Positions 1-49,556 of a stretch of DNA of 49,556 nucleotides are shown here, in pieces (positions within the stretch are counted from its first letter, which is position 1; the number at the start of each line of letters is the position of its first letter). A model generated the notes under the pieces. That model saw only the letters and a list, made by a program, of their open reading frames with translations, did not search any database and had not been told where the DNA came from. Source of the DNA: an uncultured Mycoplasmatota bacterium (GTDB lineage Bacteria; Bacillota_I; Bacilli_A; RF39; UBA660); NCBI GenBank assembly GCA_946497145.1, contig CAMMJA010000006.1, forward strand, positions 1-49,556, in the 5' to 3' direction. The position numbers were made by a program, and so were the translations under genes.

Positions 1-19
1 TTTCACGTTTCGATTGCCT

Positions 20-424
20 TCACTTTTTTTGCATTACCAATTCATATGGTTGGGTGAGTGTGAGATACGTATCATATTTTTTACTAACTACGACACCATT
101 TTTGGCCTTTAAGGCCTTTGGCAGCATCACTTGGTAACAATTGATCAAAGTAGACATAGTATTCTTCTGCATCCACTTCCCAAGGTATAAAAGTTCTTCG
201 TTTAAGATACTTTCTTCATCAATTACTTTCTGAATGGACTTTAAATTTTCACATTCACTTTCTTTTTTTAACGCTAAAACAAAGCCCTCCAACACTTGCT
301 TGCCAAAAGGAACTTGTACACGCTTTCCTATTTTGACCTCATCTTCTAAAAAAGAAGGAACCAAATAGTCAAAAGTTTTATCGATGTTTTTGTTTGACAA
401 CTGTACTAGTACGGATGCTACCAT
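20..424 (-). CDS. priA: Primosomal protein PriA, N-terminal region (partial, frame broken)
   Basis: PriA is the 3'-to-5' helicase that restarts stalled replication forks. Only the N-terminal DNA-binding domain is visible: it opens with MVASVLVQLS and contains the typical segment FDYLVPSFL followed by GKRVQVPFGKQ. The frame stops at a TGA right after a run of seven A's (minus strand, about 24-30). With one A fewer the frame stays open to the window edge and reads QKSEGNRNVK, so either the assembly has a homopolymer error or the gene is frameshifted. The rest of the helicase lies outside the window. It has its own sigma-A promoter and follows the rseP terminator, so it is not strictly part of the rseP operon. 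Identity is fairly sure; integrity is not. Confidence 0.8.
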   Translation of the reverse strand: MVASVLVQLSNKNIDKTFDYLVPSFLEDEVKIGKRVQVPFGKQVLEGFVLALKKESECENLKSIQKVIDEESILNEELLYLGKWMQKNTMSTLINCYQVMLPKALKAKNGVVVSKKYDTYLTLTQPYELVMQKK

Positions 425-452
425 AGTTACCTCCTTCAGTATTGTTATCTTT

Positions 453-481
453 ATTGTAAGAGAAGAAAAAAGAATTGTAAA
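453..481 (-). promoter_or_regulatory. Sigma-A promoter of priA
   Basis: On the minus strand TTTACA and TACAAT are separated by exactly 17 bases, about 30 bases upstream of the priA ATG. A good AAGGAGG ribosome site follows. It lies between the rseP terminator and priA. Confidence 0.6.
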
Positions 482-482
482 G

Positions 483-508
483 AAAAAACAGAAAGTAACT
501 TCTGTTTA
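483..508 (-). terminator. Terminator after rseP
   Basis: The minus strand shows AAACAGAAG and CTTTCTGTTT arms followed by a T run. It overlaps the rseP stop codon. Confidence 0.65.
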
Positions 509-1546
509 AAACAATTTCAAAATATCGTTAAAAGTAATATAGATCATCAGTGCCATCAACAAGAAGAATCCAATCGCATGTACCATATTTTCTGTCTCCG
601 GTTTAACAGGACTTCCCTTGATTTTTTCAATAAACAAGAACAAAATACGACCACCATCAAAGGCAGGTAGTGGCAACAAGTTGATAAAACCAACGTTAAT
701 GCTCAAGAACGCAATCAAGTATAAAATATTGGCAAGACCACCTTTACTTTGTTCTCCTACAATTGAATAAATGCCTACAGGTCCTGACAATTGACTTACC
801 TTAAGTCCTCCTGTGAAAAGATTACCTAGTGTTAAAAACATTTGCTTGAACAAGGATCCTGTTTTTACAAAGGTAAATTTAATCGTCGATAACAGTCCTC
901 TTTCACGAGAAGAATCTAAACTGATTCCATATTGGTATTGTGTTTGCCCATCTACTTCTTTTTCTTTCGGAGTAATTTGATAAGTAACTTCTTGACCATT
1001 TTCTTTTCTTACTACCATTTCGGTCGGTTTGTCTTTCTTTGCCAACGTCAAATACAAAGACAAATCATCGATAGTGGAAATGTTATGATCATTTACTTCA
1101 ATTACCGTATCACCACTCACAATACCCGCCATTTCTGCCGGAGAATTGGCAGTGACATCTGAAACGATAGGTTTATAGTTAGGAGCTCCCCAAATAAGTC
1201 CCACCAAGAACAACAAAAGAATTGCAAAAATAAAGTTGAATCCAGCTCCAAAAAACATCGTCAAGAATCGTTGCCATACTGTTTTACTTTGCAATAGACG
1301 ATTCTTTGGTATTTTGTGGTCTTCATCACTTCCCTCACCGGCTAAAGAACAAAATCCACCAATTGGAATCAAACGCAAACTATAAGTTGTTTCTCCTTTT
1401 TTCCCTTTTTTACTTAAGATTTTAGGACCCATTCCAATCGCAAACTCATAGACATAAATACCACATAACTTTGCAAAAAGGAAATGTCCCAACTCATGCA
1501 CAAAGATGACTGCACCTAAAATTAAAATAAACAATAATAATGTCAT
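506..1546 (-). CDS. rseP: RseP/RasP-family site-2 zinc metalloprotease (M50)
   Basis: An intramembrane protease that cleaves anti-sigma factors and leftover signal peptides within the cytoplasmic membrane. The zinc motif HELGH lies at residues 17-21 in the first membrane helix. A PDZ-like domain follows around residues 125-200 (AGIVSGDTVIEVND), and the second catalytic motif LLPLPAFDGGR sits near residue 295 close to the C-terminal helices. At 346 residues it is shorter than B. subtilis RasP, with a single PDZ-like region. It follows cdsA after 9 bases in the common order uppS-cdsA-rseP; dxr, often found between cdsA and rseP, is absent here. Confidence 0.95.
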   Translation of the reverse strand: MTLLLFILILGAVIFVHELGHFLFAKLCGIYVYEFAIGMGPKILSKKGKKGETTYSLRLIPIGGFCSLAGEGSDEDHKIPKNRLLQSKTVWQRFLTMFFGAGFNFIFAILLLFLVGLIWGAPNYKPIVSDVTANSPAEMAGIVSGDTVIEVNDHNISTIDDLSLYLTLAKKDKPTEMVVRKENGQEVTYQITPKEKEVDGQTQYQYGISLDSSRERGLLSTIKFTFVKTGSLFKQMFLTLGNLFTGGLKVSQLSGPVGIYSIVGEQSKGGLANILYLIAFLSINVGFINLLPLPAFDGGRILFLFIEKIKGSPVKPETENMVHAIGFFLLMALMIYITFNDILKLF

Positions 1547-1555
1547 AATCTCCTC

Positions 1556-2356
1556 CTATATCATCGATAAACATAACACAAAAGCAAGTACCACAAAAAT
1601 CATACTATCTAATCGATCCAAAATACCTCCGTGTCCTGGAATCAAGTTAGAAAAATCTTTGCTATCGTAATAACGTTTGATAAAAGAGAACACCAAATCA
1701 CCCAATTGTCCAATGAAACTAAGAAGAAGTGTCACTCCAATTACGTTGATTAGCGGAACGTTAGAGGCGATTGCAAAGCAATAAAACATGCTGGCAACAA
1801 ACGTTCCCATGGCCACTCCACCAATCAGTCCTTCTACCGTTTTCTTAGGCGATATTTTTTCGGCCAAAGGAGTTGATCCGATATATTTTCCGGTAAGCAA
1901 CGCGAACGTATCGGTTACGACCGTAATTAAGAATAGATAAATCGTGTATTTTAAATCGTAGTTACGAACTAAAATCAAAAGATTGAAAGATAGTCCAATA
2001 AACAAAATGGAACCAATGATAAATAAAGCATCGTTCAAATTGTACTTTTTATTGTCGTTGATAAAAATCATCGGTAGTAAAAAAGCAAAGATAAAGAAGC
2101 CGATTACCCGATAATCCATGACATAGGTCAACACGTCGGACTGATAGTTAGATAGACAAAAGAAAATCGTCAAAAGATACGCAATCACTTTGATCAAGAA
2201 TGGAAAGGGTTTCTTTTTTTCTCTTACTTTGATTAGTTCGTAAAGTCCCATGATTCCCAACAACGTAATTAAAATGGCATATGGGGTTCCTCCTATTAAA
2301 AGAATTGGGATAAAAATTGCCAATAGTACAATTGCACTAAGAATTCTTGTTTTCAT
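1556..2356 (-). CDS. cdsA: Phosphatidate cytidylyltransferase
   Basis: Makes CDP-diacylglycerol from phosphatidic acid and CTP, the entry step to phospholipid synthesis, in the cytoplasmic membrane. The protein is almost entirely hydrophobic helices. The family signature is at the C terminus, where GDLVFSFIKR leads to KDFSNLIPGHGGILDRLDS. I chose the ATG at 2356 (MKTRIL) rather than an upstream ATG at 2371 because GGAGG lies 8 bases before it. This start overlaps the end of uppS by 20 bases, indicating translational coupling. Confidence 0.95.
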   Translation of the reverse strand: MKTRILSAIVLLAIFIPILLIGGTPYAILITLLGIMGLYELIKVREKKKPFPFLIKVIAYLLTIFFCLSNYQSDVLTYVMDYRVIGFFIFAFLLPMIFINDNKKYNLNDALFIIGSILFIGLSFNLLILVRNYDLKYTIYLFLITVVTDTFALLTGKYIGSTPLAEKISPKKTVEGLIGGVAMGTFVASMFYCFAIASNVPLINVIGVTLLLSFIGQLGDLVFSFIKRYYDSKDFSNLIPGHGGILDRLDSMIFVVLAFVLCLSMI

Positions 2357-3056
2357 CTTTGATTCCTCCATATCTTCTATCTCTACTTTGATAAACTTCT
2401 ATTGCGCGATCAAATTCTTCTTCGTTAAAATCTGGAAAGTATACTTCAGGAAAATAATATTCCGCATAAGCAGATTGCCACAACATGAAATTGCTGATGC
2501 GTTTTTCTCCACTCGTTCGAATGACGAAATCTAAGGGCGGTAAATTTTGATATAAGTTTTTTTCGACTACGCTTCTATCGATTTGATTAATATCTAATAC
2601 GCCATCTTTCAATTGTTTCCCTATTTTTTTCATCGCATCGACTATTTCATCTTGTCCGCCATAGTTTAAGCAAATGTTCAATGTAGCACCTGTTGCCAAT
2701 TTTGTTTCTTCTTGAATTTTATCCATACTTTGAAGGACCTTTTCTGGTAACGGCTCTTTTCTTCCAGAAAAACAAACACGAACATTTTCTTTCTTCAAAA
2801 ACTGAAATTCTTTTTGAAAGAGCGTAACGAACAACTTCATCAAGCCACTAACTTCTTCCTCGCTTCTTTTGAAGTTTTCAGAAGAAAACGCATAAATGCT
2901 AATGTAGGGGATATCCCATTTTTGGATATGACGTAACAACTTTTTTAAGTTATCTGCACCAGCAATATGACCTTGACTTCGCTTTAGACCTCTTGCTTTG
3001 GCCCAACGACCATTTCCATCCATGATGATACCGATATGTTTTGGCAATTGCTCCAT
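2337..3056 (-). CDS. uppS: Undecaprenyl diphosphate synthase
   Basis: Condenses isopentenyl diphosphate units in cis to build the undecaprenyl carrier used for peptidoglycan and wall polymers. MDGNGRWAKARG at residues 12-23 holds the catalytic Asp13 and the diphosphate-binding loop. YAFSSENFKRS and the C-terminal DFVIRTSGEKR match the family's substrate-binding segments. Length (239) is normal. It starts the cluster uppS-cdsA-rseP behind its own promoter; frr and pyrH, which often precede it, are not present. Confidence 0.96.
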   Translation of the reverse strand: MEQLPKHIGIIMDGNGRWAKARGLKRSQGHIAGADNLKKLLRHIQKWDIPYISIYAFSSENFKRSEEEVSGLMKLFVTLFQKEFQFLKKENVRVCFSGRKEPLPEKVLQSMDKIQEETKLATGATLNICLNYGGQDEIVDAMKKIGKQLKDGVLDINQIDRSVVEKNLYQNLPPLDFVIRTSGEKRISNFMLWQSAYAEYYFPEVYFPDFNEEEFDRAIEVYQSRDRRYGGIKDENKNS

Positions 3057-3079
3057 CTTACTTCACCTACTATAATAAT

Positions 3080-3108
3080 ATTATAATACATTCAAGGTAT
3101 TTCTACAA
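3080..3108 (-). promoter_or_regulatory. Sigma-A promoter of uppS-cdsA-rseP
   Basis: The minus strand carries TTGTAG, 17 bases, then TATAAT, followed by AGGTGA and the uppS ATG. A perfect palindrome GTTTACACTTGTAAAC lies just upstream at 3122-3137. It could be an operator, but its owner is unknown. Confidence 0.55.
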
Positions 3109-3140
3109 CAAAATATCAAAAGTTTACAAGTGTAAACCAA

Positions 3141-3165
3141 CAAAAAAGGACATACCCTTGTCCTT
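3141..3165 (-). terminator. Terminator after khpA
   Basis: On the minus strand AAGGACA and TGTCCTT arms are followed by TTTTTTG, directly after the khpA stop codon. Confidence 0.75.
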
Positions 3166-3412
3166 AAAAACGATCAATATTGATTTTAACTCGCTTGTTA
3201 TCTTTTAAATAACTACTTGCTTGTACTAACGTACGGATGGCATTGGCTGTCTTTCCACTTTTACCAATGACACGTCCCATATCGTTTTCATCGATCATCA
3301 CTTGAATTAAAACAGTATTTTCTTCATCGGTTTCAAATTCTTTGACACTTACCGCATCTTTGTTTTCCACCAATGCTTTAACCAATTGTTCTGTTAATTC
3401 TACTAATTCCAT
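3164..3412 (-). CDS. khpA: KH-domain RNA-binding protein KhpA
   Basis: A small single-KH RNA-binding protein (82 aa, family YlqC/KhpA) that in other Firmicutes partners with KhpB and affects cell division and small-RNA biology. The KH core is GRVIGKSGKTANAIR, with the GKSG loop at residues 50-53. It starts 2 bases after rpsP ends, the standard rpsP-khpA pair. The rimM, trmD and rplS genes that usually follow are missing here, and a terminator ends the unit. Confidence 0.93.
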   Translation of the reverse strand: MELVELTEQLVKALVENKDAVSVKEFETDEENTVLIQVMIDENDMGRVIGKSGKTANAIRTLVQASSYLKDNKRVKINIDRF

Positions 3413-3414
3413 AA

Positions 3415-3687
3415 CTACTTCCCTTGCTTACTTTCAGCAAATTTCTTCATGATTCCTTTTTGACTCAACAAATTACGTACGGTATCAGATGGAATTGCAC
3501 CATTGTTCAACCACTTTAAAGCAACTTCTTCGTTGATCTTTACTTCAGCAGGTGTTACAAGTGGATTATAAGTACCGATCAATTCTAAATACTTTCCATC
3601 TCTTGGACGACGTGAATCGCTTGCTACAATACGATATACCGGACGTTTTTTAGCGCCCATTCTTGTTAATCTTAATTTTACTGCCAT
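3415..3687 (-). CDS. rpsP: 30S ribosomal protein S16
   Basis: Structural protein of the small ribosomal subunit, needed for 30S assembly. The N terminus [20 protein letters not shown] and the segment IGTYNPL are diagnostic. I use the ATG at 3687 because GGAGG precedes it at normal spacing; the in-frame ATG at 3702 would place the ribosome site inside the gene. The 90-residue product has the usual length. It is transcribed with khpA. Confidence 0.97.
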
Positions 3688-3762
3688 AATTTCTTCCTCC
3701 ATTTCTTTGTCTACTCTATTATACGTATTATTTTTATTGCTGTCAACTATTTTTTGTTAACA

Positions 3763-4299
3763 CTAGTCTTTTAAGTAATCTTCGTCTACTTCTTCGTCAA
3801 TGGCTTTTTCTACTGTCTCGTCCACATCATCTAAAATATCATCCCATGGTTCTTCTTCTTCATCGATCGCAATTTTGACTTTGGTATCTCCTACTAATTC
3901 GATTCCTAATTCTTTTTCTACCGTATAAACGATCGAACCATTTTCAATTTCCGCCTTGATACAAGATGGTTGACGCAAACTTCTTACAATGATTTCTTCA
4001 TTGGTAATTAAATCACTATCTTCTCTTTTTTTCACGTTGACTGTTTCTGTGTAATGATTGTTTTGTCTTATCACTTCCGTTTTTGTATCATTGTCATAAG
4101 AATACCAGATATTTATATCGTAGCTACCATCGATGGTAATTTTATCACCATTTTTATATCCTTGAAAGTTGTGATTGATGACCCAACATCCCAAAATCGT
4201 CGTTGGTGCCGGATCCGGCGTTACACGTTCAGTATTTACAAACGTCTTTTTCCCTTTGCCAATCACTGCTTTCGTCACGATCTCTTTGTAACTAGCCAT
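3763..4299 (-). CDS. cotE: Outer spore coat morphogenetic protein CotE
   Basis: CotE is made in the mother cell and directs assembly of the outer spore coat. The 178-aa product matches it along its length: an N terminus like YKEIVTKAVIGKGKK, then ILGCWVINH, YDINIWYSYDNDTKTEV and LRQPSCIKAEI, ending in a strongly acidic tail rich in Asp and Glu (from about residue 145). Gene order miaB-ricA-cotE is the same as in B. subtilis. A terminator after ricA separates it, so it is transcribed alone, probably from the mother-cell-type promoter upstream. A clear sign that the organism builds a coated spore. Confidence 0.95.
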   Translation of the reverse strand: MASYKEIVTKAVIGKGKKTFVNTERVTPDPAPTTILGCWVINHNFQGYKNGDKITIDGSYDINIWYSYDNDTKTEVIRQNNHYTETVNVKKREDSDLITNEEIIVRSLRQPSCIKAEIENGSIVYTVEKELGIELVGDTKVKIAIDEEEEPWDDILDDVDETVEKAIDEEVDEDYLKD

Positions 4300-4317
4300 A
4301 TCTATCCCTCCTCAATC

Positions 4318-4345
4318 TACTTTATGCGTTTGTCTTAAATTTTGT
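4318..4345 (-). promoter_or_regulatory. Candidate sigma-K type promoter of cotE
   Basis: The minus strand reads AC, 16 bases, then GCATAAAGTA, which fits the sigma-K pattern (AC spaced 16-17 from GCATANNNTA). B. subtilis cotE is transcribed by sigma-E and sigma-K, so this is biologically reasonable. It is a pattern match only. Confidence 0.45.
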
Positions 4346-4356
4346 ACCAAAAACAA

Positions 4357-4384
4357 AAAAATTCTGACAATAATATCAGAATTT
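4357..4384 (-). terminator. Terminator after ricA
   Basis: AAATTCTGA and TCAGAATTT arms around an 8-base loop, followed on the minus strand by TTTTTTG. It overlaps the ricA stop and isolates cotE. Confidence 0.75.
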
Positions 4385-4745
4385 ATATTTCATTTAGTTT
4401 TTTCATAAAATAATCATCAAAATAATTTTTTATTTGCTGAAATAACAAATCGAGTTCTTCTTGCAAAGAGATATACTCTACATAAAGAGGAATTTCATAC
4501 ATTTTTTCTTCTAACAATCGTAGTTGTTCTTCCTGTTTTTCTACTTCATCTCTTTGTTTACAATAACTTGCTTTTACCAGTTGTTGTTGACATTTCTTAT
4601 ACGATGAAATTAATGTCATCAATTCTTGATTTTGCTGCATCTTATCCTTTACTTTTTGAAATCGTCGATATTGGTCCAACTGTTTTACGTCGTCCACCAG
4701 TTCTTCTATCTTTTCTAACACTTCTTTATTCGTGATAGGTTCCAT
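4383..4745 (-). CDS. ricA: RicA (YmcA), YlbF/YmcA family regulator
   Basis: In B. subtilis RicA forms the iron-sulfur-bearing RicAFT complex with YlbF and YaaT, which stimulates phosphotransfer to Spo0A and aids RNA maturation by RNase Y. The 120-aa protein is almost all helical and charged, as the family is, with Cys in KKCQQQ and SYCKQ that could serve as ligands. Its start overlaps the end of miaB by 20 bases and cotE follows, an arrangement conserved in Bacillus. RicF and RicT are not in this window. Confidence 0.85.
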   Translation of the reverse strand: MEPITNKEVLEKIEELVDDVKQLDQYRRFQKVKDKMQQNQELMTLISSYKKCQQQLVKASYCKQRDEVEKQEEQLRLLEEKMYEIPLYVEYISLQEELDLLFQQIKNYFDDYFMKKLNEI

Positions 4746-6141
4746 CTAAACTCCACGTTTTCGCATCTGTCACTTCGACATCTACTATCTTTCCAATCAA
4801 ACGTTCATCACCTACAAAATTGATCAATTTGTTGGTATCGGTATAACCAAACAGTTGATTTTTCTTTTTGGGTGATTTTCCTTCCACCAATACCGGAACA
4901 ATCTTTCCAATTAACGATTGATTACTTTTTAAAAAATAGTGATTTACTACTTCGTTTAATTGTTGAAGACGTTCTTGTTTTTCTTTTAAAGAGATAGGAT
5001 CATCCAATTTCTCAGCCGGTGTTCCTTTTCGTTTCGAAAAAATAAAGGTAAACGCATTATCAAATTGACACTGTTTTGCTAATTGAATGGTTTCTTGAAA
5101 TTCTTCTTTGGTTTCTCCAGGAAAGCCAACGATAATATCAGTAGAAATGGTGCAGTTTGGCACTTTTTGTTTCAACTTATGAAATAAGTTCAAATATTCT
5201 TCTTTGGTATAACGTCTTCCCATCAATCTTAGAATACGATTCGATCCAGATTGTACTGGCAAATGAATACTTGGCATAATGTTCGGATACTTGGCAATGA
5301 CATCGATCATTTCATCTGTAAAATCCCATGGGTGACTAGTCACAAAACGAATTCTTGGAATATGCGTTTTGGCCACATCTTCTAGTAGTTGGCTCAATCC
5401 ATAACCATCTTTCAAATCTTTACCGTAAGCATTTACATTTTGTCCCAACAACGTTACTTCCTGATAACCATCTTTCACTAATTGCCGCACTTCTTGCAAA
5501 ATATCTTCTTTTTTCCTACTTCTTTGTTTTCCTCTGGTATAGGGAACAATACAATAGGTACAAAACTTATCACAACCATAAATAATGTTGACATATGCTT
5601 TGTAGTTACTCGCACGATGTGCAGGCATTCCTTCTATTAAGTTTCCTTCTCGACTGAACACTTCGATTTCTAACTGTTGTTTTTTGATGCTTTCTTCCAA
5701 GACTTCTGGCAAGTGATGTATATTATGGGTCCCGAAGACAAAATTGATCCATGGATAATCACTCAAAATCTTGTTTACGACACTTTCTTCTTGAGCCATA
5801 CATCCACATAACCCTACTAGAATATCTTTCTTACTTTCTTTCAAATGTTTGATTCTACCCAACATGCCAAAGGCCTTGTTGTGGGCATTTTCCCGAATCG
5901 AACACGTATTTAACAAAATCAAATCAGCCGTTTTATAATCATTTGCTTCCTGAAAACCCATTTCTTCTAATATCGCTTTAATGTTTTCACTATCGTGTTC
6001 GTTCATCTGACATCCATAAGTTTTTAAATAATAAGTTCTTCCTGCATACTTAGACGCTAAAGAACGAGGCAATTTGTACTGTTCCTTTTGATAAGCAATG
6101 GGATTTCTCGTCTTTGCTTCTTGATAAGTTGGCAATTTCAT
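4726..6141 (-). CDS. miaB: tRNA-2-methylthio-N6-dimethylallyladenosine synthase MiaB
   Basis: A radical-SAM methylthiotransferase that adds a methylthio group to i6A37 in tRNAs reading UNN codons. The N-terminal UPF0004 domain has its three cluster cysteines in KTYGCQMNEHDSENI, NTCSIRENA and GLCGCMAQEES. The radical-SAM motif is CDKFCTYCIVPYTRG, and a TRAM-like region closes the protein (from about residue 405). The 471-aa length and N-terminal extension are normal for Firmicute MiaB. It is cotranscribed with ricA. Confidence 0.97.
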   Translation of the reverse strand: MKLPTYQEAKTRNPIAYQKEQYKLPRSLASKYAGRTYYLKTYGCQMNEHDSENIKAILEEMGFQEANDYKTADLILLNTCSIRENAHNKAFGMLGRIKHLKESKKDILVGLCGCMAQEESVVNKILSDYPWINFVFGTHNIHHLPEVLEESIKKQQLEIEVFSREGNLIEGMPAHRASNYKAYVNIIYGCDKFCTYCIVPYTRGKQRSRKKEDILQEVRQLVKDGYQEVTLLGQNVNAYGKDLKDGYGLSQLLEDVAKTHIPRIRFVTSHPWDFTDEMIDVIAKYPNIMPSIHLPVQSGSNRILRLMGRRYTKEEYLNLFHKLKQKVPNCTISTDIIVGFPGETKEEFQETIQLAKQCQFDNAFTFIFSKRKGTPAEKLDDPISLKEKQERLQQLNEVVNHYFLKSNQSLIGKIVPVLVEGKSPKKKNQLFGYTDTNKLINFVGDERLIGKIVDVEVTDAKTWSLDGTYHE

Positions 6142-6193
6142 TTTCTCACATCCATTTCTTTATTAATATATCGAATATTTACTTTTTCTGCAA

Positions 6194-6218
6194 GAAAAAA
6201 CAATTCACAAGAATTGTT
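6194..6218 (-). terminator. Terminator upstream of miaB
   Basis: The minus strand shows AACAATTC, TTGT, GAATTGTT and then TTTTTC. It ends the two-gene unit 7658-6217. Confidence 0.7.
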
Positions 6219-6963
6219 ATTTTGTCAAAGTTGGAGGATCGCTATCTTCGTATGAAAATACTTGATCCACATCTTGCACAGATAAATCGATTACGTTTGG
6301 TTCTACCCATTTGACTTCGAATTGATCGATGGTATGATTGGATAAGTGTTTCATACAATCTAGTAGAATTTCTTGCGTTTCCGTTTTTTCTTCTTCAAAA
6401 TGTTCCATCGAATAAAGTGCATAAGAAAATAATATTTTCTTTTGTACTTCTTCACTCATGTTTTCTTGAATATCAAAATTTTTTCTCGCAAACCGTCCTA
6501 GTTGGATATCAAAAATCGTATTCATTACATCGTCTAAAGACGCATAACTTCGTTTGACAGTTACTTCTCGTTTCTTTTCTTCTTGTGGAACATGAAAAAT
6601 ATATTTTAACACATATCGTTCTACCTTCGTCGCTTTTCCACTTTGATATTTTTTTAATACGCGGTCAAACCACTTCGGATCATCTTTTAATACTTGGTAG
6701 CAATAGTAACTTTCTTTCTTTTCTTTATCATCAAAAGAAAAATAAGTTGTATAACCATGTAATGTCTTTTCAAACAATTTTTGATCCGTTTGTTTGACTT
6801 TTTCTAGTTCATCTAATACTTCTGTAATGGATGTTGGCAAACCTTTCTCATACTGTTCTTTGTTTTGCATGAAAATATCAAAAAACATTGGGTTGTTTTC
6901 GCTAAGTTGTAACAACTGTTTTAATATCTTGGCTTCTTTTTGGTCAAATTCAAATATCAACAT
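6217..6963 (-). CDS. Hypothetical protein (248 aa)
   Basis: I do not recognise this protein. It is soluble, highly charged (many Glu and Lys), mostly helical in appearance, and has no signal peptide or membrane segment. Aromatic clusters such as GYTTYFSF and SYYCYQVL suggest a folded globular domain rather than a pure coiled coil. It begins 2 bases after the ankyrin-type gene ends and shares its promoter and terminator, so the two probably work together. No enzymatic motif is visible. Confidence 0.7.
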   Translation of the reverse strand: MLIFEFDQKEAKILKQLLQLSENNPMFFDIFMQNKEQYEKGLPTSITEVLDELEKVKQTDQKLFEKTLHGYTTYFSFDDKEKKESYYCYQVLKDDPKWFDRVLKKYQSGKATKVERYVLKYIFHVPQEEKKREVTVKRSYASLDDVMNTIFDIQLGRFARKNFDIQENMSEEVQKKILFSYALYSMEHFEEEKTETQEILLDCMKHLSNHTIDQFEVKWVEPNVIDLSVQDVDQVFSYEDSDPPTLTK

Positions 6964-6965
6964 AA

Positions 6966-7658
6966 TTAAGCAACACTTTCTTCTAACAACAAATTGATGA
7001 TAGAATCGATATATTCTGATTTATTGGCCAACAACTGTTCTTTGATTGTCTCTAAGTTATAACTAATAAATTGTAATAGTTTTTCCATTCTTGGAAGAAG
7101 TTGTTTTTCTTCTAAACTATCTAAAATTACTTCTAAGTTATTTAATTTAGAATATCTTCCATAATGATTACTTTTAATATAGGTATCGTATAAATTTTTA
7201 AACGATACTATATCAATGTTAGTAAATCTTGAATCCTCAAGTATTTTAACTGTTGTATAAATGTAATGATCGTTAATAGATTTGTCAAGAATCGTCTCCC
7301 CCTTATTGTTCTTGATATTTGGCATAAATTGTTTATTCTTTTTTAATTGATTGATAATTCCTAAAATGTGCACATAATGAATGGGCGCTAAGATGTGAGC
7401 AAAGGTATTGCCATCTTGGTTTTGGTGATTGACGTTCCAATCTTTTTGTTTCATATGTTTTAAAACCAAATCATATTGTTTTAGTTTCAACAATTTACTC
7501 AACACGTCATCTCCTTGCTCATCACAAGTATTGACACTTACTTTCTTTTTGGTTAGTAATTTATCTACTAATTCCATGTGTCCTTCTTTCATTAGTTCAA
7601 AAATCAGGACCGGATCTTCTTCACATGCTTTTATTGCTTTTGTTTCATTATAAAACAT
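6966..7658 (-). CDS. Ankyrin-repeat-like protein
   Basis: About 230 aa with degenerate ankyrin-type repeats in the first 140 residues: units such as VNTCDEQGDDVLSKLLKLKQ, VNHQNQDGNTFAHILAP and NIKNNKGETILDKSIND repeat at roughly 33-38 residue spacing, with the recurring polar turn followed by helix pairs. The C-terminal third is helical and unassigned. Such proteins bind other proteins; the partner here may be the 248-aa neighbour. I use the ATG at 7658, spaced from GAGGTG; an in-frame GTG at 7667 overlaps that site. A near-perfect sigma-A promoter drives the pair. Confidence 0.75.
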   Translation of the reverse strand: MFYNETKAIKACEEDPVLIFELMKEGHMELVDKLLTKKKVSVNTCDEQGDDVLSKLLKLKQYDLVLKHMKQKDWNVNHQNQDGNTFAHILAPIHYVHILGIINQLKKNKQFMPNIKNNKGETILDKSINDHYIYTTVKILEDSRFTNIDIVSFKNLYDTYIKSNHYGRYSKLNNLEVILDSLEEKQLLPRMEKLLQFISYNLETIKEQLLANKSEYIDSIINLLLEESVA

Positions 7659-7692
7659 TTTAAACACCTCTTATTTCACGTGACAAGTTAGT

Positions 7693-7721
7693 ATTTTACC
7701 AAAATTATCGTTTTTTGTCAA
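7693..7721 (-). promoter_or_regulatory. Strong sigma-A promoter for the ankyrin-type gene pair
   Basis: The minus strand reads TTGACA, 17 bases, TAAAAT: a consensus -35 with a near-consensus -10. Confidence 0.75.
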
Positions 7722-7742
7722 ATTTTGTCCTTTTTCGCCGTC

Positions 7743-7774
7743 AAAAAAAGTTAACCTTTTATTAGATTAACTTA
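7743..7774 (-). terminator. Terminator after the P-type ATPase gene
   Basis: AGTTAATC and GGTTAACT arms (with wobble) followed by TTTTTTTGA on the minus strand. Confidence 0.7.
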
Positions 7775-10429
7775 CTGTTTGGTTTGTATTCTACGTAGTT
7801 TTTTATAAAGTTCCATAACGAATAAAACGACGGTAGCCAAGAGGAACAAAACGAAAATTGTAGATAGTGGTACACTTGTCGTTTGTAAAAATTGACTAAG
7901 AACAGGAACTTCCATCACGATGATCTGTAATACGATAGCAGCAACAATACTAAAGACGATCAACGGATTGCTTTTTAGAGAAATTTTAAACGTCGATTGT
8001 CTTTCGCTACGACAATTTAATACATGGATGTTTTGCATAAATACCATCAAAATCATGATGTGACCACGTGCAACCACTGGATCCATATGTAAAACGTTGA
8101 TTAAGTAATACCAGACACAAAAGACGATTAGACCAATGGTTAGTCCAGCAACCAACACTTCGCCAAACAATTCGTGGTTAAAAATGGACTCCTTGGGACT
8201 TCGTGGTTTTTCCTGCATGATGGACGATTCGCTTTTTTCAAACGACAAAGCAAAATCTTGTAAGCCGTCGGTTACTAAATTGAGCCACAACAATTGAATG
8301 GCAACAAGTGGCATTGGTAAATTAAACAAAATAGATAAGATGAAAAACAACACTTCGGCAAGTCCACAAGACAACAGCATATAACTTACTTTACGAATGT
8401 TGCTGTAGGCCGTTCTTCCTTCTTTGATTCCAGTTACGATAGAAGAAAAGCGATCATCTAGGACAATCATCGAAGCCGTCTCTTTGGCGACATCTGTTCC
8501 ACTTCCCATCGCAACACCAATGTTGGCACTCTTTAAGGCCGGTGCATCGTTTACTCCATCGCCAGTTACAGCAATAAACTCCCCTTGTCGTTTGTACGAT
8601 TCGACAATTTCAAGTTTATTTAAAGGCGTAACTCTCGTAAATACGGTTTTCGTTTTGACAAATTCATCAAATTTTTCTTTGCCCATGGCAAAATATTGAT
8701 CCACTTCCACACCTGTTGCCACTTCTTCTTTCGATTTTACAATATTTAATTCTTTGGCAATGGTATAAGCAGTCAAAGGGTGATCTCCTGTAATCATCAC
8801 TACCTTCATTCCTGCTTTATGGCATGAGGCAACTGACTGTTTGGCATCTTTTCGAATTGGATCAATAAAACCAACCATTCCCGTGAATACCAAATTAGGA
8901 ATATCTTCTTCCCCGTACTCTTCCTTTTCTTGCCAATGCTCTACTTTACCATCGGCTATTGCGATGACTCGATAGCCATCACTTGCCAAACTTTCGTTTT
9001 GTTGAGCTAAAAGCGAACTATCTAAAGGAACAACGGTACGCTCTTGCATTTGTTTTGAAAAAGATATTACCTTTTCAAACGATCCCTTTACTGTACAACG
9101 TACTTCGTCATCTTGTTTATAAAAAATGGCTGAATACTTTCTTTCTGATTCGTAAGGAATTCTACCTAAGATCATAAATTCTTTGTCGTCTACTTTGGCT
9201 TTTTTCCCTAAAGCAAGAAAAGCAGCATCGATCGAATCACCAGTTACTACCCACTTCTGCTTCTTTTTTTCCATCGTTGCTTCATTGTTAAAATAACCAA
9301 GTTTTACAAGTGGTAACGCTTCTTGCTCTTCTTTTTGATCTAATGATATAATGTGTCCTTCATCATTGTCACCCGTACCAGTTACATCAAACGAAGCATA
9401 AGGCAAGACGATTTTCTTAGCCGTCTGTTCGTTCATCGTCAAAGTACCTGTTTTATCACTAGCAATCACTGTACAACTTCCTAAACTTTCCACGTTGTTT
9501 AATTTCTTGACAATTACACGCTTTTTGCCCATTTTGTTAGAAGCCACCGTCAAAGCCATCGTCAAAGCCAGCGGAAGTCCTTCTGGCATAGCAGATACCG
9601 AAAGTGCAATGACTGATAAGAATATCGTCTTTCCATCGACTCCTTTGGTAAATAACAAAATAGTCAAGAAAATAGCAATCACGATAACCAACACACTAAT
9701 TTGTTTGGAAAAACGATTCATCCGAATGGTAAGGGGCGATTTGGTTTCTTTGGTCGTATTGATTTTATCCGCAATCTGTCCAATTTCCGTTTTTAAGCCC
9801 GTTTCCACAACGACACAGGTGGCTCTTCCAGTCAAGACCGTCGTTCCCGCAAATACCATATTACTTCTTTCTGATAATGCTACATCACCATCGATGGTTT
9901 TATCACGCTTCATGACAGCCGTACTTTCTCCAGTCAATACCGATTCATCTACTTGCAGATTATGACAATCCAAAATACGCATATCGGCGCTAATTTTATC
10001 ACCAGAATCTAAACAAACAACATCTCCTACTACCAAACGATCGGCTTTTTCTAGTTGCTCTTTACCATCTCGTATCACATTCACTTCTACTTGAATCAAA
10101 CTAGAAAGTGCTTCAGCGTTCTTTTCAGCTTTCCATTCTTGGAACGTTCCCATCAACAAATCGATCAAAATAATAAATATGATGGCGAAAGCATCGATGT
10201 ATTCGTGAATGATGAACGAAAACACTACCGTTACAACCAGCAACAAAACAATCGGATCTAACAATTGACGAAAAAAAATTTTGACAATACTATCTTGTTT
10301 TTTACGAGGAAGTTCATTTTTGCCATTCTTTTGTAAACGTTCATTGGCTTCCCTTGACGTCAAACCTGTTGTTTTGCTTTGCGTTTTTGCTAAAACTTCT
10401 TGCTTCTCTATTTGATACCATTTTTGCAA
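7772..10429 (-). CDS. Calcium-type P-type ATPase (type II)
   Basis: An ATP-driven cation pump in the cytoplasmic membrane, most likely exporting Ca2+. Order of parts: N-terminal cation-ATPase domain, two helices, actuator domain with LTGES near residue 166, TM4 with MPEGLP near 281, phosphorylation motif SDKTGTLT with Asp325, nucleotide domain containing KGSFEKVI, hinge TGDGVNDAPALK, and six C-terminal helices including NLVTDGLQD. MPEGLP in TM4 and the TDG segment in TM6 fit bacterial SERCA/PMCA-like pumps such as LMCA1. At 885 aa it is full length. It has its own terminator and a TATAAT about 30 bases upstream. Confidence 0.92.
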   Translation of the reverse strand: MQKWYQIEKQEVLAKTQSKTTGLTSREANERLQKNGKNELPRKKQDSIVKIFFRQLLDPIVLLLVVTVVFSFIIHEYIDAFAIIFIILIDLLMGTFQEWKAEKNAEALSSLIQVEVNVIRDGKEQLEKADRLVVGDVVCLDSGDKISADMRILDCHNLQVDESVLTGESTAVMKRDKTIDGDVALSERSNMVFAGTTVLTGRATCVVVETGLKTEIGQIADKINTTKETKSPLTIRMNRFSKQISVLVIVIAIFLTILLFTKGVDGKTIFLSVIALSVSAMPEGLPLALTMALTVASNKMGKKRVIVKKLNNVESLGSCTVIASDKTGTLTMNEQTAKKIVLPYASFDVTGTGDNDEGHIISLDQKEEQEALPLVKLGYFNNEATMEKKKQKWVVTGDSIDAAFLALGKKAKVDDKEFMILGRIPYESERKYSAIFYKQDDEVRCTVKGSFEKVISFSKQMQERTVVPLDSSLLAQQNESLASDGYRVIAIADGKVEHWQEKEEYGEEDIPNLVFTGMVGFIDPIRKDAKQSVASCHKAGMKVVMITGDHPLTAYTIAKELNIVKSKEEVATGVEVDQYFAMGKEKFDEFVKTKTVFTRVTPLNKLEIVESYKRQGEFIAVTGDGVNDAPALKSANIGVAMGSGTDVAKETASMIVLDDRFSSIVTGIKEGRTAYSNIRKVSYMLLSCGLAEVLFFILSILFNLPMPLVAIQLLWLNLVTDGLQDFALSFEKSESSIMQEKPRSPKESIFNHELFGEVLVAGLTIGLIVFCVWYYLINVLHMDPVVARGHIMILMVFMQNIHVLNCRSERQSTFKISLKSNPLIVFSIVAAIVLQIIVMEVPVLSQFLQTTSVPLSTIFVLFLLATVVLFVMELYKKLRRIQTKQ

Positions 10430-10490
10430 TTTTTACACTTCCTATTCTCTATTATAGTGACATCGTAACATAAAATTGATACATTCACAA

Positions 10491-10515
10491 TAAAAAAGTG
10501 AACCATTTTCACTTT
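10491..10515 (-). terminator. Terminator after the lipid kinase gene
   Basis: AAAGTGAA and TTCACTTT arms followed by TTTTA on the minus strand, overlapping the stop codon. Confidence 0.7.
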
Positions 10516-11393
10516 GACAGTTTTTCTTTAATCAATTGTTTCATTTTAGGATGCCCTTCACAGTATGTCAATTGCCTTGGAAACAGTTGAAAACGAAAAC
10601 TATTTCCTCGTATAATTTCTCCATCGACATTACAAACAACAAGATCTTTCGTTTGAATAGAAATGTGATCGCTTTGATACTTATGCACTTTCGAAGATGT
10701 TTCGTGCATTCCTTTCGTCAATTTATACAACAGCCCTGGAATCTGCACCTTAGTAAGCGCATCAGCCAAATAGATATCGAACATTCCGTCATCAATTTGA
10801 GCATGAGGTGCGATAGGAAATCCACCGCCATAAAATTTACCATTACAAACGGTAAAAATCGTCACATCTTGTTTTTGCAATTGGTTTTCTATGTCATGTG
10901 TAATGGTAATGGGGTGATAATGAAAATAACTATATAAAATACTGGCCTTATATACCAAACTAGAGGGAATCGAAAGTTGTTTCATCTTGGTAATGTTGTT
11001 CGCTACTTCTGCATCTAGTCCAATCGATGCACTATTTAAAAAATAAGTATCGTTCACTTTTCCTATATCAATCTTATGAATCGGTCTTTCTTCTTGCTTC
11101 ATCATACGGTAAAAATCGTTTCCACTTCCCGCCGGGATGACGCTCAAATAACCATTTCCTCCTACTAGACCATTGACCACTTCTAAAAGGGTTCCGTCTC
11201 CTCCTACACTATATAACACATGATCTTGATTTTTACCAAAAAACCGCGCAATCGAAATGGCTTCTTTCGGTTTCTTAGTAATCACGATTTGATAATCTAA
11301 TTTGGCTTCTTTACAACACTGTTCGATGGCTGGAACCATCATTTTGGCTTTTCCTTGTGCCGAAGTCGGATTGACAATAAAAATATGTTTCAT
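10509..11393 (-). CDS. Diacylglycerol kinase family lipid kinase (YegS/DgkB/BmrU-like)
   Basis: A soluble lipid kinase that probably phosphorylates diacylglycerol, recycling it to phosphatidic acid. The N-terminal segment IFIVNPTSAQGKA and the nucleotide-binding motif GGDGT at residues 64-68, followed by LVGGNGYLSVIPAGSGNDF, define the family. The C-terminal half contains GGGFPIAPHAQIDDGMFD. At 294 aa the length is normal. Whether it is DgkB itself or a paralogue such as BmrU cannot be told from sequence alone. Confidence 0.9.
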   Translation of the reverse strand: MKHIFIVNPTSAQGKAKMMVPAIEQCCKEAKLDYQIVITKKPKEAISIARFFGKNQDHVLYSVGGDGTLLEVVNGLVGGNGYLSVIPAGSGNDFYRMMKQEERPIHKIDIGKVNDTYFLNSASIGLDAEVANNITKMKQLSIPSSLVYKASILYSYFHYHPITITHDIENQLQKQDVTIFTVCNGKFYGGGFPIAPHAQIDDGMFDIYLADALTKVQIPGLLYKLTKGMHETSSKVHKYQSDHISIQTKDLVVCNVDGEIIRGNSFRFQLFPRQLTYCEGHPKMKQLIKEKLSK

Positions 11394-11422
11394 ACTGATC
11401 CCCCTTGTTTTTTTATTATAAC

Positions 11423-11446
11423 AAAAAAAGTATGATTTCCATACTT
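11423..11446 (-). terminator. Terminator after serS
   Basis: AAGTATG and CATACTT arms followed by TTTTTTG on the minus strand. Confidence 0.75.
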
Positions 11447-12734
11447 ATTTTTGTTTTGGCTTGATTACTTCTATACCACCCATATAGGGTTGTAATACCT
11501 TTGGAATCTTCACACTACCATCTTTTTGATAATTATTTTCTAAAATAGCAATTAAAGAACGTGGACTTGCAATGACAGTATTGTTTAAAGTAGCAACAAA
11601 TTGATTACCCTTGTCCGTTTTCATTCGAATACCCAATCTTCTTGCTTGTGCATCTCCTAAAGTAGAACAACTTCCTACTTCAAAATACTTCTGTTGTCTA
11701 GGACTCCACGCTTCTACATCACAAGATTTTACTTTTAAATCAGCAAGATCCCCACTACAACACTCCAAAGTTCTAACTGGAACATCTAAACTACGAAAGA
11801 ACTCTACTGTAAACTTCCACATTTTATGATACCAATCCATAGCATCTTCTGGTTTACAAAGAACGACCATTTCTTGTTTTTCAAATTGATGAACGCGATA
11901 AAGACCTCTTTCTTCCAAACCATGTGCACCTACTTCTTTTCTAAAACAAGGTGAATAAGAAGTAAGTGTAATAGGAAGTTCTTCCTCTTTTAACAATTGT
12001 CCTTTGAATTTTCCAATCATAGAATGTTCGCTTGTTCCAATCAAATACAAATCTTCATTTTCAATCTTGTACATCATCGCATCCATTTCAGCAAATGACA
12101 TAACGCCAGTTACCACATCACTTCTGATCATAAATGGTGGAATACAATACGTAAAACCGTTATTGATCATAAAATCTCTTGCATAGGCAATCGTTGCTTC
12201 ATGTAATCTGGCAATATCTCCCATCAAATAGTAAAAACCATTTCCAGAAGTACGTCCAGCACTATCCTTATCGAGGCCACCTAACTTTTCACAAATATCG
12301 GCATGATATGGAATTTCATAATCTGGTACGATTGGTTCTCCAAACTTCTCGATTTCCACATTTTCCGTATCGTCTTTTCCAATTGGCACACTTTCATCGA
12401 TCATCTGTGGAATGACCATCATTTTACTTTTCAATTCTTCCATCAATTTTTCTTCTTCTTTTTCAATACTAGATAATTGATCATTAATTTCTACTACTCT
12501 TTGTTTTTTTACATTTGCTTCTTCTATCTTCTTTTCCCGAAACAAAACACCTATTTTCTCACTTGTTACATTTCTTTCTTGTCTTAAAGCATCCCCTTTT
12601 TGTTTTAAATCTCTGATTTTTTGATCTAATTCTACTACTTCATCTACCAATGGTAATTTTTCATCTTGAAACTTTTTTCTAATATTTTCTTTTACTTGTT
12701 CTTTGTTCTCTCTTACAAATTTAATATCTAGCAT
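11445..12734 (-). CDS. serS: Seryl-tRNA synthetase
   Basis: Charges tRNA-Ser and also supplies Ser-tRNA for selenocysteine where that exists. The N-terminal coiled-coil arm (residues about 25-100, alternating charged heptads) is typical. The class II catalytic core shows motif 2 in PCFRKEVGAHGLEERGLYRV and motif 3 in SPRSLIAILENNYQKDGSV. At 429 aa the length is normal. It starts 12 bases after the M19 dipeptidase gene and is probably cotranscribed with it. No T-box leader is seen directly before it. Confidence 0.97.
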   Translation of the reverse strand: MLDIKFVRENKEQVKENIRKKFQDEKLPLVDEVVELDQKIRDLKQKGDALRQERNVTSEKIGVLFREKKIEEANVKKQRVVEINDQLSSIEKEEEKLMEELKSKMMVIPQMIDESVPIGKDDTENVEIEKFGEPIVPDYEIPYHADICEKLGGLDKDSAGRTSGNGFYYLMGDIARLHEATIAYARDFMINNGFTYCIPPFMIRSDVVTGVMSFAEMDAMMYKIENEDLYLIGTSEHSMIGKFKGQLLKEEELPITLTSYSPCFRKEVGAHGLEERGLYRVHQFEKQEMVVLCKPEDAMDWYHKMWKFTVEFFRSLDVPVRTLECCSGDLADLKVKSCDVEAWSPRQQKYFEVGSCSTLGDAQARRLGIRMKTDKGNQFVATLNNTVIASPRSLIAILENNYQKDGSVKIPKVLQPYMGGIEVIKPKQK

Positions 12735-12746
12735 ATTCCTTCTCCT

Positions 12747-13697
12747 TTATATTAGTTTATCATAGATTTGTTCTTTTGCGTTTAAAAACAACATTTGATC
12801 GATCTCTTCATCTGTAAAACGTTTCTTTAACAGTTCTTTTAATTCGTTCGTGATGCTTGCATAGTGAAATAAGTTCCCTTTTCCATACTCCTTATCTACT
12901 TCACTTAAAAAGTTCATGTCGTCGGTACTTAATACAATATGACTCGTATCATTCCAGATCTTTTTTACATAACTAATTTGGTCTAAATAAAGTTCTTTTA
13001 ATTGATCGTCTGTCGCTTCTTTATTTAGTGTCACAAAATTTTTTAATGACATAATTCCAACAAGTCCGCCCACCTTTTTTAAAGCATATAATTGATCATC
13101 GCTTAAATTTCTCGATCGATTACAAAGTGCTTTCACATTGGAGTGACTTGCATAACAAACTACTTTTTTTCCTAGCATTTGTTGTTCTTCGATTACTTCG
13201 ATCATATCATAAAAGGTTTTTTCGTTCGCATGAGATAAATCTATTCCAATGCCAAGGTCAATTGCCTTCCTTAAAAATACCTTTCCTAAATCTGTGAGTC
13301 CTTCCTCACTACGATTTCCCGAACCATACTTACTTTTTTCATTCCATGTCAAGATAATCGAACGCAACCCCTCTTGGTACAACTGTTCCAATTCCGCGGT
13401 GTCTTTTATATAATCACAACCTTCAATGCTATAAAGAACCAACGTACTGCTCGGTAAATATTTCATACAATGTCTTTTGGTTATTTTGAACATCTTTCGT
13501 ACGCTCACATTTTCTTGATAGTATCTTTCATGTAATTCTTGTTGCATTTCCTCTTTAGACATAAAATATAAGTTGGCTACTACACCTTTCACATTGTCGT
13601 TATGATAACATTGACATTGTTGTTTTGTGGTTTGAAAATTTCCACTTAAGTAATCTTTATATACAATCGATAACAAATCATAATGCATATCAAACAT
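12747..13697 (-). CDS. Membrane-dipeptidase-type metallopeptidase (M19)
   Basis: Binuclear zinc dipeptidase of the renal dipeptidase family, cleaving dipeptides that may include D-residues. MFDMHYDLLS supplies the first His-x-Asp metal pair (residues 4 and 6). IDLSHANEKTFYDMI and YASHSNVKALCNRSRNLSD match the later metal and substrate segments. The C terminus holds IVLSTDDMNFL. There is no signal peptide, so it is cytoplasmic. It is directly upstream of serS. Confidence 0.9.
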   Translation of the reverse strand: MFDMHYDLLSIVYKDYLSGNFQTTKQQCQCYHNDNVKGVVANLYFMSKEEMQQELHERYYQENVSVRKMFKITKRHCMKYLPSSTLVLYSIEGCDYIKDTAELEQLYQEGLRSIILTWNEKSKYGSGNRSEEGLTDLGKVFLRKAIDLGIGIDLSHANEKTFYDMIEVIEEQQMLGKKVVCYASHSNVKALCNRSRNLSDDQLYALKKVGGLVGIMSLKNFVTLNKEATDDQLKELYLDQISYVKKIWNDTSHIVLSTDDMNFLSEVDKEYGKGNLFHYASITNELKELLKKRFTDEEIDQMLFLNAKEQIYDKLI

Positions 13698-13720
13698 ACG
13701 ATACCCCCTTTCATTATAAA

Positions 13721-13761
13721 AGAATGATACATAGGAAGCGAAATATTCGCGGTATCATTCT
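13721..13761. terminator. Bidirectional hairpin between the 100-aa gene and the dipeptidase gene
   Basis: Ten-base arms AGAATGATAC and GTATCATTCT enclose a second small stem (GCGA/TCGC). T-rich tracts flank it on both strands. It can end the 13838 gene, or act as a leader hairpin before the dipeptidase gene, which has a TATAAT at its edge. Confidence 0.6.
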
Positions 13762-13837
13762 TTTTATACCATTATTTTAAAGAGAATATCTATGATTCCT
13801 ATATTCGTTTTCATCGTTACGAAAATTTTAATGATAG

Positions 13838-14140
13838 TTATTTGACGTTTACTGATCTTTTATTTAAATAGTAGTTATTCAGATGGTAGGCAGCATTGAT
13901 ATCATAAGCATTCTGAAGCGGAGTGGAAGCCGATACCAATTGATAGGAAGCATGATAAAGAACATATCCCATCAAAGTGCTGTGTGCGAATTCATAATCA
14001 CGTTGATCGACTGAATTACGTTGCGTACGCAATTGTTTTAAACGTTCTTTTTGGATTTCTACTTCTTTAGGGTCAAAAATCTGATACTGTTGAAACAACT
14101 CTTGCTCTTCGACGATTTGCGAAATGCCATTTTCCAACAT
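13838..14140 (-). CDS. Hypothetical protein (100 aa) beside spoVS
   Basis: Not recognised. The N-terminal half is a charged helical segment (VEIQKERLKQLRTQ). The C-terminal half is rich in Tyr, His and Ala (VLYHASYQLVSAS). No signal peptide or membrane helix is visible. It begins 3 bases after the 113-aa gene ends, so the two are made as a pair. Their position directly behind spoVS hints at a sporulation role, which is inference only. Confidence 0.6.
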   Translation of the reverse strand: MLENGISQIVEEQELFQQYQIFDPKEVEIQKERLKQLRTQRNSVDQRDYEFAHSTLMGYVLYHASYQLVSASTPLQNAYDINAAYHLNNYYLNKRSVNVK

Positions 14141-14143
14141 CTG

Positions 14144-14485
14144 CTATAACTGGCCAACTTGATCTTGTTTACATGCATCGACGGTCATCATGATGTAAGC
14201 ATCTATGTTTCCTAACGACTCATTCCTTCTTTGGTGACGATAATCACTCAATTGAATCATATTGTATAATAACGACTGCACGATTCCATCTTTTCCAAGA
14301 TTCATGGCCAGGTTTCGCGCATTGTTTTGACTAGTAAAACCGTTGTAGTTGCCTTGACTAATTGCCAAAGCCGTAGCCCAAGCAACATTTTTTTCGGCAT
14401 TGCTTTTTTGACTCGGTGTATTTTTCCAACGATCTAAAGTGCTTTTTGTTGCTTTCTCAAACTCAACATAGTTTTGCTGCATCAT
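14144..14485 (-). CDS. Hypothetical protein (113 aa) beside spoVS
   Basis: Not recognised. It is helical, with Asn- and Gln-rich stretches (SQGNYNGFTSQNNARN) and a C-terminal segment with Met and Tyr (NIDAYIMMTVDACK). There is no membrane helix or signal. A good AGAGGTTGG-type ribosome site precedes the ATG. It is followed after 3 bases by the 100-aa gene, and spoVS lies 52 bases upstream in the same direction, so all three may be one transcript. Confidence 0.6.
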   Translation of the reverse strand: MMQQNYVEFEKATKSTLDRWKNTPSQKSNAEKNVAWATALAISQGNYNGFTSQNNARNLAMNLGKDGIVQSLLYNMIQLSDYRHQRRNESLGNIDAYIMMTVDACKQDQVGQL

Positions 14486-14537
14486 ACCAACCTCTCTTCA
14501 GCAATATCATACCATAACTTTATTCAAAAAAAAAGGA

Positions 14538-14798
14538 CTATTTTGCTTCGACAATGAGCTTAATAGCCGTTCTTTCTTCTCCATCGATGGTAATGTCTGT
14601 AAAGGCAGGAATACAGACTAAATTCTTGCCACTTGGCGCAACAAACCCCCTGGCAATGGCAATGGCCTTAATTGCTTGATTCAGTGCTCCAGCACCTACT
14701 GCTTGAATTTCTACACTTCCCTTTTCACGAAAGACATTCGCAAGTGCTCCTGCTACTGAATTGGGATTTGATTTTGACGAAACTTTCAATGTTTCCAT
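14538..14798 (-). CDS. spoVS: Stage V sporulation protein S
   Basis: SpoVS is a small Alba-related protein needed for progression of sporulation and coat assembly. The 86-aa product METLKVSSKSNPNSVAGALA is nearly identical to the family, including GAGALNQAIKAIAIARG and DITIDGEERTAIKL. I use the ATG at 14798, after AGAGGAATT; an upstream in-frame start at 14846 would add 16 residues unlike SpoVS. It is another marker for genuine endospore formation. Confidence 0.97.
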   Translation of the reverse strand: METLKVSSKSNPNSVAGALANVFREKGSVEIQAVGAGALNQAIKAIAIARGFVAPSGKNLVCIPAFTDITIDGEERTAIKLIVEAK

Positions 14799-14870
14799 AA
14801 TATTTAATTCCTCTCTTTCTACACTACAGTATATGAAAGTCGTCACGAAATATTATCTAATTTTAAAACT

Positions 14871-14896
14871 AAAAAAGAAAAAGAGCAACGCTCTTT
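14871..14896 (-). terminator. Terminator after the Pro-rich membrane protein gene
   Basis: AAAGAGC, GTT, GCTCTTT followed by TTCTTTTTT on the minus strand. Confidence 0.7.
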
Positions 14897-15843
14897 TAAA
14901 AATCTAAAACCTCAATTTCCTCTTCTTGTACAGGTTGCTCTTTGGTTACTTCTTGGGTAGATGGTTCATTTACATTTGCTGCCGGCTCTACCACCGGTTC
15001 TGCTTGTGTTTCAGGTTGTGTCGCAACTTCTACTACTGGTGCTGATTCTGTAACTGGCGCAGTTGCTATTTCTTGTTGTGGTGCAACTTCTGGTGCTGGT
15101 TGTTCTGGTGTCACCTCTACTGGTTGTACGTTTGCAATATCGTTAATTCCTTGATTTACTGGTGTTTCGACTGGTGCTGGTTTATTTTCTACCGGCACTC
15201 CATACTCCATGTGTTGATTTGGTTGAATGACAGGAATCGCTTGTGTCTTATCTAATGGATTGGCTCCTCCATAAATTTGGCGTGGTTGTTCTACCGGTTG
15301 AACATTTGGAACAACTGGACTAACTCCACCATAAATAGATACGCCTTCTGCACCTGGTGCTTGCGTAGATTCTACAGTCGGTGTCACAGGGCTTGGCATT
15401 TCTGTTACTGGAGGAACAAAATTAGGACTATTGTCAGTTGGTGCTTCTTGAACCGGCTGTACTGGTTCCGTTGGTTGAATCGTAACCGTTGGTTCTGGTA
15501 CCACTGCTTCTGGTACTACTGGGGTTTCTACAACTGGAGATACTACTTCTGATACTACTTGTTGATTCGTAGCCATTGGCACTGGCTGTGGAGCAGCCGG
15601 TTCTACCACTGGTGATACTGGCACTGAATTTTCAACTGGTGCGATAGTTGTATTTGAATTGACACTTTCTGGTGCTGGACTAACCAAGTCAGAAACTTCT
15701 TTTTTCTTATTTTTCTTGCTACTACCAGATGTTGCAATAAAAATAATTAAAGCAATCAATAACAATAAAATTCCGCCTGTAATCAACATGCCCGGAATCG
15801 TTAAAAACCAATTTAAATCAAAGTTTATCGCTAGTATATGCAT
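14896..15843 (-). CDS. Membrane-anchored Pro/Val/Glu-rich low-complexity protein
   Basis: The function is unknown. One membrane helix lies at about residues 15-40 (GMLITGGILLLLIALIIF), followed by a basic stop-transfer stretch KKNKKK. The remaining 270 residues are disordered and built of repeating Pro-Val-Glu-Pro-like units (PVVEPAAPQPVP, VVPEAVVPEPTV). IYGG recurs twice, in VSIYGGVSPVVP and QIYGGANPLDKT. The tail is acidic. The orientation of the helix and the charges around it suggest a cytoplasmic tail, though this is uncertain. Confidence 0.75.
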   Translation of the reverse strand: MHILAINFDLNWFLTIPGMLITGGILLLLIALIIFIATSGSSKKNKKKEVSDLVSPAPESVNSNTTIAPVENSVPVSPVVEPAAPQPVPMATNQQVVSEVVSPVVETPVVPEAVVPEPTVTIQPTEPVQPVQEAPTDNSPNFVPPVTEMPSPVTPTVESTQAPGAEGVSIYGGVSPVVPNVQPVEQPRQIYGGANPLDKTQAIPVIQPNQHMEYGVPVENKPAPVETPVNQGINDIANVQPVEVTPEQPAPEVAPQQEIATAPVTESAPVVEVATQPETQAEPVVEPAANVNEPSTQEVTKEQPVQEEEIEVLDF

Positions 15844-15928
15844 GCTTTCATCTCCCTTATTTTATCCTATTCTAATCATATCAAAAAAAGAAATGAATTG
15901 CAAACATATTTCCTTCTTTACATATTAT

Positions 15929-16594
15929 TTACAATGTAAATAGTGTCCAATAAGAATCTTTTGATGGAAGAGAGACAATCGTAAGCGGTTCTTTTTTTAC
16001 TGGATGTAAAAAAGATACTTGATAGGCATGCAAACAAAGAGGAACATCTTCCTTTTCCCCATAGCGCCAGTCTCCACAAAGCGGATGGTTGCGTGATGCA
16101 AATTGCACTCTAATTTGATGATGTCTTCCTGTTTCTAAACAAATTTTTACTAAAGATAGATTGTGTGGTTTATTTTCTTCTAAGACCTGATAAGTAAGTC
16201 GAGAAAACTTGCCATGCTTGGAATCAGTTACAATGGTATTTCCATTTTCCAGTTTTTGTAAATAATCTTCAAAAACACCTTCTTTGGAAGAAAATGTTCC
16301 ATGAACGATTGCCAAATATGTTTTTTGAAAACGATGCGTTCTGATTTCTTCGGACATTCTACTTGCTGCTTTACTGGTTTTGGCAAACACCATCACTCCG
16401 CTTACTGGGCGATCCAAACGATGTAATAAACCCAAATACACATTCCCTGGTTTCTGATACTTTTGTTTTAAATACTGTTTGGTCATCGTCAATAAATCTA
16501 AATCATTCGTCTTATCACCTTGACTTAACACATTACGTGGCTTATTTACCGCAATCAAATGATTGTCTTCATACAATACTTCTAAGTTACTCAT
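15929..16594 (-). CDS. RluD/RsuA-family pseudouridine synthase
   Basis: Isomerises uridine to pseudouridine in rRNA or tRNA. YEDNHLIAVNKP opens the catalytic domain. LLHRLDRPVSGVMVFAKT holds the catalytic Asp, and GRHHQIRVQFA is the conserved C-terminal motif. There is no S4 domain, so it is the short RluA-like form (about 221 aa). I use the ATG at 16594 because GGAAGG lies about 10 bases upstream. It overlaps the methyltransferase gene by 8 bases, so two RNA-modifying enzymes are coupled. The exact target is not predictable. Confidence 0.9.
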   Translation of the reverse strand: MSNLEVLYEDNHLIAVNKPRNVLSQGDKTNDLDLLTMTKQYLKQKYQKPGNVYLGLLHRLDRPVSGVMVFAKTSKAASRMSEEIRTHRFQKTYLAIVHGTFSSKEGVFEDYLQKLENGNTIVTDSKHGKFSRLTYQVLEENKPHNLSLVKICLETGRHHQIRVQFASRNHPLCGDWRYGEKEDVPLCLHAYQVSFLHPVKKEPLTIVSLPSKDSYWTLFTL

Positions 16595-17459
16595 TCGATT
16601 CATACCTTCCATAAATGCCACATGGCAATACCAAGTCACTATTTTGAATTGGAATTCCTACTTCACCCGAAGTGACGATACCAGAGTACTGTTTTAATAC
16701 CGTCGTTTTCAACAAGTTAGCCAGTACTTCGCTTGATAAACCTGTAGTATAAGAATTGATTAACACAAACAATGGATGATCGGATAAAATTTTTACACAA
16801 CTTTCTAATAAACGATTTAGATCTTTTTCGATGTTCCACACTTCCCCATTGCTTCCTCTTCCATAACTAGGTGGATCCATCACGATTGCATCGTATTTAT
16901 GTCCCCTACGATATTCTCTTTCGACAAATTTTAATACATCATCGACGATATAACGAACTGGCATTTTTTCTAGGCCAGACGCTTTGACATTTTCTTTGGC
17001 CCATTCGACCATTCCTTTGGAAGAATCGACATGAACAACACTTGCTCCAGCACTTAGACAAGCCACAGTTGCTCCTCCTGTATACGCAAAAAGATTCAAA
17101 ACATGAATGGGTCGATTACTTTTCTTGATTTTTTCTCTCATATAGTCCCAATTGGTTGCTTGTTCTGGAAAAAGCCCAGTATGTTTAAAGCCCATTTGTT
17201 TGATTTGAAACGTCAAATCTTTATAATGAATCGTCCAACGATCTTTCACTGGTTTACAATTTTCCCAATAGCCACCACCTTTATTACTGCGATGATAAAT
17301 AGCATCGATTTGTCCTTGATATTTTTTAACTAAGTCTCCATTGTTCCAAATAATTTGTGGATCAGGCCGTAATAAAATGACGTTTCCCCAACGTTCTAAT
17401 TTTTCCCCATTGCTACAATCGATTAACTCATAATCTTTAAAATCTTTGATCAAGTTCAT
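16587..17459 (-). CDS. Class I SAM-dependent rRNA methyltransferase (RlmI-like, COG1092)
   Basis: Predicted to methylate 23S rRNA. The SAM-binding Rossmann core is VLNLFAYTGGATVACLSAGA, followed by VHVDSSKG and the catalytic-type motif VMDPPSYGRG. Its N-terminal part lacks a clear PUA domain, so it resembles the shorter RlmK-like half of the family. The ATG at 17459, after GGTGGTGAT, is preferred to an earlier one at 17489. It is translationally coupled to the pseudouridine synthase. Confidence 0.85.
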   Translation of the reverse strand: MNLIKDFKDYELIDCSNGEKLERWGNVILLRPDPQIIWNNGDLVKKYQGQIDAIYHRSNKGGGYWENCKPVKDRWTIHYKDLTFQIKQMGFKHTGLFPEQATNWDYMREKIKKSNRPIHVLNLFAYTGGATVACLSAGASVVHVDSSKGMVEWAKENVKASGLEKMPVRYIVDDVLKFVEREYRRGHKYDAIVMDPPSYGRGSNGEVWNIEKDLNRLLESCVKILSDHPLFVLINSYTTGLSSEVLANLLKTTVLKQYSGIVTSGEVGIPIQNSDLVLPCGIYGRYESNE

Positions 17460-17515
17460 TTTTATCACCACCACCATTATAAAAAACAATCTCTAAAATC
17501 TCAAGTTGCAAGCAA

Positions 17516-17540
17516 CAAAAAAGATAAGATTTACTTATCT
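17516..17540 (-). terminator. Terminator after pflA
   Basis: AGATAAG and CTTATCT arms followed by TTTTTTG on the minus strand. Confidence 0.7.
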
Positions 17541-18238
17541 ATTTGTGCAAAATAATCATATAACTCTCGGGTTTTCTTTTCATCCATGGCAGGAACGTTT
17601 GAAAGTGGATAAGGAATATGTAACGTTTCATACTTTTCTTGACCTAATTTATGATAAGGTAAAAATTCTACTTTCTGAACATTTTTTAACGTTTTAATAA
17701 ACTTTTTTAAATCAGCAATATATTCTAAATTGTCATGAATCCCCGGAACAATCACCTGTCTAATCCACAATGGTTTGTTCATTTTTTGAACAATATTCAA
17801 AAATTTTAAACTTTCGTTTATCTTTTGTCCAGTTAATTTCAAATATCCATCTTCACTTAAATGTTTAATATCAAAGATAACCAAATCCACGTACTTTAAA
17901 ATTTCTTCATAGTTACCATTTCCAACTCCAGCAGTATCTAAAGCAATGTGAATATGATCTTGTTTTAATAGTTTTCCTACTTCGATTAGAAATTCACCTT
18001 GTAATAATGGTTCTCCTCCAGAGAAGGTTACACCACCATTTTTGCCAAAGTACGGTTGAAATCGTTTGATTTTTTGATAAAGTTCTTGTGGTGTATAATT
18101 GGCTTCTCGCATTTTCCACATCTCAGGATTGTGGCAATATTGACACCGCAACTTGCAACCGTTCATAAAGACAACCGTCCGAATACCTGGTCCATCGACC
18201 AAGCCCAAAGATTCAATCGAATCAATACTTCCTTTCAT
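17531..18238 (-). CDS. pflA: Pyruvate formate-lyase activating enzyme
   Basis: Radical-SAM enzyme that abstracts a hydrogen from the glycyl-radical glycine of PflB under anaerobic conditions. The cluster motif GCKLRCQYCHNPEMW is at about residues 28-42, and GGVTFSGGEPLLQ matches the SAM-binding GGE motif. At 235 aa the length is normal. It begins 7 bases after pflB ends and is plainly cotranscribed with it. Confidence 0.97.
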   Translation of the reverse strand: MKGSIDSIESLGLVDGPGIRTVVFMNGCKLRCQYCHNPEMWKMREANYTPQELYQKIKRFQPYFGKNGGVTFSGGEPLLQGEFLIEVGKLLKQDHIHIALDTAGVGNGNYEEILKYVDLVIFDIKHLSEDGYLKLTGQKINESLKFLNIVQKMNKPLWIRQVIVPGIHDNLEYIADLKKFIKTLKNVQKVEFLPYHKLGQEKYETLHIPYPLSNVPAMDEKKTRELYDYFAQIDK

Positions 18239-18245
18239 AAGACAC

Positions 18246-20471
18246 CTACTTAGTATGGAAGGTACGAGCGATCACTTCTTCTTGTTGTTTTCTCGTCAAA
18301 CGATTGAAGTGTACAGCATATCCTGAAACACGAATGGTTAATAGTGGATACTTTTCTGGATGTTCCATCGCATCCACCAACGTTTCACGCATTAGAACAT
18401 TGACGTTTAAATGATGCGCACCTTGTGAGAAATAACCATCTAAGATAGTAACTAAATTGTCTACTCTTTCTTCTAACGTTTTCCCCAAGGCCTGTGGAAC
18501 GATGGTAAAAGTATTAGAAATTCCATCACGGCAACAGCCAGCATAATCTAATTTTGCAACCGAATTGAGTGAGGCGATGGCACCTGTATTATCTCTTCCG
18601 TGCATTGGATTGGCACCAGGCGCAAAAGGAATTCCTGCTTTTCTTCCGTCTGGTGTTGCTCCCGTTTTTTCACCATACACGACGTTAGACGTGATCGTAA
18701 GTACAGATAATGTATGTTTGGCATCGCGATAAACTGGATATTTTTTGAGTTCTTGATAGAAATATTCTAGTACTTCTTTGGCAATGTTGTCGACACGATC
18801 ATCATCGTTTCCATACTTTGGAAAATCGCCTTCTATTTCAAAATCGATCGTAATTCCTTCTTCGTTACGAATTGGCTTCACTTTGGCATACTTGATCGCT
18901 GATAAGGAATCTGCTACCACGGAAAGTCCTGCAACGCCAAAGGCCATCAAACGTTCTACTTTGGTATCGTGTAACGCCATCTGCCCTCTTTCATAAGCAT
19001 ACTTATCGTGCATATAATGAATGATGTTCATCGTATTGACGTAAAGTTCGGCAACTTTTGATAACATGTTGTGATAAGCAGCAAGCACTTTATCGTAATT
19101 CAAGATTTCATCTTCCATCTTTGGAATATTCTCAACTACTTTTAAGTTTTTCACCTCATCTACTCCACCATTAATGGAATAAAGAAGGGCTTTGGCTAAA
19201 TTGCATCGCGCACCAAAAAACTGCATTTGCTTTCCTACTTTCATTGCAGAAACACAGCAAGCAATAGCATAATCATCTCCATACAATGGACGCATAATGT
19301 CATCGTTTTCGTATTGAATCGAATCTGTTTTAATCGACATTTTTGCGCAATATCTTTTAAAGTTTTCTGGTAATTTTTCTGACCACAAAACCGTCATGTT
19401 TGGTTCAGGTGCTGGATTTAAATTGGTTAAACTATGCAAAATACGATAAGAAGTTTTGGTCACCATTGGTCGATCGTCTTCCCCTACACCACCAATACTT
19501 GCCGTTACCCAGGTAGGATCACCTGAAAACAACTCATCGTACTCTGGCGTTCTCAAATGTCTTACGATTCGTAATTTAATAATAAATTGATCCAACAATT
19601 CTTGAACTTCTTTTTCTGTTAAAATACCTTCTTGTAAATCTCGTTCAATATAAATATCGAAGAATGCATCCACCCTTCCCAAACTCATCGCAGCACCGTT
19701 GTTTTCTTTGACAGATGCCAAATAACCAAAATACGTCCACTGAATGGCTTCTTTGGCATTGGTCGCCGGGCGAGAAATATCAAATCCATATTTTAGTGCC
19801 ATCTCTTTCATTTCATCGAGTGCTCTTATTTGTTCGGTTACTTCTTCACGTAAGCGAATGGTCTCATCAAGCATCACTCCTTGAATTTGATCCAAATCTT
19901 TTTGCTTTTCTTCTTGTAAATAATCGATTCCATATAGAGCAATTCTACGATAGTCACCAATGATTCTACCACGACCATAAGCATCTGGAAGTCCTGTTAA
20001 CAACCCGACCTTTCGAGCCAATCGCATTTCTTTGGTATAGGCATCAAATACACCTTGATTATGCGTTTTACGATATAAATTAAAGTAATGGTCAATGTCT
20101 TTATTTAAAGTATAGTGATATGCAGCAAGCGAATTATAGACCATACGAATTCCACCAAATGGATTGACAATTCGCTTTAATGGGGCATCCGTTTGTAGTC
20201 CAACAATCACTTCATTGTCACGATCGATGTATCCAGCATCGTAACTGTTAATTCCCGATACATGATCGACATCAATATCCAAAACTCCTTTTTTTAACTC
20301 TTCTTTTAACAACTCTTCACAACGGGACCAAACACGTTCTGTCTTATCCGAAATCGACTCTAAAAACGATTCGTCCCCTTCGTATCCTTTATAATTTTGT
20401 TGAATAAAATCTTCAACATCTATCCCTTTGTTCCATTTTCCTTCTTTAAATTTTTTCCATGCTTCTTTCAT
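18246..20471 (-). CDS. pflB: Formate C-acetyltransferase (pyruvate formate-lyase)
   Basis: Converts pyruvate and CoA to acetyl-CoA and formate without oxygen, using a glycyl radical. The catalytic cysteine pair is in [11 protein letters not shown], and the glycyl-radical site is in [14 protein letters not shown] near the C terminus. At 741 aa it is full length. A TATAAT lies in the upstream region shared with the divergent GDPD-like gene. Its presence indicates mixed-acid or acetate-formate fermentation. Confidence 0.98.
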
Positions 20472-20608
20472 CTACATCATCTCCTTTGTTATTATACCAC
20501 GAAAAATAATTTTCTAATAATAACTCTTAAGTATTTGACAGATTTTCTTCTTTATTTGTCGAACAACTTTTTCTTATTACAACATACAATAGTATCGGAG
20601 GAGATACT

Positions 20609-21343
20609 ATGAATTTTATTGCCCAAGGAGGAATTACTTCTAAAAACGTTCCAAGTAGTAGTAAAGATGCTTTTTTGCTTGCTTTACATACCAATTACAT
20701 TCAGGGAATTGCCGTAAATGTTCATCTATCCAAAGATGACAAAGTAGTCATATGTAAGCAAAACTTTTTAAATCACATTAGCAATGGTCACGGAAGAATC
20801 AAGAATCATACGCTTGAGCATTTAAAACGAATCAATTTTGGAAATAAAATAAAAAGACAGGACATTGCTACCTTAGAAGAAATTTTGGCCCTTTTTCAAA
20901 ATAGTACCAAACTTTTGATCATTCATCTAACAGATGAAAAAAATCCAGAACGAAACAAACGATTGATGGACGAAATGGTTTCTTGTATTAAAAAATATCC
21001 AAATATCAATTTGTATATCAAAAGTAAAAATTTAGATATGATTCTTTATTTGAACAAATTAAATATTAAAGCCAAAATTGGACTTTGTCTTAGTCAAGAG
21101 AATCTATCAAATGTGCCATCAACATTGGATTTTTACTCTATTCAAGCAACAAATGTCTCAACTTCTTTTATTAATAAAGCACTACAAAACCATCAATTCA
21201 TCTTATTGGAAAACATTACTTCTAAAGAACAGTTATCTACCATCCATAATGAATTAGAACCAATGACTGAAAATATTTTTATTATTACAGAGCAAATTTT
21301 TCCGTTGGTTTCCTTCTATTTAAATCACTTTAACCCTTCTTAA
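20609..21343 (+). CDS. GDPD-fold protein lacking the catalytic residues (pseudoenzyme)
   Basis: The first third aligns in layout with glycerophosphodiester phosphodiesterases, but every key residue is changed. The usual AHRG is AQGG (residues 5-8). The PEN-type metal Glu is in VPSSS. The metal pair normally written E-x-D is A35-V-N37, in IAVNVHLSKDD. The later catalytic His position reads VVICKQ. The fold-defining spacing and hydrophobic strands remain. It is therefore probably a binding or regulatory protein without the classical activity. The ribosome site GGAGGA is enclosed by AGTATC and GATACT just before the ATG. It is divergent from pflB and ends in a strong terminator. Confidence 0.65.
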   Translation: MNFIAQGGITSKNVPSSSKDAFLLALHTNYIQGIAVNVHLSKDDKVVICKQNFLNHISNGHGRIKNHTLEHLKRINFGNKIKRQDIATLEEILALFQNSTKLLIIHLTDEKNPERNKRLMDEMVSCIKKYPNINLYIKSKNLDMILYLNKLNIKAKIGLCLSQENLSNVPSTLDFYSIQATNVSTSFINKALQNHQFILLENITSKEQLSTIHNELEPMTENIFIITEQIFPLVSFYLNHFNPS

Positions 21344-21348
21344 CCATT

Positions 21349-21376
21349 CCTTTCTATAAATAGAAAGGATTTTTTA
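21349..21376 (+). terminator. Terminator after the GDPD-like gene
   Basis: CCTTTCTA and TAGAAAGG arms, then ATTTTTTA on the plus strand. Confidence 0.75.
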
Positions 21377-21421
21377 TAAAAAGGTTGGACTTTTTGAAAA
21401 CTTATGATATAATTAATTCAT

Positions 21422-21507
21422 GCCTGCGTGGTGGAATGGTAGACGCGTTGGACTCAAAATCCAATGGTAGCGATACCGTGTCGGTTCAAGTCCGACCGCA
21501 GGCACCA
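21422..21507 (+). tRNA. tRNA-Leu (anticodon CAA)
   Basis: The acceptor arms GCCTGCG (21422) and CGCAGGC (21497-21503) pair fully, followed by ACCA, so CCA is encoded. The anticodon stem TTGGA/TCCAA encloses the loop CTCAAAA, giving CAA at positions 34-36. The T arm is GTCGGTTCAAGTCCGAC. The long variable arm, GGTAGCGATACC, is the class II feature of leucine tRNAs. Confidence 0.95.
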
Positions 21508-21547
21508 AATTGATAATTACTCGAACTTATGAGTTTATATAGAAGAC

Positions 21548-21576
21548 TTGAAAAAAGTTTTTTTTTATGTTATCAT
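21548..21576 (+). promoter_or_regulatory. Promoter of the candidate antitoxin RNA
   Basis: TTGAAA, 17 bases (including a long T tract), TATCAT. Transcription should start near 21582-21584, just before a small ATGCAAA/TTTGCAT hairpin. Confidence 0.6.
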
Positions 21577-21599
21577 GAATATGCAAAGGAAATTTGCAT

Positions 21600-21639
21600 A
21601 AAATAAAAAGGGAACATTCAGTTTCGTCAAGTTGAATGT
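21600..21639 (-). terminator. Predicted end of the toxin mRNA
   Basis: On the minus strand ACATTCA and TGAATGT arms enclose 12 bases and are followed by a tract like CCCTTTTTATTTT. The 5' arm overlaps the sequence predicted to pair with the toxin mRNA leader. Confidence 0.5.
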
Positions 21640-21674
21640 CTACCTAATAAATTGCCTTATGGCACTTATTCATC

Positions 21675-21711
21675 GACACTTATTCTAGCGAATGAGTGTC
21701 ATTTTTTTATT
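21675..21711 (+). terminator. Terminator of the antitoxin RNA
   Basis: GACACTTATTC, loop TAGC, GAATGAGTGTC (11 pairs with one G-U), then ATTTTTTTATT. Confidence 0.8.
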
Positions 21712-21791
21712 ACTACTATCATAATGATAAGGAGAAATAAAATGATAGCAATGAGCTTAAGAACTTTTATAATAAAAGTCTTAGTTTTCAT
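21699..21791 (-). CDS. Candidate type I toxin, 30-aa membrane peptide
   Basis: The product has a basic start (MKTKTFIIKVLK), one strongly hydrophobic helix (LIAIILFLLIIMIVVI) and a KK tail. This is the build of small pore-forming toxins, although I recognise no named family. A strong AGGAGG lies 10 bases before the ATG, inside the loop of an 8-bp hairpin (ATCTTTAT/ATAAAGAT) whose 3' arm reaches into the start codon. The leader at 21823-21837 can pair over 15 bases with the mRNA 3' region at 21631-21645. Hidden ribosome sites and 5'-3' closure are hallmarks of type I toxin mRNAs. The stop codon abuts the antitoxin terminator. Confidence 0.6.
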   Translation of the reverse strand: MKTKTFIIKVLKLIAIILFLLIIMIVVIKK

Positions 21792-21822
21792 CTTTATCAA
21801 ACCTCCTCTCTATAAAGATCAG

Positions 21823-21967
21823 AGGTAGACACTCAACAACTGATATTCCCTATAAAAAGTATACTATTGAATATATTAAAAAACAAGCGAACAAGTATTA
21901 TTTTGATAGATCTTTAAAAATGTGTGTTATAGTTTTAGTAGGGTTGGTTCTTATATTAAATTTTTAA
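21823..21967 (+). pseudogene. Possible decayed coding fragment (C-terminal tail)
   Basis: A plus-strand reading frame with no usable start gives a protein-like tail (DIPYKKYTIEYIKKQANKYY, then FDRSLKMCVIVLVGLVLIL) ending at TAA 21965. It shows charge patterning and a final membrane helix, unlike random A+T-rich sequence. It overlaps the toxin promoter. It may be the remnant of a gene; support is weak. Confidence 0.2.
21858..21886 (-). promoter_or_regulatory. Promoter of the candidate toxin
   Basis: The minus strand reads TTGTTT, 17 bases, TATACT. It predicts a start near 21851 and a leader of about 60 bases. Confidence 0.6.
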
Positions 21968-22246
21968 AAAGTTGTAAATATCTTTACTATAGGCACTACT
22001 TTAGAAATCTATTCAAACTTTTAATATACGAAATCAATCAATAGATTGATTTTTTTGTATTTAACAAACGATCACAAGAAAGTTAAGTATCTATGATCAT
22101 TATATCAATTTGAAATTGGAATATAACATTGAAACACGATACTGTTTGTTTTTATATGTTTTAAATAAAAGTAATTTAAAATTTATGAATCTGCATTTTT
22201 TAAATGATATCTTTTTAATTTCTCAGTTAACATATTTAACACTTTA
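21968..22246. other. A+T-rich intergenic stretch, mostly featureless
   Basis: No ORF or RNA gene is supported. A plus-strand terminator-like hairpin lies at 22031-22056 (AATCAATC, AATA, GATTGATT, TTTTTTG). It could end a transcript from the decayed frame just upstream. Base composition is more A+T-rich than the flanking core genes. Confidence 0.4.
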
Positions 22247-22283
22247 AAAAACTATATTACTTAAAATTTTGTAATATAGTTTT
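22247..22283. terminator. Terminator after the 236-aa membrane protein gene
   Basis: Long arms AAAACTATATTAC and GTAATATAGTTTT with a 10-base loop; T-rich on the minus-strand side. Confidence 0.7.
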
Positions 22284-22284
22284 C

Positions 22285-22995
22285 TTAATTTATATAGAAA
22301 GCTTTTTGTAAATCAATGTTAAAATAATGAGAATTAAACTTTTCTTTACAAATGCATTGGTTATTTTTATACACCAAAAGGATATTATCTTCTTCGTTAA
22401 GTTTTATTTCGTAATTTTCAATACTATTACTATTAACCATTATTGCATTTTTAGGTAAAAATTTTTGTAAATGATAGCCATCAGTGTCTATTCCTAAATC
22501 AAATTGTTCACAAAAATTTTCTCCAATCGCATATGCAAACGTTTCACCATCACCAAAGCCACCATTGCCAGAAGAATGATAAACTAGTATTAAATCACTA
22601 TTATTCATTAAATATTTATCCTTGAAAACATTCACCGAAAGAAACAATGCCGGCAACGTTATGAGCAATATCATAATCATAGTTGTACTTTTCTTTTGCT
22701 TTGTATATATCTGTAATTTTTTAACTTTTATTCTGGTTAAAACAATTGATATTATGTATAAAACAACTGAAATAAATACCAAACAGTATATAAACCACAT
22801 TTCAAGGCCCCTTGGTATATATAAAATATCTGCTATATAAATATTTATAAATAAATACGCCATATATATCATATCAAGCCAAATAATATTTTTACAAATA
22901 TTTCCATCTTTATTTTTTATAGAATATATCAATGTGGGTATTGAAAATAAACTAAGTAATATTGCTATACAATAAATACAATGTTTTATCAACAT
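22285..22995 (-). CDS. Hypothetical four-helix membrane protein (236 aa)
   Basis: Not recognised. Four hydrophobic helices fill roughly residues 1-120 (for example FIYCLVFISVVLYIISIVLT after residue 65). The last 100 residues form a soluble, probably extracellular domain with Gly-rich NGGFGDGETFAYAIGENF and two Cys near the end (NQCICKEKF). Codon use is more A+T-rich than in the core genes, which with the adjacent toxin-antitoxin-like locus suggests an accessory patch between tRNA-Leu and 23.2 kb. It has no partner gene in an operon. Confidence 0.6.
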   Translation of the reverse strand: MLIKHCIYCIAILLSLFSIPTLIYSIKNKDGNICKNIIWLDMIYMAYLFINIYIADILYIPRGLEMWFIYCLVFISVVLYIISIVLTRIKVKKLQIYTKQKKSTTMIMILLITLPALFLSVNVFKDKYLMNNSDLILVYHSSGNGGFGDGETFAYAIGENFCEQFDLGIDTDGYHLQKFLPKNAIMVNSNSIENYEIKLNEEDNILLVYKNNQCICKEKFNSHYFNIDLQKAFYIN

Positions 22996-23215
22996 AATTA
23001 TCCTCCGTGTCTGCTATTTACTTAATAGTTTTATCAATATCTTTTCTTATCTATATAAATTATATAATTTTTTTAATATATTGTCGAATAAAAATGAGTA
23101 AAATTTATTTTTGTACTTGTATCACTACAAAATAATTTTTACCAATGGATAATTTGGATATACTATTTTGTAAAAATATGTTATGATTAATTTATAATAA
23201 AGAAGGAGGAAAAAC

Positions 23216-23818
23216 ATGAATCAAAATGACCAAAACGTCAATAATTCAACCAATGATATGGCTCAAAATTCGATCAATAATGGAGGAAATAACACTCCAA
23301 ATAATCAACAACCAAGAAAAATGAAAACAAGTTATTTGGTACTAATTGGTGTTGGTGTTGGTGTCTTTTTGCTAATAGTTATTTTTGGTGCTATTTTTGT
23401 ATTTCATTTTTTTGACAAAACAAAAGATGCTGTCGAAGATACTGCTAACAAAACACAAGATCAGGCCAATGAAATTATCGATGATGCAACTGACTTGATC
23501 GACTCTATTATTGATCAAGGAACGAATGACGACAATCAAACTGACACCACTGAATCAGAAAAAAAGGCCCATAATGCTATTTTTGAGTTGTATGAAGGTA
23601 CACAATCTGGTTCAGCCATCAGCATTTTATTACAACAAATTGCACTTAACAATCAAGCCAAGAACGATCAGGCCATTACCGTTATTTTCGATGCTACTAC
23701 AACCAACGATAGCGATCGAATCACAGAATTAAAACAAAACGTAGACAGCAGTAAAACCTATGAAGTATCGTTTGACTATGACAGCGATGGCTTTATTAGC
23801 AAAGTGACGATTCAATAA
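23216..23818 (+). CDS. Membrane-anchored protein with Asn/Gln-rich cytoplasmic head
   Basis: The function is unknown. Residues 1-38 are Asn- and Gln-rich (NSINNGGNNTPNNQQP). A single helix follows (LVLIGVGVGVFLLIVIFGAI), then an acidic helical stalk (TANKTQDQANEIIDDATDLI). A small C-terminal domain from about residue 115 is probably outside the cell. The design resembles the protein at 27299-27997, and the two may be distant paralogues. AGGAGG precedes the ATG. Confidence 0.65.
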   Translation: MNQNDQNVNNSTNDMAQNSINNGGNNTPNNQQPRKMKTSYLVLIGVGVGVFLLIVIFGAIFVFHFFDKTKDAVEDTANKTQDQANEIIDDATDLIDSIIDQGTNDDNQTDTTESEKKAHNAIFELYEGTQSGSAISILLQQIALNNQAKNDQAITVIFDATTTNDSDRITELKQNVDSSKTYEVSFDYDSDGFISKVTIQ

Positions 23819-23845
23819 ACTAAAAAATCAATCATGAAACATATC

Positions 23846-23880
23846 AAAAAGGACAAAGCTATACATCTTTGTCCTTTTTT
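23846..23880. terminator. Bidirectional terminator between the 23.2-kb gene and the ABC-F gene
   Basis: AAAAAGGACAAAG and CTTTGTCCTTTTTT arms around an 8-base loop serve both convergent genes. Confidence 0.85.
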
Positions 23881-25370
23881 ATTAAACCATTTGGTGTTAA
23901 AAGATATAAATCATCTATAACTTCTGCAATATATCTACGATCATGCGAAGCACTGATAATGGTTCCTTGATATTCTTTTAATACTCTTCTAATTACTGGA
24001 TTAGATAAGGGACTAACGTTTCTTGTCGGCTCATCTAATAACAGTACATTGCATTTATCTAATACTAATTTTATAAGAAGTAACTTGGCCTTTGTACCAT
24101 TACTTAATTGGTTTATTTTTCCTACCATTTCTTCTTTTGTAAATTTCATGTTCCCCAAATACATTCTGGCTTTCGTGATATCTTCTTTTTTCTTGTTCGG
24201 ACAAATAAAATCTAAAACACGATCCTCATCATTTAAAACATCAGCATAGTTTTGAGGCATGTATCCTACTTTGATATCGTTTCTATGATTTAATTGACTC
24301 CAAATTTGTTTTAATAACGTCGACTTCCCCACTCCGTTTTTTCCGATAATACAAATATGTTTATTTCCTATTACCGACAATACAATATTTCGCGATAAAC
24401 ACTTAGAGTTTATCACTAGTTGAGGAATGTTTAAATCAATAATTTTTTTTGTTCTAGGAATGGTTATCGATTCAAAAAAGAAATGGATTTCTTCTTCAAC
24501 ATCTGGTAAATCAACCAATTCTACATTGTTTAGTTTCTTTTCTTGTGCTTTTAATGAATGCATTTTTTTCTTTAACAATCTAGCACCATGTGGATCACTT
24601 CTCGAAATAGTATTTTGTTGATATTCTACTTTTTGTGTAATTTGTCTTAACTTTTCTTGTTTTTGTTGAAATTTTCTTCTTTCTTGACCCGCTATTTGTC
24701 TTTGTCTTTCTATGGCACCATATCTTTTGGTTATATAAGTATCGTAATCGATTTTTAACAAAGTGTTTCTGCAATCAGTTTTATGTTTAATTTGCTCTAA
24801 ATGCAAAATCATGTTTGCTGTACGAGCCAACAGTGTTTCATCGTGAGAAACATATAAAATCGGTTTAGTGGTATGATTAATAAATTGTTCTAACCACTTT
24901 AATGTTTCTATATCTAAATCATTGGTAGGTTCGTCTAAAAATAAAATGTCATACTCCTCTAACAAAAGTTTTAAAATTCCAATTTTGACTTTCTCTCCAC
25001 CTGATAAATTATCGATCGTTCGCTCTAATATTTCATCATTTAAATGCATCCAATCTAAATATCGATAAAAACGGTTCCTTTTATTATAATAATCCACATT
25101 GTTTAAAAATAAAAATTCTAAGACTTTTTTGGGTAAATTTTCTTTACTGATCGATTGTTCTAAATAACCAATGCGATTTTCTTTCATATTGATCTTGCCT
25201 TCTACTTTCGCATATGAACAAATACCAAGTATCGCTTTTAGCAATGTAGATTTGCCATTACCTTCTTCGCCAATTACTGCTAATTTATCATTTTTATTTA
25301 AAATAAATGATAAATGTTTTACCAACTGTTTGCCCAAAATAGATATACTAAGATCTTTTACTTCTAACAT
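23859..25370 (-). CDS. ABC-F ATPase, ribosome-protection type candidate
   Basis: A soluble protein with two fused ABC domains and no membrane segments, the ABC-F pattern. Domain 1 has Walker A GEEGNGKST near residue 37 and signature LSGGEKVKIG, followed by DEPTNDLD. A charged linker (about 185-300) is rich in Lys and Gln. Domain 2 has GKNGVGKST and signature LSNGTKAKLL, followed by DEPTRNVS. The 503-aa length and the change from TNDLD to TRNVS in domain 2 resemble the antibiotic-resistance branch (Vga/Lsa/Msr types) more than housekeeping EttA/Uup proteins. A 9-aa leader ORF and an upstream terminator suggest inducible expression. The drug spectrum cannot be read from sequence. Confidence 0.85.
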   Translation of the reverse strand: MLEVKDLSISILGKQLVKHLSFILNKNDKLAVIGEEGNGKSTLLKAILGICSYAKVEGKINMKENRIGYLEQSISKENLPKKVLEFLFLNNVDYYNKRNRFYRYLDWMHLNDEILERTIDNLSGGEKVKIGILKLLLEEYDILFLDEPTNDLDIETLKWLEQFINHTTKPILYVSHDETLLARTANMILHLEQIKHKTDCRNTLLKIDYDTYITKRYGAIERQRQIAGQERRKFQQKQEKLRQITQKVEYQQNTISRSDPHGARLLKKKMHSLKAQEKKLNNVELVDLPDVEEEIHFFFESITIPRTKKIIDLNIPQLVINSKCLSRNIVLSVIGNKHICIIGKNGVGKSTLLKQIWSQLNHRNDIKVGYMPQNYADVLNDEDRVLDFICPNKKKEDITKARMYLGNMKFTKEEMVGKINQLSNGTKAKLLLIKLVLDKCNVLLLDEPTRNVSPLSNPVIRRVLKEYQGTIISASHDRRYIAEVIDDLYLLTPNGLIKKDKDV

Positions 25371-25394
25371 TTTTTCCCTCCTTTGTAAATAGGA

Positions 25395-25424
25395 TCAAAG
25401 TTTCTCTTGTTTCATTATTCTCAT
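25395..25424 (-). CDS. Leader peptide ORF upstream of the ABC-F gene
   Basis: A 9-codon ORF (MRIMKQEKL) with a strong GGAGGTGAG ribosome site ends 24 bases before the ABC-F ATG. CTTTG at its end can pair with CAAAG just before the ABC-F ribosome site. Short leader ORFs of this size control drug-inducible genes by ribosome stalling, so this is a candidate attenuator peptide. Confidence 0.45.
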   Translation of the reverse strand: MRIMKQEKL

Positions 25425-25436
25425 TTTCTCACCTCC

Positions 25437-25474
25437 AAAGAAAAACACATTCTATCATCACGTAATAGAAAGTG
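25437..25474 (-). terminator. Terminator in the ABC-F leader (possible attenuator)
   Basis: The minus strand shows CACTTTCTAT and ATAGAATGTG arms (one mismatch), then TTTTTCTTT. It may simply end scpAB, which stops 110 bases upstream, or act as an attenuator. A second short frame (25529-25564, MKYDDQKEFLA) precedes it but has a weak ribosome site. Confidence 0.6.
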
Positions 25475-25583
25475 CCGTCTTTAAATAAAATTAATATGCA
25501 ATCAATCTAAAACATAATATTTCAAAATTTATGCCAAAAATTCTTTCTGATCATCATATTTCATTCTTCTTTCTTAGTATACA

Positions 25584-26162
25584 CTATTCGCTTTTATCTT
25601 CTTGATATTTTGATTGATACAAATCAATTTCCGTCTCTTCGTTTGTAATATCATGAAATTCTTCTAACTTTGGTAAATCTTCTATCGTTGCAAGGCCAAA
25701 ATAATCTAAAAATTCACTAGTCGTTTTATAAAGAATCGGTCTACCTGGCAACGTAGTGCTTCTTCCTAATTCTTTGATAAATCCCTTGGCTACTAGTTTC
25801 CGAATCATTTGGGCACTCGATACTCCCCTAATCTCATCTACTTGTAATCTAGTTACTGGTTCGTTGTAGGCAATAATTGCTAAAGTTTCTAGTGCTGATT
25901 GACTCAAGATGTTGCTTTCGGGATTTTCGATCAATTTTTGATAATATATTCGATGTTCTTTCTTAGTCGTCAATTTGAAAGCATTTCCTAAAAAGTCAAT
26001 ACGAATTCCTCTTTTATCACTTTCGTATTCCTTTCTTAATGAACTAAGAAGTTCTTTGGCTTCTTCTTCTGTTAATTCTAAAATATCTTCTATTTGAGAA
26101 AGTGTTAACCCATCTTCTCCTACTACAAATAATAATCCTTCTAGTACTGCTTGTTGGTTCAT
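25584..26162 (-). CDS. scpB: Segregation and condensation protein B
   Basis: The winged-helix partner of ScpA in the SMC condensin complex that organises and separates chromosomes. LEGLLFVVGEDGLT opens the protein. LETLAIIAYNEPVTRLQVDE and GRSTTLPGRPILYKTTSEFL are family landmarks. Length (192) is normal. It overlaps the scpA stop by 4 bases (ATGA-type coupling). Confidence 0.96.
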   Translation of the reverse strand: MNQQAVLEGLLFVVGEDGLTLSQIEDILELTEEEAKELLSSLRKEYESDKRGIRIDFLGNAFKLTTKKEHRIYYQKLIENPESNILSQSALETLAIIAYNEPVTRLQVDEIRGVSSAQMIRKLVAKGFIKELGRSTTLPGRPILYKTTSEFLDYFGLATIEDLPKLEEFHDITNEETEIDLYQSKYQEDKSE

Positions 26163-26875
26163 TCTGCCACCTCACATATGATTTCTTCAAAATTGTTTTC
26201 TTGAATTAAGTGTAATTCTCCTGCTTTTGCCATTTCTAGAATCGTCAAAAAAGTAACCACCACATATTCTTTGGTGACAATATCAAACAAATCGAAAAAA
26301 GATACTTTTTTTTGCGTCTGTAATAACTGTTTGATATCTCTTCTTCTTTCTTCTACAGAAATTTCTTTGGTCGTCACTTTGGTATGTAATGGTTGACTTT
26401 CTTTTTGGCGCATCATAAATTTTTGAAATGCGTCCATCAAATCATCCAAGGAAACCGACTTAGTAACGGTTGTGGTTTGATCGATGTATTCTTGTAAACT
26501 CTCACTACTTTTGGTATAGATTTCTTTACGCAATGTCTCTTTTTCTTTGAGTGTTTTAGTAATTTCTTGATATTGTTGATACTCTATGAGACGATGAATC
26601 AAATTTTCTTTGGGGTCTTCTTCCTCTTCTTCTATTTCTTCTTGCCGTTTTGGTAGTAATAATCTCGATTTTATTTCTATTAATTCTGAAGCCATTACCA
26701 AATAACTACTGGCTACTGTTAAATTCATTTTTTCCCATTTTTCAATATAAGCAAGGTATTGATTGGCAATTTGTTCGACTTGAATATCAAAAATGTTCAT
26801 TTTGCTTTCTTTAATTAAATGCAAAAGCAAGTCAAGTGGTCCTGAAAAATCTTCTACCATAAATTCCATCTTCAT
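26159..26875 (-). CDS. scpA: Segregation and condensation protein A
   Basis: The kleisin subunit that bridges SMC heads. The N-terminal signature DFSGPLDLLLHLIKESKMNI is unmistakable, followed by YLVMASELIEIKSRLLLP. An acidic linker (EEIEEEEEDPKE) and a C-terminal winged-helix segment (FLTILEMAKAGELHLIQ) complete it. At 238 aa the length is normal. It starts the scpAB operon from a TATAAT inside a palindrome shared with the divergent RNHCP gene. Confidence 0.96.
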   Translation of the reverse strand: MKMEFMVEDFSGPLDLLLHLIKESKMNIFDIQVEQIANQYLAYIEKWEKMNLTVASSYLVMASELIEIKSRLLLPKRQEEIEEEEEDPKENLIHRLIEYQQYQEITKTLKEKETLRKEIYTKSSESLQEYIDQTTTVTKSVSLDDLMDAFQKFMMRQKESQPLHTKVTTKEISVEERRRDIKQLLQTQKKVSFFDLFDIVTKEYVVVTFLTILEMAKAGELHLIQENNFEEIICEVAE

Positions 26876-26901
26876 CGTATCACATCCAAAATTCTATTTT
26901 T

Positions 26902-26934
26902 ATTATATCATAAAGCGATTTCCTATGATATAAT
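26902..26934. promoter_or_regulatory. Palindromic divergent promoter between scpA and the RNHCP gene
   Basis: Two perfect 11-base arms, ATTATATCATA and TATGATATAAT, enclose 11 bases. Each arm supplies an outward TATAAT -10 element for one gene. The arms are long enough to serve also as a dimeric regulator site. Confidence 0.5.
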
Positions 26935-26951
26935 TTTTTTGGTGTGATGTG

Positions 26952-27254
26952 ATGAAACGATTTACGATGATTGATGAACCATTTGTTTGTGAACATTGTG
27001 GTAGAAAAATTGAACCCTTAGGATATACAGCAAGAGATCATTGTCCCTATTGTCTATATTCCAAACATGTTGATATTTTACCAGGAGATCGAAGCAATCC
27101 TTGTAAAGGACTATTACAACCAATTGGAATTGAAAAGTTTAAAAATACCTATAAAATTATCTATCGTTGTGAAAGATGTAAACAACTTCATAAAAACATT
27201 ATGGCACAGGATGATGATATGGATCTCATTATTGAGTTATCGAAAGAAAATTAA
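26952..27254 (+). CDS. RNHCP-domain zinc-ribbon-like protein
   Basis: A small protein of the RNHCP family, named after its conserved motif. Here the motif reads ARDHCPYCLYSKHVD, with a preceding CEHCGRK and a final YRCERCKQLHKN, giving three CxxC/HCPxC metal-binding knuckles. PGDR follows as in the family. Biochemical function is unknown; nucleic-acid binding is plausible. The ATG at 26952 is taken over a GTG three bases earlier. It is divergent from scpA. Confidence 0.85.
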   Translation: MKRFTMIDEPFVCEHCGRKIEPLGYTARDHCPYCLYSKHVDILPGDRSNPCKGLLQPIGIEKFKNTYKIIYRCERCKQLHKNIMAQDDDMDLIIELSKEN

Positions 27255-27260
27255 TCTATC

Positions 27261-27293
27261 AAAAAAACATTGCTTTATGTTGCAATGTTTTTT
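27261..27293. terminator. Bidirectional terminator between RNHCP gene and the 27.3-kb gene
   Basis: AAAACATTGC and GCAATGTTTTTT arms with A and T tracts on the two sides serve convergent genes. Confidence 0.85.
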
Positions 27294-27298
27294 ATCAT

Positions 27299-27997
27299 TT
27301 ATAGATTTCCTGTTTGCCTTAAAATGGAATATAAATTATAAAATTTACCATCATTTTTTTGAGCATAAGTGGTACGGCCACTACTTCCATCACTATATGA
27401 TTCTGAACCATACAAGAACTTAATGACTCCCGTTACTTCTGGTATCGCTCCAAAAGACCTTAGTTGTTCTGAATTTTCTTGTAACGATTTAAGTAATGGC
27501 GTATATTCTACAGTACCATCTTCCATTAGATAAAGTAAAGCTTCTTGCCCTGCTGCTTGTCCAAACTCGCCTACTGCAACATCCACAATCTCCTTAGAAA
27601 AATTATTGATTGTATAGTTTTTGATCCCAATTCCAGTCAATCCTGCAATTGTGTATCTCGAAGGATTAATGGTCACTACTACTTCTTTGTTATTATTTTG
27701 AATGGTCATAAAAATCCCTAAACTATTATTTGACGACGTACCAATACTATAAACTGTATCATTAGAACCATTAATACAATTATTAGAATCAAATATTAAG
27801 GACGGCTGATCATCAATGGTATCTTCCTTATCATCTATCACTGCACCATCGGATACATCTTTATCATTGGTTTCCGTCGATTCCTGCTTTCCAAATACTC
27901 CTTTATCATATGCAATATAACCAATCAACGCAATAACAATCACTACTAATACTGTTATCAATATAACAAATCCCGTATTATTTTTTTTATTTTCCAT
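27299..27997 (-). CDS. Membrane-anchored hypothetical protein (232 aa)
   Basis: The function is unknown. A short cytoplasmic start (MENKKNN) is followed by one helix (TGFVILITVLVVIVIALIGY) and an acidic linker (DVSDGAVIDDKEDTIDDQ). An extracellular domain of about 165 residues contains two Cys-poor beta-rich segments, GVIKFLYGSESYSDGSSG among them. Layout recalls the 23.2-kb protein. It is monocistronic. Confidence 0.65.
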   Translation of the reverse strand: MENKKNNTGFVILITVLVVIVIALIGYIAYDKGVFGKQESTETNDKDVSDGAVIDDKEDTIDDQPSLIFDSNNCINGSNDTVYSIGTSSNNSLGIFMTIQNNNKEVVVTINPSRYTIAGLTGIGIKNYTINNFSKEIVDVAVGEFGQAAGQEALLYLMEDGTVEYTPLLKSLQENSEQLRSFGAIPEVTGVIKFLYGSESYSDGSSGRTTYAQKNDGKFYNLYSILRQTGNL

Positions 27998-28116
27998 TTT
28001 TCCACCTCTACTTCCCTTATTATAATTTAATTCTATTAAAAATTATTTTTAATGTCAATATATTTCCCGTTGTTAATTTGAAACATCAAAACGAAGAAAA
28101 GGTTAAAAAATATATT

Positions 28117-28144
28117 AAAAAGTTCACAATACTTGTGAACTTTT
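28117..28144 (-). terminator. Terminator after spoVAEb
   Basis: AGTTCACAA and TTGTGAACT arms followed by TTTTTAATA on the minus strand. Confidence 0.75.
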
Positions 28145-28493
28145 AATCTTTTGGTTTAAATAGTAAAGCAAAGAAAAAAGTAAATACGATGGCTGAAGTG
28201 ATACCAGAAGCCGTTAAGTCAAACATTCCCATGACCAGACCAATGAAACCAAAGTCGGCTGCTTTTTCTAGTGCTCCATGAATTAACAAATGACCGAAAC
28301 TAGTAATTGGTACTAAGGCACCTCCACCAACATGGGCAATAATTTTGTCATAGATACTAAAGGTATCTAAAAAGGCACCACAAATTACAAAAATGCTGGT
28401 AATATGACCTGGTGTTAATTTGGTATTGTCTAAAATAATCTGTCCGATCAAGCAGACAAAGCCCGCAAATAGAAAGGAATACAAATAGATCAT
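28143..28493 (-). CDS. spoVAE: Stage V sporulation protein AE (SpoVAEb)
   Basis: One of the inner-membrane proteins of the spore channel that moves Ca-dipicolinate into and out of the spore. It is a 116-aa hydrophobic protein with GQIILDNTKLTPGHITSIFV and the diagnostic HVGGGALVPITSFGHLLIHG. It overlaps the spoVAD stop by 4 bases. spoVAEa and spoVAF do not follow. Confidence 0.95.
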   Translation of the reverse strand: MIYLYSFLFAGFVCLIGQIILDNTKLTPGHITSIFVICGAFLDTFSIYDKIIAHVGGGALVPITSFGHLLIHGALEKAADFGFIGLVMGMFDLTASGITSAIVFTFFFALLFKPKD

Positions 28494-29485
28494 TCTACCA
28501 CCTCCAAACTAACTGCATGAGCAATACTTAAAATATTTTCTTTTTGATAGACGAAGGTAGGACTAAAGAGTGCTCCTGTTGCAACCCAAAGAACTCTTTT
28601 TAACTTTTTTTGTTCCATCAATTTGATAATATGACTACAGTTTACTAAAGCACTACAAACAGGGCCACTACCTCCTGCCATCACTTCTTTTTGTTCTTCT
28701 AGATCATATAGCATCGTTCCACAATCATCGTAGTTGTTGGAAATATCTATTCCATACTCTGTTTTCATATAATCAATTAAAATTTCTTTTCCATATACCC
28801 CTAGGTCTCCTGTTACAATCAAATCATAATCTGTTACTTGACGTTTTAAATCCGTTAAATGACGATAAATGGTATCGGCTGCTCCCGGTGCCATAACAGC
28901 ACCCATGTTGTAAGGATCTTGTTGGGCCATATCGATCGGACGACCAATGGTAGAACTTTCTACTCTTACTTTACTTTTTTCATTCGATAAATACAAACAT
29001 GCGCCTCCTGTTGCTGTAAATGTCGCTGTTTTGGGTTTTGGTGCGCCATATTCTGTAGGATTACGAAACTGCTTTTCACTAGACATGTTGTGAGAACTAG
29101 TTGCCGTAATACAATTTTTTATCTTTCCACTATCGATCAAACTTGCCCCAATGATCATTCCTTCGGTACTTGTCGCACAAGCACTATATATTCCTAAAAA
29201 AGGAAGATTCAATTCCTCGATTGCATAACTGGAAGAAGTAATTTGATTAAGCAAATCCCCAGCAATAGCCAAATCGATTTCTTCCTTTTTTTTGTTCGCT
29301 TTTTTTAACAAAATATCAATACTTTCTTTTAATAGTTGTACTTCGGCTGTTTCCCAACTTTTTTCGCCATTATATAAATCTTCGTACGTTTTATCAAATA
29401 ATTTTCCAAGAGGTCCTTTGGCCTCATAAGGTCCTGCTACAGTACTTGTCGCATTAATGTACACGTTATCATATTGAAATGTCAT
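28490..29485 (-). CDS. spoVAD: Stage V sporulation protein AD
   Basis: A peripheral spore inner-membrane protein with a thiolase-like fold that binds dipicolinic acid, the only soluble part of the SpoVA channel. Landmarks are YINATSTVAGPYEAKGPLG at the start, GIYSACATSTEGM and VMAPGAADTIYRHL, ending with TGALFSPTFVYQKENI. At 331 aa it is full length. It lies 3 bases after spoVAC. Confidence 0.96.
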   Translation of the reverse strand: MTFQYDNVYINATSTVAGPYEAKGPLGKLFDKTYEDLYNGEKSWETAEVQLLKESIDILLKKANKKKEEIDLAIAGDLLNQITSSSYAIEELNLPFLGIYSACATSTEGMIIGASLIDSGKIKNCITATSSHNMSSEKQFRNPTEYGAPKPKTATFTATGGACLYLSNEKSKVRVESSTIGRPIDMAQQDPYNMGAVMAPGAADTIYRHLTDLKRQVTDYDLIVTGDLGVYGKEILIDYMKTEYGIDISNNYDDCGTMLYDLEEQKEVMAGGSGPVCSALVNCSHIIKLMEQKKLKRVLWVATGALFSPTFVYQKENILSIAHAVSLEVVE

Positions 29486-29488
29486 ATT

Positions 29489-29929
29489 CTACCCTCCCAT
29501 AATGAGTAACCGCAAAAGTCCAAAGAACCATGCTGATACAACTCCATACAAAATTACAGAACCGGCTAATTTAAAGATGTTGCTACCAAGTCCAAAAATA
29601 GGTCCTTCTTTGCGATATTCCATTCCAGCACTCGTCATAGAATGTGCAAAACCCGTAATGGGAATTAACAAACCACATTTCGCAAACGTAACCCACTTGT
29701 CAAAAAAGCCCAATGCTGTAAATAAAGATGCAAAAAAGATAAGAGTTACAATCATAAAAACCGAAGCATCCTGCGTCGAAATATCCAAATTATAAGAATA
29801 AAATTCAATGAGCAATTGTCCAATCACACCCACAATTCCTCCAGTAACAAAAGCAATAAAAGCGTTTTGTGCCCTTGTTTCTGTCGGTTTATGTTGACTC
29901 ACTAAGTTTTCATATACTTTTTTTTCCAT
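29489..29929 (-). CDS. spoVAC: Stage V sporulation protein AC
   Basis: A mechanosensitive-like membrane channel subunit for dipicolinate movement and germination. The cytoplasmic N terminus NLVSQHKPTETRAQNAFIAF is followed by several helices and the conserved LIPITGFAHSMTSAGMEYRK with FGLGSNIFKLAGSVI. The locus keeps only the C-D-Eb core that is universal in spore-formers; spoVAA and spoVAB are absent. A sigma-G-like promoter lies just upstream. Confidence 0.96.
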   Translation of the reverse strand: MEKKVYENLVSQHKPTETRAQNAFIAFVTGGIVGVIGQLLIEFYSYNLDISTQDASVFMIVTLIFFASLFTALGFFDKWVTFAKCGLLIPITGFAHSMTSAGMEYRKEGPIFGLGSNIFKLAGSVILYGVVSAWFFGLLRLLIMGG

Positions 29930-29944
29930 ATCATCACCTATATT

Positions 29945-29974
29945 TATTATGAAAACAAAGCAATTTTTTTATAC
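29945..29974 (-). promoter_or_regulatory. Sigma-G type promoter of the spoVA operon
   Basis: The minus strand reads GTATA, 18 bases, CATAATA, matching the forespore sigma-G pattern (GNATA/CATANTA). A terminator just upstream separates it from sigF. Forespore control of spoVA is known in B. subtilis. Confidence 0.6.
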
Positions 29975-30002
29975 AAAAAAAGATAAAATCACTTTTATCT
30001 TT
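29975..30002 (-). terminator. Terminator after sigF
   Basis: AAAGATAAAA and TTTTATCTTT arms followed by TTTTTG on the minus strand. Confidence 0.7.
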
Positions 30003-30666
30003 ATGCACATAATTTATCTTTTAATTTTGTTAGAATTTTATTTTCTTTTCGTGATACTTGTACTTGACTCATTCCTAACCTTTCGGACGTTTCCTGCTGC
30101 GTCATTTCTTCAAAATAACGCGATGCAATCAACTGTTGTTCTTCTTTAGTCAATGTTTTAATCTGATCTTTTAAATCCATGATATTAGCATTGTATTGTT
30201 TTTCTTCTTGACGAATCGAATCGTATAAGTTTAATTCTTTGCCTTCGTCCGTTAGACAAAAATCTAAACTACGGACAAAATCTGTCGCACTTCTTGCTTC
30301 CATGATCTTACTCTCATCGATTTCCAAAAATAAAGCAAGTTCGCTATCCGTTGGTATCCGCATCAATTTTTGACTTAATACTTCTTTGGCTTTTTCGATC
30401 GATTTATTTAGTTTCAACAAATCTTTGCTTACTTTGATACTCTTATCCTCTCTAATATACTTAGATACTTCCCCTACAATATAAGAAAAAGCATAGGTCG
30501 AAAACTTTGCTTGATATTTCGGATCAAAATGTCGATAAGCGTTCATTAAACCAATCATACCAACTTGATATAAATCTTCTTTATCATAGAAGTGTTCATA
30601 TTTTTTGATAATTGAATAAACCAATTTTTCATACTCCATCATGATTTCTGCTTCTTTTTCGTTCAT
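30001..30666 (-). CDS. sigF: Sporulation sigma factor, SigF-type
   Basis: A sigma-70 family factor of the sporulation group, expected to run early forespore transcription. Region 2 has EDLYQVGMIGLMNAYRHFD and FSTYAFSYIVGEVSKYIRED. Region 4 ends with the hallmark GMSQVQVSRKENKIL. At 221 aa it lacks about 30 N-terminal residues compared with B. subtilis SigF. Position (after spoIIAA, before spoVA) argues for SigF rather than SigG, but the two are close. It starts 11 bases after spoIIAA; the anti-sigma gene spoIIAB that normally lies between them is missing. Confidence 0.85.
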   Translation of the reverse strand: MNEKEAEIMMEYEKLVYSIIKKYEHFYDKEDLYQVGMIGLMNAYRHFDPKYQAKFSTYAFSYIVGEVSKYIREDKSIKVSKDLLKLNKSIEKAKEVLSQKLMRIPTDSELALFLEIDESKIMEARSATDFVRSLDFCLTDEGKELNLYDSIRQEEKQYNANIMDLKDQIKTLTKEEQQLIASRYFEEMTQQETSERLGMSQVQVSRKENKILTKLKDKLCA

Positions 30667-30677
30667 ATTATCCTCTC

Positions 30678-31007
30678 CTAAATTTGCAACATTTGAAAAA
30701 CGCCTAATTCACTACTACTTTGATAAACATCTTCAAACACGGTTCTCATTCCTTCACTTTTTACCCCACATAACACTAAATTTCCTTGAAAAGAAACGAT
30801 TTGATGATAATTTTCTCTAATGGTGTCAATTCCTTCCTGTGTAATTTCTTCTAACCCTTCCAAATTAAAGGTAAAGTATTTAATTCCTTTTTTTTGTACG
30901 AAATCATTTACTTGATCGGCTAGTTTCTTTGATGTTGCTGCATTTAAAATTCCATTTAAGCGAATAAACAAGATTCCTTTTCTAAACTCCATATTCATTT
31001 CTAACAT
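30678..31007 (-). CDS. spoIIAA: SpoIIAA-like STAS protein without the phosphorylation serine
   Basis: A STAS-domain anti-anti-sigma factor. In B. subtilis SpoIIAA frees SigF from SpoIIAB and is switched by phosphorylation of Ser58 in DSSG. Here the surrounding strand and helix are conserved (FTFNLEGLEEI, then ENYHQIV), but the DSSG position reads TQEG (residues 56-59). The serine is Gln, and no neighbouring Ser or Thr sits at that exact position, although a Thr is one before it. The ATG at 31007 follows GAGGTGG. Product 109 aa, normal length. The change fits the absence of the kinase SpoIIAB. Confidence 0.75.
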   Translation of the reverse strand: MLEMNMEFRKGILFIRLNGILNAATSKKLADQVNDFVQKKGIKYFTFNLEGLEEITQEGIDTIRENYHQIVSFQGNLVLCGVKSEGMRTVFEDVYQSSSELGVFQMLQI

Positions 31008-31073
31008 ATTTCCACCTCGCACATTAAATATAGAATATCTTTTTTTGAAAATATACCAATTCGACAAAGTATG

Positions 31074-32405
31074 TCATTTTTTTCTTTCGACAATTTGTTG
31101 TAAACTGTAAACTATCAAAAAGATTCCTAGTCCTAACAACAGCGATAACAAAATATTTTTCCACGTAAACCACTGCGACAGTTTTTTAATCAAAGAGACA
31201 GCTTCTTTTTTGTCCGTTCCTTCTTTTTTATTTTCTTTGGATAATTTTAGTTGAATAGATATCGGCATCGATTGCTCTTCGTAGACAAGATGAGCGGTAT
31301 AAGTTCCGTTCTTGTTCCAATCAATATTATGAGAAAAATGTAACTTCTCGAGGGGGACAGTAGAAGATACGATTAAATCTTGTACTGTCAAATTCGGTTT
31401 TGTTAAAGTGATGACATCGTGTGTTACAATTTGATCTCTTGTTCTTTTATAATAAAGATTGATACTTTGACTTTCATCTTGTCGATAATTTTTTACACTT
31501 CCATAATAACCATCTAAATAGTTTCGTCTCATACGATAGTATTTGTAATATGTATCTTGATAACGATAATACGTAATAGGGTCCAGTACATGTACCATAT
31601 CATTTTCTTCTAAGGAAACGTCGCTTTCTAAAATAAGATCATCCCACTGTGGATAAGAAATGTATTCTTTTAACGCAATCGAATCCACATACTTGCTTTG
31701 ATCAGGATCTATCCAATAGGTATGAAACACTTCTATGTATGGTTTTGTATCGTTCGTTTCTGTTCCCAGCTTAAATTGAATGGGACTAGTATTTTGAAAA
31801 TCAGAAAGATAAACATTACAGGTCAAATCAATTGGACTATACTCTTTGGGTAATTGAATCGTTAAAACACTATTTTTCGATAAGAAAAAAGAAGTTTCAT
31901 TCAAAATACCATTTCCAACTTGGAAAAGAAGATCACTATTACAATTTTCGCATTGAAATTGTACTGGGATCTTTTTTCCTTGATGTAATACTTCGATTTC
32001 AGAAAGATACAATTTGTTCTTTGGTCCGTCAATATCGTAAAGTACTAGCGTCGAAATTTTCTTTAACTCCTGATATGGATACGTAATCTTAGTTTCGATC
32101 AAACGATCTTGTTTGGATACTGGCATCTCTTTAGACCAAATAGAAAATGGTTGTACTTGTTTTTCAGTACTTTGGTACGGATAGTCCAAAGGATTTTCAC
32201 CGACAGCATAATACTTTTCCGTATATTCTTTTTCTTCTTGATACATTTTGTATTTTTGAATCACTTTTCCTTGCTGCAATGGAGTATCGAAAACTAAAGT
32301 ATCTGTTTCTTGCCATGGTCCATAATCTGTATAGTAGGTCTTAGCATGCACCACTTGAGGAAGCAAACAAGTTATGAGTAACAGAAAGACAAATAATTTT
32401 TTCAA
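31074..32405 (-). CDS. Secreted, membrane-anchored protein of unknown function in the spoIIA locus (443 aa)
   Basis: Not recognised. A signal peptide (MKKLFVFLLLITCLLPQVVHA) is followed by about 370 extracellular residues rich in Tyr and beta-type patterns (YYTDYGPWQETD, YRYQDTYYKYYRMRRNY). There is one CENC pair near residue 152 and another Cys in DLTCNVYL. A C-terminal helix (NILLSLLLGLGIFLIVYSLQ) and a basic tail anchor it. It lies between dacF and spoIIAA, 66 bases before the spoIIAA start, and the dacF terminator separates it from dacF. In B. subtilis nothing is inserted there. It probably acts at the cell surface or septum during sporulation, by position only. Confidence 0.75.
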   Translation of the reverse strand: MKKLFVFLLLITCLLPQVVHAKTYYTDYGPWQETDTLVFDTPLQQGKVIQKYKMYQEEKEYTEKYYAVGENPLDYPYQSTEKQVQPFSIWSKEMPVSKQDRLIETKITYPYQELKKISTLVLYDIDGPKNKLYLSEIEVLHQGKKIPVQFQCENCNSDLLFQVGNGILNETSFFLSKNSVLTIQLPKEYSPIDLTCNVYLSDFQNTSPIQFKLGTETNDTKPYIEVFHTYWIDPDQSKYVDSIALKEYISYPQWDDLILESDVSLEENDMVHVLDPITYYRYQDTYYKYYRMRRNYLDGYYGSVKNYRQDESQSINLYYKRTRDQIVTHDVITLTKPNLTVQDLIVSSTVPLEKLHFSHNIDWNKNGTYTAHLVYEEQSMPISIQLKLSKENKKEGTDKKEAVSLIKKLSQWFTWKNILLSLLLGLGIFLIVYSLQQIVERKK

Positions 32406-32452
32406 CTTATCACCTCAATATCATTATTTGCCAAACAACTTGTTTTTCTGCA

Positions 32453-32482
32453 CAAAAAAATCACTTTAAAATCGTGATTTTC
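32453..32482 (-). terminator. Terminator after dacF
   Basis: AAATCAC and GTGATTT arms followed by TTTTTG on the minus strand. Confidence 0.65.
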
Positions 32483-33627
32483 CCTGTTACAACATCTTCT
32501 AAATTTTTTAACAACAATCGTAAAAAGCCACTTTTTTCTACATTTTCTTGTACTGTTAAATCCACTTCTTGAATCACCTTGTCACCATCTACTACTTGGG
32601 CTTTTCCTACCACATCTCCTACTTTGATCGGAAGTTTTACCTCATTTAAGTTAAGTTTCAATTCATAGTTTTTATCGTCATCCGTTTTTTTATTTAAAAT
32701 GCTGATATCTTGTACTGGAACTACGTTTACTTTTTCTTTGGTGGCTTTCTCTAATTTAATTTCTCCAACTACTTCATTTTGTTTTTTTAAATTGGTCACT
32801 TTATACGTAGTGTAACCATAATCTAATAGATCCATCGTTTCACTGTTGCGAACTTTACTATCCTGTTCTCCTAACACGATGGCAATCAGACGCATACCAT
32901 CTTTTTTGGCTGTGGCTGCCAAACAATATAGTGCATTGTCTGTGTGTCCTGTTTTGAGGCCATCTGCTCCTTCATAGAAACGAATTAAACGATTGGTATT
33001 GACCAACCAAAATTTGTTCGGAGTATCGGTTCTTAAATAATCTTCATAGATACTCGAAAAATCTGAGATTTCTTCATGTTTCAATAGTTCTTTGGCAATC
33101 ATAGCCAAATCGTAAGCCGTAGAATAATGCCCTTCCTCATCTAACCCGGTACAGTTTTTAAAGACCGTATTTTTAAGTCCCCACTCTTTCACTTTATCAT
33201 TCATCATCTTTACAAAATCCGCTTCACTTCCAGCAATATGTTCTGCCATCGCTACCGTTGCATCATTGGCACTAGCAATAGATATTCCCTTCATCATGTC
33301 TTTTACCGTCATTACTTCCCCTGTTGCCAAATAAATCTGACTTCCGCCCATATCTGAAGCATTTTGACTAGCCGTCACCTTGTCGTCCCACTTCAATTTT
33401 CCTTGTTCAATCTGTTCTAAGATGATGGTTTGGGCAACCATCTTGGTAAGAGACGCCATCGGTAACTTTTCTTCTTTGTTTTTTTCAAACAAAATCGTCC
33501 CTGTCGCAGCATCGATCAAAATACCACTTTTAGCATTCGGAATTAATGTACTATCTTCGGCTTTTACAGGTATCCAACTCACACACAATCCCGTTATCAA
33601 AAGAATTAGAATCCACTTCCTCATCAT
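32461..33627 (-). CDS. dacF: Serine-type D-Ala-D-Ala carboxypeptidase (DacF/DacA family)
   Basis: A penicillin-binding protein that trims the terminal D-alanine from peptidoglycan. The signal peptide ends around VKAED. The catalytic SxxK is in MASLTKMVAQT, SxN in IASANDATVAM, and KTG in GLKTGHTDNALY. A C-terminal beta domain and an amphipathic membrane-binding tail (FLRLLLKNLEDVVTG) follow. I use the ATG at 33627 (AGGAG just upstream); two adjacent ATGs are possible. Its place before spoIIAA matches dacF of B. subtilis. Confidence 0.93.
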   Translation of the reverse strand: MMRKWILILLITGLCVSWIPVKAEDSTLIPNAKSGILIDAATGTILFEKNKEEKLPMASLTKMVAQTIILEQIEQGKLKWDDKVTASQNASDMGGSQIYLATGEVMTVKDMMKGISIASANDATVAMAEHIAGSEADFVKMMNDKVKEWGLKNTVFKNCTGLDEEGHYSTAYDLAMIAKELLKHEEISDFSSIYEDYLRTDTPNKFWLVNTNRLIRFYEGADGLKTGHTDNALYCLAATAKKDGMRLIAIVLGEQDSKVRNSETMDLLDYGYTTYKVTNLKKQNEVVGEIKLEKATKEKVNVVPVQDISILNKKTDDDKNYELKLNLNEVKLPIKVGDVVGKAQVVDGDKVIQEVDLTVQENVEKSGFLRLLLKNLEDVVTGKITILK

Positions 33628-33644
33628 ATCACTCCTAGTTTCAT

Positions 33645-33672
33645 TATTATGTTTAAAAGTGTCCAACTATGA
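33645..33672 (-). promoter_or_regulatory. Possible forespore-type promoter of dacF
   Basis: The minus strand reads TCATA, 16 bases, CATAATA, 17 bases upstream of the dacF ATG. It resembles sigma-F/sigma-G sites. B. subtilis dacF is a sigma-F gene. The spacing is slightly short, so this is tentative. Confidence 0.35.
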
Positions 33673-33743
33673 ATAAGATTCGTTTTTTTTCGTCATAAAA
33701 AGTATATTTTGTGATACGATTATAATGATGAAAGGAGTATTTT

Positions 33744-34649
33744 ATGAAGAAAAAAAAGAAGAAAACATGGATACCTTTTCTTGTGATTCTTTTATTGATT
33801 GGAGGTGGAATTATTTTTTGGATATTGAATCAAAAACAACCAACTACAAATAATGATGATACCAAACAACCAAATGACTCTAGTAGTCCTTATTCCAAAG
33901 AAGAACAAGAAAAGTTAGGTCAATTAGACAATGCACAAGAAAAACTAGATTATTTTAACATGGACTATCTCGATCGCTATTTGGCATATCAAGAACAAAA
34001 TCCTACTCTTGCAATAGAAGATGTTATAACAAGGGTAAACATTGGTCTGGATCAGCCATACTATACCAATACGAAAGAAAGTCCTTACTTAAACCAAATT
34101 TATCTTTTAAGTAACAAATATTTGTTTATGCCATCTGATTATGTACCCGATGGACTAGAAGCCATTTCGAGCGATTGCGCAAGAAGTGGTATGCAACTAG
34201 TAAGTGAAGCAAGACAACAATTTGAAGCGCTTTGTAAACAAGCAAAAGAAGATGGATATACCATTCGTGCGATGTCTAGTTATCGTAGTTACGACTATCA
34301 AGACAATTTGTATCAACGTTATGTCGCACAAGATGGTGTCGAAGAAGCTGATACTTATTCTGCTCGTCCTGGTTTTTCTGAGCATCAAACAGGCCTTGTC
34401 GTCGATGTCGACAACAACAAAATCGATTACACCGACTTTGAACAAACAGACGAATTTGAGTGGATGCAAGATCATGCGCACGAATTTGGCTTCATTTTAA
34501 GATATCCGAAAGGAAAAGAAGACATCACAGGATACACTTACGAAGCATGGCATTATCGTTATGTTGGAGAAGATATTGCAACTTACATTCACGAACACGA
34601 TATTACGTTTGATGAGTATTACGTTCGCTTTATCGAAAATAAAAAGTAA
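33744..34649 (+). CDS. LdcB/VanY-family D,D- or L,D-carboxypeptidase
   Basis: A zinc peptidase acting on peptidoglycan stem peptides outside the cell. It has a short basic start, a single membrane anchor (WIPFLVILLLIGGGIIFWIL) and a disordered linker (TTNNDDTKQPNDSSS). The VanY domain runs from about residue 130: MSSYRSYDYQDNLY, then SARPGFSEHQTGLVVDVD with the His and Asp zinc ligands, and YEAWHYRYVG with the last His. It is divergent from dacF, and ends at a bidirectional terminator. Confidence 0.92.
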   Translation: MKKKKKKTWIPFLVILLLIGGGIIFWILNQKQPTTNNDDTKQPNDSSSPYSKEEQEKLGQLDNAQEKLDYFNMDYLDRYLAYQEQNPTLAIEDVITRVNIGLDQPYYTNTKESPYLNQIYLLSNKYLFMPSDYVPDGLEAISSDCARSGMQLVSEARQQFEALCKQAKEDGYTIRAMSSYRSYDYQDNLYQRYVAQDGVEEADTYSARPGFSEHQTGLVVDVDNNKIDYTDFEQTDEFEWMQDHAHEFGFILRYPKGKEDITGYTYEAWHYRYVGEDIATYIHEHDITFDEYYVRFIENKK

Positions 34650-34686
34650 AAAATCGACAACTGTCTTTGGTTGTCGACTTTTTTTA
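34650..34686. terminator. Bidirectional terminator between ldcB-like gene and pdp
   Basis: AAATCGACAAC and GTTGTCGACTT arms with a T run after and an A run before. Confidence 0.85.
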
Positions 34687-34689
34687 TTT

Positions 34690-35919
34690 CTAATTTTGCT
34701 TTTCAATAGTAAAACATTCTAATACCCAATCGGGAACTGGATTTTTTCCTAAATACAACGTGCATAAAGTATCTCCCACTTCCACTGGATCTCCTAGTTT
34801 TTTCTTTAAGAGAATTCCAACTTTAGGATCTATGACATCATCTTTCGTCTTTCTTCCAGCACCAAGTTCCACCGATAATTCACCAACTTTTAACGCATCA
34901 ATTGCAACAAGTATACCTGATTCTTCTGCGACGATATCCTGTTTTTCTTTGCTGATTTCTAATTTCGATAAATCCCCATGTTGATACTTTACAAATTCCA
35001 AAAACTTTTGATAACCCTTTTGTGATTCTAGTGCCTCTACAACTTGTTGTTTGGCTTGCGGCAAAGAAATTTCTTGTCCCATACTGACCATATTACTTGC
35101 TAATTCGATGCATAGTTCAAATAAAAGATTGTGTTCTTCATTTTTTAAAATACGAACCGCTTCCACTACTTCCAAACTATTTCCAATAGAGTTACCAAGT
35201 GGTGTATTCATATCCGTGATCAGTGTTCGTACTTCTTTGTGATAGTGATCTCCTATTTTTTGCATAATATTTGCCAATTCTTGGGCTTCTTCTTTGGTGG
35301 GCATCAAAGCCCCTTTTCCAAATTTGACATCCAACAAAATTTTGTCAGCACCACTTGCTATTTTTTTGCTCATGACACTGGACGCAATCAAAGGAATCGA
35401 TTGTACCGTTGCCGTCACATCACGTAAAGCATAAATCTTTTTATCCATAGGTGCTAAGTTGGCTGTTTGGGCTGTCACGACCATGTTGATTTCTTCGGCC
35501 TGTTTTAAAAATTCTTCTTCACTTAAGTCGGTACGGAAACCAGGAATACTTTCTAATTTATCAATGGTACCACCCGTATGTCCTAAACCACGACCACTCA
35601 TCTTGACGAACGGAACGTTACAAGATGCGACCAATGGTCCAATAATCATCGTTGTCTTATCTCCTACTCCTCCAGTGGAATGTTTGTCTACTTTAATTCC
35701 AGCAATATCCGATAAATCTAGTTGATCACCACTTTGAATAAACAAATCGGTAAGATCAAAAATTTCTTGTTCTGTCATTCCTTTAATACAAATAGCCATC
35801 AGTAGTGCACTCATCTGATAATCCGGAATTTTTCCATCTAAATAGCCACCAAAAGCAAACGATAATTCTTCTCTAGACAAGGGTTTCCCTTGTCTTTTCT
35901 TATCAATAATATGTATCAT
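34690..35919 (-). CDS. pdp: Pyrimidine-nucleoside (thymidine) phosphorylase
   Basis: Splits uridine, thymidine or deoxyuridine with phosphate to free base and (deoxy)ribose-1-phosphate, for nucleoside salvage. The glycosyltransferase family 3 signature is KVDKHSTGGVGDKTTM, with VKMSGRGLGHTGGTIDKLES shortly after. At 409 aa it is slightly shorter than usual (about 430), mainly at the C terminus. The start overlaps the stop of the GlmU-like gene (ATGA), coupling the two. Confidence 0.95.
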   Translation of the reverse strand: MIHIIDKKRQGKPLSREELSFAFGGYLDGKIPDYQMSALLMAICIKGMTEQEIFDLTDLFIQSGDQLDLSDIAGIKVDKHSTGGVGDKTTMIIGPLVASCNVPFVKMSGRGLGHTGGTIDKLESIPGFRTDLSEEEFLKQAEEINMVVTAQTANLAPMDKKIYALRDVTATVQSIPLIASSVMSKKIASGADKILLDVKFGKGALMPTKEEAQELANIMQKIGDHYHKEVRTLITDMNTPLGNSIGNSLEVVEAVRILKNEEHNLLFELCIELASNMVSMGQEISLPQAKQQVVEALESQKGYQKFLEFVKYQHGDLSKLEISKEKQDIVAEESGILVAIDALKVGELSVELGAGRKTKDDVIDPKVGILLKKKLGDPVEVGDTLCTLYLGKNPVPDWVLECFTIEKQN

Positions 35920-36575
35920 TGTTTTTCTCCTTTATAATAATTTTCTTTTAAAGTCAATTGTCCTCTTACAATCACCAATGAATCATCTGGTATTTCACCT
36001 GTTACGATACTTCCTGCTGCTACTTGTGTATCCTTACCAATCATAGATGGTGAGACAATCACAGTATTTGCTCCAATACAAGCACCCTGCTGCAATTGTG
36101 CTTTGCTTTTGACTTTGGTTTTCGCATTATAATTGGCAATCACTGCCCCTGCTCCAACGTTGATTTGGCTTTCTAGTGTCGCATCCCCAAGATAAGATAA
36201 ATGCTTTATGTAGTTTTCATCTTTGATAACAGTACTTTTGACTTCTACAAAATTACCAATTTGATTATGATCTCCTATATAAGTGTTCGGTCTAAGATGA
36301 GCAAAGGGACCAATTTGATTGTTGTTTCCAATTTCACAGCCCTCTATTACTGACTGAACCACAACATTATCATGTCCTATTTTAGAATCTATAATAATGG
36401 TATTCATATCGATCACGTTATTTTTCCCAATATAAGTATTTCCTCTGATACTCACGTTAGGATAGAGAACCGTTCCCTCTTCAATTTGTACATTTTCTTC
36501 TATATAAGTATGAGCAATATCGACAATTTGTACTCCATTATCGATATGTTTTTGTAAAATATCTCCTTGTTTCAT
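35916..36575 (-). CDS. Stand-alone GlmU-type acetyltransferase domain (left-handed beta helix)
   Basis: The 219-aa protein matches only the C-terminal half of GlmU, which acetylates glucosamine-1-phosphate; the N-terminal uridylyltransferase is absent. NGVQIVDIAHTYIEENV is the start of the GlmU beta helix. Active-site positions are mostly kept: Arg95 in HLRP, Lys113 in NFVEVK, His125 and Tyr128 in KHLSYLGD, Asn139 in INVGAG. ANYNA replaces the usual CNYDG. The ATG at 36575, after AAGGAGG, is chosen, and no in-frame N-terminal domain exists upstream. It is coupled to pdp. It may be one half of a split GlmU or an acyltransferase paralogue. Confidence 0.8.
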   Translation of the reverse strand: MKQGDILQKHIDNGVQIVDIAHTYIEENVQIEEGTVLYPNVSIRGNTYIGKNNVIDMNTIIIDSKIGHDNVVVQSVIEGCEIGNNNQIGPFAHLRPNTYIGDHNQIGNFVEVKSTVIKDENYIKHLSYLGDATLESQINVGAGAVIANYNAKTKVKSKAQLQQGACIGANTVIVSPSMIGKDTQVAAGSIVTGEIPDDSLVIVRGQLTLKENYYKGEKQ

Positions 36576-36646
36576 AGCAACCTCCTTATGATAAGTATAA
36601 CATGTATTCATTGCTTTCAACCATTAAATTTATCATTACTGTTTAT

Positions 36647-36671
36647 AAAAAAGACAGTTATAAAACTGTCT
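36647..36671 (-). terminator. Terminator after the XRE regulator gene
   Basis: AGACAGTT and AACTGTCT arms followed by TTTTTTAT on the minus strand. Confidence 0.75.
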
Positions 36672-37023
36672 ATCGTAACTTTTTATCAATTAGTTCAATC
36701 ATTCTTTTTGGATCTTCAATTAGTTTTTCATAAAGTGAATTGTGCTTTCTTAATTCTTCGATGATTTCTATTTCTTCTTTGGCCATCGGTATTCCATAAG
36801 TTTCAGAAGATTCTGCAACAACATACTTGTCTTGACCTAAAAAGTAATTCACGTCAACATGAAATACTTTGGTTAATTCCATCAATGTTTCGATCGTTGG
36901 TGTTCTCGTTCCTTTCTCATAGCAACAAATACTTACCTTCGTCACATTGATCAAATCTCCAAGTTCTTGTTGTGTCATTCCTTCCATTTTTCTCAATTCT
37001 TTTAATCTTTTTCCTAAGATCAT
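36670..37023 (-). CDS. XRE-family helix-turn-helix transcriptional regulator
   Basis: A DNA-binding regulator of 117 aa. The HTH covers residues 1-62 with LKELRKMEGMTQQELGDLIN and SICCYEKGTRTPTIETLMEL, followed by FHVDVNYFLGQ. The short C-terminal region (about 63-117) is charged and probably dimerises. No ligand domain is visible, so the signal is unknown. It is monocistronic; its targets could include the neighbouring pdp pair or the SSB-like gene. Confidence 0.88.
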   Translation of the reverse strand: MILGKRLKELRKMEGMTQQELGDLINVTKVSICCYEKGTRTPTIETLMELTKVFHVDVNYFLGQDKYVVAESSETYGIPMAKEEIEIIEELRKHNSLYEKLIEDPKRMIELIDKKLR

Positions 37024-37111
37024 ACTACTACCACCTCAATTATCTTAGTTTTTTTCATTATAAATAATTAAAATGGTCTTTTGTTCGAAATTAACTAATA
37101 GCAAACACTCG

Positions 37112-37438
37112 TTATTCTTTTGTACGACTAGATAAAAAAGTTACTTTTTCAGCGACCACTTCTAATTTTGTCATCTTTTTCTCATCGATTTCTATCGATT
37201 TCGATTGTAATCTGCCTTTAATAGCCAACAAATCACCTTTATGACAATACTCAGTAGTATTTTGCGCAATATGTTCCCATAAAATACATTCGATGAAATC
37301 AGTATCGTAAATTCCATTCATATTTTTAAAACTTCTGGGTACTGCCAAGACGATCGTCGTCACCTTCTTTCCATTTTCTAATTCTTTCAATTCGGCATCT
37401 TTTACCAAACGTCCTACTAAAACTACTTGATTTAACAT
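37112..37438 (-). CDS. Single-stranded DNA-binding-like OB-fold protein without acidic tail
   Basis: The 108-aa product starts MLNQVVLVGRLVKDAELKE, clearly SSB, with GDLLAIKGRLQSK in the second half. It lacks the long Gly/Pro-rich linker and acidic DDDIPF-type tip that SSB uses to recruit partners, ending SSRTKE. It is probably a secondary SSB like SsbB (competence) rather than the essential SSB. The ATG at 37438 is chosen over one 7 codons earlier because of the SSB-like start. Confidence 0.8.
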   Translation of the reverse strand: MLNQVVLVGRLVKDAELKELENGKKVTTIVLAVPRSFKNMNGIYDTDFIECILWEHIAQNTTEYCHKGDLLAIKGRLQSKSIEIDEKKMTKLEVVAEKVTFLSSRTKE

Positions 37439-37523
37439 AAAATCTCTCCTTTCTGTCACATCATAACGGAAATATAGTTTGAAATCAAAACAGCAATTTT
37501 ATTGTTTTATTTTCTTTTTTACA

Positions 37524-37554
37524 CAAAAAAAGAAAATGCCTTTTAGACATTTTC
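37524..37554 (-). terminator. Terminator of the suf operon
   Basis: GAAAATG and CATTTTC arms followed by TTTTTTTG on the minus strand, after sufB. Confidence 0.7.
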
Positions 37555-37590
37555 GTATTTTCTGTGTTTCAAACCTATTATTTTACATTT

Positions 37591-38904
37591 TTATAAGTTA
37601 CGTTTTAATAATTGATTTAATTCTACTGCATATTCGACCGGTAATTCTTCTCGAAATTTTTCTAGAAAGCCAAGGACAATCAATTCTGTCGCACGTTCTT
37701 CGTCAATTCCTCTACTCATCAAATAAAACAATTTGTCAGGACTTATCTTAGATACTGTGGCTTCATGCTCTAAAATACTAGTCTCGTTTTGACAAACATT
37801 GGTAGGAAAGGTATCGCTTTTAGCTGTATCGTCTAAAATCAATGTATCACATTTAATCATTGCTTCGCTATAATCAGCCGTTGGTTTAATGTCCACTTTA
37901 CCACGATAAGTAGCGTTTCCTTTATTTTTGGCAATACTTTTCGAAACGATATTACTTTTGGTATGTTTTCCTAAATGAATCATTCTAGCACCAGTATCTT
38001 GTTGCTGGTGATTTGTAGCCACACTAATCGTAACACACGTACCTTGGGAATAATCGCCTTTTAAAACACAACATGGATACTTCATAGTCGTATGGCTTCC
38101 AATGTTTCCATCGATCCATTCCATAGTCGCATTTTCATCAACTAAAGCTCGTTTGGTAACCAAATTGTAAACGTTTTGAGCCCAATTTTGTACCGTGGAA
38201 TAACGACATTTACTATTTTTCCCTACGTAAATTTCCACCACTGCTGCATGCAAACTAGATTGACTGTAACTAGGAGCTGTACAACCTTCAATATAGTGCA
38301 ATTCGCTATCATGATCGACGATAATCAGTGTTCTTTCAAATTGTCCCATGTTCTTTTGATTCATTCTAAAGTAACTTTGTAGTGGACGATCTAACTTCGT
38401 ATAAGGTGGAATATAAATAAAACTTCCCCCACTAAACACAGCACCATTTAAGGCCGCGAACTTATTTTCATCGTTAGAAACGATAGATCCAAAATATTTT
38501 TTGACCAAATCTGGATATTTTTTCATTGCATCTTCGATTGAAGTAAAAATGACCTGTTTTTCAACTGATGCTTTCAGCATATTGTGATAGATAACTTCAC
38601 TTTCGTACTGCACACCCATTCCTTCTAGACGGCACTCGCTTTCCAATACACCAAGATCACTTAATTCTTGTTTGATTTCGGGCTTTACTTGATCCCAACT
38701 ATGATGGATTTCATCTTCTTCAGTCTTGTAGTAAATAATATCATCCAAATTCAGTTCGATCTTAGGACCAAATGCAGGTAGTGGCAAATTGGAAAAATGA
38801 CGATAACTTTCTAAACGATAAGATAAAACCCAATCGTCTTCTTGTTTGATCTTAGATATTTGTTTAATTTTATCTTCATTTATCCCTTTGATTTCCATTT
38901 GCAT
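37591..38904 (-). CDS. sufB: Iron-sulfur cluster scaffold SufB
   Basis: The main scaffold of the SUF system, forming the SufBC2D complex where nascent iron-sulfur clusters are built. Beta-helix core segments FSGGSFIYIPPYTKLDRPLQ and YSQSSLHAAVVEIYVG are typical, and the C terminus has YLMSRGIDEERATELIVLGF. At 437 aa it is slightly shorter than B. subtilis SufB, mainly at the N terminus. It is the last gene of the operon, 12 bases after the unknown 178-aa gene. Confidence 0.96.
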   Translation of the reverse strand: MQMEIKGINEDKIKQISKIKQEDDWVLSYRLESYRHFSNLPLPAFGPKIELNLDDIIYYKTEEDEIHHSWDQVKPEIKQELSDLGVLESECRLEGMGVQYESEVIYHNMLKASVEKQVIFTSIEDAMKKYPDLVKKYFGSIVSNDENKFAALNGAVFSGGSFIYIPPYTKLDRPLQSYFRMNQKNMGQFERTLIIVDHDSELHYIEGCTAPSYSQSSLHAAVVEIYVGKNSKCRYSTVQNWAQNVYNLVTKRALVDENATMEWIDGNIGSHTTMKYPCCVLKGDYSQGTCVTISVATNHQQQDTGARMIHLGKHTKSNIVSKSIAKNKGNATYRGKVDIKPTADYSEAMIKCDTLILDDTAKSDTFPTNVCQNETSILEHEATVSKISPDKLFYLMSRGIDEERATELIVLGFLEKFREELPVEYAVELNQLLKRNL

Positions 38905-38916
38905 ACCATCTCTTTT

Positions 38917-39453
38917 CTATTTCCGTTTGGCTTTTTGTTTTGCTTCTTTGACAAATCTTTCTATCAGAGATTCAAATTGGTTCTTCTTTGTTTTATCTTC
39001 ATAGCGAAGAGACAACAACTGCATTTCTTGTTTTATATAACTTTTATTTTCATTATTATAAGAATACATCTCATCCAATTCATGAATTCTTTGATCCACG
39101 AGATCTTCTCTATCCCAAAAGAACGTCGATGAATCAATTATCGCTTGTTCTATTTGATCAAGCGTACATCTTTCTGGCAAATGATCGAACGTGGAATCCT
39201 GACTTTCTATTAAATAGCATATACCTAATTGTAATGCGTCTTTTTTTCCATAAGGAGTTACTGTTTGTTCGTAAAATTTGCTGCGTGATAAAACTGGCGT
39301 CTTATCATCAGGATTGAAAATATTTACGACAGCATTTTCATCTCCATATAGTACTACTTTAGGTGCTTGCTTAATAATATCATCTTCACTTCCACCATAT
39401 CCAATTAAACATCCCTGTTCAGGATCTAAAAAACGCATAGATGCTACTATCAA
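38917..39453 (-). CDS. Unknown 178-aa protein inserted in the suf operon
   Basis: Not recognised, and not a standard SUF component. The N-terminal half is a small globular region (MRFLDPEQGCLIGYGGSEDD, then VVLYGDENAVVNIFNPDD) with two Cys (GCLIG, LGICYL). The second half is a charged helix ending in Lys-rich KEAKQKAKRK. The start is uncertain: TTG at 39453 or ATG at 39438, neither with a strong ribosome site, so translation may depend on coupling to sufU. Its position between sufU and sufB suggests a SUF-linked accessory role. Confidence 0.6.
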   Translation of the reverse strand: MIVASMRFLDPEQGCLIGYGGSEDDIIKQAPKVVLYGDENAVVNIFNPDDKTPVLSRSKFYEQTVTPYGKKDALQLGICYLIESQDSTFDHLPERCTLDQIEQAIIDSSTFFWDREDLVDQRIHELDEMYSYNNENKSYIKQEMQLLSLRYEDKTKKNQFESLIERFVKEAKQKAKRK

Positions 39454-39472
39454 ATTTTTCTTTTCTAACGCT

Positions 39473-39538
39473 TTACTTCCTCTTTTCTTGTTTTTCTAAT
39501 ATTTTTTTTACGGACTCATATGGTAACAAGGGACATTT
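39473..39538 (-). pseudogene. sufU: C-terminal continuation of sufU beyond an in-frame TAA
   Basis: Immediately after the sufU TAA the same frame continues for 21 codons, beginning KCPLLPYESVKKIL and ending EKQEKRK at a second TAA. It aligns with the end of SufU, where RIKC carries the third conserved cysteine. The frame is fully intact apart from the single stop, so the lesion is recent, a sequencing error, or a read-through signal. Confidence 0.6.
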
Positions 39539-39913
39539 TTACCGATTTGGTTGTTTATACGTTTCATTATATACGATTAGTTCCCCTAATATTTCTTTTT
39601 GGTAATCTTTTTCCTCAATCATATTTTCATAATTATGAATGATTTCTTTGGCTTCATCTACCGTTTTTCCTAAAAGTGTTTCAATCATGATGGAAGTAGC
39701 CGATGTCGAAATGGCACACGCTTCTCCATCAAAGCGAATATCTTTAATTACATCGTCTTCTATTTTCATCATAATATCTAAATTATCGATACAAGAATCG
39801 TTGTATGTATTTTCTCTTAAGTATCCATCCTCTTGTACCAAGCCACGATTTTTCGGATTTTGATAATGTTCTAAAATAATTTCTCTTCTTAAATTTGGAT
39901 CCACTTTTGTCAC
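39539..39913 (-). CDS. sufU: SufU-type sulfur transferase, interrupted before its third cysteine
   Basis: SufU is a zinc protein that takes persulfide sulfur from SufS and hands it to SufB. The visible 124 residues contain Cys41 and Asp43 (DSCID; usually PTCGD) and Cys66 (GEACAIS), at the same numbering as B. subtilis. The third ligand, Cys128 in B. subtilis, lies just beyond an in-frame TAA at 39539-39541. Read through, the next residues are Lys-Cys, and the protein would be about 145 aa, the normal length. If the stop is real, SufU here cannot form its usual zinc site. It starts 2 bases after sufS. Confidence 0.85.
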   Translation of the reverse strand: MTKVDPNLRREIILEHYQNPKNRGLVQEDGYLRENTYNDSCIDNLDIMMKIEDDVIKDIRFDGEACAISTSATSIMIETLLGKTVDEAKEIIHNYENMIEEKDYQKEILGELIVYNETYKQPNR

Positions 39914-39915
39914 CT

Positions 39916-41112
39916 CTATAATACAATCTTAAAAATATCTTTGCTTTGTTTTAATACTTGGACCAAACGATCAATTTCTTCTTTGGTATTATATAAATAA
40001 AAACTGATACGACAAGTGTTTTTAATTTTTAACTCATCTTTTAAAATCTTGGCACAATGGTTACCTGCTCTTACACAAATGTGATAATGATTTAAATACA
40101 AAGCGGCATCTTGACTAAAGACGTCATCGATGTTAAAAGCTACAATTCCTCCTGTGCTATGCTTATTATATATGGTAATATTGGGTATTTTTTCTAATTC
40201 TTGAATAGCATATTTTTTTAATTCTACTTCGTATTGATGAATTCTTTCCATCCCAATTCCTTGTAAGTACTCAATGGCTGCTCCTAGGCCGATAACTTCG
40301 GCAATGGGAGGTGTTCCTGCTTCAAAACGTGTTGGAATGCCCTTGTACTCTAGGGTACCATCTGATTCAAAGAAACTATTCATTCCCCCACCAAATTGTA
40401 ACGGTTTCATGTTTTCTAGTAATTCATACTTTCCATACAATACCCCTACTCCTGTGGGTCCTAACATTTTATGGCCCGAAAAAGCCAAAAAGTCAATGTG
40501 ATATTTTTCGACATCCATCGGTAAGTGTGCCACACTTTGTGCTCCATCCACTACCAACAAAATATTGTTTTCTTGACACAACTGACCAATTTCTTCTAAT
40601 GGTCTGATGTCTCCCACTACGTTGGTAATATGCGCAATGGAAATTACCTTCGTTTTGGGAGTAATTATCTTTTTGACATTTTCTAGTGTTAACGTATGAT
40701 CTTCATTTAGTGGAATGTAGCGAATCTGAATTCCTATTTCTTTTTCGAGTTCTTGCCATGGTAAGACGTTGGATGCGTGTTCCGCTTTGGTGAGTAAAAC
40801 CTCATCGCCTTTTTTTAATCTATATTTCATATACCCAAAGACAACCATGTTCAACGATTCCGTCGCACCTTTGGTAAATATAATTTCATCTTTACTTTTA
40901 CAATGAATAAAGTTTCTTACTTTTTCTCTTACCTGTTCATAGGCCGTATCGACTTTAAGTGAGATATCATAATCGCCTCGATGGGCATTGGCACTATAAT
41001 TAGAATAATAGTCAACCATGGCATCGATTACTGGTTTTGGTTTTAACGTGGTAGCCCCATTATCAAAATAAATCAGATCTTTTTTTAACATTGGAAAATC
41101 TTCTCTATTCAT
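39916..41112 (-). CDS. sufS: Cysteine desulfurase SufS
   Basis: A PLP enzyme that removes sulfur from cysteine for cluster building. The PLP-binding lysine is in AFSGHKMLGPTGVGVLYG. The persulfide cysteine is in RAGNHCAKIL; group II enzymes usually have HHCAQP, so His-to-Asn and Gln-to-Lys differences are present. YFDNGATTLKPKPVIDAM opens the protein as expected. At 398 aa it is full length. It overlaps the sufD end by 8 bases. Confidence 0.96.
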   Translation of the reverse strand: MNREDFPMLKKDLIYFDNGATTLKPKPVIDAMVDYYSNYSANAHRGDYDISLKVDTAYEQVREKVRNFIHCKSKDEIIFTKGATESLNMVVFGYMKYRLKKGDEVLLTKAEHASNVLPWQELEKEIGIQIRYIPLNEDHTLTLENVKKIITPKTKVISIAHITNVVGDIRPLEEIGQLCQENNILLVVDGAQSVAHLPMDVEKYHIDFLAFSGHKMLGPTGVGVLYGKYELLENMKPLQFGGGMNSFFESDGTLEYKGIPTRFEAGTPPIAEVIGLGAAIEYLQGIGMERIHQYEVELKKYAIQELEKIPNITIYNKHSTGGIVAFNIDDVFSQDAALYLNHYHICVRAGNHCAKILKDELKIKNTCRISFYLYNTKEEIDRLVQVLKQSKDIFKIVL

Positions 41113-41881
41113 TTTGTTTTCCCCCTTTTTGTTCTTTTAAATATTGAAAAAACCATTTCTTTTGTGATTGTTCTAATTTTTCATTTCCCAAAAGAAATCC
41201 TTCTAATAACAATTCGTAACACTTTTCTAGTGGAATTCCTCTACTCATCAAATAAAATACTTTGCTATCTGGAAATCGTCCAATATACGCTGCATGATTG
41301 GCTTCCATTTCGTTGGTATCGATCAACAAATTTGGTTCGATAAAAGAAGTATTGGCACATCTAGCAATAATTTTCGTATCTTGGTTACAAACACTGTGGA
41401 TACTTTGTTTGGGTATGATACCATTTACAATAAAGCGAAGTGCATTATCATTTAAATTGACACCATGATTCACGATGTTACTTTCTGTTTTCATCGCTTG
41501 ATGTTCTACTGTAATACTATACGTATTTTCTTTTCTATTGATCGTACTATAGTAATAAGACACTTTGGCTTGTTCTCCTTTTAGATAAATCATAACTTGG
41601 TCGCTACCATCCACACTCAAATGTTGTATCTCTACTTGACTATTTTCACTAATTTCGTAAGTAATATTTTGCTTGGTATCGATACTTTGAAAAATCAAAG
41701 ATACCTGAACGTTAGGTTTTACTACAATCGATAGTGGCTGTGTACTATTGTTACAATCGAATAAAATCGTCGTACTTTTCTCAATCACCAATTGACCATC
41801 TTGATAGGAAACTTGAGAATCTAAACTTGACTCCCATTTTTTTCTTTCTACTGTTATTTTATTCATGAGATGCCAACTCAC
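41105..41881 (-). CDS. sufD: SufD, partner of SufB in the cluster scaffold
   Basis: Forms the SufBC2D complex with SufB and SufC. At 258 aa it is much shorter than typical SufD (over 400), keeping mostly the central beta helix and the C-terminal YLMSRGIPLEKCYELLLEGF. NEMEANHAAYIGRFPDSKVF carries the conserved His. The N-terminal helical domain is missing. It overlaps sufC by 23 bases. Confidence 0.9.
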   Translation of the reverse strand: MSWHLMNKITVERKKWESSLDSQVSYQDGQLVIEKSTTILFDCNNSTQPLSIVVKPNVQVSLIFQSIDTKQNITYEISENSQVEIQHLSVDGSDQVMIYLKGEQAKVSYYYSTINRKENTYSITVEHQAMKTESNIVNHGVNLNDNALRFIVNGIIPKQSIHSVCNQDTKIIARCANTSFIEPNLLIDTNEMEANHAAYIGRFPDSKVFYLMSRGIPLEKCYELLLEGFLLGNEKLEQSQKKWFFQYLKEQKGGKQNE

Positions 41882-42620
41882 TTACATCATTTATCCCATG
41901 ATATCCTGTTTTTTCAATTTCATAAGCAAGAGAAAGATCTCCTGTCTTTTGAATTTTACCATCTTTCATAATGTGTACATAATCTGGTTTGATATAATCT
42001 AAAATACGAGGATAATGCGTAATGATCAACAAAGATGCTTGGGGATTTTCATTTAAGTATTGATTGATATTTTCACAGACAATTTTTAAACTATCTACAT
42101 CTAATCCAGAATCAATTTCATCTAAGAGAATCAATTGTGGTTTTAGTAATTTCATTTGTAAAATTTCATTCTTTTTTCGCTCGCCACCAGAAAAGCCCTG
42201 ATTGATCGAACGATGCAACATGTCATCACTCATTTTTAAATCTTGAATGGCTTGGTTCATCTCTTGTAAAAATTCGAAAATTCCAACGGTTTTTCCTTCT
42301 TTTTCCGATAGTGCTGTCCTCAAAAATTCACTGTTGGAAACTCCTTCGATGGTAAGTGGATCTTGCATTGCCAAAAATATTCCTAATTTGGCCCTCTCAT
42401 CCGTAGACATCGACAAAATAGATTTTCCATTCCACACAATATCTCCTTGTTCCAAATGATAAGCCGGATGATTCATGATTACCTTAGATAACGTGCTTTT
42501 TCCTGTGCCATTTGGTCCCATGATCACATGTACTTCTCCTGGCTGAATCGTAAGCGAAAAATCATCTAAGATTTTTTTATCGTTTAATTTTATGTACAAA
42601 TGCTTTAGTTCTAACAGCAT
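41859..42620 (-). CDS. sufC: SufC, ATPase of the SUF complex
   Basis: An ABC-type ATPase that drives conformational change in the scaffold. Walker A is MGPNGTGKST near residue 35. FSGGERKKNEIL is the signature, and LLDEIDSGLDVDSLK is Walker B with the following D-loop. THYPRILDYI holds the switch His. At 253 aa it is standard. It begins the operon sufC-D-S-U-x-B; a candidate weak -10 (TAAAAT) lies about 80 bases upstream. Confidence 0.97.
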   Translation of the reverse strand: MLLELKHLYIKLNDKKILDDFSLTIQPGEVHVIMGPNGTGKSTLSKVIMNHPAYHLEQGDIVWNGKSILSMSTDERAKLGIFLAMQDPLTIEGVSNSEFLRTALSEKEGKTVGIFEFLQEMNQAIQDLKMSDDMLHRSINQGFSGGERKKNEILQMKLLKPQLILLDEIDSGLDVDSLKIVCENINQYLNENPQASLLIITHYPRILDYIKPDYVHIMKDGKIQKTGDLSLAYEIEKTGYHGINDVSELASHE

Positions 42621-42863
42621 CGTATCACTCCTTACGTTTTCTTTACTATCATAGTAATTTATTTCTAAAAAATTTGTCTAGTTCTCGGAAATGACTCTAT
42701 TTTAACACAAAAGATAAAAAAAATACAGTTTTTCCTCTAGGTTACGAAAATTTTCCATCCTTGTTTACATAGTTTAGACGATTCTATTATAACACACTTT
42801 TGGGTATAAAATTGAAAAGACAAACTCATAATAAAATTGAATACTCGCTGTGTTCACGTAAAG

Positions 42864-42888
42864 CAATCGAAAATCGATTGTTTTTTTT
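42864..42888 (+). terminator. Terminator upstream of the 42.9-kb gene
   Basis: CAATCGA, AAA, TCGATTG, then eight T's. Confidence 0.75.
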
Positions 42889-42906
42889 CTTAATTTTCGA
42901 TACAAT
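42878..42906 (+). promoter_or_regulatory. Sigma-A promoter of the 42.9-kb gene
   Basis: TTGTTT, 17 bases, TACAAT. The -35 lies inside the preceding terminator and its T run. Confidence 0.55.
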
Positions 42907-42922
42907 AAATACGAGGTGTCGT

Positions 42923-43705
42923 ATGCAAAAAAGAGGATTAATTTTAGGAATGGCTTTTCTTTTTCTGATAATCTTCGTCTCTTTTGGAGTGATTATCTTC
43001 ATGGAAAAAGGAAATCCTTTCGTTTATATTCAAGCAAAAAAAGAAATCGAACAATACATTGAAAAAAATTACCCCCATTTGTACGATGAGTTTAATGTTT
43101 CTGTTGTTTCGTATCGTCCAAAAGAAAACTCTTACAGTTTAACCGTTTCCGATAAACGAAACGAAAATCTATCGTTTCGCATTTTTTATAATCAAGAAAA
43201 ACAAGTAGAGGATACTTATCAATTTGACTACGTAGAAGGAAACAACTTTTTACCTCTTATTGAAAACGAACTATCTAAGGAATTAAACAAGAAAATGGAA
43301 GATTCTTCGTTTCTTTTAGAATTTTCTTCTTATCGCGTCAGTATTCCGCCACTTGATGAATTGGAAAAGGAAGAGAAAGAAGCGTTGATTTTGCAAAAAG
43401 AAATTGATGATTTGCCTATTTACACAGTTGAAGCAAGTACCACCGTTACAAATATGAATGCTAGTACTTTTACCAGTCAATTTGAAAAACTACATCGACA
43501 AACCCAACAACTTTCGTTTTATCCAGTTGCTTATTCCTTGCTGATTTGTAAAATGGATGATGCCAATTATTGTATTCAAATCAACAATGTTGAAAAAGAT
43601 CTCATCGAAACAGGAAATCTAGAACTAGAACTACAAAAATTATTGCAAGAAAATAATCAAACAGACAACGAATCATCTATTACTTATGAAGTAATAGAAA
43701 AATAA
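42923..43705 (+). CDS. Membrane-anchored hypothetical protein, possibly YfjL-like
   Basis: 260 aa. A basic start (MQKRG) is followed by one helix (LILGMAFLFLIIFVSFGVII) and an extracellular domain. The first part after the helix (AKKEIEQYIEKNYPHLYDEF, then VVSYRPKENSYSLTVSDK) resembles the conserved N-terminal pattern of Bacillus YfjL-like proteins, whose function is unknown. I use the ATG at 42923 (GAGGTG upstream); a longer frame begins with an unsupported TTG before the terminator. The HIT gene follows after 12 bases. Confidence 0.75.
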   Translation: MQKRGLILGMAFLFLIIFVSFGVIIFMEKGNPFVYIQAKKEIEQYIEKNYPHLYDEFNVSVVSYRPKENSYSLTVSDKRNENLSFRIFYNQEKQVEDTYQFDYVEGNNFLPLIENELSKELNKKMEDSSFLLEFSSYRVSIPPLDELEKEEKEALILQKEIDDLPIYTVEASTTVTNMNASTFTSQFEKLHRQTQQLSFYPVAYSLLICKMDDANYCIQINNVEKDLIETGNLELELQKLLQENNQTDNESSITYEVIEK

Positions 43706-43717
43706 AGGAGGACTATT

Positions 43718-44119
43718 ATGGACTGTATTTTTTGTAAAATTATCAAGGGAGAAATTCCATCGTATACGATTTATGAAGATGATATTGTCAAAGTGTTTTT
43801 AGATATCCAACCAAGTACCAATGGAGATTTGTTGATCATTCCAAAAGAACACAAAGTTACGATCATGGATATCGATGATGATTTAATGAAACACATGCAT
43901 CAAGTAATCAAACAACTTTATCCCCTACTACAAAAGAAATTAAATTGTAAGGGGCTTACCATTGTGCAAAACAACGACTATGGGCAAGAAATCAAACATT
44001 ATCATGTTCATCTTACCCCTCGATATGAAACAGATGAATTAAAACATCATTTCAACAACGATTCCTTAAGACCACTAGAAGAAATCTATCAGCAATTAAC
44101 CAACGAAAAAGAAGCGTAA
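43718..44119 (+). CDS. hit: HIT-family nucleotide hydrolase/transferase
   Basis: Histidine-triad protein (133 aa), probably an AMP-phosphoramidate or dinucleotide hydrolase like HinT. CIFCKIIKGEIPSYTIYED is the standard start with a zinc-type CxxC. The triad reads HYHVHLTP near residue 97. It is preceded by AGGAGG and cotranscribed with the upstream membrane protein. Confidence 0.95.
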   Translation: MDCIFCKIIKGEIPSYTIYEDDIVKVFLDIQPSTNGDLLIIPKEHKVTIMDIDDDLMKHMHQVIKQLYPLLQKKLNCKGLTIVQNNDYGQEIKHYHVHLTPRYETDELKHHFNNDSLRPLEEIYQQLTNEKEA

Positions 44120-44137
44120 TATTATGCTTCTTTTTAT
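44106..44137. terminator. Bidirectional terminator between hit and the CmpB-like gene
   Basis: AAAAAGAAGC and GCTTCTTTTT arms around a 10-base loop. Confidence 0.85.
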
Positions 44138-44640
44138 GTTAATCGAAAAATAAAAGTACAAATGATATCGATGACAAACCCCGTAATCAAAATACATGTT
44201 ACAAAGTATGGAATTTTACGGATGAATTTATTCATCCATGGTTGAATACAATAAATAAAGAAGACACTCATCGCTCCCCACAATAAACTCATATCGAGGG
44301 CAACATATTTTCCTAAATGGTACTTGTGACTACTATAATCCCAAAATACAGTATGGAACAAATATTCAATTAAATTTCCACCCAAAAATTCAATGACAGA
44401 TAGCAATACCGTTACGATTAAAAAGACACTGAACAGTTTCAACAATCGTTTACCTTTGATGTTTTGAAAAATCAACTTGGTTACTACAATAATGATAATT
44501 GCTCCAAATCCATATACAGGAGTCCAAGGTCCATAAAAGATGCCACTGTTACCACTATAGCCATTTACAAAATAAATAAAAGATTCTAACAGAAAACCCA
44601 AAATAGAATAGACAAAAAAGCAATTAAAATAGTAAAACAT
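44134..44640 (-). CDS. CmpB-type polytopic membrane protein (putative ABC permease family)
   Basis: About 168 aa with five or so helices. The family landmark GIFYGPWTPVYGFGAI is present, with SVIEFLGGNLIEYLF and FWDYSSHKYHLGKYVALDMS further on. Members are annotated as putative ABC transporter permeases, but no ATPase is adjacent, and the true role is unclear. I chose the ATG at 44640 (GGGTGA upstream) over an in-frame start 26 codons earlier. Confidence 0.8.
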   Translation of the reverse strand: MFYYFNCFFVYSILGFLLESFIYFVNGYSGNSGIFYGPWTPVYGFGAIIIIVVTKLIFQNIKGKRLLKLFSVFLIVTVLLSVIEFLGGNLIEYLFHTVFWDYSSHKYHLGKYVALDMSLLWGAMSVFFIYCIQPWMNKFIRKIPYFVTCILITGFVIDIICTFIFRLT

Positions 44641-44711
44641 ATTCTTCACCCTTATTAGCATATCCAATATTATAAATTTCATATAAAAAAGAGTGTTGCA
44701 CACTCCTTTTG

Positions 44712-44828
44712 TTAACAAGCAATTGCTGCTCCTAAAATAATTGCCAATAAAATATATAGTACGATGATGATGATATAGCCGCTTCCTCCTGTTTGGCAGT
44801 TAGAAATTTCATTATTTTGACAAGACAT
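44712..44828 (-). CDS. YjcZ-family small sporulation-type peptide (38 aa)
   Basis: A short ORF with AAGGAGG at good spacing. Product: polar head MSCQNNEISNCQTGGSG, then one helix YIIIIVLYILLAIILGAAIA and a final Cys. The pattern of a short Gly-containing head plus a VLFILL-like helix is that of the YjcZ/sporulation small membrane proteins. Three Cys (positions 3, 11 and 38) are unusual. Confidence 0.7.
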   Translation of the reverse strand: MSCQNNEISNCQTGGSGYIIIIVLYILLAIILGAAIAC

Positions 44829-44850
44829 AATTACACCTCCTTATTAAAAA

Positions 44851-44931
44851 TTAGATATATGCACCTAGAATGATAACTAGTAAAATAAATAATACTAAAA
44901 CGATTGCTGAAGATGATACATAACTACCCAT
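44851..44931 (-). CDS. YjcZ-family small sporulation-type peptide (26 aa)
   Basis: A short ORF with AGGAGG before the ATG. Product: MGSYVSSSAIVLVLFILLVI followed by ILGAYI, which closely follows the YjcZ consensus. It lies 22 bases upstream of the 38-aa gene in the same direction, so they form a tandem pair. A sigma-K-like promoter lies upstream. Confidence 0.75.
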   Translation of the reverse strand: MGSYVSSSAIVLVLFILLVIILGAYI

Positions 44932-44962
44932 AACCACTCCTCCTTTTTTCTGGTATTCACAT

Positions 44963-44990
44963 TATTTTATGGTAGAAAACATATTTGTGT
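44963..44990 (-). promoter_or_regulatory. Candidate sigma-K promoter of the YjcZ pair
   Basis: The minus strand reads AC, 17 bases, CATAAAATA, close to the mother-cell sigma-K pattern. YjcZ-like genes are often sporulation-controlled. Confidence 0.4.
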
Positions 44991-45080
44991 GCGTGTTCTT
45001 TTGAAAATTCGTTGAAATTATTGATTAAAAAATAAAACTTTGTTATGATAGAATTACGTATTTTTAAAGGAGGATATTAC

Positions 45081-46067
45081 ATGAAAAAAATACTAATTTG
45101 TCTATGTTTGGTATTACTCTTAGTAACAGGTTGTGGCAAAGTACCAAAATTAGAAAATGGTCAAGAGGCAGTTGTCAGTTTAAAAGACGGTGACATTTCT
45201 GTCGATGATTTGTACAATGAATTAAAAGACAAGTATGCCGTTAGTATTTTGGTCGATATGATCGATCGTGAAATACTAAATAAAAAATATGAAACAACGA
45301 AGGAAGAAACCGATGACATCGATAGCAAAGTAGCGCAAATGAAAGCACAATATGACAATGATCAAACGCAATTTTTAACAGCCATTCAACAATATTTTGG
45401 CGTACAAGACGAAGAAGAACTACGCGAGTTGTTGTCCCTTGATTACAAAAGAGGACTTGCCATTGACGATTACGTAAGAAGTACCATCACGGATGATGAA
45501 ATCAACGACTACTATGATAATACAGTAATTGGTGATATCAAAGTGAGTCATATTTTGATCAAGCCGGTTACTAACGATAGTATGACAACGGAAGAAAAAG
45601 AACAAGCAGAAGAAGAAGCATTACAAAAAGCAGAAGAAGTCATTACCAAATTAAAAAATGGAGAAAATTTTGCAGATTTAGCCAAAGAGTATTCTGATGA
45701 TACTGGAAGTGCTGACAACGGTGGTAGTTTAGGTTATATCAATCGTAACAGCAACATGGTAGATGAATTCATGGATGCAGCAATTGCTCTTGAAACAGGA
45801 AAATATACAACAGAACCAGTCAAAAGTACCTATGGTTACCATATTATCTTAAAAGAAGATCAAAAAGAAAAACCAGAGTTGGATGCAGTAAAAGATGATA
45901 TCATCGATACATTACAAGAAGAAAAATTAGCAGCCGATAATAAGTTACAATATCAGGCCTTAATCAAATTAAGAGAAGATAACAACATGGAAATTCAAGA
46001 TGATTCTTTAAAAAGTCAATATAACACTTTGATGAACAACTTATTGACAATGCAAGAACAATCATAA
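45081..46067 (+). CDS. prsA: PrsA-like foldase lipoprotein (parvulin peptidyl-prolyl isomerase)
   Basis: A membrane-tethered foldase helping secreted proteins fold outside the cell. The signal peptide MKKILICLCLVLLLVTGCG has lipobox LVTGC with Cys18. The parvulin domain (from about residue 150) shows KVSHILIKPVTND, FADLAKEYSDDTGSADNGGS and STYGYHIILK. N- and C-terminal helical arms surround it. I use the ATG at 45081 after AGGAGG; an earlier in-frame start has no ribosome site. Monocistronic. Confidence 0.94.
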   Translation: MKKILICLCLVLLLVTGCGKVPKLENGQEAVVSLKDGDISVDDLYNELKDKYAVSILVDMIDREILNKKYETTKEETDDIDSKVAQMKAQYDNDQTQFLTAIQQYFGVQDEEELRELLSLDYKRGLAIDDYVRSTITDDEINDYYDNTVIGDIKVSHILIKPVTNDSMTTEEKEQAEEEALQKAEEVITKLKNGENFADLAKEYSDDTGSADNGGSLGYINRNSNMVDEFMDAAIALETGKYTTEPVKSTYGYHIILKEDQKEKPELDAVKDDIIDTLQEEKLAADNKLQYQALIKLREDNNMEIQDDSLKSQYNTLMNNLLTMQEQS

Positions 46068-46095
46068 AAAGTACTGGAAAACCAGTACTTTTTTA
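46066..46095. terminator. Bidirectional terminator between prsA and the GT-C-like gene
   Basis: AAAAAGTACTGG and CCAGTACTTTTTT arms with a 5-base loop. Confidence 0.85.
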
Positions 46096-47526
46096 TTTGA
46101 GCCGATACAAAATAGTATTGTCTTCTTCTAACACTTTTTCATATTGAGGATGATCTTTGATATAGTATGCAAGTGGCGTTCCTTTATCGAGTAACAACAT
46201 GTCAAACCGATAACGCTCTAAAAGCTGTTTAAAATCACTTTGTAACATTGTCATATAATAATAATCACGATAATTTAAATCTGTATAGATATCTGCTCTA
46301 CCATCAATAAACACGGGAATGTCTCGATAGATTAAGTAGCCGCCATAATCGTAATAATTATACAAGCGTTGTGGTGATTCCTTTTTAATTGCTGTAATAA
46401 AACGTTCATCGATGACTGGTGCATTCAATTGTTCTAGAAGTGTTGATTTTGGAAAGAAAATAATAGCGAGAAAAATAACCAAATAAAACATGGCATAAGA
46501 TATCTTATAATCGAATTTACGCTCCTTAATATAATGAAAAATAACAAAAGAAGCACTTAAGTAAACAAATGGCCAAAAGCGTATGCTTTTTAAAGCCAAA
46601 AAGCCAAACATACCTAGTAAAACGAGATCTAACAATCGAATTTTCTTGTCACTTTTGATCATTAAAAATAACAAATAGGAAAGTAAAGCAAAAATGGCTA
46701 AATCACGGAGAAGATTCGGATTGCTTGGACGCCATTCTACAATCGTCTGTAACATAAAACTATCTTGTAACGTTTGATAAGGATACTGTAACAAACTGAT
46801 TCCTTGAGGATTGATTAAAATCGCAACAATACATAGCAACATCGTAATGAAATATTTTATTTGTTGCTTTTTGTGAAAGGGCTTGGCCTCTATTTTCGCA
46901 AACGAAAAGTTAAAGTTGCCAAGAAAGAAGAATACAAAGCACAAAATATAACTCAAATTCGCTGATCCGCCATGGATATTGGCCCATAATAGTGTAATAA
47001 CGGGTAACCAATAGATTTTATTAGATTTTTCATTTCTTAGCAAATCAAACAATAAATATAATGTTAGTACAAAGAATAAATATCCTAGTATTTGTGGTCT
47101 TGGCATCAAAAAAGAACCGACAAAGAAAACAGACAACAACAACCAAAACAGGCCAAATAGAATATTTTTATAATATTGTTTTTTATTTGTTAAAAACAGA
47201 ACCAATAAAATAGCCAAAAAGGTAACGCTACAAAAAAGCAAAATATGAAGAGTAGGAAACAATCCTTTTAGTATAGCAAGCAAACATTCTCCCAACCACT
47301 CATGAGCAATCCAAGGAATTGCTGTTCCTTGTGATAACCAAGAGAAAATATCCGTTCGTAAAATCGTATGATGTTCTAACATGTACTCGCCACTTTTTAA
47401 ATGCCACCAATAATCATAACCCGTCCGAATGTAGTTACAAACCAAAAATGTAATAGTTAGAATAAAAATAACAAACGTAACCATTGGAACGTATTTTTTC
47501 AACTTTTTGATTTTATCTTTCATCAT
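46093..47526 (-). CDS. Polytopic membrane protein, GT-C glycosyltransferase-like
   Basis: About 477 aa with ten or more helices and a soluble C-terminal domain (from about residue 370, containing PVFIDGRADIYTDLNYRDYY). Early in the protein a loop with YDYWWHLKSGEYMLEHH precedes IAHEWLGECLLA. An acidic-aromatic loop after the first helix is typical of GT-C enzymes that use lipid-linked sugars. Substrate is unknown. ATG codons at 47529, 47526 and 47523 are all near AAAGG. It overlaps the end of recX by 14 bases. Confidence 0.7.
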   Translation of the reverse strand: MMKDKIKKLKKYVPMVTFVIFILTITFLVCNYIRTGYDYWWHLKSGEYMLEHHTILRTDIFSWLSQGTAIPWIAHEWLGECLLAILKGLFPTLHILLFCSVTFLAILLVLFLTNKKQYYKNILFGLFWLLLSVFFVGSFLMPRPQILGYLFFVLTLYLLFDLLRNEKSNKIYWLPVITLLWANIHGGSANLSYILCFVFFFLGNFNFSFAKIEAKPFHKKQQIKYFITMLLCIVAILINPQGISLLQYPYQTLQDSFMLQTIVEWRPSNPNLLRDLAIFALLSYLLFLMIKSDKKIRLLDLVLLGMFGFLALKSIRFWPFVYLSASFVIFHYIKERKFDYKISYAMFYLVIFLAIIFFPKSTLLEQLNAPVIDERFITAIKKESPQRLYNYYDYGGYLIYRDIPVFIDGRADIYTDLNYRDYYYMTMLQSDFKQLLERYRFDMLLLDKGTPLAYYIKDHPQYEKVLEEDNTILYRLK

Positions 47527-48262
47527 CATAAAATCCTTTCTGGTACATCTTTTGCCGTATTTTGTATTCGAGTTCTTTTCCTTGATATTTTTTCTGTAAC
47601 TTCTGATATAGTTTCTCATACTCTTTTTGTTTGATTGCTCGATCATCTTGTAATTTTACATCATTTAATTCTTGTAAAATGATTTCTTTTTCGTATCCTT
47701 GGGCAATACAATCTTGTAATATTTTTTGCTTTAATACATGATTGCTTTTCGAACGATTTCCTTTGATTTGCTTTTGAATTCTCTTAGCCACTTTTTCTTT
47801 TTGTAACTTATCACTAAAAACTAATAAAGCATCAGAAATTACCCTATCATCGATTCCCTTTTTTTCTAATTCTCCTCTTATTTTATTTGGCCCTTTACTA
47901 GAAACCAATAATTGTTCTTGAACATAAGCACTCGCGTAATCACGATCGTTGATATATCCTTGTTGTTCTAATTTTTGAATACTTTCTTCGATCATGTCCC
48001 TCATAAAACCTTGTTTGGTCAAGTAGGCGATCATTTCTTGTTTACTTCTACGTCTTGGTTTTAAATATTTTAATGCCATATAATAACTTTCTTGTTTTTG
48101 ATTGTCATCTTGTATTTGTTTGTACAATTCTTCTGTTACAGTTTTATGGAATAAAAGATCGTATTTTAAAATTAAATCTTCATAAACAATCATCTCTATT
48201 CCATCTTCTAGTTTTAATTTATACTTCCCGTTTTTTAATTTTTGAAACACCTCGATTTTCAT
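47513..48262 (-). CDS. recX: RecA regulatory protein RecX
   Basis: Modulates RecA filaments during recombination and SOS. Three-helix repeats of the family run from about residue 60: LKYLKPRRRSKQEMIAYLTK, then GYINDRDYASAYVQEQL and GPNKIRGELEKKGIDDRVI. At 249 aa it is at the long end, as in Firmicutes. It is coupled to the downstream membrane protein gene. Confidence 0.93.
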   Translation of the reverse strand: MKIEVFQKLKNGKYKLKLEDGIEMIVYEDLILKYDLLFHKTVTEELYKQIQDDNQKQESYYMALKYLKPRRRSKQEMIAYLTKQGFMRDMIEESIQKLEQQGYINDRDYASAYVQEQLLVSSKGPNKIRGELEKKGIDDRVISDALLVFSDKLQKEKVAKRIQKQIKGNRSKSNHVLKQKILQDCIAQGYEKEIILQELNDVKLQDDRAIKQKEYEKLYQKLQKKYQGKELEYKIRQKMYQKGFYDDER

Positions 48263-48288
48263 ACCATCACCTACTTTTTATTATACCA

Positions 48289-48317
48289 AAAAAAAGAAAA
48301 ATCATGGCTGATTTTTC
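48289..48317 (-). terminator. Terminator after rpoZ
   Basis: GAAAAATCA and TGATTTTTC arms followed by nine T's on the minus strand. Confidence 0.75.
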
Positions 48318-48517
48318 CTTATTTTAATATATCCTTCGGCAATTTCCTCCAATGCTCTTCCAATATTCTTTTTACACAAATACATCTTTTCAGGCATTTG
48401 ATAATGACCTGTTCTTGACATTTCTTTACTTCTTCTTGCTGCGATATGAACGAGTTCATATTTAGAATCTACAATGTTTAAAAGTTTGTCGATTGATGGA
48501 TAAATCACTTGTATCAC
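48302..48517 (-). CDS. rpoZ: RNA polymerase omega subunit
   Basis: A small subunit assisting RNA polymerase assembly. YPSIDKLLNIVDSKYELVHI and AARRSKEM are characteristic, with GRALEEIAEGYI at the C terminus. At 71 aa it is normal. In many Firmicutes gmk and priA flank it; neither is here. Confidence 0.93.
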   Translation of the reverse strand: MIQVIYPSIDKLLNIVDSKYELVHIAARRSKEMSRTGHYQMPEKMYLCKKNIGRALEEIAEGYIKIRKNQP

Positions 48518-48631
48518 ACTCCTACTTTAAGGATATCTTGAAATAGAAAAGTATGCAAGCGTTCTGCTATGATTAGACAAAAATTGACATAACTTTTTTG
48601 TAAAGAGACAGATGCTTGGTTCCCTTGTCAA

Positions 48632-48656
48632 ACAAAAAAAGAGCAATTCGCTCTTA
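48632..48656 (-). terminator. Terminator after the CotD-like fragment
   Basis: AAGAGC, GAATT, GCTCTT followed by TTTTTG on the minus strand. Confidence 0.75.
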
Positions 48657-48806
48657 TCTAAATTGGCAGCAAGATCCACATTGAACATTCGTGCATGTAT
48701 TTTCTTCTGAACATGAATAAGCGGGACGATAAGTATGTTTGTAAACGTGATGATTGATGACTTTCGTATGAATTGGGCAAACATGTCCTTGCCCTTTTTT
48801 GATAGA
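48654..48806 (-). pseudogene. CotD-like spore coat protein, 5'-truncated
   Basis: An open minus-strand frame encodes a Cys/His-rich coat-type peptide, HVCPIHTKVINHHVYKHTYR followed by PAYSCSEENTCTNV and QCGSCCQF. This is like CotD-family inner coat proteins. It ends at a proper terminator. However, no ATG, GTG or TTG exists in the frame: reading upstream leads straight to the TAG stop of the kinase gene in the same frame. The natural 5' end and promoter seem to have been replaced by the A+T-rich element to the right. A different frame of the same DNA gives a longer but meaningless ORF. Confidence 0.6.
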
Positions 48807-49283
48807 CTACATCAAGTCTAAGTCTCTATTGCTTAAATATTTTACCTTATCTTCATATTTATGTATTTTTTTTAATTTATCTTTTTCGTGCTTAAAATAT
48901 AATTTTGCGATTCTTAACATATCATAAAATTGATATAACGTTGGAGAATCATGATATTTTTCTTTTCCAAATTTTTGTTTGAACCATCTTTTTATAACTC
49001 TTTGATATACCACAAATTTAGAGATTTTTAAATAATAAATTTTATCACAATATTCTAACCCTTTATCGAATTTACTTCTACCAACATCTTCAATTATCCA
49101 AGAATCTTGCTTTATTATATTATTAAATATAGTTTCTACTTCTTCATCTGTTCTTTTTATATGACTATTATCATCATATACAATACAATCCAACTCATAT
49201 GCTTTTATATTATATTTTTTTGCAAGTTTATTAGATAAAGTAGTTTTTCCAGCGCGAGATGGTCCAATTATATATATCTTCAT
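48807..49283 (-). CDS. P-loop kinase, FlaR/topology-modulation-like
   Basis: A small adenylate-kinase-fold protein (158 aa). The Walker A loop GPSRAGKTTLS is at residues 7-17, followed by YELDCIVYDD and a later YQRVIKRWFKQKFGKE region like the lid of 'DNA topology modulation' kinases. The substrate is unknown. I use the ATG at 49283 (AGGTGA upstream). Composition is clearly more A+T-rich than the neighbours to the left, and the gene sits beside a recombinase end, so it is probably cargo of a mobile element. Confidence 0.8.
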   Translation of the reverse strand: MKIYIIGPSRAGKTTLSNKLAKKYNIKAYELDCIVYDDNSHIKRTDEEVETIFNNIIKQDSWIIEDVGRSKFDKGLEYCDKIYYLKISKFVVYQRVIKRWFKQKFGKEKYHDSPTLYQFYDMLRIAKLYFKHEKDKLKKIHKYEDKVKYLSNRDLDLM

Positions 49284-49317
49284 TAGTATCACCTACTATG
49301 AAAATTATACTATATTA

Positions 49318-49556
49318 TTAATTAGAATTATTAAAAGTTAAGTTAATATTTATTGTTTTATCTTCAAATATTTCTATTTTATCAATTAAATTAATTATTA
49401 ACTCTCTACTAGGTTTTTTCATAGATAAAAATTCATTAATATACTCATTCGTCATTTTGTTTTTTGTTTCTTCATTTATAGTATCATTAATATTATTATT
49501 TAATTCACTATATCCCTTTTGTTTAATTTTTAGTTCCTGCTCTAATTTTAATTTTA
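49318..49556 (-). CDS. Probable large serine recombinase, C-terminal end (partial)
   Basis: The frame is open from the window edge to TAA 49318, giving 79 codons of a charged coiled region (KLEQELKIKQKGYSELNNN) and the ending FLSMKKPSRELIINLIDKIE followed by IFEDKTININLTF. The final pattern, a helix leading into I-D-K-I-x-I and a short beta strand, is how many large serine recombinases of integrative elements end. The catalytic domain would be outside the window. Very A+T-rich. Confidence 0.55.
   Translation of the reverse strand, partial: KLKLEQELKIKQKGYSELNNNINDTINEETKNKMTNEYINEFLSMKKPSRELIINLIDKIEIFEDKTININLTFNNSN

Follow-up and report, generated by a model that had tools for sequence, protein, structure and literature searches.

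The SpoIIAB/SpoIIAA/SpoIIE switch is the textbook account of how, of two cells with the same genome, one starts its own programme. In a 2012 survey, spoIIAA, spoIIAB and spoIIE were listed with the genes conserved throughout the spore-forming bacilli and clostridia (PMC3533761). The window analysed here, a stretch of 49,556 nucleotides from contig C6 of a 976-kb genome (36 contigs, 89.7% complete), contains the gene order dacF-spoIIAA-sigF-spoVAC/AD/AE without spoIIAB, raising the question of how the forespore sigma factor SigF could be controlled at such a locus. The order is otherwise that of the Bacillus subtilis spoIIA region, in which dacF lies before and the spoVA genes after. The original prediction had placed spoIIAA and sigF 11 bases apart with no spoIIAB between them, and both the coordinates and the 11-nt gap were reproduced (Table 1).

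Table 1. Features of the spoIIAA-sigF locus and its surroundings, in positions of the window
Feature	Position	Strand	Basis
spoVAE	28143-28493	-	Family profile matches
spoVAD	28490-29485	-	Family profile matches
spoVAC	29489-29929	-	Family profile matches
sigF, forespore sigma factor with short N-terminus, 221 aa	30001-30666	-	Family scores, SigF tree
spoIIAA-like STAS gene, 109 aa, without phosphoserine and without kinase partner	30678-31007	-	Family scores, alignment, predicted fold
CAG codon (Gln57), aligned with Ser58 of B. subtilis SpoIIAA	30837-30839	-	Read from sequence
Putative -10 element (TATATT), spaced 35 nt from the Spo0A box start	31027-31032	-	Sequence
Putative Spo0A box TTGTCGAA	31060-31067	-	Conserved 5' of the STAS gene in 92/103 loci
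TTGTCGAA box, second copy, located 26 nt upstream and overlapping the 3' end of the preceding gene	31086-31093	-	Same spacing in 33/92 loci
Conserved gene upstream, encoding a predicted secreted protein anchored in the membrane at its C-terminus	31074-32405	-	Translation, prediction
DacF-like D,D-carboxypeptidase, ancestral spoIIA neighbour	32461-33666	-	Translation: serine D,D-peptidase motifs SLTK and KTG

Both products are divergent members of their families. The STAS protein matched TIGR02886 (SpoIIAA) at E 2.5e-9, below the TIGR cut-off, and PF01740 at E 6.6e-12, while the sigma factor scored best against the SigB/F/G family and TIGR02885 (SigF) and lower against SigG, all below equivalog cut-offs. 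A separate full-length SigG is encoded elsewhere in the genome (G000:C29), and synteny, family scores, the SigF tree and this separate SigG together rule out another sigma factor at the locus.

No SpoIIAB was detected in the window's own genome, where TIGR01925 gave no match at E<=10, a profile made from SpoIIAB sequences of this class gave nothing, and the single PF13581 match was a 408-aa histidine kinase; PF07228 (SpoIIE) also returned nothing. Across 145 genomes from 144 genera of the same family, neither SpoIIAB (searched with PF13581 and the in-class profile, TIGR01925 being applied to the window's genome and a class sample) nor a recognisable SpoIIE was present. The PF13581 matches in this sample were histidine kinases and two RsbU-like PP2C-HATPase fusions, PF07228 matched above cut-off just the same two fusions and a single PP2C from an unrelated context, and the in-class profile hit nothing but C-terminal ends of long sensor-kinase frames, with scores of 46 bits at most. 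As a positive control, TIGR01925 scored above cut-off in 40 class genomes, none of them from this family, and SpoIIAB was kept in 39 of 40 sampled class genomes outside the family with strong SigF/SigG matches (E below 1e-60, a threshold that does not separate SigF from SigG), the sole exception being a genome only 55% complete. The kinase loss goes back to the ancestor of a family comprising over 140 genera and is no local oddity, and SpoIIE has been lost as well.

It is highly improbable that a SpoIIAB is present and was missed, whether through an assembly gap or because the kinase is too divergent for profiles. Most genomes are draft MAGs and the window's own is 89.7% complete, but the 113 family genomes of 90% completeness or more yielded no SpoIIAB, the slot between the STAS gene and sigF is closed within a contig at all loci, and three different profiles agree; phosphosite and docking residues have likewise been lost, as described below. 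The three short open frames inspected as possible hidden SpoIIABs (L038, L188, L189) were C-terminal halves of histidine kinases. The claim that kinase gene and target residue had been lost consistently holds across the whole family and was not refuted, since neither a SpoIIAB nor a second, serine-bearing SpoIIAA was found in the genome. The RsbU-like fusions of a PP2C phosphatase with a HATPase occur in two family members (L032 in G124 and L033 in G147), and in G147 a STAS-like match adjoins the fusion.

Residue-level conservation was assessed over 103 STAS-sigF loci, one per genome sampled, in 102 of which the two genes are separated by -29 to +57 nt, the exception (G003) having a MetK-like gene between them. 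The DSSG site reads T-Q-E-G in the window, as first noted, with glutamine at the Ser58 position. Across the clade this position has drifted freely (E15 N13 L12 M11 I10 K10 Q8 S7 T3 and others), such that a phosphorylatable serine is found there in only 7 of the 103 loci. The accompanying claim that the flanking sequence stays conserved was true of the clade, in which Asp57 is kept in 91/103 loci and Gly60 in 85/103, but only partially so here, because the Asp57-equivalent has also changed, to threonine, in the window's genus. Other positions are close to invariant, namely Gly20 (103/103), Gly12 (101/103), Asn49 (100/103) and Arg17 (96/103).

Relative to a comparison set of 19 SpoIIAAs from the class and that of B. 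subtilis, conservation was lost in the clade at E21, D23, F55, S58, S59, G62, L65, G66, R67, Y68, Q70, K72, S94, G95, L96 and I99, as well as K33 and F48. Newly fixed residues were L3, E8, G12, I13, F15, R17 and A109, and conservation was strengthened at N49, C81 and E106. Among the positions that lost conservation, D23 contacts SpoIIAB. R67 is common to the SpoIIAB and SpoIIE interfaces (PMC11418112). Judged from these alignments, the classical kinase/phosphatase face has lost conservation and other residues have become fixed.

The predicted fold of the STAS protein (AlphaFold model, pLDDT 91.7) was closest to SpoIIAA from SpoIIAB complexes, with 1th8_B the best PDB match (E 8.3e-10). Within the window's genus dN/dS was 0.09-0.18, ratios that are rough because synonymous sites are near saturation, and the STAS protein was more conserved than SigF in two other compared pairs. 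The protein is therefore not decaying and is under purifying selection, with constraints different from those on SpoIIAA. A second, short STAS-like protein of approximately 80 aa that shares the N-terminal motif of the clade STAS was seen in some relatives (L170-L175), encoded in L170, L172 and L175 beside yqfC(-yqfD)-like sporulation genes; it was not found in the window's genome, and may be a paralogue of the sigF-linked STAS or act as its partner.

The sigma factor has changed as well, with conservation lost in the clade at C67, P91, K98, E149 and K240 and gained at other positions. In the SigF tree, a quick search with many weak inner branches, the clade formed one side of a branch (SH-aLRT 98) and the window's SigF grouped with SigF of the class; the Ser58 bearers were scattered, and the STAS gene had been lost several times. 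The original prediction also noted that SigF lacks its 30 N-terminal residues, and approximately 14 residues do precede the region-2.1 block in the window, compared with 43 in B. subtilis. This shortening is not tied to the kinase loss, and is ruled out as part of a rewiring, because the SpoIIAB-bearing outgroups L064 and L070 have only 18 residues before the same block.

These changes bear on a direct anti-sigma role, in which the unphosphorylated STAS protein would bind SigF and be freed by a forespore signal. Such direct action is plausible from the sequence patterns, namely an invariant STAS-sigF pair with overlapping or abutting frames, relocated conservation on the STAS protein, altered SigF positions that include the loss of conservation at E149, and the better conservation of STAS than of SigF in the two compared pairs. 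However, the literature searched contained no case of a STAS protein that serves as a direct anti-sigma factor, and several genomes lacking the STAS gene, considered below, also argue against it, leaving this reading possible but tentative. A search of the literature for a SigF E149K mutant found none.

Upstream of the STAS gene, a perfect TGTCGAA was present at 92 of the 103 loci, usually 57-61 nt ahead of the start codon, compared with 1.3 in shuffles and 0 in control stretches. A -10 element of the form TA.A.T lies at a fixed 35 nt from this Spo0A box, and a second TGTCG was found exactly 26 nt upstream in 33 of the 92 loci, the window included. Timing by transcription, one of the modes of control suggested in the original prediction, thereby gains direct sequence support. 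However, the box is present in many SpoIIAB-bearing outgroups too, so the Spo0A promoter was inherited and is ruled out as a compensating invention; being ancestral, it is not a sufficient explanation of why the kinase could be dispensed with. Nor does Spo0A transcription in the predivisional cell by itself explain forespore specificity.

The same promoter is found without the STAS gene. Four genomes (G010, G015, G017 and G026) have lost the STAS gene and carry the box immediately ahead of sigF, with Spo0A, SpoIIR and SpoIIGA all kept, and in total between 4 and 20 genomes have kept the pathway with no detectable STAS, weakening the case for an essential STAS role and weighing against the direct anti-sigma reading. 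Another explanation is that the STAS protein is a vestige, left behind after loss of the switch, with SigF under transcription alone. The repeated losses on the SigF tree, the weak STAS scores in many genomes and the retention of the Spo0A promoter without STAS are consistent with this, but dN/dS well below 1, the near-invariance of Gly20, Gly12, Asn49 and Arg17 together with the newly fixed residues, and the keeping of the pair at 102 of 103 loci make it unlikely.

The rest of the sporulation pathway is largely intact in the family, with Spo0A found in 134, SpoIIR in 126, SpoIIGA in 123 and STAS in 110 of the 145 genomes, and the window's genome encodes Spo0A, SpoIIR, a SpoIIGA-SigE pair and the full-length SigG. 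Genomes with STAS tended also to have SpoIIR (Fisher p 7e-8, without correction for shared ancestry). No classical SigF promoter was found before spoIIR. A variant motif was found there post hoc in 18/41 cases, compared with 0-7 in shuffles, and overlaps the stop codon of an upstream prmC-like gene; the corresponding stretch in many family members (L191, L193-L232) reads TGWATAA, approximately 14 nt, then CYCANTAT. This stretch may represent a forespore-sigma promoter of the clade in which the -10 is altered.

A further reading of the pathway is that it is a remnant, the family having stopped sporulating and SigF having taken a different role. SpoMAG rates RF39 as non-sporulating (PMC12536801), RF39 shows reduction or absence of SpoIIAB, SpoIIE, gerQ, spmB, spoVB and spoVD (PMC10868615), and the lack of a classical SigF promoter before spoIIR points the same way. 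Against this, Spo0A, SpoIIR, SpoIIGA, SigE, SigG and SpoVAC/AD/AE are retained, and spore formation in RF39, with different regulation, has been predicted (PMC10868615). SpoMAG may moreover be biased against the clade, because spoIIAB is listed among the genes of all its predicted spore-formers (PMC12536801), and the present results suggest that sporulation predictors leaning on spoIIAB may misclassify this clade. Loss of sporulation therefore appears quite unlikely, and members of the family are, on their gene content, probable spore-formers. With kinase, phosphatase and phosphosite lost, such spore-formers must start the forespore programme in another way.

The favoured explanation, which we consider reasonably probable, is that the SpoIIAB/SpoIIE switch was lost, that SigF is mainly gated by Spo0A-driven synthesis, and that the STAS protein is a kinase-independent accessory. 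The partner switch would have been lost as a unit in the family ancestor, a member of the reduced-genome Bacilli and probably of GTDB order RF39, with the rest of the forespore-mother-cell pathway retained. Spo0A would bind one or two boxes and activate a sigma-A-type promoter before the STAS-sigF operon, such that SigF is gated mainly by its own synthesis. The former SpoIIAA would have stayed as a closely coupled, unphosphorylatable STAS protein, having presumably lost its kinase/phosphatase-binding face and gained conservation on another residue set. It would most likely tune or delay SigF through a contact that needs no kinase, the probable partner being SigF or RNA polymerase. Several lineages have dropped STAS, with sigF directly behind the same kind of promoter, indicating that the STAS protein is not indispensable. 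The direct anti-sigma reading is a stronger version of this accessory role and overlaps the favoured explanation. In a more specific form, put forward with some reserve, STAS would act through its relocated binding surface as a direct, kinase-free regulator of SigF, some sub-lineages would rely on Spo0A-driven transcription alone, and the family would represent a sporulating lineage without a phosphorylation-based switch.

Compared with the B. subtilis SpoIIAA-SpoIIAB-SigF-SpoIIE switch, the clade has the orthologous SpoIIAA fold and SigF, the surrounding gene order, the Spo0A input and, downstream, SpoIIR-SpoIIGA-SigE, but is without SpoIIAB, SpoIIE, the phosphoserine and the kinase-docking residues, and STAS is dispensable in some lineages. 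The STAS-only proteins SypA, RbaV and HmpV (PMC8256260) are alike in that the unphosphorylated form acts, their partners being unknown, but they retain either a phosphorylatable serine or a kinase partner of the HATPase type, whereas the clade has neither. The gene-content loss of spoIIAB and spoIIE in order RF39 is already published: these genes were reported as reduced or absent, with spoIIGA, spoIIM, spoIIP and spoIIQ kept (PMC10868615). The window's genome is in keeping with that description in its gene content and its size. That study tabulated KEGG orthologues and did not cover the STAS-sigF pair, phosphosite drift, interface or promoter. The residue-level and promoter evidence goes beyond this, and the open-licence literature searched gave no mention of the phosphosite loss, the relocated conservation, the retained pair, the promoter or the clean deletions of STAS. 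As the pathway is kept on both sides of the missing switch, the minimum needed for forespore-specific transcription becomes testable.

The upstream gene of Table 1 lies 60-100 nt 5' of the STAS gene in roughly half of loci and encodes a predicted secreted, beta-rich protein with a C-terminal membrane anchor, for which there was no Pfam match and no convincing fold match (model pLDDT 74, pTM 0.38). Its candidacy as a replacement regulator is unsupported, since the product is predicted to be extracytoplasmic, is not universal and has no convincing fold match; the gene is associated with the operon, and any part in its mechanism is only putative. Elsewhere in the window, a gene at 27299-27997 (-) encodes a single-pass membrane protein with a very weak match to SpoIIIAH (E 0.004, below the cut-off).
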